Source: Amyelois transitella
Taxonomy: Eukaryota > Arthropoda > Insecta > Lepidoptera > Pyralidae
Assembly (NCBI RefSeq): GCF_032362555.1
Contig: NC_083505.1
Coordinates: 10,159,501-10,223,500 of the forward strand
Direction of reading: 5' to 3'
DNA: 64,000 nt
Made by a program: the position numbers and the translations under genes. The stretch's first letter is position 1. Every line of letters starts with the position of its first letter. Below the pieces are notes generated by a model. It did no database searches, was not told where the DNA came from, and saw nothing but the letters and a program-made list of their open reading frames with translations. Positions 1-64,000 of the stretch are shown here, in pieces.

Positions 1-3000
1 CAAGTTTATACTTGTATATCAAAGAAAATTGTTCATAGTATTTGAAGACAAAATCGGCAAAATTCTTAATAAATGTTTTTACTACATTTCTCTTTGATTT
101 AAACTGGATATTGGTTATTCAGCGTAGGCGCCGTACACGTGCGATGTACGTGCCGCGAATGCTACTCTATTTTCTGTGTTAGTAAAAAAACAAATGTGGC
201 CAGTGTCAGTTGGTGACAGAAAAATAAAACTAGCGGAAAACGTTATTGTTTAAATGTCACCCATACATACGTCTTTACACCTTATGTGGTAAACAGCAGT
301 TACACTCTTGAAAAGATTGAAGGCCGCATTTACATTTCAACCTGAATAATTATTTCTTTTCGTATCCTTAAGATCGTCTAAGAAACGATGTGACTATCAC
401 CCTATTACCAAACTTTATGCGAAGCGTAAATTCACTGATATAGAGGATAAAAATCATTAAAAAGCACAAGAAAATAACATGTTAACCAACACAATTAAAA
501 CGGCTCATATCTAGGTATTGATATTAGAAAATTAATAACATTGCAAAAGAGAAAGCCACTTCACTATGTTATGAACTTACCTTAATAATTTCATTTCATA
601 CGGTTCATTTATAAAAGGGTTGCCAATTGTCCATGTAACTGCCTCTGCTTCGTTTGAAATCAGCTCAGCTCTAATAGTTTATTGGCGTACGTACCTACAT
701 GCATTCAAACATATAACACTACTTTATTCCTGACGGGGTAAACAGCCCCAGTTCGGAGAAAATCGAAGGCCTCATTAAGCTTATTATGCGTATCTAATAA
801 AAATATACCGACTGAAGTGCAAAACCAGGTAGGTAATTAAGTTTTGTACTATACATTTAATTAAATTATCTTTACACAGGACTTGGCCAAAATAATTTAG
901 TTATTAAAATTATTGTTTCTTAACATGGCAAAATTAAGAACATTAAAATAAATATACATTACTTATAGGAATCAAAATCCTTATGAAATATTCGAATCTG
1001 AATTTTCAAAACATATCGTCAAAGATGTTAACAATGTATGGATGGGAAACCTTGTATTCGTAACATGTATTATGTTATCATACATATCAATATACACAAT
1101 ATCATACGTGTTTGTATTTTATACTATGGAAAAAATAACACAGATTGAAATATTCTCAAACTTTTGTTGACGATATTCCGGATTCTTTACTCTGGCTACC
1201 CCGCAAGGGATGTGGACGTGATTATTGTATAAACGTATTCCGGATGTTAAACTTCACGATACTATTAAATGAAATTTAGTGAGATTCATAAACAGATTTT
1301 TAATAAAAGAACTTGCATAACGTTATACCTGTGCATTAATATTATCTCTTCTCAGCAGGAATTCCGTGAAATATAATCAGATGAAATTCCAGTATCTACG
1401 TAAATTAAAATTCGAAGTATTGCTTTTGTTTATTGGATAAAGTAATACCTAGAATTAAAAAAGTCTTAGTAATAAAATCAAGGTATTTACGTAATATATA
1501 CACAACCTTAAAGTTCCTGAGAACATGCAAAGCCCCTTTCACATGTAAAATTATGAAGTAGTTAAAACTCGCGCTTCTAAGACCATTATGGCGGCGAAAC
1601 TAATAAAATTATGCGATCTCATTTGTTAGCACACAACGTAAGGCAGCCTTCACCTGATATTTCATGAAGCTTTACAAAACATTTATTACTTCCAAATTTG
1701 TCATCATAAAATGAGGGCACGCAAAATTTTGAAGGATTAACCAAGAATTCATATGTTAGTGGTTTTTTACATTTACCATGAAACATTTATAGCCAATAGC
1801 AACCGATGACTATTTGAATCTCAATTCCATCATTAATCTATACAACTGAACGTGGCCTTCTAGTCTTATTTACATTGTTAACTCGTAAGTGAAAAAGACG
1901 CGGTTATATGTATGTATGTACCATCAGATGCAAACGTATCTTATCGTATCGATCCTTTCGATAGGCCCAATAGTCACAAAACTTGATGGTCACTTTAAGC
2001 TCACTTTAGATGGGTTATGGTATATGACTACCTACTACTACTACTCTCATTTTCATCAGAATTTCCATTACAATCTCCAATAAGCTTTAGTAGCTAAAAC
2101 ACAGGAAACATACATAGACAAAATAAAATAAAGTGAAAATAAACATCACGATTTAGCAAGATTACAAAATCCCATTGGTTTGTTATATTTTCTTTACTTG
2201 AACTGACATAGCCCAAGCTGCTCAGATCGATCGTCCTAATCGATCGAATGAAATTTGGGATGAAGATAATAAGTATAGACATCCGCTAAAAAAAGATTTT
2301 CTGAAATTCCTGCAGTTAAGGAAATTAAAGTTACAAAGTTCTAGTGATAAGCTTGTTTAAAAATTATAAAATTTTGGTGTTCAGTAAAACCGTTGCCAAG
2401 AAAAATTTGTACATTATATTTGAAAGTTTCAGGCAACTAATATAAATTATGCACGAATGAATCTTTTTTTGTCGCATCAAAAGTCAAAACTTTTTTATTC
2501 ACGAGCTACTCGTATCATCAAATATTGAAAAGGTTTTCATCGTACATTCTTTTGTGAGTTATCACATAATATTATTCAAGACTTTTATAAGGTAAAAAAC
2601 CAATGAAGCCATCACTTGATCTGAAACATCAGAACAAATTATAGTAGCCCACAGTCTAAAGGCTGACAGTTTTCATGCATTTGTTTAAAAGGCTTTTTAA
2701 TGTGTTTTTGAAAAATATTTTCTAATTTCGAATTTCTCTAACACTACTTCGGAACGAAAGAGAGATCCGTGTACCAAGAAAACACATTCTAATCTTGACG
2801 ATAGAAAAAAAAATGCAATCAGGAAACATAGCTATACTAACAATATTGAATTCTCGTCCGTATTTTTACCCCTTTTGACACAATTAAGGCACATCAGGTG
2901 TCTCGTTTGTATAATTGTGTTTGTTATGTGGCCGACAACGAACACGCCCCGCATCAATTCCTGTCCACCCTGGCCCGACGTGGACAAATTGACATGTCCA

Positions 3001-5276
3001 ACCCACCCTGACCCCTGACAACCCTATTCCAATGTATCGACATGTTCCTTAGGAAACATTATACACATACATCTCGTCTTCAACTCTTAGGGGCTACACG
3101 AAGCTGAGTCTGAACAAGAATCTTGAGTACATATTCCACTTCACTAAATTTAGTCAGCCTAAATGATTCAGCAACAAATTCGAGTATGATAGCATCAAGC
3201 TCAATAAAAAAAATTACCCGAAGAAGAATCGAATGGAGGATGCTTCACTGAACTGCACCGAAAAACAAGAAGAAGTATTTAGTAATTTAATACTTACACA
3301 TACTTAGAGGTTTTAAGTAGGTATTCATAACAAAGGATCATGAACTGCAGTTTCTCATGAATAAATAAACATAACATTATCCTATTCATATCCCAGTTAG
3401 TGAATCATTCAGAACGCCTTAATTTTGCTAAGCGGAACATGCTTTTTAGCTGGGAGATTTTCATTATGGAATTGTGATTCAAGCAACGTGACAGGTTGCT
3501 AGCATTCCGGACCCGGGTCCATCTATAAGAATAATCCCGTTGGTAAACCCTGTTGATTCACTTTCGTTATGCGCAGGAGAAGCAGCTAACTACCGCTTTT
3601 TTCTGCTGCCAGACCAGTATCGAAAGAATTCAGGAATAGATACTACAAATACCCCTGGAGAATTGGAAGCGTTTTCGAATGCGGATCATACAGTACACGG
3701 AGATTCCCAGAGAAGATACGGATTTATGTGCTAGACAAAGTAACATAAAAGTGTCTATAAAATTTATCTTTGTTAAGGTATATTGTCACTGTAAATGTGA
3801 GCAGACAAGAATCACCACAGAATAAATATAATTAGTAGGAAATCTTGCAAGAAAAATGACACAAATATTTTATTGACATATGTATAATTAATATTTTTAG
3901 GTTATTCAGACGTTTTTATGTGATGGTTATCATCTTGAAATATTAAATGGAATGTCACATTACTAAACGCTGCTTGTTATAATAAAATATAATTATTTCA
4001 ATTCAAATTAACGCTTATCTTAATATTTGTAATTAAAGAGGATTAACAGCTTCTACAAGTGCAGTCGTATAGCGCATTAAAATCATTACTATGTCACCAT
4101 AATACTGATGTACCTACAGTTCTAGGAAAAAACCGTCGGCACCGAAGCTTTTACTTCTATTATAAATCATTGTTGCCATCCGCTAGGTGTGGGGCTGGCG
4201 TATCACCAATCACCATCCATTTACTTACTTGATATTTTACCCGATACGAGCCGCTTTCATTCCAAAAATTCATTTTAATTCTCTGTAAATAAAATGTTAC
4301 TTCTTGGTTTGGAACGGTGGTCGAGTTATTACGCTCTTATGTGTGCAGTATGTAACCAAGTTCAAATTTGAATTTTACTGTGGCCGTAAAACATATGAGG
4401 TTTTTTAACGGCCGTCACACCAAAGAGTCTTTTCTAAGAAAAGAAATTCTAACCGATGAGGATTTCCTATGATAATAAAATTTGTACAATATTGTACATA
4501 ACAGGAAACTAAAATATTACAGGATTGTGAACAATCATAATCTAAGTTGGGTAAGGACACTGTGGGAAAGCGAATATCCTACCCTATATACTTTCTTACC
4601 CAAACCTGGATCGTGTGCAAAGACAAACTCAAGGCTCATGATGTTTTTTGATACGGAGTCTGTAGAGTAAGAATTTTTAATTTTTTTCCCTATCGTTTCC
4701 GATAGCAATGCCTTTCCAATTATTTGACTTTTGATTATTTAAAAGGCAAATAATTGGTTTTCTTTTAGTTTATCTTCATATTAATAGCCCACAATATCTA
4801 TTTTAAATGAAGTTTCACAATATTATTTATGCGCAAAATCATATTATTCTCGCTAAACCGTGGACTTTCGGCTCAAGTGAATAATACATTGGCAGAGATG
4901 AAATACAGACTTATCTCGGCGGGCAGCGGTCGTAAAAGTCGACGAATGCTCCCCCTATACAAAAGTTCATACTATAAAGATACAACAGTACCTATCTGGT
5001 TCCCGAAGGAGTTAGCAAGGCGTGTTTCTTTGAGATTATATTTCTGAATTCCCAATCAAACTTTGGAATGGACAGAACTCAATTTCGGTAATGATTTTCG
5101 CTGTCGCTTGGGGCTAAATTCTATAAATAGGACATAACCGTCGTCCAGCCATTTATAATGAATACATATGAAATAAGTTCATTTAAATATTTATGAAAAT
5201 ATCATGATTTACCATTTGAAAGGTTTAGTTTCTCATAAAAGTGTGTAAACATTTTGAGATGATGATTTATATGTAA
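1..5276. other. Gene-poor A/T-rich stretch with repeat remnants
   Basis: No coding region can be supported here. What is visible is old fragments of the (TATG)-tailed SINE family (about 245-330 minus, 715-785 minus, 1180-1235 plus, 1790-1880 plus, 3480-3515 plus), recognised by decayed versions of 'CTACCCCGCAAGGGATATAG' and 'AATCTCAATTC.ATCATTAA'. A G/C-richer patch lies at 2930-3030. An unrecognised 64-codon open frame at 3540-3734 has protein-like composition, but no splice partner or family could be found for it. Confidence 0.6.
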
Positions 5277-5462
5277 CTAGCGACCCGCCCCGGCTTCGCA
5301 CGGGTGCAAAATTATAAATGTTATTATACATAAAAACCTTCCTCTTGAATCACTCTACCTGTTACAAAAAACCGCATCAAAATCCGTTGCGTAATTTTAA
5401 AGATTTAAGCATACAGACAAACAGACTAAAATAGCGACTTTGTTTTATACTGGAGCCACCCA
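5277..5462 (+). repeat. CTAG-headed interspersed repeat
   Basis: Begins CTAGCGACCCGCCCCGGCTT, followed by 'CGCACGGGTGCAAA'. It carries the typical 'CCGCATCAAAATCCGTTGCG' and 'AGACAAACAGAC' blocks and fades out near 5460. This head and body are recurrent in lepidopteran genomes; whether the family is a Helitron-type or RTE-derived SINE cannot be settled from one copy. Related copies lie at 41337, 55346 and 57118. Confidence 0.7.
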
Positions 5463-5501
5463 GTGTCGATTATAATCACTTTTTACCCTTTTAAGCCAAA
5501 T

Positions 5502-5508
5502 AAAAAAA
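5502..5508 (-). terminator. RNA polymerase III terminator of tRNA-Pro
   Basis: A run of seven T on the minus strand, starting 5 bases after the tRNA 3' end. This is the usual Pol III stop signal. Confidence 0.8.
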
Positions 5509-5512
5509 TGTT

Positions 5513-5584
5513 GGGCTCGTCCGGGATTTGAACCCGGGACCTCTCGCACCCTAAGCGAAAATCATACCCCTAGACCAACGAGCC
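5513..5584 (-). tRNA. tRNA-Pro (anticodon AGG)
   Basis: The reverse complement folds as a complete tRNA. The 7 bp acceptor stem GGCTCGT/ACGAGCC is perfect and the discriminator base is C. The D arm contains GGTCTAGGGGTATGA. The anticodon loop TTAGGGT gives anticodon AGG, and the T arm CCGGGTTCAAATCCCGG contains the B-box GGTTCAAATCC. The anticodon stem starts with T opposite G (a wobble pair), where the usual animal tRNA-Pro has C-G. No intron and no encoded CCA. A T7 terminator follows immediately, so the gene looks functional. Confidence 0.95.
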
Positions 5585-7861
5585 AGTTGACCATAATGCC
5601 AAATATACTTATCACAACAGATTTAATGAACTCTACAAACAAGTGAAAGGTGTTCCCCACCACACGTCTAGAGCATAAGTATGTAGAACAATTTTTACTT
5701 TCATTAAATTTATACAATCACATTGAAAGAAAAGCAAAATTCTTATAAAATAAGGATGTAAATTAGTATATTTATACTAATTTAGGAATTTCTTTATTTT
5801 CTTTCCTATGAAGAGGAGAAAATAAATGCGTGAAGAGTTTTAACGACACAAATTAAGCGTTCGTTCTAATGACTTACTTCGGAACTCAATAAAAAGTCGA
5901 GTCATCATGAGACGGAGATTTACGCGGACAATCAAACGAATAAAATTATTTAGGACCAACCTTTGACATAAAACTGTATAGACGTTATATGAGCTAACAC
6001 TGAAATTCGCATATTCTTCACTTTAATATCTAATATTTGGGCAGAAACGTTTTCGTATAAAATAAAAAATCTCAAAGAATCACTTATTTTATTTTTAACA
6101 AGTATATTGTTACACTTACACTGGTAAGTGAGTACTATGTGTACATAAATTTTATGTAATCTCCAGTATCATACATAAATGATTTTTTGCACTTTGTTAA
6201 TGGCGCGCCAATCAAAAGTTAAAACCGAGCAGAAACTTAGATAAAAAAAGAACATTTTATTATGTACGTCAATAAAAATGTGAAAGTACATATGAATTTT
6301 TCGAAAAATTTATGGAAGTCTATGGCAATCGGAGTAATTTTTTATATAAATCTGTGTCTCGTCAACCATTAGCCGATGACTCTGTAACAGATGGCTTGAG
6401 TAATGACTACTCCATTTTAAACGTTTGATAGTCATATTAGCGGCTCGTGACAACAACAAATTGCTTGTTTTGTGCCGAGCCGGCTGAAATACGTAATGGC
6501 CAAGATTTAAGATTTATAACAAAACTGCTAGCTTCAATGTGCCTCAAATAACGTTAAATATAGGTTTAACTTTACATTATTTAAAATCAAAATAGCTTAT
6601 TCATACTTACTTATCATTTATTGTTGTTGTATTTATTTATTATTATGTTTATTGTTTTTTCAATTGAAGAACAAAGTTGAAACTAGCATACTCCCGATGC
6701 AAAAATATTTTTCATGTAGGTTATAATATTCATAAATAAAATTTTTTATATGAATGTAATTATTTGATATTACCAAATTAACTATAAAGACATTCGCCTA
6801 GTTCAATTGTAAGCTTTTATTTATAAAATATATTGTAGTAGGTACTTACATCCCGCACTTTTGATATTCTCTATATTTATATATTTAAGTACTACTCGTA
6901 TAACTGAACACCAACCTTCAGAGCTACTTGAAATAATTTGCATAGTAGGCCCGAAATGCCTGGAGTGTGAATTTTGGTTAGATTAGATTTTCAGATATTT
7001 CGTAAGTGCCGACAATAAGTTAAGGTGAATTTCAATTCAAATAATGCAAATGAAAATATTTTGTCATTATATATACTTTATTTACTGTAACAAAACAACA
7101 AGTTGTGTGACCTGTATTCTATATTAGCCACTATGAAAGCTGCGTACATACATACATCACGTGTTTTTGACTTATAGGGTGGGAAACTAAAAAAAAACCG
7201 CACTTTCAAAGTTAAGAATAGCAAATTCACGCAATATTTTTCAATTTTAGGTATGCAAATAAAATATCGTTCTCGTATGTTAAAATATCGTTCACCTAAC
7301 TAAACGTCCGCTATTTTTTGTTTTTTTTTTAAAGGTAGCGCCTATAAATCGAGTTGTGATACATTTATTACGGGTTATAGTTTGAATATGCGCCTTCGCT
7401 ATCTAAGGGTTTACGACCGAGTGGCTGATATTCTCAAATCGTTCAATAAAAATATACGAATACATCGTGCTGATTTATTGCGTTCGCTTCAGTATGCACG
7501 CCATTTTTATATCAGTGAGATTTAGATATTTTGAAGCCACTGAAAGTAGGTAGAATAATTTAAAAGTTGTGGATATATCATTTATAGTGGTTATTTGAAG
7601 ACTTTTAAATATTAAAGCTAATTTAAGCAATAAAAAACTTTATTGAACCTAAATAAGATATAGTTTATCTTCTATCTTCAGAAGTTAAAATCAGAGTTCA
7701 AAGGCATAGAGCCCATTAAACCTATTAATAGTAAGTATGCTAATAAAGCACTCTACCTTCGTTATCACCAGAAATTCACTTCAACCGACAGTTTTCATAA
7801 CAGTTTCCTATAGAAGATTTCATATATTAATAATTTATTAAGAACTATTGTATTTTGGTTT

Positions 7862-7985
7862 TGTCAGGTCAAGACTCATAAACTACAAATATAAACATGA
7901 TATGAACCGACGAGCTTGCATGTAAAAGAAATATGTTGGAATCGTGGCTGGTGGAAAGGGTAGATATATCTTGTCCTCGGATGAA
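7862..7985 (+). repeat. 3'-end fragment of non-LTR retrotransposon
   Basis: Carries GTCAGGTCAAGACTCATAAA and 'CCGACGAGCTTGCATG', the sense equivalent of the 3' region of the LINE at 60835-61920. It is the 3' untranslated tail only, with no coding capacity. Confidence 0.55.
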
Positions 7986-8694
7986 CCAATTTTATGTCTG
8001 CAACTAATCTGAAATAAAAAGTTTTAATTACAATTCTTGTTTAATCTGCTCAAAACTGGATACTTAAAAGTTTGATTAAGTAAAAAGTTTTAAAAGAAAA
8101 GTCGTAACGACGTCGGGTAATTATTCCTGATCATATTTGGAGGGACGAAACCGATACTTCTTTCTGCTCGGAAGCATTTAAATTATGTTGAAGAAATCTT
8201 TGAAGGAAATTCGATCTAAAAGTTTTGATTGGTTTTGAATACGAATAGGTATGCATGTATGACAAAGGTATGATGTAGGAAAATTTTAATATCAAAATTT
8301 CAAATCTTTGTACAAAGTTTTCTTGAGCTCACAAATTTATTATCTTTTGTCCATAAATAAATAAATGTATACGATACTTAAAATTTTAAACTTAAAGGGC
8401 AGCTTCTTTATTAAAAATGTATACAATGAAGCACGTAAACATAGCCACGAATAAATAGTGAAGTGGGCACTCCGGGATGCGGGGTACTCGCCCCAAATGG
8501 ATCCACCCCGGAATGAATCATTTTGCTAGATACGGCTTGCTGTTTTTTTTTTGTTTCCATAATAAGAACCTATATGATGAATGAATGCAGCTAAAGTATT
8601 GTTGTTTTATATTAAACTTATAGAATCAAAACTTAGCTTACTTGAAACCGGCAATATACTTAACTACTCAATTATCGACAGATATCCTGTTTTA

Positions 8695-8850
8695 AGCGAT
8701 AGGCTAGCAACCTGTAACTTTTTTGAATCTCAATTCTATCATTAAGCCAAACAGCTGAACGTGGCCTTTCAATATTTTGAAGATTGTTGGCTCTGTCTAC
8801 CCTGCAAGGAATATAGACGTGATTATGTATTAACTATTTGTATTTCAAAT
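8695..8850 (+). repeat. SINE (TATG-tail family), 5'-truncated
   Basis: Matches the family from 'GCGATAGGCTAGCAACCTGT' through 'ATTAAGCCAAACAGCTGAAC' to 'CTACCCTGCAAGGAATATAG'. The first third of the element is missing. Confidence 0.75.
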
Positions 8851-9959
8851 TAGCAATGCTGCCAGCCTTCTGGGCACACTCCCGCATGTTGATGCTATGC
8901 AGGGACTGTACAATTTGTGAATTAAATTTTAGTAATCAAGTTTTTTTCTTTTTTATAAGAAGTTTTAGCTTTAGTTTCAATTTGAGTTCGTTTTAATTAC
9001 TATTTGTTAAACCTTATTTAATTAAATAAAATTGTATTATGTTTATTCTGTAAGATAAAATAATAAAATAATCTGTAATCCGACCTACAACAATATAATA
9101 AAAATAATTTCTAATCATATAGAGGTTTTGTCTACCCCGCGAAAGAGGAAGACGTAATATCCATAAAGGGTATCTTGTTCGGCTCACCCGCTGTCCCGTC
9201 AGATGAATCACGTCCATTTCCTTTACTAGGGCATAAATATGAAGATTATTACATGGGTCTGAGAGGTTTTAAAGGCGGTTTGGTGTACCTTTATCTGACC
9301 TTTGCATGGAAATATATTAGCCTCGTTTTATTACACTAGTTTCAGGGCCTATCTGTTCGGGGCAAGTTAAGGAATTTTGAATAAACTTTCGAGGTTAAAG
9401 AGCTTTTATTTTAATTAACCAATAGCTCATCAAATCTCACGATACTGGCAACTTGCTAGTATCTTCTTATCTCAGTTACATCATTGAACTATCGAGATGA
9501 GTATATATGAGAGTCCTACACGTCTCGATACTGTCAGCTATGTCTACCTTATAAAAGATAAAAATATGTGTTAAGATGTGTTTGTGCGTATGTGGATTTA
9601 TTCATTTAAAGCACCACCATACGAGTGGCTAATCTCAACTTTTGAACAAACATTTAAATAGTGCCGCACATTTCACCCTGAATATTCAACAGCACTATAA
9701 ATTTACAGGGTAACTGCAGACATTTTAAAAATAAAATAGCCGTTTGCATTGCGGCGTTGTAAACAGCAATGATCCAATAGTGCATCGATACGGGATTCCA
9801 TTTGCCGCTTGCGCCCGCTGGAGTGCCACTACACTATTTATTTACGCTGAAATGTTTATGCAGATTTTACCCCACCCGAAGATAAGGTTTTAACAAGATA
9901 TACTGATATAATTATTTGTTTGCTAACCGAATTAAAGGAAAATAAAGAATTATGGAAGT

Positions 9960-10320
9960 ACTTTAAATGCTTTTTGAACGTCGGTAACGTGTGATGCTGA
10001 TGGACAAACAGATTCAAATCCTATCTCAGCACTGTACCTAATAACCCATTTCTGAGTAACTAACATTTGGTTTGCGGGATACTCTTATGGTGAGGAGTAA
10101 TATCGTGAGGAAACCACCACTGGCAACTGTATTTGTAACTACATATAATTCAATATCGGTTAAGTTGCCCTGCTTTTGCCGAGGTCAGACGGAAGGCGCT
10201 TCGTACAGAAGTCGTTTCGTGTAAAAACATGACAGGATCATGGTCAAAGGATTAAACAAAACCATAGGCTTCTTTTCAGACAGAAAAAATGTAACCGGGA
10301 CTAACGCCAGGAGGAAGAAA
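9960..10320 (+). repeat. tRNA-derived SINE-like repeat
   Basis: Contains a B-box-like 'GATTCAAATCCTATCTC', then 'GGAAACC.CC.GGC' and 'CGGAAGGCGCTTCGTACAGA', and ends in 'ACTAACGCCAGGAGGAAG'. The order is that of tRNA-related SINEs also seen at 20055-20360 in this window. It is decayed. Confidence 0.45.
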
Positions 10321-11164
10321 ACAGAATTTATTCTTTACAAACTCTACGCTGAAATAGGGAAATAGGTTTATTTATCCAATGACGTTTCAAATTGACGCGG
10401 TAGGCCTCTGAATAAGTGAAGCGTATTTTCTAAATGCAAAACTCGCATGATGTAATCCACGGCAAGCCATTATATCAGTCAGGAAATCTCATTTCCGGAC
10501 GGAGAAAAACGGACCCGGCTGAGATGTAGGGCGCGAGGCTCGCGACTTGCGCACAAAATACATGCGGGTACAAAGTGACATCCCGTGTTACGGTGTTATA
10601 TGTAGAATTTGGGACATTATAGGACATAATTCACACGTCATCATAATCATACTAATTATTATAATTATTGTGACTATTTCACGCAAAACACGATGAAACT
10701 ATGGTTGAACGTCTGAATAACTCAAACGTCAAGGAAAGCGCGGGCGAGTAGGAGTTAATATTTAATAATAATAGAGTGCGTCGACGGTCGAATCGGTAAG
10801 TTAAAATGCGTGATGCGCGTAAAAAGCACAGGTTCAAATATATAATTACATGACAAAGATGTGTGTATAGTATCTCACTTATTACTATTTTATACTAAAT
10901 ACTGAAAAATATAAATAAAAAAAAATTATAAGAAGTAAAATTCCGCAAAAATTTTCGATTTTTTTTTTTTGTATTCGTCTAAGTTTAGGAAGTACCATCT
11001 ATTGATCTTATTATTTTGTAACGAAAAGGGGAAGTTAATGCGAAGATTTGCGACAATGAAACTCATGTAACTAGGTATAAATCTCAAACATAAATATATT
11101 TTATTTTCCTTGTGAGGTAGATTTCTTCAGTCGCATTGAAAGAAACCAACGCAACGTGCGTTGA

Positions 11165-11325
11165 TATGTCATACATACATACATATAATAACGTCTGTAT
11201 CCCTTGCGGAGTAGACAGAGCCAACAGTCTTAAAAATACGTTCAGCTATTTAGCTTAATGATAGAATTGAGATTGAAATAGTGACAGGTTACTAGCCTGT
11301 CGCCTAAAAGAAGAATCGCAAGTTA
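11165..11325 (-). repeat. SINE (TATG-tail family), partial
   Basis: Minus-strand copy: the plus strand starts with the tail complement 'CATACATACATACATAT', then 'CCCTTGCGGAGTAGACAGAG' and 'TTAATGATAGAATTGAGATT', and ends within the middle of the element. Confidence 0.8.
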
Positions 11326-11564
11326 TATTATGCGTTTATATGTTTAAGAAGATATCGCATAAATTCTGAAATATTAACATTATTTATAGGTACATAATAA
11401 ACGTAAAACAATTAATGAACACTCAGCTCTCGCTTTGGTATGCAGCTCAGTCGGCGTAATTCATCCCTTTGGGGACGCTCGTCAGGGAACGCCCCGCTCC
11501 AATTTAATTCTCGCACAAACTTACCTGGTCTCTAGATAAAATACCGAGTTAAAGATGAAATATC

Positions 11565-11725
11565 TAGGCTGTATTCACCTATATTACGTCTCTGCCCTTA
11601 CGGGGTAGACAGAGACTGAAATAGTCACAAAACACAAAGGTTCAGCTGGATGACTAAGATTCATCGTGTAAAAGTTTGAAACTTGGAACCTGTCAGGCCT
11701 TTCCCTTAATTGGCTCACAATATTT
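11565..11725 (-). repeat. SINE (TATG-tail family), decayed partial
   Basis: 'GCCCTTACGGGGTAGACAGA', 'GTTCAGCTGGATGACTAAGA' and a decayed 'ACCTGTCAGGCC' place this as an old minus-strand copy. Confidence 0.6.
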
Positions 11726-12610
11726 TTAAGATTTACCTAGTTGTTTATTTTGTTATGTAAGTAATGAATATTTAAAACAATTCAGTATTTATCCTGAACC
11801 GTCTCTTTGTAAGAGCAAAATACGTAATACTCGTATTTAGAAGCAATTTCACTTACTAAATTAAATTGTAATTCTAAGTATTATTTTAAGGTAAACATTA
11901 ATAGCAATTTCATTTACATTTCTGTTATGCCTTTTTAATTAAATTTCTGGTTTCTAGGCTAATAATTACGGTTATTTCCAAATAGAAATTCATGTGTTTA
12001 TTTCCAGAGCTATGCAGTTGAGTGTTATTTAGCAAGTAAATAAAATTTGATTGGTTTTTCACGCTATCTGCGTTCTGGCTTTTTATCCCAAATTCTGACC
12101 GCCCTACTTAACTTATTTTAACAGTACAAGTAATTAAGTAAGTACATTTCACAGCTTTGTCATAAAAAGTACGGTAGGTACCTACAATATTTGTTTTTGG
12201 TCCCTTTAATTATACTGACAAACCAGTTTACAAACTGAAACATAGGTAAGTAGTTAATATTAAAAGGTTAATCTTCAGGAAAAAATAACTCAACGTATAG
12301 GTATTCAAAAGTTACAATAAGAAATAACGAGCGAGCGAGAAGCGAAAATATTTGTTTAAAATTAATTTTGTTTTCGACTGGGAGATAGACAGTATCGATC
12401 TGAAGAATGTTTTCGGACAAACGCCGGTCCTTCGTCAGTGATCGCTTTACGATTGCGAATAACTTGGAATTGATAATAATACTCGAAGGTTGATACGAAC
12501 TTACTGCAGTACTTACATATATACATACATAAAACACGCCACCTTTACGGAGGGTTAGGCAGAGGTTAATCCACATTCATAAATAGTAATATAAGTCAAT
12601 AACTATAAAT

Positions 12611-12740
12611 GTCAGGTCAAGAGTACCAACCGATAAGTTTGCATGAAGAAACTTATAAGGTAAAAGAAGTTTGTATGGAAAGTGGCAGTGGAAATATGTA
12701 GTCTTTGCCGTCCCTTCCATTAATTAAACGTGATATTATT
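12611..12740 (+). repeat. 3'-end fragment of non-LTR retrotransposon
   Basis: 'GTCAGGTCAAGAGTACCAAC' followed by 'TTTGCATGAAG' corresponds to the sense 3' tail of the LINE at 60835-61920. Confidence 0.55.
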
Positions 12741-15073
12741 TATGTTTCTGTGTATTTGCGAAAAAGTATCAGAGGCATTTTGATCCTGAAAGTATTATCG
12801 AACAGTACGTACTCGTATATCAATTACTACATCAAGGCGCCCTGAAACAGACATTTGTCAAATCGTACGTTACGGCAACAATGCTTTCAGTGGAGTGGGT
12901 ACAACAACACTTCAATATTAAAGTAGTTACTTAAGTACTTAGTACTACTTAACTTAGTAGGCTAAAAGTTGCAAATCATGCCACCTAATAAATCGCCAAG
13001 AAATTCACTGAAACCGAATACCGAATGGGAACTCAGTATATTCTTTCAAACAACGAGCAGTCATAATGCTAATTATGTCAGGATCCCTGGTTTATGTAAA
13101 TTATGGCTGAGCCGCTTATCTGGCTGTAACCCCGAGGGTCCAGTAATTATAGCGTAGACACAGATAATTGCCTTGAGGCTCGACCTGCTTTCCACAATTT
13201 TTGCAACGATTTTCCTTGTTCGCTCCGCTTACATTTGCAATCATTAAAATATCTCTTCCTGAGATCGCGATTAGCATGACAGTAAAATTAAATTGTGCCG
13301 AATTTGTTTTTGTTTTGAACGTTTACCGTAAGACAATATTTTCATTGGTCGTTTCTATGTTAAGCTGTTTTGGAGTAACATTATTGTTTAATGTACTTAT
13401 TTTTTAAAATATCAACTTTATTTTGTATGTGCATTATTAACTTTGTACAAAATGTCAAGTCAATTATATACTTTGCAATGAGGTAATGTTACCCTTTCTA
13501 TGTTACTAGCATTCTGGCCACTTTGGTTTCACCAAGGGAGCTGGAACCAAATATTTGTAAAATATTACGATATCACAGATGCGAATGTTTATCATCAATA
13601 TATAAATATTTGAAGAAGCGGTGTGTATACCTATTAACATTTTTTGTCAACAAAATTCGACATTTATATTACCTTGTGTAATATATATATAAATTAACAT
13701 TAACATAAAGAGCTTTATCGTTGTGATTCCACCCATATGTAGATAAGTTTCGTCTTACAAACACGAAACTCAAACTACTTGTGTATTCGATTCACGTCGA
13801 ACATAATTGAATCGAATCGAAAGGCTATTCGAGAATCGTAAGCCGCATTGGAACGTGCAGAAAAGCCTCGGAACAGCCAATGTTAAGAGAACTTAACCGA
13901 TAATGGTAATAAACCAACGAACATCCCGGTGAGAAGGCGAGACGTGTAAGATTCTTTACAGAATCGAGTCGAGTCATGGAAAAATAACCTAGCTAGAAGA
14001 ACACTCACACATGCAAGTTTCAGAGAAAAATTAATTTGAAAATTTTTCATTTTTCTTTCCGTCTCTTTCTAAATACACACATTTGAAAAGTATAAAAATC
14101 GGAAAACAAGTAGGTACTATACAAATCTGAATATACGTCTGAACAGAAAGAGACGGGAATAAGGGAACGGAATTGAAAAAAAAATTGTATCTTTCTAATT
14201 TTTGTGTTTAAAAATATTCTGAGGTAATTTAAAAAAAAAAGAGATGCAAAGAAAAATTTGATTCCATGTTATTTTTCGTACTGATATTTTTGTTCTGAGT
14301 AAGTTTTCCAGACTGGTTATGTTTCCGCGAGTGGAATCGAGTCAGCAGTCGGTACTTGCTAGCAATTTTTTGCGATGACGAACACTTTCACGGCACATCA
14401 CGCGAACCTGCTGACTCAGCAAGGGCTATTACTCGCTTCAACATCTCCGACTAGTGACTGTGGCTTTTTTTAAAAAGGTTGACGTTTCCTTTCTTTTGTG
14501 TCTGTTTGAAAAGTTTTCAGTCAAGTATACATATGTATATTTCATACATACAATCACATCTTTAACCTTACGAAAAAACCGTGACCACATTCAGCTGTAC
14601 AAGGGGCATTAAGATGAAAGTGTACATCTTTACAAAATTCCAGTAAATATGATAATGGATTTTTTTTAGATTTTGTTAGATATCTTTATATCCTTTTCTA
14701 TAAAATTTATTCACAAAATTTTGTAAAAATTAAAAAATATCTTGTCCAATATTGACCAAAAATCAAGAATACGTGATGTTGTTAGAAAAAATAATCTTTC
14801 CGCAAATTGCTTGGTGCACAACACTGTTTCTAATCTCACAATCGTATTTGTTCCAATATATTAACATCATACAATTTAACAACAATAGATACATCATAAC
14901 AATGTATCTGCGGCCGCCACCGAAATCTTTGGCACATAACAAAGGCGTAAAAGATATTGAATGGGAAACTTTATGAGAAATGTTTATCGGTTCCGGTCTA
15001 TTGAACCACGAAGAAGGCCGCACTAAGGTTCTAACACTTATGTAGGTACAAAGCCACGTTGAAAAGATTAGTG

Positions 15074-15128
15074 ACAAGTAGTGATTTAACAATTAGAATT
15101 TATTTCTAATTGTTAAATCACTACTTGT
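15074..15128. repeat. Perfect 25-bp hairpin with 5-base loop
   Basis: Left arm ACAAGTAGTGATTTAACAAT plus TAGAA; the right arm is its exact complement, separated by TTTAT. See findings. Confidence 0.9.
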
Positions 15129-15714
15129 TGTTCCCGGCAAAAAATATTAGATTTTCTTTAGCTTAAGTTCCTTATTAAGTTGTTGTAGATAAATTAACGA
15201 AAAAATACAGTCAAATTGAGAACCTCCTCCTTACTTGAAGTCGGTTAAAAAATGTGATAAAGAAAATTCACTCAATCTCTTTTCGGTTGATGTCGTAAAA
15301 AGTAACTGAGGGAATATCAACATAAATATACGCGCAAACTTCCATGCTGGTCTGGTAGCGAAGAAAAAATATAAGCCATACCTAAATCTGAACGTAGCTT
15401 TTCAGTTTTCTCAACATTTTTTTCTTTCCCACTAAAGATTTTAATCTAATGTAGGCATATGTAAGTAATGTACATGCAGGCATATAAATACTGATTTACT
15501 GTTATGTACTAAGAAGTACAAGTATTTAGTGATGATCTCTATTATTTAATTAAAAATGTATCCTAATTATAGTCCTTTGTTGTCATCTTAGTGCCAACAA
15601 AAGGTAATAAACAAAATTTCATTTTACTTAGATACTCACTGATTTTCGTAACGTCATTTCAGTACGCTACTTTCACTTGACTGTCATTTACAAATATAAA
15701 GTCTACAACTTACC

Positions 15715-15790
15715 AAGATCTCTGGAATCTTCTTTCGCTTCATTAACATTTGTAACTCTCTTCATGCAAGTTCTTCAATCACTAGATGGC
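15715..15790 (-). repeat. 3'-end fragment of non-LTR retrotransposon
   Basis: 'TTCGCTTCATTAACATTTGT' and 'AACTCTCTTCATGCAAGTTC' match the LINE 3' tail at 60835-60970, antisense on the plus strand. Confidence 0.6.
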
Positions 15791-16134
15791 AGCATTTACC
15801 TACCTTTTAACAAACCTTATTAATTAAATTGAAATTTGCAACCCGAGGGTAAGATTTCTAATTAATTTGCTATTATAATAAGTCCTCCAATTAATTGTAT
15901 GTTGCCGTTTCAGAACCTTAGGAAGCCATAAACCTGTGTTCGTTACAGAAACAACGTGTTTCGCAAAGCATAATAAGTTCATCTTAGAGCAAGACATTAT
16001 ATTCTCAAAACAGATAAGCATTTGCTATCTTTAACTTCTTATGTTTTCATCTCGAAAAGCTAATACGTAAATATTATTATTTAATTCTTACGCGTTTGTG
16101 TTGGCAATCGTGATATCCGGCGGCTGTCGACTTA

Positions 16135-16172
16135 GGCCGTGCGCTGCGTTAAGCGGGTGCACGGCGCGGGCA
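16135..16172 (+). repeat. Harbinger left terminal inverted repeat
   Basis: 38 bp starting GGCCGTGCGCTGCGTTAAGC, identical to the reverse complement of 19188-19225. The first mismatch is at base 39 (T versus C). Confidence 0.95.
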
Positions 16173-16245
16173 TCCGACGCGGGCATCCGTCGCGGGCATC
16201 CGCGTCGTGCTCCGTCGCGGACAAATAGCCCGTCGCGGGTATCCG
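16165..16245 (+). repeat. Subterminal direct repeats of the Harbinger element
   Basis: CGCGGGCATCCG occurs three times without a mismatch at 16165-16176, 16178-16189 and 16191-16202 (13-base period), with a fourth copy with one change (CGCGGGTATCCG) at 16234-16245. They lie between the TIR and the transposase start codon. Arrays like this are often binding sites for the transposase or its Myb/MADF partner. That role is inferred, and they may also form part of the transposase promoter. Confidence 0.8.
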
Positions 16246-16314
16246 CAACGACCTCCCGCTAAACGCAGCGCCGCCAGTACAATTTTAGACGTGCGGGTGT
16301 ACAGTCGATTCATA

Positions 16315-18499
16315 ATGGATTATTTGTTGATATACTACCTAGCCAAAAGACGACGTAGACAACAGCGGCAGCCAATCAGCCCATATGTCTCGTCCAGAAT
16401 GTTGTGTGGAGAATTTGTAACCAAGTTTACGCTATTAAGAGAAGATGAGAGGAGATTTTTTAAGTATTTTAAAATGTCAACGTCTACATTTGATGAATTA
16501 TTTTCGAAACTTGAACCATATTTGAAACATAGTGCTAATACTCTAAAAGTAAGAAGTGTATCAATTATATTACCAATAGAGAGGTTGGCAATAACGGCAA
16601 GGTAAGTAAATAAAATGTTTTTCTTGATATAAAATATTTTTATTTTGTCAGTCAAGATCACGCATGTATACAACCAAATCAGTTATTGGACTTATCATAA
16701 TCATAAGTAACAGTAAAATCACAGTGATTGGATTTATCACTTATTATAATTAACAATATTTTAATCTACAATTACTTTAATGAGAACTAAGTATAACAAT
16801 TTGGTAGTGTAGGTACATACGTAAAGTAAATCAAAATCACAGTCATTGTAATTATCATAATTAACAATATTATAAGGCTACTTCCAATCTTTGTCTTTCT
16901 TCAAATAGAGTATAAATGCAGTAAATAATTGATAATAGGATTAATGTTCTGCTTGAGTGTCATTTGTCAGTACGATGTTCGATAAATCCTCCAATGTAAT
17001 AACATTTTCTTTTTCAATGTCAATTAATAAGTTTAATACCTTTGATCGAAACAATAATTTTTGATATGTAGACAATTTTTTTATGTTTGGCATAATAGAT
17101 TTAAAAAATGACAAGTCTTCATCATTTTCTTCGTCCTTTTTGTGTTGTATGGATTGTAATAATTGTATTTCAAAAGGAGTCGGCGACGACGCCTTTTTAC
17201 GCTTTGATTGTTTTTGCGTTTCTCTGCTTGCTGTGTCATTTTCATTTCCAGATGTACTGGTCTCAGGTATTAACACCTCACTAGTGTCAACTATTGGGTG
17301 TTGGGACAATTCAAGTGTACTTGTATGACCCGAAGAGTCGTCCTGAGAATTTTCCAAAGATTCTTGTCCTTCTACTCTTTTGTTAGAGTCCAGAAAAGTC
17401 ATAATATTATAATAGCTGTACCCTTTTCCTTTTTTAGCACCAGAACCAGACTTAAGTTTCTTGTTACTAGCTTTGACTTTCGTATAGCAATCTCTCGCGG
17501 TTTTCCATCGCGCTTGTATTTTTTTTTCTGAAAAATGAAAAATAATACATACTTAAAAAATAATTTTGTATTTTTCACAGGTACTTAGTAAGTGGACATA
17601 CTTTCGTGGATATGCACTTGGCGTACCATGCGGGACAATCTACCATCCGAAAAATTGTTAATGATGTCTGTCAAATTATATGGCAAAGACTGAAAGAAGA
17701 ATGTATACCAGTATTTACACGTATGCGATGGGAAGACATAGCAGAAGGCTTTTTAAGCAACACAAATTTTCCTAACTGTTTAGGTGCTGTAGATGGAAAA
17801 CATATACGGATTATAAGACCACCTCACAGCGGATCACTTTACTACAATTACAAACATTACTATTCCATTGTCTTGCTTGCAATGTGTAACGCAAACTATG
17901 AATTCACCTACATAAATGTTGGAATACAAGGTAAAGAATCTGACTCTTCAGTTTTCACCAACAGCACTTTATTTCAACAGATGCAGGATGAGCTATTAGA
18001 TATTCCTCCTCCAAAATCATTGCCAGTGCTACAAAATAATAAACCAACCAATACTGCAGCTACCACACCAGTGCCATACGTCATAGTTGGAGATGAAGCG
18101 TTTGGACTGTCTACACATCTTATGCGACCATATGCGCGGGCTATTGCAATGGATCATAGAAAGAAAATATTTAATTATAGATTGTCAAGAGCTAGACGTT
18201 ACATTGAATCAACCTTTGGAATAATGGCCAATAAGTTTCGAATACTTCATCGTCCACTTAACGTTTCTAGAGAACATGCCATTTGTTTCATAAAAGCAAT
18301 TTGTATAATGCATAATTTTGTACGAAAAAGAGACGGATTCGGTAATATCAGCGATGTTGTCATAACACCCCGCCATATCCGCGATATCACAAATGGATTT
18401 GGGCTAGTTCAAAGAAACTCGTATACAATACGAGATCAGTTCGCTGATTACTTTGCCACAAACGGTAAGGTATCGTGGCAAGATCGCTGTATTTATTGA
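16315..18499 (+). CDS. Harbinger transposase (HARBI1-like DDE nuclease), 2 exons
   Basis: Exons 16315-16601 and 17581-18499 (donor G|GTAAGT, acceptor TTTTTCACAG) join in phase to give 401 residues. The nuclease has the HARBI1/DDE_Tnp_4 layout: first Asp in LGAVDGKHI (about residue 167), second Asp in VGDEAFGL (about 267), Glu in RRYIESTFG (about 305), and a terminal IMHNFVRKRDG. The DD(37)E spacing is normal and no catalytic residue is missing. The N-terminal part has a basic AKRRRRQQRQ stretch and a helical 'STFDELFSKLEPYL' segment typical of the family. The ATG at 16315 is the first in frame; the frame is open upstream but offers only GTG. The single intron contains most of the antisense MADF gene. 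The protein would cut and rejoin the element ends in the nucleus, with the MADF partner probably aiding nuclear import or DNA binding. Confidence 0.93.
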
Positions 18500-18983
18500 T
18501 TATTTACTTAAGTTAAAAAAAATTTGCTCGTGAAGAGGTCACAATACAATAGTTAAATAACAATTAACATAAGTAAATACAAAATGTTTACTAAGCCTAA
18601 AGGTGGGTACAGACTATGTAACATATTACATGTTATTTTAACATGTTTTATATCATTCAGTGTCCACATTATCTGAAACTTGTTATATAGCAATGTCGTA
18701 TAACATGTTATGTTATATAGTCTGTACCCACCTTAATAAATGAAAGAAGTAAATAATTATGTAGTAAATAAATTTATAAAGTCATAATAAAAAGTAAGAA
18801 TTTACCTGTTGACTTTTTTTCTGTGTCACTGAAGTCCTCATAATTTTCGTATAATTCTTTACAAATCTCGAGCCATGCAGCTTGACGCGCATCCCTGTCT
18901 TTATACAAGTTGTTAGACAGATCCCATAAAGCGGGGCGACATTGCACTTCTAAAATAACACGTTCCGTATCAATATCACTCAT
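16941..18983 (-). CDS. MADF-BESS DNA-binding protein of the Harbinger element, 2 exons
   Basis: Minus-strand exons 18983-18806 and 17527-16941 join in phase (donor ACAG|GTAAAT, acceptor TTTTTCAG) to give 254 residues. The MADF domain spans the join: 'VILEVQCRPALWDL' (residues 9 onward), 'RQAAWLEICKEL', then 'KKIQARWKTARDCYTKVKA' and 'GYSYYNIMTFLD'. A low-complexity acidic and Ser/Thr-rich linker with a KRKK basic patch follows, then a BESS motif at about residues 195-231 (FFKSIMPNIKKLSTYQKLLF). PIF/Harbinger elements normally carry a second Myb/SANT/MADF-type gene that helps the transposase bind the ends. Its intron contains transposase exon 2 in antisense and also the nested MITE. An alternative in-frame TTG precedes the ATG, but the ATG at 18983 is preferred. 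Confidence 0.9.
18601..18733. mobile_element. Nested 133-bp MITE with TAA target duplication
   Basis: Terminal inverted repeats start AGGTGGGTACAGACTATG at one end and AGGTGGGTACAGACTATA at the other, with one mismatch over about 25 bp. TAA flanks both sides (18598-18600 and 18734-18736), again the TWA-type duplication of PIF/Harbinger, so this is probably a non-autonomous member of another Harbinger family. It sits just downstream of the transposase stop codon and inside the antisense MADF intron, so it breaks neither frame. Confidence 0.85.
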
Positions 18984-19187
18984 GTTTATCAACTTGATTG
19001 TACAAGCACGGCGCGTGCGACACGGATAACGCAGCGGCGCTCACTGATTTTCTAGAAACATCTCCGCTCGCGTGCTCCGTCGCACGGACACGCGAGCGTA
19101 CCCCCGTCGCCCGCGCCGCGTGTGACGGGCGTTCCGCCTTACGCAGCGCTGCTCTATGAATTTACATGAAACATCACGCCGCGCGGG

Positions 19188-19225
19188 TGCCCGCGCCGTG
19201 CACCCGCTTAACGCAGCGCACGGCC
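19188..19225 (-). repeat. Harbinger right terminal inverted repeat
   Basis: The reverse complement is identical to 16135-16172 over 38 bp. Inside it, the motif AACGCAGCG recurs (near 19029 and 19210, and at the left end near 16262), and the 12-mer GTGCTCCGTCGC at 16207 is repeated directly at 19072. Both are candidate protein-binding sites. Confidence 0.95.
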
Positions 19226-20054
19226 TTAGAAAAATTAAAAAAGATGGCGCCACTGCATCGAGCCGGAAGTCAAAAATACAACTGTGACGATTTACGAAGA
19301 GGGCGCCACTGTGGCGAGCTAACGAAGTGACCGCGCAGTCGCCCGAGATTCATTGCTTTGTCGGACTTCGTACTGTGAACTTGCTCCTCACGAAATATTG
19401 TCATATAGTCTTCTACTTACTCAGTTATCGCCCGTGTTATAATTATCTAACATTTGTATGAGAAAAAAAAAAGAAGACACCTCTATGAATTATGTAGGTA
19501 ATAAAAAAGAAAAGATATTGGAATTTCTGTTTTTTGTATGAAAATTGTATGTAATGAAAAAAATCTTATAAGTCAATTTTTTTCTTCATTAAACTATTCG
19601 TTTAGAGTAGGTATTACAGAGGTTTTCAATTTAGTTTTCGATGCATAAATTTTACAGCAAAATCCTTTGTTTATTTACAAAGTATTGGTTTTCCAACGAG
19701 ATTAATGAACTATGCAAATGGATCGTGAAAAATTGCATTGATAGTTAGACGTAAGGGAGGCTGGCTCAATGGGGTTTGTCTCTGTTTAAATGGGGTCCTA
19801 CTCAAATAAATCCTGCTTAAATAACCGTAAAACTGTCCATGTACGGATCCTTTTAATCCTTCGGGAGTAGATCAGGCCACGATCAAATTTATTTTAATGC
19901 TGTTTACTTGTAAATGAACTCTCAATTATGTAAATAGATGGGATCTAATCGGGTAAGTAGTTATGTGATATTTCTGTACATATATATATATATATGCCTA
20001 AGGGAAAGAGGCGTGATTTTATGTAGGTATGTATATCAAAGATAATTAAAAGAT

Positions 20055-20360
20055 AAATGAGCCTTGGAAGCGTGGTCAAATCGTCAAGGTGTCCTAATAA
20101 AATGCGTGATGTGCATGCAGGCACAGGTTCAAATCCTACCACTATCTTTTCTGAGTTAAGTACATAAGTGGGTCCTACCCGATAAATAGACGATGCGATA
20201 ACAAATCGTGAGAAAACCTGGTAATTTTATCAACTGGATGTATGGCCATCCTATATGGGTAAGGAGGTGTGGAGGTCAGGTGGTTGGGAGTAGTTTCGAA
20301 TAAAATCCGACTTACCTAATCCAGGAACATGATGAAGATGTAACTGGGGCTGCCCTAAAT
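20055..20360 (+). repeat. tRNA-derived SINE
   Basis: A box-A-like 'TGGTCAAATCGTCAAGG' and a good box B (GGTTCAAATCC at about 20129) lie about 60 bases apart. They are followed by a tRNA-unrelated body with 'TCGTGAGAAAACCTGG' and an end near 'GATGAAGATGTAACTGGGGC'. Partial relatives are at about 10780-10840, 9960-10320 and 47755-47850. Confidence 0.6.
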
Positions 20361-20674
20361 GTATGAAGATTGAAATTAGCTTGGGAAAAGCTTATAAACA
20401 AATACTGTAGAAATTCATGAATCTACATAATTAAAAACCAAAGCACGTTAAAACAACGTATTTTTATTCAAAATAGATACTGTAATATTTCCCTTCTTCT
20501 TGTCTCATTGTAGGAACGAGTTGAAATTTCCCTTGTTCGAGTGCACTGGGGACAAAGTTGGTATTCAATGCGAATGCCACAAACAGCAATGAAGGAAAAC
20601 TTAGTCATCCGGCATGTACCTACTTTGTTCGATACAAATAAGTTTTGTAACGAGACTACTTGAAAGTACATAAA

Positions 20675-20885
20675 AAATAGTCACCTCTATATTCCTTGCG
20701 GGGTAAACAGAGCCCAACAGTCTTGAAAAATCTAAAAGGCCAAGTTCTGCTGTATGGTATTATGATAGAATTTAGGTTCAAATAGTGACGTGTTGCCAAC
20801 CCATCGCCTATTATAGGAATCCCAAATAAGCCTATCACTTAGTCGCCTTTTACGACATCCATGGGAGAGAGTGGTTCCATTCTAA
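20675..20885 (-). repeat. SINE (TATG-tail family), partial
   Basis: Minus-strand copy with 'TATTCCTTGCGGGGTAAACA', 'ATTATGATAGAATTTAGGTT' and 'CGCCTTTTACGACATCCATG'. The 5' head beyond the CCATGGGA block is degraded. Confidence 0.8.
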
Positions 20886-23364
20886 AGTATTTATTTATGA
20901 AGGCTGTCTTTTATTTTTAATCACAGGTTTTAACTTACAATAAACATATATAAGTAGTCTTATAAAACAAAATATACCTGAAACTTTGTACTGACAACGG
21001 AACACAGCAAAGTGGCTTTTAGAACACATTGCGGCTTTCAAAACTTCTCAGAAATGCAACACCGTAACTTACTTGTCAAGTTCCATTTCATAATTTTAAC
21101 TTAATGTGCTTTGCAATTTGTTTTCTACTTACGTACAGCATTTTCTACTTAGGACTAATGTTACCGTATAGAAATATATTGAGTATTTTTACGACAACCT
21201 TGGGCGAATAAAGGGAATATATTGATTGGTGTTTTCATAAAATTAATTAGTGTCAAGCCGCAAATACTAAGTATTGTTTAACAGCCTGTAAGCTGCAACT
21301 AATTTTTTTTTTATATCGCAATGCAATTAATAAATAATAAAAAAATGCAATGATATACGCTAAGATCTTGCCATTCGCATACTACGGGGACGAAGAAAAT
21401 TTAATTACTTAATTTCAAAACAAATACAAATGTTTAAGTACTTGTGGTCTAATCCACTCAGTTTTATAAGAAATAATTACCTGTTTGAAGATTTACACAA
21501 TCGACCCCATACGGACTTAGAAGTGAAAACACGTGGACGTATTTGCGAAATACGAATATTCAGAGGTGCATATTGGTATTTTGTTTGTCGTATAAAATAT
21601 CTAAAAAGAGTCATACGTCTTCCACCGTCGCACTAAGCACAATAGTACCAAGAAGAATGGCTTTGTGCGATGTATTTGTGCCGCTATTGACATCTATAAA
21701 TGAAGCATCATTTGTGTGAGAGGAGCTTGGAGAACTGCGAAGATTCATTGGATCCTCAATAAGTATGAAAATGTATTTATTCGTTGCGCAAAATCATACA
21801 AATTCATTCAATACCTGGATATATAAAATATGTTGGAATTAAATCGGAAATTTTTGATAATATTGTATTAAATAAAAAGACAAATCGGTGGTCAGACAAT
21901 ATTTTTTCAAAAAGTTTATTATGCCTTCTTTTCCTATGTGTTCGCCCCAATCAATGCATTTTCATAGTTGAGATGACAGATAGTACCTACATGGTGTTAT
22001 GTTGACATACTTGTTCATTACAGAAAGAGGTCGATAGGTCACGACGCGACACCTCGCATAAGCTACATATATGAACACGCATTAATTGAGAGAAGGCATT
22101 ACAGCATGAAACGAGATATATGTAAATTATGTAAGTGGGATCACGTGATAACTAGTACACATGTAATTTACTAGAACCTGCGTGATCCCAGTTTAACTTT
22201 TTCCAGCAATACAAGCCTTACTATTAATAATTACGAAATAAAAAAAAAATATTGTTTACGGCTTCAGATACCATAATGTAACCAAAAATGTTGCAGGCAG
22301 CTCATAAAACTTTTCTTAGTATTTGAAACATCAATTCCATGCTAACTTTTGTAGAAAATAAGTTATGACGCTACCAGGAGCAGTTAATACGAGCAAAGAA
22401 AGTAGTAATATAATAATAAATAGAAGTGCACTGCATACACATTTATTTGATTACTTAGACTCTACATGATAAATCTAAAGCAAGGCACGAATTCTCCGAA
22501 ATCTTGAAAGCGTAAATGTCTTTGAATATTAATATCTGTAGAGAGATAAAACAGAGAAAGAGCTATTCATTAAAGTACCGATGGAAACATTGAAAAAGTT
22601 GTTCTCCTCTTTACGAGCAAACCTACCTAATAAATTTACTTCCCGAAAGTTAAGGGCTGTTTAAACAGGGTCCTGCGGCGGAGAAGGTACACGAATGAGA
22701 AACGTAATAGCTTTGCTAATTACCAAAGTAAAACTTGACAATATTATTTACTGCCTGAATGTTATTTATTTGGTTTTGTTCACTACAAAATTATTAAAAC
22801 CTGTCACTTTACAGAAATAATGAATGACTGACGTACTGGGCGTAAAAAGCTGAAATTTGACGTGTATTTCCTGAGAACTTGAAGTTTTGTGAAGCTATCG
22901 TGTCGTAAAATATTAAAATTATGCCATCAACGTCTTTTTTAGGTGAAATAAAATACCGATGGGCACTGCGCAGGATTACAAAGACTTTGTGATTGTTCGT
23001 AATAGGTGCTCTGAGCTCGGGGACAGAACACTGGCAGATATGAACTTTATAACGGTGGACTCAAAACGGGACTCGTAGTACTGTGCGAACACTGAATGAG
23101 ACATCATTCCTTTGCATAGAGGTGCTAGTATTGATATGCTAGGAATAGATGACAAAACGAAACATGTTTCTCAGGTGTGTTGCGAATATCAGTAAATCAA
23201 CATTCTTTATGTAGTAATTCCTATTTTTAAAAATCAGCAACTGGTTTAAAGGTAAATCGAAATTAACAAGGTCTTGATACCGATATAATTTCGTGTGATT
23301 TTTGTGCAATTAAGTTCCTTTCTTTTTTTCTTAGTTAAACAATACCCATACCTACTTACCTTAA

Positions 23365-23462
23365 TAAAATCACGCCTCTTTCCCGGAGGGGTAGGCAGAG
23401 ACTACCTCTTTCCACTTGCCACGATCTCTGCATACTTCCTTCGCTTCATTCACATGTTCTTC
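23365..23462 (-). repeat. 3'-end fragment of non-LTR retrotransposon
   Basis: 'CACGCCTCTTTCCCGGAGGG' and 'CTCTGCATACTTCCTTCGCT' are nearly identical to 60842-60930, the 3' tail of the LINE. The copy is severely 5'-truncated, as is usual for target-primed insertion. Confidence 0.75.
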
Positions 23463-23907
23463 ACCTTAATACAACGCATAATATCTATCACCACTCCAGC
23501 TGTGTGGTGTGATCTATTTAGACAAGTTGTCTATGAGTGCACTATTATTACAGCTATTTGCACACCTCATTGTTATTCACTGCACCCTGCAGAAAACTCC
23601 GCTATGTATCTTCATACATAAAGTTTTCAACTCACATTAGGTACTCAAGAAAATGTTTTCTGTAGAAATACTGGTGCTTATTTAAAACTACGATCATATT
23701 TTCACGTGCCAGTTAAATATTATTTCTGAAAAATATAAATCTATACTAACTTGGGATTCTTTTATAAAGCGAACGATTAGCAACCTGGCGCTTCACTATA
23801 TAAATCTCAATCAGCTACATGCAACTTTTAAGACATTATAAAAGTTAAAGGTACGTTGTACCTACCAATATATGAAATTACATGTAACTTCAAGACTGAA
23901 AATTAAA

Positions 23908-24162
23908 CATACATACGTACATATGGTCAAGTCTATATCCCTTGCGGGGTAGACAGAGCCAACAGTCTTGAAAAGACTGAATGGCCACGTTCAGCTATTT
24001 GGCTTAATGATAGAATTGAGATTCAAATAGTGACAGGTTGCTAGCCCATCGCCTAAAAAAGAATCCCAAGTTTGTAAGCCTATCCCTTAGTCGCCTTTTA
24101 CGACATCCATGGGAAAGAGATGGAGTGGTCCTATTCTTTTTTGTATTGGTGCCGGGAACCAC
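23908..24162 (-). repeat. SINE (TATG-tail family), full length with target duplication
   Basis: Full minus-strand copy from the tail complement 'CATACATACGTACATATGG' to the head complement 'GTGCCGGGAACCAC'. It is flanked by a 13-bp direct repeat ACTGAAAATTAAA (23895-23907 and 24163-24175), which is direct evidence of retroposition. Confidence 0.93.
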
Positions 24163-25211
24163 ACTGAAAATTAAAATATGAATTATTTATAAACAAAATA
24201 CGTGAAATATAAAGTCTGGCTGCATAATAAATACTTATTTACTACGTCGAAAGATAAATTGCCTGAAAATATTATCCGAGGCAGTTGTTCGGTCCGCTTG
24301 AGCTGGCCCACTTTTTGTTTCCGGAACAGTGAGCAATTACAAAATTTTGAATGGAACGAGCTCCGGCTTGTTCAAACAACTTGTTAGACTGCGCCCTTGT
24401 CTGCTCTGTAGGCTGCAGGCTTTGTTAAATAGAGACATTGCAAAATGTGTTCTATCGATACACAGCAAACTATTAAATAAGTATAGAGGTAAAATCTTCT
24501 TCTTAAATTTAAGAGCCATCTCTTGGTAGCGGAGTTAAGTGGGGTTTCCTCCATTCATTTCTTTCGTCTGTTAATTTTTTACTTGCCGGTATGTTGTAAC
24601 GTATATTTATTGCTTTATTTGATCAATATATTATTGGTCTTCTTCTTCCTCTCTTGCCGTAAATATTTCCTTCTACTATTTTTTAAAACTATATTAGAAG
24701 TAGACGTATCGTATCGTTTATTATTTTTCCTTCGCTGTTTGTAACTTGTTTTCTCCGCGTGCAACTGTGATTAGAATAAATTTCCAAATTTCAGGTCAAT
24801 TGCTTTGAGAAATCCTAAGAAGTAGCGTACTGTGATATTGATTTTTGTCCATAAAAGGTACTTCTCTGAGTGATACGCTTAATTTATAATCATTTTGTCT
24901 TGCCAACTAATATTTTCAACATAATTATAAATTTAAAATTAGTTACGAAAACGCATGTCAGCATGCAACCATAGTGAAAATTGCATTCACATCTGTACCA
25001 AAGTTAGCGCCGTGCAAAACTTACCGCGAGCTCATCTGCTATGCATAGCTCAGAAATGCTTGGTGAGAAATGCTCGTATGTTGTCAATAACATGATCTTA
25101 TAAACTTTACTTTGTTTGTTAGAATCCAAACAAGAAAGTTTAAATTTTACACAAATTAATCAAAAATATGTAGATACTATTTGATTTATTTTATTTAAAG
25201 CAGAAATCTGA

Positions 25212-25312
25212 ACTCTATCTTTTAACTTAACAGCTGAACGTGGCCTATCAGTCTTTTTCAAGACTGATGACTCTATCTACCCTGCAAGGGATATAGACGT
25301 GATTATATGTAT
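25212..25312 (+). repeat. SINE (TATG-tail family), 3' third only
   Basis: 'CAGCTGAACGTGGCCTATCA' to 'CTACCCTGCAAGGGATATAG' then 'ACGTGATTATATGTA'. 5'-truncated. Confidence 0.8.
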
Positions 25313-26411
25313 TTGAATAGGTACCTAGTTTTATGATGCGTGAGTGATCAACGTTTGATATTTAGCAGTACCTAACTAATATGACTCAACTTTGAGGTTT
25401 TGCTGAGTTGACGTAATAAAATTGGTACAAATTCTTTTACTTTAGTTCGTTCATAGGCATATTTTCTTTTTTATCCCAAGAATATGATTAACGGTCGTAC
25501 TTGTAACTAATAATAAATCTTTTGAGAAACTTATTCATCTTCCACCTAAGGCAGCTTTCCTCCAGGGACGGTCGGATGGCCCGCTAAATAATTCAAGTGA
25601 TTATACTTGCTGCGTATAGCTATGATGTAATAAAAATGACTCGATGCCATAAATGAAATATAGTAGAGAAAAATCTAACTTAGTATCAGTTAATATAACT
25701 TTATTATTGTACTTATATCTCTTAAACTCCTCTTTAAGGAATAACGTAAAAATTAAGTTTAATTTTTAATTTTTGGCATTTCTGATGTAAACCTGTGTCT
25801 GTGATTTGTTCACCAGTGAACCTCTTATTGAAACTAAACCAATATACTTCTACCATTTCAATCTGTAACCATAATGCAAGCTGGGAGCTACTGCATGGAA
25901 TAGTTAATTAACATGTTGTTTTTCTCGAAAAAGGAGGGGAGGCAAACTGAACAAAGCCAAGAGGATTCTATTTAGAATTGATAAGTAAAACTCACTGGAA
26001 ACCTGCATTTCATGGAAATGAATGTATCTAAAACCGTGATGATCATATTTCAGAATGTGCTGTTTTGAGAATATAATGTCTTGCTTATATGTTTTGCGCT
26101 TTCTTGGGTTTCGCTTGTGTATACGTCTGTGACCTGGGAATAAATGATTTTTTCTTAATTTCTACATACATATTGTAAATGTAAATAAAATAGGCTACCC
26201 TTCTATCCCTTTTTTGTAGTGTTGCGATGTGCGTGTGAAGCCAAAGCTATAAATTGCCCCGGCCGTGATTCATGGCGCCCGGAATCGTCCGGATTAATAC
26301 AGTGGCCAGCCCGGGCATTAATGTTCACCCGGTTATGACCGTTTATTTTGTAAACTGTAATAGTTCTATATTTCAACTAATTCAAATTGTAAAAATTGTA
26401 AAGAATTTTTG

Positions 26412-26445
26412 CTTGCTGCTTAGTCCCGAAGAACTAAGCAGCAAG
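26412..26445. repeat. Perfect 13-bp hairpin
   Basis: CTTGCTGCTTAGT, eight-base loop, ACTAAGCAGCAAG. See findings. Confidence 0.85.
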
Positions 26446-26680
26446 TATCTGCCTACCTTACCTTAATTTACCTTCCGCCCCTTCTGCAATTGTTCTTTGA
26501 AAGCGGTAATTGTAATAGATTGGATAAGGTATAAATTGTGTTAACAATATTAAGTGATACCATTTTGAAAATACAATTTCTGTTCATCAATCTTTTTTCT
26601 ACACATGATCTCTGCACGTTCTTTTCCTAACGCCTGATCCACATATTCCTGCAGATATAAACAAATTATCCTCCAGACCG

Positions 26681-26922
26681 TGTGGTTTCCGGCACCAATA
26701 CAAAAAAGAATAGGACCACTCCATCTCTTTCCCATGGATGTTTTAAAAGGCGACTAAGGGATAGGCTTACAAACTTGGGATTATTTTTTAGGCGAAGGGC
26801 TAGCAACCTGTCACTATTTGAATCTCAATTCTATCATTAAGCCAAATGACCATTCAGTCTTTTCAAGACTGTTGGCTCTGTCTTCCCCGCAAGGGATATA
26901 GACGTGACTATATGTATGTATG
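26681..26922 (+). repeat. SINE (TATG-tail family), full length with target duplication
   Basis: Starts 'TGTGGTTTCCGGCACCAATA' and ends in the (TATG)n tail. It is flanked by the 14-bp direct repeat TATCCTCCAGACCG (26667-26680 and 26923-26936). A short deletion removed the 'AGCTGAACGTGG' block. Confidence 0.93.
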
Positions 26923-27484
26923 TATCCTCCAGACCGGTTGCGTCATAAGCTCTGTGCAGTGAAGCCTTGGGTCTTTTTACTATGTGATGTCATCCGTAAG
27001 GGTGATTTGAAATTGGTTAAGAACCAATCACTAATCAGACAAATAATATTGTTAGCCTCTGCCCTTCCTACGAAATATTAACAACTTAGTTCCAACAAAT
27101 ATTCATAAGACCTTGTATTAATACCATTGATTTATTTTGTAGTGGTTTCCAGGCGAATTATGTCTCAGCAAAAAGGTTTCACTGGCCGGTCGTAGGTCAA
27201 ATAGACAAAAAGATACTGTAATCACATTATTTTATGCAACGTTTCTTATAAAATCACGATAGAAAATGACACGGTTACGTAAACAAGGCCTATTTACAAT
27301 ACGTACATTATAATATAAATGCAATAGGTGCAATGAAAACGTGAGTTTTGCAATCTGCAGAAAAATTTCATAGACCACACGAAGTTAAAATAAATTAAAA
27401 ATATATCTGCTTTAAATAAAATAAATTAAAATACGAGGCAATAACATGACGTCTTCGTCTATTTTACTTACCTGACTTGCTGAT

Positions 27485-27665
27485 TCCTAGATCCACTCCC
27501 TATCTTTCCCATGGATGTCGTAAAAGCGTTTAAAGATTAGCGTCAATTTTTAAATCTTAATTAAATTTTTAAGCCATTCATCAAAACGTGGTCTTTCAGT
27601 CTTTTCAAGTCTTTTGGCTCTGGCGGCCCCGCAAGGGATATAGATGTGATTATATGTTTGTAAAC
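27485..27665 (+). repeat. SINE (TATG-tail family), partial and decayed
   Basis: 'TATCTTTCCCATGGATGTCG' at the start and 'CCCCGCAAGGGATATAGATG' at the end, with the middle rearranged. Confidence 0.75.
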
Positions 27666-27809
27666 TACTTATAGTAGAAAAATTTTCGTAGGTATAATTT
27701 TTGTACGTTTGCGTTGGTGGTTCCCAATATAAATTTATTAATGTCCTGTTAATAAAAATCTAACGTATTAACATTTAATTTTTAATAAGCCTTAAAAACA
27801 CCTGTTTTT

Positions 27810-27881
27810 ATGTTTCATAGTAGTATATGTATTATTGGCATATAGGTATATGCCAATAATACACATACTACTATGAAACAT
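27810..27881. repeat. 35-bp inverted repeat with 2-base spacer
   Basis: The left arm begins ATGTTTCATAGTAGTATATG; the right arm is its complement with a single mismatch over 35 bp. See findings. Confidence 0.9.
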
Positions 27882-27887
27882 GTATTT

Positions 27888-28112
27888 TTACATACGTACA
27901 TAGGACATATAATCATGCCTATATCCTTTGCGGGGAAGGCATAGCCTACAGTCATGAAAACGCTGTTTGGCTTAATTATAGACTTGAGATTCAAATAGTG
28001 ACAAGTTGCTAGCCCAGTGCCTAAAGAAAAATTCCCAAATTTATAAGTCTATCCCTTAGTCGCCTTTTACGACATCCATGGGAAAGAGATGGAGTGGTCC
28101 TATTGTTTTTAT
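27888..28112 (-). repeat. SINE (TATG-tail family), minus copy lacking the 5' head
   Basis: Tail complement, then 'TATATCCTTTGCGGGGAAGG', 'AGTCTATCCCTTAGTCGCCT' and 'GAGATGGAGTGGTCCTATTG'. The terminal GGTTCCCGGCACC head is not present. Confidence 0.85.
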
Positions 28113-28609
28113 GTATACATTTGTGTTCAAAATATTTTAATAAGTCATGACACGATAAAGTCTCAATAACTGTAATCAAAATCGTTATGTTTATTAAAAG
28201 CCGGCAGATATGTTATTTGATGAATGAATTTAATTATATGTGTAAGTCGAAAGTACCATTTCTAAGTATAAATCTTACCTGTCATTTTAGAATTTTGTTA
28301 TGACTATTTACGTACGAGGCTTTTATGTGACACCAAAACGACGAGAAAAACTGTTCGTTGAATTTTATGTAAATGATATTGTATGCACCAATTTTTCTTA
28401 GCTTCTAATAAACTAACTTATAAAAAAATATTTATATTTGTTTCCAACTTCAGTCAGTAAACATCTTAATACTAGAAAGAATTATATGACGTCAGCAAAC
28501 ATCTTATTAATTTCATAGAAATCAAAACAATATCTGTACCTAATAAGTTTATGAGCACTATTGGAAGTATGACAGCCAAAGCCTGTATTCTTATCTTCTA
28601 TAACAGGCC

Positions 28610-28650
28610 TATAAATAACATGGATGGAAGTACACTGACGCAGTGTCAGT
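28610..28650 (+). promoter_or_regulatory. Core promoter of the ADGF gene (TATA box and initiator)
   Basis: TATAAATA at 28610-28617 is followed by the arthropod initiator TCAGT at 28646-28650, about 36 bases downstream and 77 bases before the start codon. This spacing is slightly long but usable. Confidence 0.6.
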
Positions 28651-28726
28651 TAACAGGCGAACAAGATCGTATCATATCATAACCAACGAGTACATGACCC
28701 GATCGTGTGAAGTGTGAAACGTAATC

Positions 28727-30250
28727 ATGCAAAGTGTTATCGCTTCTTTATTGTTTTTGTTTATTGCTAAAGTCAGTGCACGGTCGATATCCAACGATCA
28801 TACACTTTTCGATAGTAACTTCAAAGCGAAACTAATCGCGGAAGAATCACGAAACTATGTTGGAGGCAACCTAGTATTAAATGAAGACGAACAGAAAGTA
28901 AACGATATTTTAATGAAGTACAAGTTAGAAGAAATTGACGATTCGTTCCACAATCCCCAGTATTTTAATTTCTCTAAACATTATTTTACGTATAAAAATG
29001 ATATCGATAAATCTTCAGTGTATCAAATTATTAAGAAGATGCCCAAAGGAGCGGCGTTACATATACACAGCTCATTGATGCTCCACTCTGATGACATGCT
29101 GCTGCTGACGTATGAAGACCATTTGTACGCTTGTTATACTGGTGACAAATTAGATCTGCAATTCTCCGAGAACACCCCTGCGCGACCTTGTCCAATTAAA
29201 TGGACTCTTCTCAGTGAACTTCGCAATGCATCGGATAATGTTCAACGTTTTGATGATGAATTAAGAAAATTCTTTACGCTTTACTCTAAAGACGAAAACG
29301 TTTATAACGCGGATATTGATTATTCATGGCAACGATTTAATACTGTGTATAGAGTCATAAAATCTGTAATATCGTATAGACCTGCGCGTGAAAAATTTAT
29401 TTACATGACTTTAAAGAGATTCTATGACGATAATGTTATGTATGTGGAAATAAGAAGTGGATTGCATAATTTGTATGAACTGGATGGAACGATACATGAC
29501 AAGATATATTTGGCGGAATTATACCAACAAGTCACAGAGAAATTTATAATGGAACACCCAGATTTTCTTGGTATTAAGTTTATTTTAACAAACGGCCGGT
29601 CAGTTGATATTAAAAAAATTCAAGAAACATTACTATTCGCTCGCAAATTTAAAAACGATATGCCGGAGATATTTGCTGGCTTCGATTTAGTTGGACAAGA
29701 AGATAAGGGGAAAAGATTATCGGAATTTATGCCAGCTTTAGTTGAAGCAAAAGGCAACATAAATTACTATTTTCATGCTGGAGAAACTAATTGGCTCGGA
29801 ACAACAACTGATGAAAATTTATTTGACGCTATTGCCTTAGGAACCAAAAGAATAGGACATGGGTATGCGTTGATTAAACACCCCTCTTTGTTAGCTCATG
29901 TTCTAAATAATGATATAGCGTTGGAAGTGAATGTGATATCAAACGTCGTGCTATCATTAGTTCATGATGTAAGAAACCATCCTTTAGCTACATACCTAGC
30001 TCTCGGTGTACCTGTTGTGATATCTAGTGACGACCCTGGGGCTTGGGACTCAGATCCCTTATCTCATGATTTTTACGTGACTTTTGTTGGAGTAGCAAGC
30101 AGAAATGCTGACCTACGACTACTTAAACAATTAGCTCTAAATTCTATAAAATATAGTTCATTAGATACAGCCAGAAAAGTTCGTTTATATGAAATTTTTG
30201 AAAAGCGTTGGAAAATATTTTTATCAAACGTTATTGAAAAGTGTGGATAA
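28727..30250 (+). CDS. Adgf: Adenosine deaminase-related growth factor (ADGF/ADA2-type), intronless
   Basis: 507 residues in one uninterrupted frame. A signal peptide (MQSVIASLLFLFIAKVSA, about residues 1-18) indicates secretion. The N-terminal extension before the barrel is that of ADGF/ADA2 proteins rather than cytosolic ADA. Zinc and catalytic motifs in order: HIH (112 and 114) in MPKGAALHIH, FHAGET (His350, Glu353), RIGHGY (His378) and SSDDPGAW (Asp435, Asp436). The enzyme would deaminate extracellular adenosine to inosine; insect members act as growth factors and regulators of adenosine in haemolymph. Two positions look unusual: the residue after HIH is Ser where ADA2-type enzymes, from memory, have Asp, and the 'ISN' loop reads LEVNVISN where a Cys-Pro is common. 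The triad itself is intact, so activity is likely. Lack of any intron suggests an old retrocopy or a lineage-specific intronless paralogue. Confidence 0.93.
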   Translation: MQSVIASLLFLFIAKVSARSISNDHTLFDSNFKAKLIAEESRNYVGGNLVLNEDEQKVNDILMKYKLEEIDDSFHNPQYFNFSKHYFTYKNDIDKSSVYQIIKKMPKGAALHIHSSLMLHSDDMLLLTYEDHLYACYTGDKLDLQFSENTPARPCPIKWTLLSELRNASDNVQRFDDELRKFFTLYSKDENVYNADIDYSWQRFNTVYRVIKSVISYRPAREKFIYMTLKRFYDDNVMYVEIRSGLHNLYELDGTIHDKIYLAELYQQVTEKFIMEHPDFLGIKFILTNGRSVDIKKIQETLLFARKFKNDMPEIFAGFDLVGQEDKGKRLSEFMPALVEAKGNINYYFHAGETNWLGTTTDENLFDAIALGTKRIGHGYALIKHPSLLAHVLNNDIALEVNVISNVVLSLVHDVRNHPLATYLALGVPVVISSDDPGAWDSDPLSHDFYVTFVGVASRNADLRLLKQLALNSIKYSSLDTARKVRLYEIFEKRWKIFLSNVIEKCG

Positions 30251-30256
30251 AGATCA

Positions 30257-30262
30257 AATAAA
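30257..30262 (+). terminator. Polyadenylation signal of the ADGF gene
   Basis: AATAAA seven bases after the stop codon, in a very short 3' untranslated region. Confidence 0.6.
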
Positions 30263-33200
30263 TGGCATGATGTTATATGTATATAGAAATAGTTTGACTG
30301 AATGAATTTGTTTTAAATAATATCAAATACGAGTATAGCATTTGTAGGTAAATAGCGAGAAAATGGTGTGTGGCGAATTCTAATCCTTGTAAGTAAGAAC
30401 TTATTTTAATTTTCTTTGTTTTAAAGACTATTATTATTTGCTCTGTCTTTTCCGTAAGGGATAAAGACGTGATAATGTGAATTTATGTGTGTATTTTAAT
30501 TAGGAACCTAAATATAGCTTATTACATTGAAATTAAGAGTTGAAAAAACGCTATTTAAAATAATACTACTTGTTTAGGTATGCTTGATTGCTTATATGAG
30601 TTCTATTTTTAATAGAACCAAATTTTAAGTCAAAGCTAGCACGCAAACAAAACAAATGCCTAACTATAAGTTGCAGGTATCGGAAATGTATGAATTAACT
30701 AAACTTTTTTTTTTATTATGTATTAATTTTCTTCAATGATGTAACTACTTTTAATAATAAATTTGTATTATTATACTGGTAATATTAAGGTTCAAAACGA
30801 TAGACTGAATAAATATTAATTTTATCAATACATACATTAAATTGCTTTTGCTTCTTAAACCTTGTGGCATTTTCCAGATATGTGAAGGTTAACCAGTGAA
30901 TGTACCCGTAATTTAAGTTTTAGAACAAAGAATTGATAAGAAACTTTAATTGGTTAAAACATAAGAACATTGTATTTTGATTAACTTATTAAATAATATA
31001 ACAATGAATGAACTGAAAAACTTGGGTATGCAGGGATCGTGTAGATGAAAGATACCTATGAGTATCTTGTGCTGCCTACCCTGCGGGAAGAGGTGATTTT
31101 ATGTTATCTAGTATGTTGGTCGATATTTGTGTCACTACATAATTTATTGCAAAACTCAAGAAAGGTCGATCATTACTTTTAAAACAATAATATCACCTCT
31201 TGAGTGCAGGGTTCATTGACATATAAACATTATTTAGTTAAAACTAATGGTTTTATTCAAGGTAAAAACGTTTAGTGATCAGGTTCAGAAAAAACTTGAA
31301 AACAAAACATACCCATGGCAATAAAAAATAACGTTAGAATATTTTTTTGATTAATGATCAATCAAATAAGACATTCAACATATATCAATCTTATACCGAA
31401 ACAAAAAATAAATTGCCTTATTGAAATTAGTCACATACTTCTTCACTTTTTTAGTCGGTGATAGAAACTCCTGGAAACGTATGGCCTACGATTCGTCGAT
31501 AGAATATGACGAGTTAATTCTGTCGACGAAACGTTCAATCTGTCATTCAATTATTCCGAAGCGTAAATAATGTCGTGGAACCGTCCGTTAGCTAAAAAGA
31601 GAACAATTTCAGAGTTTTAGTAATTAGAGCTCGTCTGCGAGTCTACCCGTGTAAAACGAAAACCACCGTCCCCACGGGAATTTCAATAAATCCTCTCTTA
31701 TGCACTAATAGAGGATATTAACACATAAGGTACGTACATGCTTCAACTTATATCTCTTGACCGTTGGGGCTGTTGGTTGATATGTAAGTCATTCATGCAA
31801 TCAGTCAGTGTATTTAAGATAAAATTGACATACATATAATAATTTTTATAGTAAATTACTTACGTTTACGAATTCTCTAGACTGGTTTAAAACTATTTTG
31901 TTTATTGATCGCCAAATCAAAAGAAATCTAGATTTTGTTCTTTAACTTCAGCTTTTTGCTGCTGAGGAATCACTTAAAGAAAATTAATAAATACTACCGA
32001 AGTAATCTAAAATGGAGTTATTTCTGTAGCTACTTTCACTATAACATCATACTGAATTTTGTATAGATTCGGATATTCTCTTAAATTGAAATACTAGTAG
32101 AATATCAGAATATTGATGGATGAGGCATTCTCATCCTGTGACTGTTGCCAAATAAGCTAGACTGCCTAACGACTCTGATAGGGCATAAAAAGTTAAAAGA
32201 AAATTTTTGTTTTAAAAAAGTTGTACTTAGTTAATATTTGTTTTTTGCATAAACGTATTCCTGATTGGATTTTGTGATTTTCGACAAATCGATAACGGAT
32301 TTACTTACATTAAGTGTTTATCATCTCGGGTTTTGTTTATGATATGTACTCAATAAATTTTAACAAAATAAACTATCCAAAACAAAAATAATTAAGCAAA
32401 ACTCATCTACAGCTCAATAAAATTTTAATATTCTTTCTTTCACCTTTGAATAAAATGAATGATTGAAAAATCAACATGAAAGCTGGCGGCTGTCCTTCCC
32501 ATCTCTTTGTAAGCTCTCTTTGATCTCACCTTCGAAGTAGGCACTTATCTATCATAAACAACTTCAATACAGAAGTGGACTTGTCTAGTTTTAAACTCGG
32601 TTTCAAACAAAACCACAAATGTCATAAAAATATTAATAACACAGCGAAATATTGACGTATTTTATTTTTTTTGCAATTTAGACACATCGTATGTTTTCAA
32701 ATAAACGAAATGAATTGAAACTTTATAAGCGTTTCTTAACTAAATGGCGAAAACGGAAATTCCGTTTTACAATTTCTGTCATTACCGTAACTTCTGTTTA
32801 AGGAGAACATATCCTAGATCTTTGTAAATAATATGGAGGTTGCTTTTACAGATTTTTGATTATGCCAATACTTTCGGAAATATTATTAATTTGATCTGAA
32901 ACAATTGTATGGTGGTGTAGAAATTCCACAGAATTATGTAAGTATTTTATAAAAGTTGCACAGCTCTGTGCTCTATATGTTTTTGTACTTAACGGTTATT
33001 CGGAATACCTTTGACCAATCTTTTCTTTAAGGTAGTACTGTTATTATTGACGTTTCGAAGCGCGAACATGAAGCAATTCCTGAGGCTGTGTAGGCAATAT
33101 TTCTGCCAATAAATGTATCGAATATTCCATGATTGGTTCTGATATATATTGGAACAGCTATCTACGTTTCACCTTCGAATCATTTGTAGATATTGCTTCT

Positions 33201-33405
33201 GTACTTATTTTGCCAGACGATAATTTCTTTTTCAATATAAGAACTGTATGCATATTTGTATACTTGTTCAGTGTTTTGTCGAGATGTATTTTTATAAATT
33301 ATGTAGAAAAAAACATTTTGTATTATTACGTGCATTACGTATTGTGATAAAAAAAGGTATAAGAGAGCTTTGATTTACAATGTCGTTGCGAACAACTGTA
33401 TTTAA

Positions 33406-33490
33406 TTTATTTATTTAAACTTTATTGAACAAAATTTAAATGAATAACACAATGGGCGACTTAATGCTAGAAGTCAACCATTATTATGGA
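33406..33490 (-). repeat. LINE 3' tail fragment
   Basis: 'TTATTTATTTAAACTTTATT' followed by 'GGGCGACTTAATGCTAGAAG' resembles the common lepidopteran non-LTR 3' end with a (TAAA)n tail read in antisense. A second tail of this kind is at 52944-53010. Confidence 0.5.
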
Positions 33491-35159
33491 TTTTTTTAGT
33501 TCCCTTGCGAAGCTCTTGGCAACATGTCATGTGTCCCAACTTCATCATCAACTTGCTCCTGTGGAATTTTCAAAAAATATTTTCGAGATAGGTACCTGCT
33601 CATTCAGGCAACAGAGTATGTAATAGGATAAGTGTAGGGTCGCTAGACCGAAATCGCTTCGTGCAATCCAGCATCATGATCACTAGTGGACCTTTCATCG
33701 ACCTTTAGATACGGTTTTTCTCCTCTGAATCTCCTCTGTAGACCGAATTGTTATTTTGTCTCTCATTACAATTTTATATACCTATAGCAGCATAAGAAGT
33801 GGCGTTATTATGCGCAGGGTGTACATGATAACCTCACAAGAAACAATGAGCGAAGATAAATGACGTCGTTATAATGTAAATTGTTCTAAGCTTTTGGGGT
33901 TCTCATTTCACGTATCTATCTATCCAAATGACAATGAGATAACAATGTAAAATGTATGAAAAATATATCACCTTTTCGTACAGATGAAGCAATTATTTGT
34001 TTTGTATTTGGACAATTAGTTTGTCTTCCACTATTAGGATTTAAGAATAGATCTTTAGCTCCCTCGAAATTGTTTGAAATGGTGGTGCAAAACAAACTAT
34101 ATCTACTATTTTACTTATATAAACTGAATTGTACAAAATACATTTGTACATATATCACAATAGGTAGTTAGATGCTAGGAGCATTATCTATCAGTCTACC
34201 ATTGGAGCAAGCCAAGTAGAAAAAACATTTAAAAGCGCCCAGTCTTACAAAATCACCATAAGATCCACTGTCTACCCGAGAGGTATATCTTTCGGGCAAC
34301 TCCCGACGATTTTTAGATAAAAGAGGATATCTAAGTAGTTAATAAAATAAGAATTAAGAATCTAGGTAAGTATATAGGTATTAATAATAATAAGTAGAAT
34401 ACTTAGTTGGTATTAGTAGTAACTGCACAGCGAAAAAGACATCTGTCAGTTTGAACACGACTTTCTTAACTATAAAAAGGGTTGTACGTTTAATTTTAAA
34501 ATGAGATGTTAACCGCCAAACTTAAATAGTGCGGTCACGTGCCAGAGGCGTCCTCCCGCGGCGTGACTCTCCGACTTGGCAAATAACCATTTTGCACGCG
34601 CCGCCTGCTGCGTGCTCGCCCAACGCCCATAAGTTTCTTGCTTAGCGTAATGGATGTTGAGTTTTAGAATCCCTTAAACATGAGGCAAAACCAGTTGGAG
34701 TCTTAATTGTACCGACCCTACTTAATAAGGCAGCGAAGGAGAAGAATCACAGTCTTATAAATCCCTAACAAAGTCTTATTTATATTGATGTCGCTAGGTA
34801 GCAGAATCAATAAAGATTAAAAAAACTCCACTCGTGATTCTCAAAGCCGATACAGCCGATCGGAAAAAGCTTAAAAAGTAGAAAGTAATTAAATTTGCGA
34901 CAAAATGCACCTTTCTCATACTGACATATATTGTCAGTTTTTTGTAAGTAATCCAGTCCGACTCACTCTTGGTTGGCTTTTCCTTACTTTTTACTCAGCA
35001 CCCAGTGTGGTGCTAAATCAACTTAATATGCTGTTCATGGAAATACAGTCCTTGCGATGTTCGGGCTCTGTCGTGGTTTTGTTGTTTAAATTAAACTTTT
35101 TATGCTTTAAAGTGTTGGTTTAATTTCAAGGAAATATACTTGTAGTACATTACACCTGA

Positions 35160-35240
35160 ACTTTGGCCAGGACGTGCGCCGATTTGATCAAAGTATATTC
35201 GTCTGGGCCATCCCCGTCCAACGTTCAAACTCTCCTTGTT
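35160..35240 (-). repeat. LINE open-reading-frame fragment
   Basis: 'GATTTGATCAAAGTATATTC' and 'GTCTGGGCCATCCCCGTCCA' align with 60985-61065 of the LINE below, the last codons of its reverse transcriptase frame in antisense. Confidence 0.5.
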
Positions 35241-35849
35241 TAATTTGATGATGTATAAGATTCATAAATTACTATATAGAAGGATTTTAAGTCAGTCTTA
35301 AAAATGTTCAGTATATCGGGGAATATATTATGTAATTTTACGTTTTAATATTTTTAGATTTTCGCTTTTGATTGGGTACATAATGACGGCAGTATTTAGT
35401 GGAAGAACTATCAAATGATGATTTTCTATCAGCATTTCAATTATGTTTTATAAACTAAGTAATTAGTATTGTAAGCTAAAGCATACCTGTAGTCCGTGTG
35501 AATAATCAAGCATATTAATTATAGGAATCCAATTTAATAGCAATTCCTAATTTCACGTTATACCACATCATGATTAATAGTTCCTACTATATAATATCTA
35601 TGTCTGAGCTTAACCTCAATTTGCTTCTCAATTAACCAAAGATCACCATCTCATGTGATTAATATATTAAAGTCATTGCAATTAATAAAAAAAAAGACTA
35701 AGTAATAAGGCTCTTTCTTTCCTATTCTAAATAAACAAGAGTAACAAATAAGCTTCACCTATCTGTTACATAGTTTCACATCACTACCAGTTATCATAGT
35801 TATTTTTAAATAAAGAGTACGTAGACTACGATAGATTATACATAAATGA

Positions 35850-35940
35850 AACCACTCCTGCTTATCTTTATCGGAGAGGTAGGCAGAGACTACTTAAGTA
35901 TATTTTTCTACTTGTTACGATCCTTGTATACCCAAATGGA
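35850..35940 (-). repeat. 3'-end fragment of non-LTR retrotransposon
   Basis: 'GGAGAGGTAGGCAGAGACTA' then a decayed 'TTGTTACGATCCTTGTATAC', the LINE 3' tail again. Confidence 0.5.
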
Positions 35941-37313
35941 AATCAGTTATAATTGAATTAGGTATATATTTGCTCTTCCGTTTATTTTTAACCCTAAAAT
36001 AATATTATGAATAAGTTAGTACCTTAATAACCATATAAAAAATAATCTAGCGCATGGTACAGGAATGAATATTGTTAATGTGACGGACATTCCCATATTT
36101 CAATGTACATGAAATGAAATTAACCGAATGGCGCCTGTGGGCCGCCCTTCGGATCGAAACAATACACGGACTGTGAATAAAATTAAAAATATCACATTGT
36201 GCCTAATTTTACATAAAGGGTCGGCTCACCCCCTAGAGGTCAAACCTTCGTTTTCACTGTTTTAAATTTATCCAAAAAAATATTATATTTCACGAGTGAA
36301 AAACTCAATTATGTCGGTATGAAAATATATTTCTTTAATGACCTAAATGTATATTTTACAAGGACTTTTGGATAATGGTACTTATATAAACGTTAGCAGC
36401 CTTATATCTAAGTCAATACGTCTGATGGTTGAAAACACATTACAACTACATATCTTGTAAAAAAAACTCATAATGAAATACATAATTCTGTTAAGTTCAC
36501 TAAATTATGCTATTAACTAAAAGTAATTTTAGAAATGTATCCTTTCAAGAGTAGGTATTGCCCATAAGCTAAGACTATAAAATAAACAAGTACATGTATC
36601 AGTACAATTTCACACCATATTTAAATTTGGAATTTATTATTGCAAATTCAAATTGTCATACGTTTGGTAAATCCAGTCAGATTTACTAAGCCCGCCCATG
36701 ACTGAACTGTGTGAATTGGATTGCACGACCTGGTTGCCCTAACTAAACTACATTACCGGCTCAGGATAACAGGGTGACATTAGATTATCTTCATCGTTAC
36801 TGTTATTAAGTATAAATGAATTTATTGCTACTGTGTTATCATTTATGAAGACTTATCTGGCTAAGTTTTTGCTTAAGATAATAATTTTCGTAGCTTAGCA
36901 ATTTTTATGCGAATTTTTGATAAAATTATAGGAATTACGAATTTTCTCAGACGTGGAATCCGGACAGAATAATTTTTGCCCCTGTATTTCCTATTCCAAC
37001 AAAATCTTTATAACAGTTTTTGAAAACGTGAGTAGGTATATATGGTTTCACTCTTTTATAAAATATACTACCTAATAAAAACATGCTTCGGATGTATTCT
37101 ACAGTTCGAAGACATGAAGATACGAAGGTACTGATGTTATGTTCATTAATTTTTTAATCATTGGAGTAGTTTTTATTTCTGTCTATATTTCTATCATATC
37201 GCTATTTTAACTTTTAACCTCAATTAGTAATTAGTCAATGACCGACCTCGTATGATAATAAAATTAGGTAAATGTTATCTTTTTTGTTAAGTTTTTATCG
37301 ATCTTTATTTCGA

Positions 37314-37319
37314 TATTTT
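37314..37319 (-). terminator. Polyadenylation signal of the CLIP-like peptide gene
   Basis: AATAAA on the minus strand, about 120 bases past the stop codon. Confidence 0.4.
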
Positions 37320-37369
37320 CACTAACCCAACGACATACATGTCATTAGTTATACATTAATATTCAGTAT

Positions 37370-37436
37370 TTTCGAGACTGTTGGCTCTGCCTACTCCGTA
37401 AGGTATAAAGACATAATAATATTTATATGTATGTAA
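37370..37436 (+). repeat. SINE (TATG-tail family), 3' end only, in the 3' UTR of the CLIP-like gene
   Basis: 'ACTGTTGGCTCTGCCTACTC' then a (TATG) tail that ends 3 bases from the minus-strand stop codon at 37440. The transcript's 3' untranslated region would therefore be almost entirely repeat-derived. Confidence 0.7.
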
Positions 37437-37439
37437 CGG

Positions 37440-39611
37440 TTATTGATTAAATATATCCACTGGCTGTACCCTAGTCCGGAAGACCTTGCAGCAAACGTGG
37501 TCTCTCTCCTGGTCACACGTTTCTGCCGAGTCTTCCATCAGCTGGTTCCATCGGCATGCTTTGGATTCCAGGCAAATCCCGTTGCCTTTTGCACAGAACA
37601 TCAGATGCAACTCTGTAATTTAAAAAAATAAACAAACATTAAAAATCTTTATTTAACAAACTACTTACCAAAATCAAATCGGAATGAAATAACAAATAGA
37701 AATGCCGCATTTAACTAGATACTTTAGGAATAATGTATCATCATCATGCATCGCATGCAACTTTATGCATCTGTAAAGCTATCAAATGAATGTTTTAAAG
37801 TCTAAATGATTTCTTTGCCGTAATCTAGTGTATTACCCAGAATAAGAAAGAATTGTATAATAAGACTCAAATATAACTAGATCAAAAAGTTAAAAAGATT
37901 TATTTTCCATAACTAGCACAATTAGGTGCGAGGTCTACCTTTTCATTTGATCTATGTTTTACAGTACAATCTCCCTAAAAAGAAAACAAACCTTTTTGCG
38001 GGCAGAGTCGTGTAAAAATACTGCATGAATGCCAGATTGTGTCGATAAATTATTCACAAAACCCAACTGAAATCCTTTGAATGAATTTTTAATTCTTTGA
38101 TATATAAATTCTTTGTTCGCCGTATGTTTTAATGATCCTCTCCAGTGATGTGAGTTCGTAATCAGGACGCCACCAAGAGGATGATGAACAAATGGCTTTA
38201 TATACAAAAGGTTTATAAATATCTCGTACTTATTTCTTGTGGTGCTAACGTAGCATCGTTGAACAGTCAGCATTTAAAGCTAGATAACTTACGTGACTCT
38301 AAGTCTTACCAACTGTTTTAAGTTATTCTAAGTTGGAATTGGAGCTGCGGTCTAACTCAACCTAACAGCGGCCAGTCCGAGTCTGCCAAGTATCTGATTC
38401 AGCGATTCTCCTTCAACTTCTAAAGCGAATTTATATCGAAAAGAACAACTTACAACTCCATTCGTGTGGAATTTTACAAGTGTTGGCCAAGCGAAATAAT
38501 TCTTAGATTTTATGCCGTTTAATAATCTTGAAAATTCTTTAAAATCAAGATCAAATGATGATTTAGATTAATGTGTTAATTGTTTCAAGAACAGAAAGGT
38601 AAAACGTCCGCAAAACATTATTAAAAAAAAATGTGAAATTTTATTCTTCTAGTACCTATACGAGTGTACAACGCTTTGCATGCTTTTGTACTTTAATATC
38701 ATCCATAGGGTAGTAACCTAAAAGTTAATGAAAATGTAAAATACCAAATAATTTTCTAGTTTCATCTTTACACCCAATAAGTCCATTACTAGAAGGATAG
38801 GCTTACAAACTTGGAAATTTTTTTTAGGCGATGGACTAGCAACCTGTCACTATTTGAATGTCAATTCTATCATTAAGCCAAATAGCTGAACGTAGCCATT
38901 CAGCCTTTTATAGACTGTTGGCTCTGTCTACCCCGCAAGAGATATAGACGTGACCATATGTATGTATGTATATGTCCATTACTATTCGCTTGAGTTGTGA
39001 TATACCTAATTGTGTTCCAGCGGGCGGGGTGCAAATTAGCGTTTCATAATTAGTAAAGTTAAGAACACGTTCTGAAAATTCGCTTTGTTAAATTACCCGC
39101 CAGGCAAGTTAGTATTTACGTTGACTTTATGACCCATGTCAGTTTGTATGCACTCGTATGCACACGTGAGCAAAATGTGAAACAAGTGCAGGGCTATAGT
39201 AAGCGCTGCTTTTGAAATGCAGGTAGGTACAGTTGACGGCAGATTTACCTACTTTACTTATGCAAGTACATTGTGGTTTATCAGCTTCTTGCTTTCGCGT
39301 ATAAAATTGTCTACTGACTGACAATCAAATAGGAATAGTACTTTTTATCGGGATTATAAACGGGGCATTTTCCTTATTACCTTTTTAGAAAAAACATGGC
39401 AAATTTAACTAGCGTAAAGTCAATTCTTATAGTGTCCATTCGGTGGTTGCATTAATAAAACTAGTATAAGTATAAATAAATATGTCTACTTACTTGTGCC
39501 TCTCTTTTCTCTACTATTGTGCACTTTTATTAAATAGTCCAATGCCTGTGATCCTAAAAACTGCACAGCAAGCAACGCATAACAAATAAGCACTACTTTC
39601 GATCGAAACAT
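37440..39611 (-). CDS. Secreted prepropeptide with a CLIP-like six-cysteine domain, 2 exons
   Basis: Minus exons 39611-39494 and 37612-37440, joined by good splice sites (ACAA|GTAAGT; TTACAG|AG), give 96 residues in phase; each exon alone is too short to stand out. The N-terminus is a textbook signal peptide (MFRSKVVLICYALLAVQFLG, cleavage near residue 23). A short pro-segment follows, ending in REKR at residues 34-37, a furin-type site. The mature part of about 59 residues has six cysteines at 46, 53, 59, 72, 80 and 81 (C-x6-C-x5-C-x12-C-x7-CC). The C-x5-C in the middle and the final CC are the signature of arthropod CLIP domains, which pair Cys 1-5, 2-4 and 3-6. Unlike clip-serine proteases no catalytic domain follows: translation stops 15 residues after CC. 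It may act as a free CLIP peptide in haemolymph signalling or immunity; that is inference. It could also be a different disulfide-rich fold. Confidence 0.78.
38792..38972 (+). repeat. SINE (TATG-tail family), lacking the 5' head
   Basis: 'GATAGGCTTACAAACTTGGA' to 'TATGTATGTATATG', in the intron of the CLIP-like peptide gene, antisense to it. Confidence 0.85.
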
Positions 39612-39814
39612 TGTGGTATTGTTATCGACAACACAATCGATTTGGCGACGAAGAACAATCTAAACAGTAATTAACTTGTATTGTGCCTTTGCACCTGTAA
39701 AGAGCTACTATGTACAGTCGTGGAAGTAAGCCGATAGTAGTACAGAGGACGAAATAAAGATTAAATTATCCATTATTCGATAAGAATAATCCTAAAATTA
39801 AAAATCTTGTAGTA

Positions 39815-39960
39815 ATTATTTTGTCGAAGGGCCAGTAACCTGAAAATATTCAAATCTCAATTTGTTATTACCTACCAACAAACAAAGCTTTTCAGTATTT
39901 TCAAAACGGTTGGCTCTGTCTACGGGGGTAAGGGATACAGACGTAATAATGTGTATGTGT
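39815..39960 (+). repeat. SINE (TATG-tail family), decayed
   Basis: 'GTCGAAGGGCCAGTAACCTG', 'CGGTTGGCTCTGTCTACGGG' and a tail at about 39950, just upstream of the CLIP-like gene. Confidence 0.65.
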
Positions 39961-40689
39961 TGGTAATAGGAATACAAATGAAAATCTCTATTCCGAACAA
40001 ATTATATTCATATAAAGAATTTTTCTAAATTGACAAAACTGTGCACATACAATTTTCTTTTTCTGTGGAAGCTTTTGTTGAAGGTTGACTTTGACACTTT
40101 ATCGGTGGACACCTGCTCCTGCCCAAAGAGGGATAGGCGACTAGGACAAACGCCAGGATGAGAATAGCGATAATTGATTTAAGTCTAGTTTGATCATCAT
40201 AGTCAAACCTGTATATATATAAAAAAACCCTTCCGTTACTGAAATACTTATTATGATGCCTAGGGGTGCATTAAGAGAGGATTTCCCTTATCACGAGAAC
40301 AGAAATTATCATTTTTGATTTACGCGGCACGAGCCGCGGGCGAACGTATGTAAAAAAAAAATTAAATAATTTTTTTTATCAAAATTATTTTCTTCAACAG
40401 TGCTAAGCGTATATATGAAAAGAACGGCTTGGCTTTTTCTTTTGTGCCAACGGGATTCCAGATACCAATTACGTTCTTTATACACATTCATCCCTAATCA
40501 TAATATAGGTACATACTGAATGAAAAGCCCTTAATTTCCCTCACCTTGACAACGCCTATTGATTCGGAACGCTGCATGTACGTTTCTTTGAAATCAATGT
40601 GATATAGAGAGAGGATTTGTTCAAATTAATTTACTTTTTCACAATTTTTTCATTTGATTTTCCATTCTTAGCACGGGTAAGTCTTTCAT

Positions 40690-40920
40690 ACCAACATACA
40701 ATCACGTCCATATACCTTACGGGGTAGACAGAGCCAACAGTCTTTTCACGACTGTTGGCTGTTTCTTTCATTCCATAATTTATTTGTAAGGAAGCAGTAC
40801 GAGTAGTAGGTATCTACTTTTATACCAACAGTCCCGAAAAGTCTGAAAGGCCAAGTTCGGCTGTGTAGCTTAATGGAGAAATTCACATAGTGACAGGTTG
40901 CCAGCCCATCGAATAAAAGA
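40690..40920 (-). repeat. SINE (TATG-tail family), internally rearranged
   Basis: Starts as a normal minus copy ('ATACCTTACGGGGTAGACAG'), then an inverted piece 'GACTGTTGGCTGTTTC' interrupts it, and the minus copy resumes ('CAGTCCCGAAAAGTCTGAAA' to 'ACAGGTTGCCAGCCCATCG'). The inversion produces a local hairpin AGCCAACAGTC/GACTGTTGGCT. Confidence 0.8.
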
Positions 40921-41336
40921 TAGTTTTGCTGCGATTTTACAATCTTCAAAGGAAGCAAAGCAACTGGCATGCACTATATTTTTTCATCGCTACCAAAAAT
41001 TTTATGCTAAAATACCTATCGCGGTTTATTTGAGGAAATCGTATACTTCAGTTAATTTGGACCGTAGCTATCAAATTTTAATTGATATCGGGCGTGGTTC
41101 GTTTATCTCGCAGCTCTAATTATACTCTGTGATTAATATTGGATTCCAGTTTAATTCTCTAGTGTCGCATCCAACAATCCATTCCCGATACGAATTAATT
41201 ACTAAATTATTACACTATAGAATTATTTATGCCTTTATTAAGCTTGAGAGTGAAATTCATTCACCTAGAGTGTTTTCGGTCATTGTATTCGTTGAATATT
41301 AAAATGGATTTTTAAACATTTAGGTAATACTTTTAT

Positions 41337-41450
41337 CACCCGCGACTCCGCCCGCGTGAAAGGCCTACGTTCTTTTACGTACTCTATCTACTCGTTAATA
41401 TTTAAAGTTTCATACATATCGGTTCAGTGGTTATGACGTAAATGTCTTTA
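41337..41450 (+). repeat. CTAG/CCCGC-headed repeat fragment
   Basis: 'CACCCGCGACTCCGCCCGCG' followed by 'TTTCATACATATCGGTTCAG' matches the repeat class at 5277 and 55346. Confidence 0.6.
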
Positions 41451-43782
41451 TTATTATTAAATTTGTCTAAGAATCTACTTGCAATTTGAATTTAACACAT
41501 AGCTGCTTAAAAGGTAAATTCAGTATCACCTCACAATCTTATATCTTAACATTCCGCTATCATCCACCTAGGTACATTAACCTTTAAAACAAAGTTTTAT
41601 TTTAAATTCCTCAATTGTATAAACATAATTAAACTTCACTTGCATGCTAATGTTTTAACCCCATAAGGCAGATTCTGATGAAAAATGAGAAAAACTACCT
41701 CGTTTTTATTGGAGGACTTATCCCTCCCGCAAATAGATATATTTTCTACTGTATTCCTCTAAGGCTAGAAAGACACGCTACATTGGACGTCTGAAATGTA
41801 GCTTTATTTTTCTTATTTTTCCGGGACCGAATACACGCTTTAAAGCGAATTGAGCAACTAGGAACAAAGATGAAAGCGAGATAATGACAAATTCCCTAAA
41901 TTAGGTATTCTTCCGTAATTTCATGTTTTAATTTGGTATCCAGAAAAATATCTAGATCCGCGGGATCGTAAATCCCGTCAATATCGGGATTGACTATTGA
42001 TACTAAAAATTGTGTGGCATTTGGTACTACTATAAATTGTGTGGTAGTACCTACTTACAATATTGAAACTCATTTTTTAAATTAAATACTTATATACAGT
42101 TACGAACAATTAAAATAAAACTTTTAATCGCATCAATTACAGTATAAAATTATCTCGTGTAGGAAGACCGTTATAGTGAAATTGAGCTTCTTCGGCGCAA
42201 CGCTCTGGGGGCGTGCCAAAGACGCTGCACTTTGCATTATTATAGTGTAAGAAGACTTAAATTATTCTATAAAATATCTCTTATATTCATGAATTTAAAC
42301 ACTTATAGGTATGAAAAATGCTTCTTAATAATAATACATTGAAAATTAAAATAACTTAAAAAATAAATAAACACGAAAATATCTATTCGTGTCTATTTAT
42401 TTTGATGAACCTTTTTTCTTGTATTATAGCTATTAAGCCTGAGCAACATACCTATACTAATTTAACAAGAACTGAAGTGTTACCTTGACAAAAACTATTC
42501 CAACAGTTTGAAGCCATGAAAAGCTCGTTTAATAAAAAGAATATACCTAAGTTAACTTATCTAATTACCCTAAGTGAAGTTGATAAATTAATTACTGGAC
42601 ACTTGAAGAGATTTCAAAAGTGTCAGTATTGCATCCTTTTTAGTGAGAACGTTAAATACAAAGAAACCTTTTTCGACTTCGGAAACTTTGGCGTATAAAA
42701 ATGTCACTGGCGGGTCATCTGGAAGTCACCCCCACAAAATATCCGACCCGCGTTGTCGGGCACAAGTTTGGATTGGGATAAAATTAAATATGTGTTAGCT
42801 ACGATATAAGTAGTGGGATTTGTGCGGATAAAAAACAGGTTAACAATTTAGGTTATGAACTATAAAAAGACATATTGTTTTAGTTTTTGCGCTGCATGTT
42901 TTCTGAATTATGTATAAGAAAAGCAATAACTATAACTTAAATATTTCTTTACACTACGTACTTTACAAGTACGTTGCACAATGAGTACCACATATACATA
43001 TGTAAAACTTTATGTAAATGGGAACTGCGGTACTTAAACCGACAAGCTTAAATAATTACATTTTTGAATGTAGTTAAAGCGAAAGAAGTAATGGAGAACC
43101 AGTTAGGTAATACCAAGAATCCAACAGAGGCAAGTAAAGCCTATAAATTTCTAATTCTTCGAAATTAAGTACAGTTCTTATGACGACGAATAACAGTCGC
43201 CAATGCAACTTAAGTGTTGTCCATATATGCAATAGTTACGCCTATATAATCGAGGATTTTAACCAGATTTAATTTACACACACATTTTAAAGAACGCAAG
43301 CTAAAAGCTTTTAAGAATTCGCTCCAACGTTCTAAATTACGAAGTTCCCAGGTCTTTTTAAGAAGCGTTTCAAGCAGAACCTATGGGTGTAGAAACGAGT
43401 GCGGGGCAACGAACCGTTTCTCGGGAACCTAGCGAGAAACCGCCGGGCACGCGAAACGGGGTAAATAGCAAAAAATGCAGATATATTTTTTACGCGCGCT
43501 AGCTTGTGCCATCGTCCGCATTGACTCATAAAACGGAACGTCTTTTTAATGCAATTATATCGTTTCAAATAATTTATGTTACAATGTAATTGTACTTGTT
43601 TTATCGATATCTGAATTATACCTATATAAAGTTTGTAGAGACGGATATACCTAACCCTGGAGTAACATAAATTCAAAGACGGGCTTGTCAATAAAATTAG
43701 GAAATTAATTAATGTGCTTTAAATAAGTATACAAGATGTCTACTTAACAATAATCTTAAAAATCATTCTACTTAAAAATCAT

Positions 43783-43860
43783 CTTTCCCGGAAGGGCAGG
43801 CAGAGACTACGTCTGTCTACTTCATACAAGCTCGTCGGTTTATTGTATCTACCTTGTACT
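43783..43860 (-). repeat. 3'-end fragment of non-LTR retrotransposon
   Basis: 'CTTTCCCGGAAGGGCAGGCA' and 'CATACAAGCTCGTCGGTTTA' match the LINE 3' tail. Confidence 0.55.
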
Positions 43861-44139
43861 TACACCTTTTCTTACCTTAGGAATAATATAATTCAATGAA
43901 ACATAATTTTTATAAGTGTAGCGTCGATTTTAAAATTCAGCCGGCGCCACGCCATGAAATGAAATCAACCGTGAACTTTGCATTCAGAAGAGCTTCAAAT
44001 TTACATTTCACGGAGCTTGTATTTTACCATCACAAAAATATTGTAAATCAAGAAAGAAAAACAGTTGGAAAACTCCGTTGCAACTTAAGGAACGAGACGT
44101 AAACAATAAGATCCATTTTCATAAATTTCTGGCGACTAA

Positions 44140-44245
44140 ACTACATACATATATCACGTCTTTATTCCTCACAGGGTAGACAGTCAATATTCTCAAATGT
44201 AAATTTTAGCTGTATAGCTTAATGATAAAATTGAGATACAAAAAA
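44140..44245 (-). repeat. SINE (TATG-tail family), tail end only
   Basis: 'CATACATATATCACGTCTTT', 'CACAGGGTAGACAG' and 'CTTAATGATAAAATTGAGAT'. Confidence 0.65.
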
Positions 44246-44587
44246 TAACACTTACACAGTCCCAATGGTCGTTGCTAAATATTTGAAGGCGCCGCACTGC
44301 GCACGTCTTAAATAATACATGGCTGCCCACGGCGGTGAATTTTTTACGGGTTTACTAGACCTAAGGGCCCGAAGGCTGACTTTATGTTTTTCTCTGCCGC
44401 CACTGGTTATATTTTTCACGTTGTATATGTTGCGTTTATTTCACGTTGTCGGCACTCATTCATCCAGTGCAAGCTTCCATGATGGTATTGGCTTGGTAGC
44501 AAAGGAAAAAAAATATGTGCCAGCTTCTTCTCTTCCTGTGCTGATTGTAAAACTCAATCACTGAAAAAGATAATAAACTTAAGATTA

Positions 44588-44715
44588 TTTTTTAAGCGAT
44601 GGACTTGCAACGACACTCTTGAATCTTACTTACAGCTGAAGGTGGCCTTTCAGCATTTTTGTGACTATTTCTACGCCGTAAGTGATAAATACGTGATTAT
44701 ATGCATATTCGTTTA
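44588..44715 (+). repeat. SINE (TATG-tail family), decayed
   Basis: 'TTTTTAAGCGATGGACTTGC', 'CAGCTGAAGGTGGCCTTTCA' and 'ACGTGATTATATGCA'. Confidence 0.6.
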
Positions 44716-45702
44716 TAAGTAAGCTGAGAACTTGCGTGTTGAAAATTAAATAATAAATACATACCTACAACTGTTCAATTATTGAATAAAAGAAAAAAAA
44801 AATTAAAATCCAATTTTGAATTTCAATTCGTCATTGGTGTACCAGTAAAATGGTGTAAAACTCGCAATAAAATGGCGGGCTATGTGGCCGTCATCTGACT
44901 TTTATTGCGGCTGTATAAAATACCAATAACAGATACAAATGTGCCGCATTACGAGATAAAATATTAGGTGTTAATATTGTTAAGTGGCTATAGATTGGTT
45001 TTAACATTACAAAGGCTGTTTTAACGTTGTGTGTGGCTGTTTTGAATTAAGAGAATATCTAGTTTTTTTATTAAATCTGAATAATAAAGGACTATGATGC
45101 ACTAAACACTCGCCACGGTGTGGAAGTTGTGAAGTAAATAAATAGGACAAATTACATAGATTGAAATCGTCAAATCACAATAACGTAGTTTCGTAGCACT
45201 GACGTAGCATCGTAGCAATATCGAAGCAATAATAAAATTTTCTTTTGATATAAATTAAAATTCATTTTAGATCTGTAAAAAATATCAAAGATATATAAGT
45301 AAACGATTTGACGTATTTTTTTAAATATTTCCACAACAAAACAAACAAAAATATTTCCCGTTTTAATAATACAAAACATATTTGCGTTGTTAAATTTAGG
45401 CAGTTAGAGGAATATCCATAAACTGAATATGAATAATTGAATATAAAACATAATATAAAAAAAAAAATCACTTTTGCCGCTGGTATCATCTGGTAAATTG
45501 ATAAATAGTCTCGGTGGTATACTGAATAGTACGAGTATTTACTATTTAAAGTGAAGGTATATCGTTAGTGTGTTCCGAAGTGATTAATCACGCTACGTCC
45601 GCATCTGTCGAGTTGGGAACTTCAAGCTTGTTTGCAGGATTTGTCAAAACCCAAACTTGTTAAAGTTTGTTTCACAATTTCTATAAATAAATAGTTTGAT
45701 AT

Positions 45703-45768
45703 GAAACCTATGTAACTGTTTATTCACAGGTTAGGTATAACCTGTGAATAAACAGTTACATAAGTTTC
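45703..45768. repeat. 31-bp inverted repeat with 4-base spacer
   Basis: The left arm begins GAAACCTATGTAACTGTTTA; the right arm is its complement with one mismatch over 31 bp, spacer GGTA. See findings. Confidence 0.9.
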
Positions 45769-47229
45769 TAACAATTTGTAACATATCGTTGTATCCATCC
45801 GAGGCAAAGACTTTTTTCCGGAAAACTTTAGCCGTGAACTCACCTTAGAATCGTACTCCCTCCAAAAAGAATTAGATTGCAAACTTTTAACATAAACAAA
45901 ATTATAATTTCATTTGAGTAGGTTACTTTTTATATTATCTGACAAACACATTTACTAATCTGAAATGCGAAAAAGCTAAAAGAATGAAATTGGGCATTTA
46001 ATTTATAATGACCGCGTAAAGCCTCAGTGTTTCCACCTCATCATAAAAGTTTCGTCCAATAGATTCAACTATAACGTAAACAAAACTTGAAGTTTCCGTT
46101 CGAGAAGTTCCAACAGAAAGTTAGACGGCGCGATTTTGTTTATTCTTTTGAGAGGCGAAAGTTGTTACGGCTCGCGACTCATAAGCCGCTTTGTGATACT
46201 TCACTAAAACCCGAGCCAATAAGGATACAATTTCATTACTGCGTTCGCCAAATAATCACAAACTGAGTACAAGAAAAAACTAATATACTATGTTAAGTTG
46301 TACACTTTTTATTTAACCTCATGAAAGCTTACAAACGACACAGAACATTTAAAAATATCACTTATTATTTATTTTTTATCCCAGGGTATCTACCTACTTA
46401 CATAAAAAAATGGATTTATTTAAAGTTATCGAGAGAGTTTCAAATGTGACCACGACAACCACAATATTTACCTTGCCATTACCATCTTCTGGGTATAGGT
46501 ACTATATACTTTCTTGACATAAACAAGACTAGTGTCCTAAGGTATATAGTAATATAGTACATAATACCAATACTATATACCATGTTTGTCCATTGCAACG
46601 GAACTGTGGTCTAAAGCTGGCCTACGACAAACTTGACCCGAAGCTGATTTCAAATTCTGATTTTAAACCCCTTTGTTTTGAATTTTGACGCTCGAACTAT
46701 TTTATGAAATCAATGACGGCTGAAGGTTTACGTTCTCAAAGGCGACCCCGTTGAATGAGCTGGAATATAAATTAAAATTTTCCACTAGAAGTCCGCATAT
46801 TTTCATTATTGAGACAAAGTCAGCTTTTCTACAAAACATGTTTCTTGTCCCTTGTTTTCTCAGAATTTTGTTCCATCGTTCTGAGGTCAGATCTTTTTGT
46901 TAATTTGTGCCAAAATAATTGATTCTTGGCTATCCCATGCGCGATTTCCAAGGTTCCCCAAGTCTTTCATATTATTGGATTTGTTTGAGGAGTTAAATGT
47001 CAGTATTATAACATGTTCCTATCTTCTACTCTATTCTGTTTGCGTTATCATAAAGACATTCTTCACCCTTCGAAGACTACTACATCAATATTCCGAGGCT
47101 TAGTAGTAATGCAGGAAGCCAAATGCAGTAGACTGACCATAATTTTTTTTTTCCCAATATGTTTGCTATCAAAATGAAAATATCTACCAAACACACCCAC
47201 GGTACAGTAAATAGAATTACGTACGGCTA

Positions 47230-47510
47230 GCGATAAACAAGGTTAGTCGTGGCAGGTCCAGTCCAGAAAGCGATCGACGAATTCGCACGGTTAAGTGCCT
47301 TGCAGTTCACGAATTTGCCAGTGCTAAAATGCAATATGCCGTGCCTTCCCGGCATCCGGTACCGTCGGGTCATCAGGCGCCGTGCACCGAGCTGTTATTT
47401 AATCAAGGGATCGACACGGTACGCTGCAGCCTCTACCCAACCGGTAAATTTGAGAGACAACATTAATAGGACAGGTTGGGGTTTTGAAATCGCTGCCCGA
47501 ATGGAGTGTC
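47230..47510. other. G/C-rich island of unknown role
   Basis: A roughly 280 bp block clearly richer in G+C and CpG than its surroundings, with motifs such as GGCAGGTCC, GCGATCGACG and CCTTCCCGGCATCCGGTACC. Open frames cross it on both strands but none has a recognisable family or splice context. It may be a conserved non-coding element or the remnant of a mobile element. Confidence 0.35.
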
Positions 47511-48192
47511 CATTATTTTTTATTAAGTTATGATTTATGTATTTATGTAGGTCATAATAATTGCGAAAAACGACACAAAATGCAGTACCTAACCCTAACG
47601 GAAAAGTAGATAAAACAGATACTCCCATCGGAAACTCACTTTGTTCTAAAGGATTTAGATACGAGTATCTCACCACTTCCTTATTGGAGAGTAAAATAAC
47701 TGTTTCACCCGCATTCACCCCTTAATGCGGAAAGCGCTGTAGTTTTAGTGTCGGTGATCGAACAGTATCAGTAGGTGTGATTGAAATGCGTAGAGCTGGG
47801 GCCTTAGGTTCAAATTCAAATCCCACCTCCGCCATAGCAATCAACTTGAAAAAAATATCGGTTTGTAGAACTTTTTTGTGAACCGACACATCCGCTTACG
47901 ATAGGCTATTTGACAAAGTTCTAAAAACTATCTTAGGGTATTTATTTGTTTATAAGGAGCCCTACAAAAATACTTTTCTGCCTTTATTACAGCTATTTTA
48001 TTAAAAAATCGAATAAGAAAATTAAATATTCAAATATGCCGCCAAAACGCAACTTTTAGCAATATGGCGGCCATGGCGTGCAGTGACGTAAACGTGTAAA
48101 TATCATACAAAGCTTGTTGGTGTTTCGAAAAGTTTTGATTTTCTCTTGTTTTATTTAACTTGTGCCACGTCATATGTGTGAAAATTATTAAA

Positions 48193-48321
48193 ATGAGTTC
48201 CTATAAATGTTGTGCAGTGCCTCAATGCACTAATACAACAATAAAATCTCCTACGAAACTGTTTTTTTCTATGCCGATGGATTTGAATATTTGCAAGAAG
48301 TGGTTTCAGATCATGATCTAA
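48193..48321 (+). pseudogene. THAP-type zinc-finger fragment
   Basis: Opens MSSYKCCAVPQCTNTTIKSP and continues with 'KLFFSMPMD' and 'CKKWFQ'. The C-x4-C pair at the N-terminus, FFSMP and the conserved Trp are those of a THAP domain, a DNA-binding zinc finger used by P-element-like transposases and their domesticated relatives. The frame stops after 42 codons, before the C-x2-H half of the finger, so no functional domain is left. Confidence 0.55.
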
Positions 48322-48348
48322 GATCTGCGGTTACCAAAATATACTTAC

Positions 48349-48476
48349 TTTGATGTTTTCACATTCCTCAGTTCGGCAGCATAGAAATCTGGATTGTCTT
48401 TGAAGAAGACGCCAACCATTATTGCGTCCACTTTTGGTAGGTTTCGACTGTCAGCTTTCGCGGAATTGGTTTCCAT
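48349..48476 (-). pseudogene. First exon of a second, unidentified transposon gene (possibly SWIM/YqaJ type)
   Basis: Minus strand, from the ATG at 48476 to a consensus donor (AAA|GTAAGT), 42 codons: 'LPKVDAIMVGVFF' and 'NPDFYAAELRNVKTS'. From memory this resembles the N-terminus of insect proteins with SWIM zinc-finger and YqaJ-like nuclease domains; I cannot verify it. No following exon exists before the THAP fragment, so the gene is truncated. Confidence 0.35.
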
Positions 48477-49135
48477 TATTAAATACCTATGTTATCTGAG
48501 TAATCCTGAGCGATCAAACACTTATAAAATCTTGAAAAATAATAGCGAACACTAAGGAACGGTACGATCCACAGTCTGTTTATGGATAATTGACGTCATA
48601 ATATAAATAGCCAATCACGTTCGTTTTTAGTCACGTGATAGCTGTATAAAAAAACCTAATTTTCTGAGACGGATTTTGTTAATATAATGCAATATTTTTA
48701 TCTCGCGTTATTACAAATCGCTCCAAAAAATAATATTAAGACTGATGACATAAAAGAAATGTATATGTTTAATACAGTCAAATAGCCTATTCGAAGCGAT
48801 TCAATAATCTATCTTTTTCGGAAAAATGTTAAACAAGTGACATTGAAAAACAAGTTCAAGCAAACGTGCAAACTGCGATGCGAATGTTATTTTTTTAAAC
48901 TGAGTCTGACATTGACAGCCAGCTGGTTTAGCTGTCTATCACTGTCAATTGTTTGAGCTTGTTGATAAACCAAAAAAATATTATGTCATCTTACTCAGAT
49001 GAATTAAACAACACAACATAGGTACAGTTGATATTCAACAATTCTAAATGACATAATGAATGAGTGATAATCTTGAATGATAGTGTCTAGGGCACTTGTG
49101 ATGAAGCACAGAATTATATATTTTTTATTATAACC

Positions 49136-50513
49136 ATGTTATTATCTTGGGTAAGTATGTATGAAGCATTTGCGTTTATGATATAACTTGTTTTTTTTTC
49201 TGGAAGAGATCAACATTTAATTAAATTATGGCAGAACAGAAATATCAAGAATGTAAGTAAAATAATGTATTTCACAGGGCGCCAACTCTCATGGCCAGCT
49301 TGGTCAGGGTATAGTCAATGAACAAATAGAGAAACCAACACAGGTTGAAATAAAATCTTTGCACTGTGATGAAATTACTCAGATTGCATGCGGTGGGGGC
49401 CACACTTTACTGCTTGATGCGGAAGGGAAATTGTACTCTTGTGGGTGGAATAACAAAAGACAATTAGGGAAAGATGAAGAAACACACAGGTTTGAAAGAG
49501 TCTGGCAGCTCAGTGGCATATCATTTGTAAATATTGCATGTGGTTGGGATTTCAGCTGTGGGGTCACTGATAGTAACTTCTTGTTTGTTTGGGGATCCAA
49601 CAGCAATGGCCAACTAGGATTACCCAGAGATCACTTCTCAGAATTTGTTAAACCAATAAGACTGCAAGTCAATGCAATGGATGTTTCTATGGGACTAAGG
49701 CACACAGCCATTGTAAATTCTAAAGGCGAAGTATGGGTAACAGGTTGTGGCAAACATGGTCAACTAGGTTTAGGAAATGAGAGATTGTCTTCAGATAGAT
49801 TTGAGCAAGTACCCAAAGTTGGTAAAGTATCCCATATAGCATGTGGACAGAATCACACGGTGACTTGGTGTTCTGAAGAAAAAGCTTTGTATGTTTGGGG
49901 TGACAATAAACATGGGCAACTGTTGCTTAGCATTGAAAAGTATAAGAAGATTTTCACACCTCAAAAGATTGATATTGATGTTAAAAAGGAAGTAAAAAAA
50001 TTGCTTAGCGGCTGGACCAATGTTCTTTTATGGTTGGAGAATGGAACTATGTATACCTGGGGTCGCAATAATTATGGTCAACTTGGAACTGAAGATGCAT
50101 TTGTTGGTAAAATAATTAAGATAAATCTACCAGGTATGACTTCATTATAATATAGCTTTACTTATTGTCTAGCATTCAGTTTAAAATAATTACTTTATCT
50201 TTTTACATTGATATGTTTTATTACAGATGATAGAGAAGTCAAAGATGTTGCTCTTGGATCTGAACATACAGTGTGTATAGCCACAGACAATACTTTATGG
50301 GCATGGGGCTGGAATGAACATGCTAACACAGGGACTGGCACCTGTGACAGTGTAAACACCCCAACTTTAGTGCCTTTAGACATAGGTGCAAACAAAATAT
50401 CAACAGTGTTTGCTGGGGGAGCTCAAAATTTTGTAATAGTAACTTTGAATACTGAAACTAAAACTATAAGTGACGAGACTTTTGATATCAATGATGAGGA
50501 AAGCACGGAATAA
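49136..50513 (+). CDS. Sergef: RCC1-repeat protein, SERGEF/DelGEF-like, 3 exons
   Basis: Exons 49136-49150, 49278-50133 and 50227-50513 join in phase (donors GTAAGT and GTATGA; acceptors TTCACAG and TTACAG) to give 385 residues. Seven RCC1-type blades are marked by WGANSHGQLG, CGWNNKRQLG, WGSNSNGQLG, GCGKHGQLG, WGDNKHGQL, WGRNNYGQLG and WGWNEHANTG, and by repeated IACG.GHT/HT strands. Exon 1 is only five codons (MLLSW), and its Trp is completed by the GANSHG of exon 2. The length and the whole protein being one seven-blade propeller, followed by a short acidic Thr/Glu-rich tail, fit the SERGEF (secretion-regulating guanine nucleotide exchange factor, DelGEF) family, linked to exocyst/Sec5. 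Any exchange activity is unproven even in mammals. Another member of the RCC1 superfamily is possible. Confidence 0.85.
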
Positions 50514-51646
50514 GTAATTAAAATAATAATAATGTTATGATCTTATAATAACCTGGCAAAAGTGCTTTTTATGGTACATCATCAGGGGTTGATTTGGGGA
50601 AAAGCATGTTACTACCCAAACTAACATATGAAATTTTATTCATTGATTTTAAATAGTTTATATTATGTCCAGATTGTTCAGTCAAAATTAAACAACTATG
50701 GTGCTTAATTTTATGGAGATTATTGTTGTTTTTTTAAAATAAAACTAATTTACAGTTATTAAATTTGTTTTAATATTATTCTAGGAAATAATAAACTTTA
50801 TTTCCTGACATGAGTGCTATCTGTTATTATGTCATGTTTGTTGATTTACACATCCCAGTGTGAAATTAGAAACACTGCCATAATAAGTACATTGATTATT
50901 AATGAATACCTGCCTTGTCTATAATCAATACAATTTGATAGTAATACTTTAAATTCGTTTACACCGCCATCTTAATGTTACCAGATGTGTAGTGATGAAA
51001 GCTATCATCACTTGGATTTACGTTTAAATACTTCATATAATCTTATTGTTTCATACATGTTCATTATCAACTTCCCAGTATGGTTGACTTACACTTATTC
51101 AATTTATAAATATTAATCACATTGATATACAAAATGGACGAGAATTAGACCGACTGGCTTTGACACCTAAATTGGAACATTCCTTTAGGAAATTTATGAT
51201 CTTCAGTTTTGTTTTCTTAATATTGGATAACCTTATAAGGTGTCACTTATTGAAGTCAAACATCACTGCAAATAAAGTAACTACTGCTCTAAAGCTACGA
51301 AGCAGTGGAATAAAATCTTCCAATGTCGTATCAAAAAGTTACTAAATATAATGAATATCTTTTTATTTTAAAAATCAATCAGTATACATTTTGGAGTAAA
51401 TCTTTGTTATCATATTTTACAAATAATTAACTAAAAATTAAAAATTAGGCTATCTATGCTTCTGTAGCAATTTAGTTTCCAATTTTGGTATCAAAGTGAG
51501 ATATTAATATCCACATACAAATTTTATGTATACATACAGTAAACAGTTCATTGTCTTACAAATAACAATGTCCTCTAAACACTTCCGTCAGTATGTAGGA
51601 ATAACTAAATAATAAAACTAATAAATTACTTTACATATTTAGATTG

Positions 51647-52829
51647 CTACCTTTTGCGTTCACCTTTTTGTGTCTTTCGCTTTTCCTTTTTCTCTTCTTT
51701 AAGTTGTTTCTGTTTCTCTCTGAAAAAGAAAACAAAAGTAAACTGTATTATTGAAAATTTTCAAGTGGCTTATTTTTCTTAATTTTTATATTTTTAACAT
51801 TCTAATAACTACTCAATACATAATGATGCTCAAGTTACACAACTTTCTCTAATATTATCCTTATAATGGTGTTATTTTAACTGAACTATTCTTGCTTCAT
51901 TTCATAAACTTAAAATTAAAAATAAGGTTATTTCTGACAGTCTTGTCTTCATCACGCAATGAAGCAAAAATAAACACAAACATAAATACAACTCTATTCT
52001 CTATCTAAATAATAATAAAGTCAGTCACATTGCAATTTATACTATTAACAAAAGAAGAATAATCACCTGTCTTCCTTATCTTTCTCTTTTTTTCGTTGGG
52101 CTTCTTGACGAGCCTGTTCTCGGCGTTCACGTGCGGCAGCTGCTACATCTGCAGCATTTGTGTTTTTGACTAAATCAGAACTGTCCGCATCATCATCCTG
52201 TGCACTCTCTTCCTGTAAAAAAAATAATAAATAATAAAAAAAATATAAGTATAAAAAAAATTATTTATTTGTTCCAGATGGCTTGGGGACACACCAAAAC
52301 CAATTTATTTGTTGAGGTTAGATTTTCAATATCTAAATTAAATGTTTCTTACCTCATTATCAGACAGCTGACTATACTGCGATAATATAGCTTCTCGAAT
52401 TTTCTTCTCTTCATCTGTATATTCTCGACGAGTTGTGGTAGCAAGCGACTGAGATTCTAATAATTTTGCTAGCTGGACATCAACATCTGTAGCCGTTTTT
52501 GGGGTCTCGTCTTTAGGACGACTTTTCTCCCACTTCTCTAATATCTCATTCACATGAAAGGCGATGTCGCTATCCTGTTAAATACATAATAGCATTTGAA
52601 AAGGAAATATTTTAATGCGGTGTGGTGCAAGAGTAACCACTTGCTGAAATAGATGGTTACTTACCACGATTCCGGAAAGAATATCCTCCAGGGCATCTTT
52701 CTTATCATCAATAGAATCTTCGCTATCTAATATACCAGTTATGTAAGATCCAAATACCCCTTCGTCAGTTTTAAGAGATTTTAATTTATTATTAAGCCAT
52801 GGCTCAAACTCATTCACCGCAGCCGCCAT
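51647..52829 (-). CDS. CCDC43: CCDC43-like coiled-coil protein, 4 exons
   Basis: Minus exons 52829-52665, 52574-52353, 52212-52067 and 51719-51647 join in phase to give 201 residues. The N-terminal helical domain includes 'FEPWLNNKLKSL' and 'VFGSYITGIL', followed by 'AFHVNEILEKW'. The C-terminal half is a strongly charged coiled coil rich in Arg, Glu, Lys and Gln ('AARERREQARQEAQRKKEKD') and ends in a basic tail 'KEKRKTQKGERKR'. This order and size match CCDC43 (human about 224 residues), a conserved eukaryotic protein of poorly known function. The stop is TAG at 51649-51647. It is divergent from PSMA7 and convergent with SERGEF. The start codon lies inside a YY1-type motif (see regulatory entry). 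Confidence 0.87.
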
Positions 52830-52832
52830 ATT
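52820..52832 (-). promoter_or_regulatory. YY1-type motif spanning the CCDC43 start codon
   Basis: On the minus strand AATATGGCGGC fits the YY1/Pho consensus AANATGGCGNC, with the ATG being the start codon itself. Such translation-overlapping YY1 sites are known in TATA-less housekeeping promoters. Upstream on the same strand, 'CAGTCAGTTC' offers an initiator. Confidence 0.55.
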
Positions 52833-52943
52833 TTCCGAACTGACTGACTTTGACAGTGTCTCAAGTGTCTGACAGTGACATGGTCAGTGTAAAATCTTTA
52901 GTCATTTGCGATTAGCTCAATAATCGACTACATACGTCGACGT

Positions 52944-53015
52944 TTATTTATTTATTTATTTATTTATTCAGTTCACCAACAGTCGATACAACAATAAATA
53001 CAGAGATTATACATA
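52944..53015 (-). repeat. LINE 3' tail with (TAAA)n
   Basis: (TTTA) repeated about seven times from 52944, then 'CAACAATAAATACAGAGATT'. Read on the minus strand this is a short LINE 3' end with a (TAAA)n tail. It sits in the 541 bp between the divergent CCDC43 and PSMA7 start codons. Confidence 0.5.
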
Positions 53016-53367
53016 CAATAAGGTTCGTTCTAATTGCTCGACCAGTTACAGGTAAACCCAGCATGCTATGGGGAACAATCCGTGTTTAATGTTAATTATT
53101 ACTGATAAATTTAAGTAAGTATCTATCTACCTTTTTGTTAGCATAAAGTTTATTGTGGTGCAAATAGTAACAACTAAACGTTCTGTACAATCGAATATTC
53201 ACACACATTCTTTTTTAAGACAGAGTGAGTACAATACAATATTCAATTCAGTCAGTCTACAACACTACTTCCCGTCAAATATAAGTCGAGCAAGTCATTC
53301 CTAAAAAAAAAATAAAGGTGAACAAGCGGTTTTCAGATTTCTTCTGGTTGTAATCAAATATATCTAA

Positions 53368-54497
<1,130 letters not shown>

Positions 54498-54582
54498 TAT
54501 TGTGTTTTATTTACTTTAACATGGCATAAGAATACATTTTTTAAATAATAACACCTTTTTAATTACTAAGACCAACTTAAAT

Positions 54583-56671
54583 CTAAGAATTAAGCAAATC
54601 TATGGTCCTTGATATTTGAGAATATAGTTCTTTTAAATCAGACCCACATTCTTGGTTAGGTTCTTTGTTGGTCATAAAATCATTAAACATTTGGTCCCAT
54701 TCTCCATGGTAATGGTCAGAGTCATCATTCATCCTCTGAAAAAGTACAAAGTTTCCATAAAAGAGTATAAACAACTTTTATTAAATAAATAATAGTGACA
54801 AAGAAATACCTCAGTTGAAGTACCATCATCGTTGGGATCATTGCTCACTGAAGGAAGAACACAGTTCAAAGAGATGTGCTCATTTTCTTTCCCTGTTGCC
54901 TTTCTTACAATACCATCATGAACATCATGCTGAATGTCAAACTCTGCTAGCAATTCTACAGATTTGGTATCTATAGGCTCAGTATCCAATTCTGGCATAC
55001 TCAAAAACTGAATAGGAAAGTTATCATTGTTCTGTTGACATGACTCTTCATCATTGAAGTTTACCAGATTTTCCTGAGTAGAATTCCTGTAATGCAAAAA
55101 TTTCAAAGAAATCAGAATAGTAATGTACAATGACAGTATTGTACTTGAAAGTAGAGAAATTATGTATCTTATATTTAATGTGCGCAGTTTTCTATGCAAT
55201 TTTAAGGCTATTAGAGATACAATATGACAATGTCACAACCATCAGGTGCAATGTCACATTCATCAGTACTTGCCACTTCTATAATCTTATATTTTTAAGT
55301 CTATGCAAAATAATGAGAATGAACATAATTTAAATAATTATTATTTACTAGCTGTGCCCGCAACTTCGTCCGCGTGGAATAGTTGTTTTACATCTTCCAC
55401 TATTTCTTTGCTTCTTATAGTTTCAGTGTGATCTTATATAGCCTAAAGCCTTCCTCGATAAATGTTTTATTCAACGCAAAAAGAATTTTTCAATTCGAAC
55501 CAGTAGTTCCTGAGATTAGTGCGTTCAAACAAACAAACTCTTCAGCTTTATAATATTAGTATAGATTGCCTGCAATGTACTTACTCATAACTTTCATTGT
55601 TCAGCATGGTGTTTTTAAAGTCTTGAGAATCTCCATTGGCTGTACATAGGAAAAGGATGGAAAATGATGTATTAAGAAAATGTAAGGAAATGAACATAAA
55701 AATGGAATAAGGGAAAAGAAACCTGTTGGTGGGATAGGTTTTTCGGGATCTTTATTAAAATTGTTAGAGGTGCCAAACCAATCAAATTCAGCCTCTTCAT
55801 CATCACAAAAATCATCTTGTCCATCTGTAAGAATAATCCATAATATTGTTAATTAAGTGTATTGAAGAGTATTCTAGATGACCTATGTAATCACATCATT
55901 TCTTATAGGGAAGACAGAGCCTATAGTCTAAAAATCATCATCTAGATTCTCAATTCCATCATTAAGCCATCAGCGTAATGATGGAATTGAGAATCTAGAC
56001 ATCAAACTTGATGCCCTTCATGGAGTGCAACTTTAAGTACCATACATGACATGAAAGGGCCTAAAGGTATGATGTGAATGGAATACCTTCAGACTCAAGA
56101 TTACAAAGATGTTTTGAAGAGCTTTGCATGAACAAGTCTTGAGTAGCTTTTTTCAGGGCTTCATGGAAAGCTCGACGAGCTTTTTGCAGAGGTGTCAAGT
56201 ACAGCATTTGATCAGGACTACCCTAAAATATAAGTTAATTTTAAAATATTGCCATTACTAACATATGAGGTAATAACAACAATCATTTTAAAGATTTACC
56301 TTTGATTTATATGTCTTTCTAATAGCTAATGCTTTTCTAGTTATTTTATTTAACATTTCTGGTCTTCCGTATTGAAAATAATCATGCACATATTCATGCA
56401 TGTAGGGATTACTAGAGTTACAAAGAGGGTCTTGTAAGTGGGAGGTGACTTTTCGAAACCCATATAAATTCAACTGTCTGACAAAACTAGATATATTAGT
56501 AGTTTTGAATATTGAATGGTCGCATTGCAAATAATAATGGAGGATTCGATAATTCAACAGTATTGTGCGTCCTGTGCCGCCCCACAAAATAGCTTCTGTG
56601 TTCATGTTGAGCAAATACCATAATTTTTGCGGAAAACGCATCTGAAAAATAGCGTTTTTATCGTCCTGCAT
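54583..56671 (-). CDS. Divergent HSF-type DNA-binding protein (HSF5/HSFY-like), 6 exons
   Basis: Minus exons 56671-56300, 56222-56087, 55824-55723, 55639-55585, 55086-54810 and 54735-54583 join in phase to give 364 residues. Residues about 12-115 are an HSF winged-helix domain: 'RFPQKLWYLLN', 'ILWGGTGRTILLN', the recognition helix segment 'FKTTNISSFVRQLNLYGF' and 'GRPEMLNKITRKA'. The FKTTN-type recognition region is like HSF5/HSFY rather than classical HSF1. There is no obvious leucine-zipper HR-A/B region; the rest is acidic and low-complexity ('DDEEAEFDWFG', 'VNFNDEESCQQ') with a hydrophobic-spaced C-terminus, as in an activation domain. A role in germ-line transcription, as for vertebrate HSFY/HSF5, is a guess. 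It is divergent to the zeste-like gene. Confidence 0.87.
55346..55566 (+). repeat. CTAG-headed interspersed repeat, full length
   Basis: Starts CTAGCTGTGCCCGCAACTTC and ends 'AATATTAGTATAGAT'. It lies in an intron of the HSF-like gene, antisense to it. The head and the end motif are common to many lepidopteran copies; class is uncertain (Helitron-like or RTE-dependent SINE). Confidence 0.75.
55944..56002. repeat. Inverted SINE fragments forming a hairpin
   Basis: 'ATTCTCAATTCCATCATTAA' (plus-sense SINE piece) is followed directly by its complement 'AATGATGGAATTGAGAAT', giving a perfect stem within an intron of the HSF-like gene. Confidence 0.75.
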
Positions 56672-57117
56672 TGTTCTTAATGCGATGCTTAGTCCTTAAA
56701 GATTATTGATAATTAATATTTAATTAAAAAAAGCTTTTTCTCGCGAATTATGAACTTCTTCAAAAGTTCAAAAATTGCGCTGATCTGACTGACTGACGTT
56801 TACTGATGTGCGACTGTGCGTGACTGACGTGACATTCAGTGTTGCTAACGACATTTGATAAAAGCGCTCATAGATAAAACCTAATAAAAGCGCTAGATAG
56901 GACCTGTGGAAGGACTGTGTTGCCTCGAATTTGGTGTACTTTAAATAAATGTTTTATACAGAAACGCAAGAACGTAAGATATGAACAAGAGCTATATGTG
57001 GATTGAATTGAAGGGTCGGCTCGGCGATGTTCTCAGGAGCGGCGACTTGCGCGCGCAGACATTGTCCTTTTTTTAATTTAAACGATTCGCAAATTTAGCA
57101 TATCTATGTTCTTACTC

Positions 57118-57228
57118 TTCTCTATATCTGTACCAAATTTCATCAAAATCAGTTCAGTGGTTGATGCGTGACAGCATAACAGACTCAGAAAGTAACTCTG
57201 TCTACTTTCGTATTTATAAATATTATTC
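57118..57228 (+). repeat. CTAG-class repeat, 3' half
   Basis: 'TCTATATCTGTACCAAATTT' and 'TCATCAAAATCAGTTCAGTG' are the recurrent body of the class, and the piece ends near 57230. A SINE follows at once. Confidence 0.55.
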
Positions 57229-57237
57229 GTAGGTATT

Positions 57238-57479
57238 GGCTCCCGGCACCAATACAAAAATAATAGGACCACCTTATCATTTTCCCATGTATGTCGTAAA
57301 GGCGACTAAGAAATAGACTTACAAACTTGGGATTGTTTTTTAGGCGATGGGCTAGTAACCTGTCACTATTTGAATCTCAATTATATCATTAAGCCAAATA
57401 GCTGAACGTGGCTCAGTCTTTTCATGACTGTTGGCTCTGTCTACCCCGCAAGGGATATATACCATTATGTATGTATGTA
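57238..57479 (+). repeat. SINE (TATG-tail family), full length
   Basis: 'GGCTCCCGGCACCAATACAA' to 'TATGTATGTATGTA', with all family blocks in order and slight decay. Located between the divergent HSF-like and zeste-like genes. Confidence 0.92.
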
Positions 57480-57761
57480 GGTATTGTTAATAAAAAACTT
57501 CGAAAGAATAGAAAGGTAGCTTCAAAAGCACCTTATCTTTTTAAATCTGTAGTAGGCGTAGGTATGTAGATATAGAAAAATTTGTACATATAGGTGGGAA
57601 CCCACCTAACCTAACCTAGGGATAGCGTTTATATCCAAGAAAAATCGATTCGAATCGTAAGTGGATGTATCAATTCACAAAAAAATCGCGGTCTAAAATA
57701 TCGATTTTTTTCAAGTTTACATTTATAATTGTAAATATAAATCCATCTTATAAAAAACAAG

Positions 57762-57793
57762 ACATATATATATATATAATATATATGTCATTT

Positions 57794-57842
<49 letters not shown>
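57762..57842. repeat. (TA)n microsatellite with palindromic flank
   Basis: About 22 uninterrupted TA units (57798-57842), preceded by a shorter TA tract flanked by GACATATATA and TATATATGTC, which themselves pair. Confidence 0.9.
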
Positions 57843-57844
<2 letters not shown>

Positions 57845-58309
57845 GTCTGATCTCTCATCAGTTTTTTAGTTCAGGGAATTCTACAATAACAATCATTTTA
57901 TTACAATAACAAAGTCAGATCAGCTTTCATACCTGATGTGACTTTGTTATAGAAGACATTTATTTTCAAAATGATTTATTACATGATGAAGTAAAATCTC
58001 CTAATGCTTCATATCCAAGCTTTAAAAAAAACGAATGGAATGACGGTATTCGAGGGAGAAGCATGGATTCGCTGAATCGATTAAGTACATACTGCGTATC
58101 AATTTTAAAAATTTCGATTTTTGGATTAATCGATCTCATTTTGCCATTCCTAACCTAACTTACGTATATAGTTTATTTATTATTTACAAACAATGGTACG
58201 CTAAACGTACTAGTTAAAATTTGTTAAAAATTTTTGATACATAGGTACCTGTTGTTGGTATTTGTTTTATAATTTTTTATCAATGATTTTTTATTTTATA
58301 TACTTATAG

Positions 58310-60742
58310 ATGGAGCGGAGAAAAGCAAGCCCAGAGCAATTAAATATGCTTTTACATTTTTTGGAACAGGACAAAGAACTAGCCATTGGTAAATTTACAG
58401 GTTTAGAGGGAAAAATTCGGCAAACCAATGCTTGGATAAAAATAACGGAAACATTAAATGCAAATTCAGGGTTTGGATCAGGCGCTATTAAAACTCCAGA
58501 TAAATGGCAACAGGTATCTGATGTTACCGAACCCGTCTATTTAACCAACACTAGTTAAATGTTGAATAGCAAAATCACAGAAATAAAAAAAAAATTGTTA
58601 AATGGCCGTAAACGAATTCTAACCTTGTTTATTCAACCGCCATATACCTACACTCTTAACAAGTTTCTTAATAAAGTGCATAAATGAATACTTCATTTAA
58701 TTTCAGACATGGAGAGACTGGAAATCAAATGTGAAGAAAAAAGCATTTAAAATTCGCAAGAACAGGTTCACACCTGGCTCCAATGCTAATATTCAACTGA
58801 CAGAGGCAGAAGAGAAGATTCTAAGTCTGATATGTTCCAATACTTCAGTCTTTGGCATCACCGGAGTATCGGAGACTTCAGCAGTTTCATCTAATTCAGT
58901 GGTAAAAAATTAATTTTATAAAGTAAATCTATTATATTAAAAAAAATCATATGTCATATGTATAATATAATATGCCGAGTGGTTCCCGGCACCAATACAA
59001 AAAAGAATAGGACCACTCCATCTCTTTCCCATGGATGTCGTAAGAGGCGACTAAGGGATAGGCAACTTGGGATTCTTTTTTAGGCGATGGGTTAGCAACC
59101 TGTCACTATTTGAATCTCAATTCTATCATTAAGCCGAATAGCTGAACGTGGCCATTCAGTCTTTTCAAGACTGTTGGCTCTGTCTACCCCGCAAGGGATA
59201 TAGACGTGACCATATGTATGTATGTATGTAAATCTATTATATTAAAAAAAATCATATGTATAATTTATAATATAGGTAACATAGTCAACTTTTCTTTGCA
59301 GGTGACGGAAGATCAGAGTAATATAATCACTGAAGACTTATGTAATCCTGATCCATCCACAAGTACAATGGTATTTATATTTTTAAGATCAAGACATGGA
59401 TAGCTGTATCGTATATGTACCGGCACTTTAGAATAGAACTAATCCATATCTTTCCCATGGATTTCGTAAAAGGCGGCTAAGGGATAGGCTAGCAACCAGC
59501 ACTATTAAAACTCAAAGCCATACAGCTGAATGTGGCCATTCAATCTGTCTACCCTGCAAGGGATGTAGACGTGACTATATGTACCTATGTATGTTTATGT
59601 AGGATTCAAAGCTTTTTTAAATTATAAGTAAGGTATCACTAAGGTACATGTAATACTGTATTCCCTTGTTTTATTGAGAAGGCAAAGGCCAAGTCTTTAA
59701 CAAAGTATATTACAGGAAAAGTTGCTGAAGTCCTATGCAGTGCACCATTGACTGAACTGAATCTATATTTCTTTTTTATAGAAATGGTCTATGGACCCAA
59801 CACAATACACCCAAGCTGACATTGGTATTAGTTTAGACAATGGCTTGGGGACTGAATCTGATATTGGTATGGAATCCAAGGAAGTAACTTCAGCACCTTT
59901 GCCAGGAAAGCCATTGTGGAAAAGAGGAAGACCAGTCAGTGAGTCAGTTTTTATTTTTCGAATAGTAATATGAAAAAACTTGCTTTAGAACCCCATATTC
60001 ATATCCATACATATAACCTATAAGATTAACAGAAGCTTGGTATACAAAAATTTCTCCCCCAACCTCTCTAAGGGGGAATAAAAGGGGTCACCTTTTTTAG
60101 TGAACATTTTACAGTGCACCAACGGCAAAAAATATATCTATATCTAATAGCAAGTTATATCTATGAAACACAACTGTGTAGGAAAGCAAAAATCTTCACT
60201 ATATAATATATTTTTTATTTCTAATTTTGCCAGGACATGTTCATGATAGGCTTCTAAATTTAGAAGAAGAAAGAATAAGAATTGAAAAGCAGAAGCTACT
60301 AGAGAAGAAGAGAAGTAATAATATAAGGTTTAAGATTGAAAAAGACAGATTGGATATAGAAAAACAGAGAAATTTGTTACTAGAAAAGTAAGTATTTTCT
60401 TATGGAATAAAATTAAACTCTATGATGTCATACCACTAAGGTGATCACAGACCTGGTACATATTTTTTAACTGCGTTTGGAAACTGTGGTGCATGTGAGA
60501 GGGAAAGGGCCATACAGCTTAATATAAATAGGTACATTGTGGCAGGGCCCACTCTGCATATTGACGCCCTGCATATACCTTATATGTTAGGAATAAACAG
60601 ACATACATGCATCAGTAGTGTTGAACATTGATTAAATCTTTAATAGGTACCACTTCCTTCTATACAAGAGTGTAAATTAATTATCCTTAATTTCTTTTTT
60701 AGGTTGTTGGTCGCTGTTGAAGCAGTAGCCAATAGAAAATAA
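58310..60742 (+). CDS. Zeste-type Myb/SANT-like DNA-binding protein, 6 exons
   Basis: Exons 58310-58513, 58707-58901, 59302-59370, 59782-59938, 60234-60387 and 60703-60742 join in phase to give 272 residues. The N-terminal 90 residues are the 'regulatory protein zeste' Myb/SANT-like domain (Pfam Myb_DNA-bind_5 type): 'RKASPEQLNMLLHFLEQDKE', 'WIKITETLNA' and, spliced across intron 1, 'WQQTWRDWKSNVKKKA'. A Ser/Thr-rich linker follows, then a basic 'WKRGRP' patch and a long charged C-terminal coiled coil ('LLNLEEERIRIEKQKLLEKK') that should mediate self-association, as in Zeste. It is probably a nuclear DNA-binding protein. The domain is frequent in insect genomes and related to accessory proteins of DNA transposons, so domestication is possible. 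Intron 2 holds a complete SINE. Confidence 0.85.
58981..59229 (+). repeat. SINE (TATG-tail family), full length, in an intron
   Basis: 'GGTTCCCGGCACCAATACAA' to 'TATGTATGTATGTA', the cleanest copy in the window, in intron 2 of the zeste-like gene. It is flanked by an unusually long direct repeat (32 bp without a mismatch, 58923-58954 and 59228-59259). Confidence 0.95.
59430..59600 (+). repeat. SINE (TATG-tail family), shortened
   Basis: 'CCATATCTTTCCCATGGATT' to 'CCCTGCAAGGGATGTAGACG', with internal deletions removing the 'ACAAACTTGGGATTC' and 'CTTTTCAAGACTGTTGGC' blocks. It lies in the third intron of the zeste-like gene. Confidence 0.85.
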
Positions 60743-60834
60743 TATCTGGCTTTACTTTTATCAGTACAGATATTACAAGCCATATTATATTACAAGCCAT
60801 ATTATTTTTAGAAAACAATGTGATAAATACATAC

Positions 60835-61920
60835 AAGAAATCACGCCTCTTTCCCGGAGGGGTAGGCAGAGACTACCTCTTTACACTTGCCATGATCTCT
60901 GCATACTTCCTTCACTTCATCCACATTTATAACTCTCTTCATGCAAGTTCGGCGGTTTCGGGTACTCTTGACCTGACCCCTTAATTGACGTCCTTAATTT
61001 GATCAAGATACGTTCGTCTAGTTCTTCCCACTCCAACCTTTCCCTCTACACTGTCCTTGTATATCTGCTTAGTTAACCTGCTTTCATTCATTCTCTCCAC
61101 ATGACCAAACCATCTTAACATACCCTTTTCTATTCCTGTAACTACATCTTCTTTCACATCACAACATTCCCTTATCACGCTGTTCCTTATCCGGTCACTC
61201 AATTTCACACCTATCATACTCCTTAACGCTCTCATTTTCACTGCATTTATTCTGCTTTCGTGCTTCTCTTGCCATACCCAACTTTAACTCCCATACATTA
61301 ATGTCGGGACCAACACGCCCCTATGCACAGCCCGTCGAGCCTTTTTGGATAGTTTCTGACTGCTCATAAAGGCATGCAAAGCTCCATTCACCATGTTCCC
61401 TGCGTTCACTCTCCTTTATATCACTATAATATCACTATCACACTTGCCATATGATGTAAACTTTGATCCTAGATGTACAAACTCTTCCACTTGCTCAACT
61501 TTTTCTCCTCCAATCAAAATATTATGCTGTCATTTATTTGCCATTTCAAAAACCAGTGTTTTAGTTTTACTTTTTTCATTCTTTTTTCTTTCAAAGCTTC
61601 ATGTATACAGTTTACCATCTCCTGTAACTCTTCCGCTGATGACGCCAGTAACCTGATCGTCGGCAAAGAGCAAACATTTGTCGACGATGGTTAGCAGGAT
61701 AATTTCTGCAGTCCAGCTGTGACCCTTTTCCTTTGTAAAGTGGCACGGTAACAGCCTTACACCAATCTTTTAGTACTCTGCCGCTTCTCCAACTCAAATT
61801 GAAAAGGCAGTACAACTGACTAGTTACTACGCCTTTTCCTGCTTTTAGCATCTCGACCGACACTATCATACCCAGCAGCCTTACCCGCTTTCTTACCCTT
61901 AAGTGCATGCTTTCATACTC
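60835..61920 (-). mobile_element. Non-LTR retrotransposon, 3' part, decayed
   Basis: Minus-strand pieces of a reverse transcriptase frame. Near 61760-61900: 'SGRVLKDWCKAVTVPLYKGK' then 'DCRNY'. At about 61650-61690: 'LFADDQVTGVISG', the F/YADD catalytic box. At about 61330-61480: 'EEFVHLGSKFTS' and 'AGNMVNGALHAFM'. At 60981-61241: 'KMRALRSMIGVKLSDRIRNS' and 'MLRWFGHVERMNESRLTKQ'. The stretch between CRNY and FADD (fingers and palm) is deleted, and frame breaks and stops are present, so it is dead. The 3' tail (60835-60970) is the source family of the short fragments at 7862, 12611, 15715, 23365, 35850 and 43783. Confidence 0.85.
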
Positions 61921-62314
61921 TTAAGTGAATATGATAATAAGAAGTATTTTATACCTACCTTAAAAAAAAGTTTTAAAAATATTAAATAAAAGTCTTTCTA
62001 TTTTCCTACCTTACTACCTTTCTTTTTATTGTTATAAATTGCACACATTTTTGAGAGCTGCTTGCTTGTGTTAAATGAATTTTGGCAAATATTGGTTTGG
62101 ATCCTGCTGCTGCGAGTATACATTCGATTCAATGCTAACCCATGCTATTATGAGATTATTCCTTGTGACGAAAATATTATTTAAACGCTATCTAGATTTA
62201 CGTAGATTGAACGATTTAGTCGCTGCAGTTTATTAAATAAGTAGACTCAGATAGGCGCGGTCCATAATGAAAATTCAACTGAGACAAACGCAGAAATAAT
62301 GTATTCAATAAATA

Positions 62315-62568
62315 CATACATACATATAATCACGTCTATATCCCTTACGGGGTAGACAGAGCCAACAGTCTTGAAAAGACTGATAGGCCACGTTCAGCTG
62401 TTTGGCTTTATGATGTAATTGAGATTCAAATAGTGACAGGTTGCTAGCCCATCGCCTCAAAGAGGAATCCCAAGTTTATAAGCCTATCCCTTAGTCGCCT
62501 TTTACGACATCCATGGGAACGAGATGGAATGGTCCTTTTCTTTTTTTATTGGTGACGGGAACCACTTC
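62315..62568 (-). repeat. SINE (TATG-tail family), full length with target duplication
   Basis: Minus copy from 'CATACATACATATAATCACG' to the head complement 'GGTGACGGGAACCACTTC', flanked by the 12-bp direct repeat ATTCAATAAATA (62303-62314 and 62569-62580). Confidence 0.94.
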
Positions 62569-62831
62569 ATTCAATAAATATTTTGTCAATAAAGGCTTGC
62601 CCGTAAAACTAAATGGCAGAATAATTGTAATTACTTTTGCTAAAAAATATTTTATGTCAATGCAAGTCAAAATTGATCTTGTCAATTTACTGTCAGTACG
62701 GCTCAATATTATTGTTATTGTTTTGATTATACGTTACGTGTGCGAGCGACGGCCGATGAGCATGAAAAACGCGGAGAATTATATTTAATTTACCTATTAT
62801 TTTAATATTTCACCAAGTGCGGTTTTACAAA

Positions 62832-63409
62832 ATGGAGAATGTACAATCGAATCGTGAACTTATATGCGTGAAATTTCCCGGAATAGTAAAAAATGATGAG
62901 AGGGCAATTCAATGTTTAGGTGGAATCAGAGAAATTTCTCAGGTAACAAGTGTGCATTTTTATTATTTATTTAATGTGTGTTTATTCAAGCAATTCGAAT
63001 CGAACGAAATTCTGTTTAGGGTGACATGCATGTAATTTTAATTGTTTCACGTGTTAATAATGGTGTTAAAATCGGGTATGCTGCGAGTGCTGCGTTCAAT
63101 CTCATGCAACTCGATAAATAATAAGTTGAATTTATAACGTTAATGGTAATCGGATGATGAATTCTCTAATGCCAGCCATGTTTTCATTTCATTTTTTTTA
63201 GGTTTACTCTGAAAGTTCAAAAAGGCGTCTGGGGTTATCATTTCAACCAGAGAATCCGTACATGAAAAAATTGTATGGCGATGCTTGTAAATCAGCAGGC
63301 CTTCTTTTAAGAGTTAGAGTGAAGAAAACCAAAGTAAACAATGAGGTGAAGAGAGAAGTGCTGTCCACATCTGTTGTGGGTCGTGTGAAACTGATGTACC
63401 AGTTTAACT
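62832..63409 (+). CDS. GTF3C5: General transcription factor IIIC subunit 5 (GTF3C5), 5' part, 2 exons
   Basis: Exons 62832-62942 and 63202-63409 (donors GTAACA and GTAAGT; acceptor TTTTTTTAG) give the first 106 residues: 'VKFPGIVKNDERAIQCLGGI', 'SESSKRRLGLSFQPENPY', 'AGLLLRVRVKKTK' and 'VVGRVKLMYQFN'. The FPG-V/I-KN, LGG, a R-L-x-F-x-P-x-(D/N)-PY string and the (S/G)LLLR(V/I) strand are the conserved N-terminus of TFIIIC subunit 5 (TFIIIC63; Tfc1 in yeast), the tau-95 region that pairs with tau-55 and helps bind the A box of tRNA genes. The third exon is not in the window; 63410-64000 shows only intron and a SINE. The start is the first ATG of a frame without an upstream in-frame ATG. Confidence 0.86.
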
Positions 63410-63957
63410 GTAAGTTTTGTCATGAAAACACAATACTAGAGTATCAAATACTCATTTCGCGTGCGTAAACAAGTACAAACAGGTTCATGGCGATTGAAAG
63501 GCTGGCTCACGTTGATACACCCCTCACTCTGCGTCTTTCAACTACAAGTTGCTTAATCATTAGCAAACAAATAATTCACGGTGCATGTCATAGTAATTGA
63601 AAAGTTTTATAGGTATAACAAAAAATTTTCTTCACAGTCTTCATTTTAAAAACAAAGCACAAAGAAGAAGTATAATGTTAATATGAAACAAAGAAGTAAC
63701 AGAAACAAACAAGTTGAAGAACATTCACCTTTCTCACAAAATAACAAAATTGTCTAATAATCATATTCCATCTATTCACATAAATATCACAATCAGGTTG
63801 ATGATTTAATAATAATAACCAAACTGAATATACTTAATAGATAAAGATCGGAGAATAACAAATGCACCTATAATGTCTATTGTTGACTTCCTTTTGGTCA
63901 TACACCCTAGTTGAAACCTCCTCAGATCATGCTCTAGGTTGAGAGGTCATAATACAT

Positions 63958-64000
63958 GCATACATATCATCACGTCCATATCCCTTGTGGGGTAGACAGA
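63958..64000 (-). repeat. SINE (TATG-tail family), cut by the window end
   Basis: 'CATGCATACATATCATCACG' then 'CCCTTGTGGGGTAGACAGA', the tail end of a minus copy in the GTF3C5 intron. Confidence 0.85.

Follow-up and report, generated by a model that had tools for sequence, protein, structure and literature searches.

A two-exon gene for a small secreted peptide is probably present on the minus strand of the moth DNA analysed here (referred to as the window), a stretch of 64,000 nucleotides that corresponds to bases 10159501-10223500 of contig 1 in a genome of 327 Mb. The explanation we favour, with moderate confidence, is that this gene is real and that its product is an orphan, furin-processed, near-neutral peptide with three disulfides, which would act as a soluble binder rather than as a membrane-lytic agent. 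If expressed and conserved, the product would be a small moth peptide, secreted and with three disulfides, that escapes Pfam, NCBIfam and PDB searches.

Joining 39611..39494 to 37612..37440 on the minus strand gives a precursor of 96 residues (P0001) that is open without a break to a TAA stop codon. The coding part of exon 1 (39494..39611) consists of the ATG, a signal peptide, a propeptide ending in REKR and the first base of a phase-1 split codon. Its translation from the ATG at 39611 is MFRSKVVLICYALLAVQFLGSQA-LDYLIKVHNSREKR-GT, with a GTAAGT donor after 39494 (ACAA/GTAAGTAG). The GT-AG intron is in phase 1 and is 1881 nt long (37613..39493). The acceptor (TTTATTTTTTTAAATTACAG/AG, in the fuller context TTTTTTTAAATTACAG) keeps the frame into exon 2, which starts at 37612, encodes the remainder of the mature peptide, KLHLMFCAKGNGICLESKACRWNQLMEDSAETCDQERDHVCCKVFRTRVQPVDIFNQ, and ends with the stop at 37440 (37440..37612). 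An earlier note, made from the letters of this DNA, had the coordinates, splice consensus and phase right; its signal peptide and REKR furin-type site are present in the exon 1 translation, and its C-x6-C-x5-C-x12-C-x7-CC pattern is exact in exon 2. A candidate polyadenylation signal, AATAAA (37304..37309, minus strand), is located 131 nt past the stop, and this gives weak support to the gene because three further AATAAA/ATTAAA hexamers are found within 620 nt of the stop in AT-rich DNA.

The signal peptide (39543..39611, minus strand) has a 12-residue core with a mean hydropathy of 2.48 and is presumably cleaved after SQA, in line with the -3/-1 rule. The propeptide (39501..39542, minus strand) ends in a furin-type R-x-K-R site, as seen in both the translation and the exon-1 pattern described below. 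The six-cysteine domain (37488..37595, minus strand) was delimited by pattern scan and spacing comparison; its spacing is 6,5,12,7,0, with 36 residues from Cys1 to Cys6, and it is followed by a free tail of 15 residues after the CC. The mature peptide is 59 residues long (6.8 kDa, pI 6.9) and contains 8 K/R and 8 D/E, giving a charge of about -0.1. The near neutrality favours a soluble binder, be it an enzyme inhibitor or a ligand, over a membrane-lytic peptide.

In the proposed mechanism, the signal peptide would be taken off the 96-residue prepropeptide and a furin-like convertase would cleave after REKR. The released 59-residue peptide would fold round three disulfides, probably paired 1-5, 2-4 and 3-6, the arrangement of CLIP and beta-defensin-like domains, and could then serve as a soluble extracellular binder in haemolymph, gut or gland. 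This mode of action is read from the charge and the cysteine frame alone because no known family was matched. The single-sequence AlphaFold2 model of the peptide is poor, with a mean pLDDT of 45.8.

The case for a real gene draws on the open spliced frame, with its strong splice sites and agreeing phase, and on two exon signatures. The exon-1 pattern (ATG, hydrophobic core, R-x-K/R-R and a GTRAG donor) has one match in the window, which is exactly exon 1 (39494..39611), and has none in 60 order-4 Markov windows. The broad six-cysteine pattern likewise matches the window once, all six frames counted, and 200 Markov windows (order 4, trained on this window and of equal size) contained two matches to it and one to a tighter pattern, compared with one each in the real window. 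Both signatures are on one strand, in the right order, 1.9 kb apart and with phases that agree, a combination that would seldom arise by accident; since the patterns were picked after the peptide had been seen, the odds obtained from these scans flatter it. The GC content of exon 2 is 49%, compared with 34% for the window, and is reached by 1.5% of 168-bp stretches, which is weak evidence for a gene. A codon score, run with no effective positive control, put 32 of 158 open stretches of non-coding DNA level with exon 2 or above it, and rated one alternative frame of exon 2 higher than the proposed coding frame.

When the mature peptide was searched against the genome in six frames (E up to 10), this place was the only match. 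It matched no Pfam family (E up to 10) and no NCBIfam family, and phmmer against the PDB returned 10 weak matches (best E 1.1), with no CLIP, defensin or (tick) carboxypeptidase inhibitor among them. Two real CLIP exons of the genome, used as queries in the same way, matched solved CLIPs with E values of 2.4e-8 and 1.9e-9; one exon of the CLIP_1 type matched no solved CLIP. Seven stretches in viral contigs fit a search pattern, none of which was confirmed as a relative.

Other parts of the window are recognised by Pfam. These are an adenosine deaminase-related protein (28727-30247, plus strand), which has 507 residues in a single uninterrupted frame and a hydrophobic N-terminus, RCC1 repeats (49266-50510), a proteasome subunit (53670-54245) and an HSF DNA-binding domain (56291-56695, minus strand). 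A transposable-element pair is located at 16941-18499, where a DDE transposase frame of PF13359 on the plus strand (17564-18496) adjoins a frame for a MADF/BESS protein on the minus strand; the element is one that we take to be Harbinger/PIF. A dispersed repeat with the core GTAGACAGAGCCAACAGTCT has 13 copies in the window (up to 3 mismatches) against a mean of 0.00 in shuffles, and its copies include 37375-37394 past the stop of the peptide gene, 38912-38931 in the intron, and 39904-39923 and 40724-40743 upstream. A repeat-derived open reading frame was considered and rejected, given that exon 2 is matched nowhere else in the genome and that this repeat comes no closer than a copy past the stop (37375-37394).

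Also upstream, at 40025-40225 on the minus strand, is a small exon-like frame in which the acceptor-like site TATATATACAG is followed by hydrophobic residues and then by a tail with cysteines (RSRCPPIKC...ENCMC). It has no in-frame ATG ahead of it, one match in the genome and no Pfam family, and is possibly part of a separate secreted-peptide gene.

Three more specific identities can be proposed for the peptide, as a CLIP, an inhibitor or a defensin, each of which is a narrower reading that partly overlaps the preferred one. The first, possible if doubtful, is a free-standing and diverged CLIP, perhaps of the PPAF-II/CLIP_1 kind, whose protease has been lost or was never present, and whose part in clip-protease cascades would be that of competitor or cofactor. 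The CLIP rules set out for the honey bee in PMC1761132 are a Cys2-Cys3 distance of exactly five (with one exception), a Cys3-Cys4 distance below 16 in group 1 and a Cys1-Cys6 span of 30-70 residues. The peptide, with six cysteines of which Cys5 and Cys6 are adjacent, agrees with these rules at 5, 12 and 36 residues respectively. The GxC before Cys2 and the V before the CC also recall CLIPs, and one CLIP_1-type exon of the genome (L013) has the same first two spacings, 6,5. Against this, the PF12032 profile found 9 matches in the genome (E up to 0.001) and that of PF18322, also known as CLIP_1, found 5 (E up to 10), and the peptide was among neither.

Residue-level similarity was assessed with a CLIP profile built from nine CLIPs, seven of them exons from this genome, not all complete, and two of them PDB chains. 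Two of the exons are partial (L006 and L007) and four are without the final CC (L002, L003, L005 and L008); exclusions were L004, which is nearly identical to L005, L009, which is the window itself, L011, L014 and the ninth PF12032 match. In a leave-one-out control, each of the nine CLIPs outscored all of 1000 cysteine-preserving shuffles made from it. For the peptide the score was -2.2 bits, which 896 of 1000 such shuffles equalled or exceeded. Three exons of the CLIP_1 type were equalled or beaten on this main profile by 1 (L010), 240 (L012) and 602 (L013) of 1000 shuffles, and with these three added to form a second profile the peptide was equalled or beaten by 766 of 1000. Because L012 and L013 also failed the main model, the shuffle test is weak for domains of the CLIP_1 type, and the peptide may still have a distant origin of the CLIP_1 type. 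The description "CLIP-like" in the earlier note thus holds for the cysteine spacing (C2-C3 five, C3-C4 below 16) and does not extend to Pfam or to the shuffles: the label is backed by spacing alone, with no residue-level signal of the PF12032 kind.

The structure of the gene bears on the same question. In four of the five PF12032 exons of this genome that are in the test set and reach Cys4 (L002, L003, L005 and L008), the reading frame continues past the matched stretch without reaching a CC, suggesting an intron ahead of the CC that the peptide gene lacks. The remaining exon, L001, contains its CC within the same exon, as does the peptide gene, and since neither has an intron before the CC, gene structure is not decisive on a CLIP origin. 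The earlier note took the peptide to end without running on into a protease. This is borne out by the stop at 37440 and by simple regular expressions for trypsin landmarks, which picked out no convincing site on the window's minus strand, in a search that an intron within a motif would defeat; continuation into a protease is therefore unlikely. An exon of a CLIP protease was likewise rejected, on the stop codon, the lack of a strong donor past the CC by eye and the result of the simple expressions. Elsewhere in the genome, on contig 25, the nearly identical CLIP exons L004 and L005 lie on opposite strands with about 64 kb between them, suggesting that a CLIP gene has recently undergone inverted duplication.

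An unlikely identity is that of a carboxypeptidase-inhibitor-like peptide (similar to the tick inhibitor, or MEROPS I68), the C-terminal tail of which would be inserted into a metallocarboxypeptidase. Tick-type carboxypeptidase inhibitors act with a C-terminal tail that enters the metallocarboxypeptidase, and the peptide has a free tail of 15 residues beyond its CC. A double-domain peptide of this type is described from Thaumetopoea, with similar ones in Bombyx and Helicoverpa (PMC11335235), and activity has been measured for a Bombyx carboxypeptidase inhibitor (PMC9861121). The frame is also close to that of the rusticalin repeats, Cx6Cx6-7Cx8Cx7CC, which PMC6339383 likens to beta-defensin and to the tick carboxypeptidase inhibitor. 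Counting against an inhibitor are the double-domain scaffold of the moth peptides as described in PMC11335235, compared with the single domain here (a likeness by description, not by sequence), and a survey from 2017 (PMC5673224), by which I68 itself was confined to ticks.

A beta-defensin-like (trans-defensin) host-defence peptide is quite unlikely. Its attraction is the plan of the precursor: big defensins are described as having a signal peptide, a prodomain with a dibasic furin-like site at its end and, with pairing 1-5, 2-4 and 3-6, six cysteines in a cationic part (PMC7203481). The precursor here follows the same layout, without the hydrophobic N-terminal domain of big defensins. Its signal, pro-region and dibasic site are all present, but the six-cysteine part is near neutral and not cationic. 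In addition, PF14862 has no match in the genome and PF00711 has five sub-threshold matches, none at the peptide gene, while PMC7203481 reports that insects had, as of 2020, no trace of big defensins. NF-kB-like motifs in the 1500 bp upstream are at chance level, with one loose GGGRNNNYYY site (about one is expected) and no match to GGGRNNYYCC.

A chance pair of open reading frames, or a decayed and unexpressed gene, is improbable, as two signatures that are each rare by chance would have to share a strand, stand in the right order and agree in phase, even though the gene is known from DNA alone, the codon score is uninformative, exon 1 is 1.9 kb away and the chance tests were designed post hoc. 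It is a long shot that the peptide is an insect molecule of trans-defensin type, in which a stand-alone CLIP/beta-defensin cystine frame released by a convertase acts as a soluble regulator and is possibly a living link between CLIPs and beta-defensins; if true, it would place such a link within a group reported to be without big defensins.

The preferred reading, an orphan soluble binder, can be set beside several known systems. Arthropod CLIP domains (PF12032 and PF18322) resemble the peptide in their six cysteines ending in CC, the five residues between C2 and C3, the GxC and the V. Compared with the PF12032 CLIPs of its own genome and the PDB, which have spacings of 9,5,24,9,0 or similar, the peptide is shorter between C1 and C2, C3 and C4, and C4 and C5, and is without residue-level similarity. 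It also differs from CLIP proteins in that no protease domain is recognised after it, and from most, not all, CLIP exons of its genome in having no intron before the CC.

The closest precedent for a CLIP-type frame that stands alone comes from the venom of the oak processionary moth, where a pair of CLIP proteins that lack a catalytic domain, U-TPTX6-Tp1-2, has been reported (PMC11335235). Like the peptide, they are secreted moth products with a CLIP-type frame and no protease. They differ, as far as can be told from their description, in having the CLIP at residues 63/64-109 and the PPAF-II tyrosine, and the word "furin" is absent from the main text of that paper. With these two proteins already reported, a free-standing CLIP, which the earlier note regarded as a different kind of molecule if released by furin, would have a precedent among moths. 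The role in the Toll or prophenoloxidase cascades that was suggested for it is speculation. One survey of CLIPs in the genome of a moth was designed to discard any sequence that had no protease domain (PMC10036332), and peptides of the present kind would for this reason be absent from it.

The tick inhibitor, U-TPTX10-Tp1 and the Bombyx inhibitor resemble the peptide as small, secreted, cysteine-rich peptides of a kind known in moths. The tick and Thaumetopoea inhibitors have beta-defensin-like domains according to their descriptions, which are also the basis for comparing the double-domain moth scaffold with the one domain of the peptide. Big defensins share the plan of signal, short pro-region, dibasic site and six cysteines as described for them, and differ in their hydrophobic N-terminal domain; they, beta-defensins and panusins all have a cationic six-cysteine domain, in contrast to the charge of about -0.1 here. 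The resemblance between the cysteines of CLIPs and those of beta-defensins is itself remarked on in PMC11335235. Because similar frames occur in all three groups, the cysteine frame alone does not decide among CLIP, beta-defensin-like and inhibitor-like peptides, and the peptide may descend from any of these fold relatives. The frame of the peptide falls between CLIPs, beta-defensin-like domains and carboxypeptidase inhibitors, and its structure would bear on whether the three share an origin.
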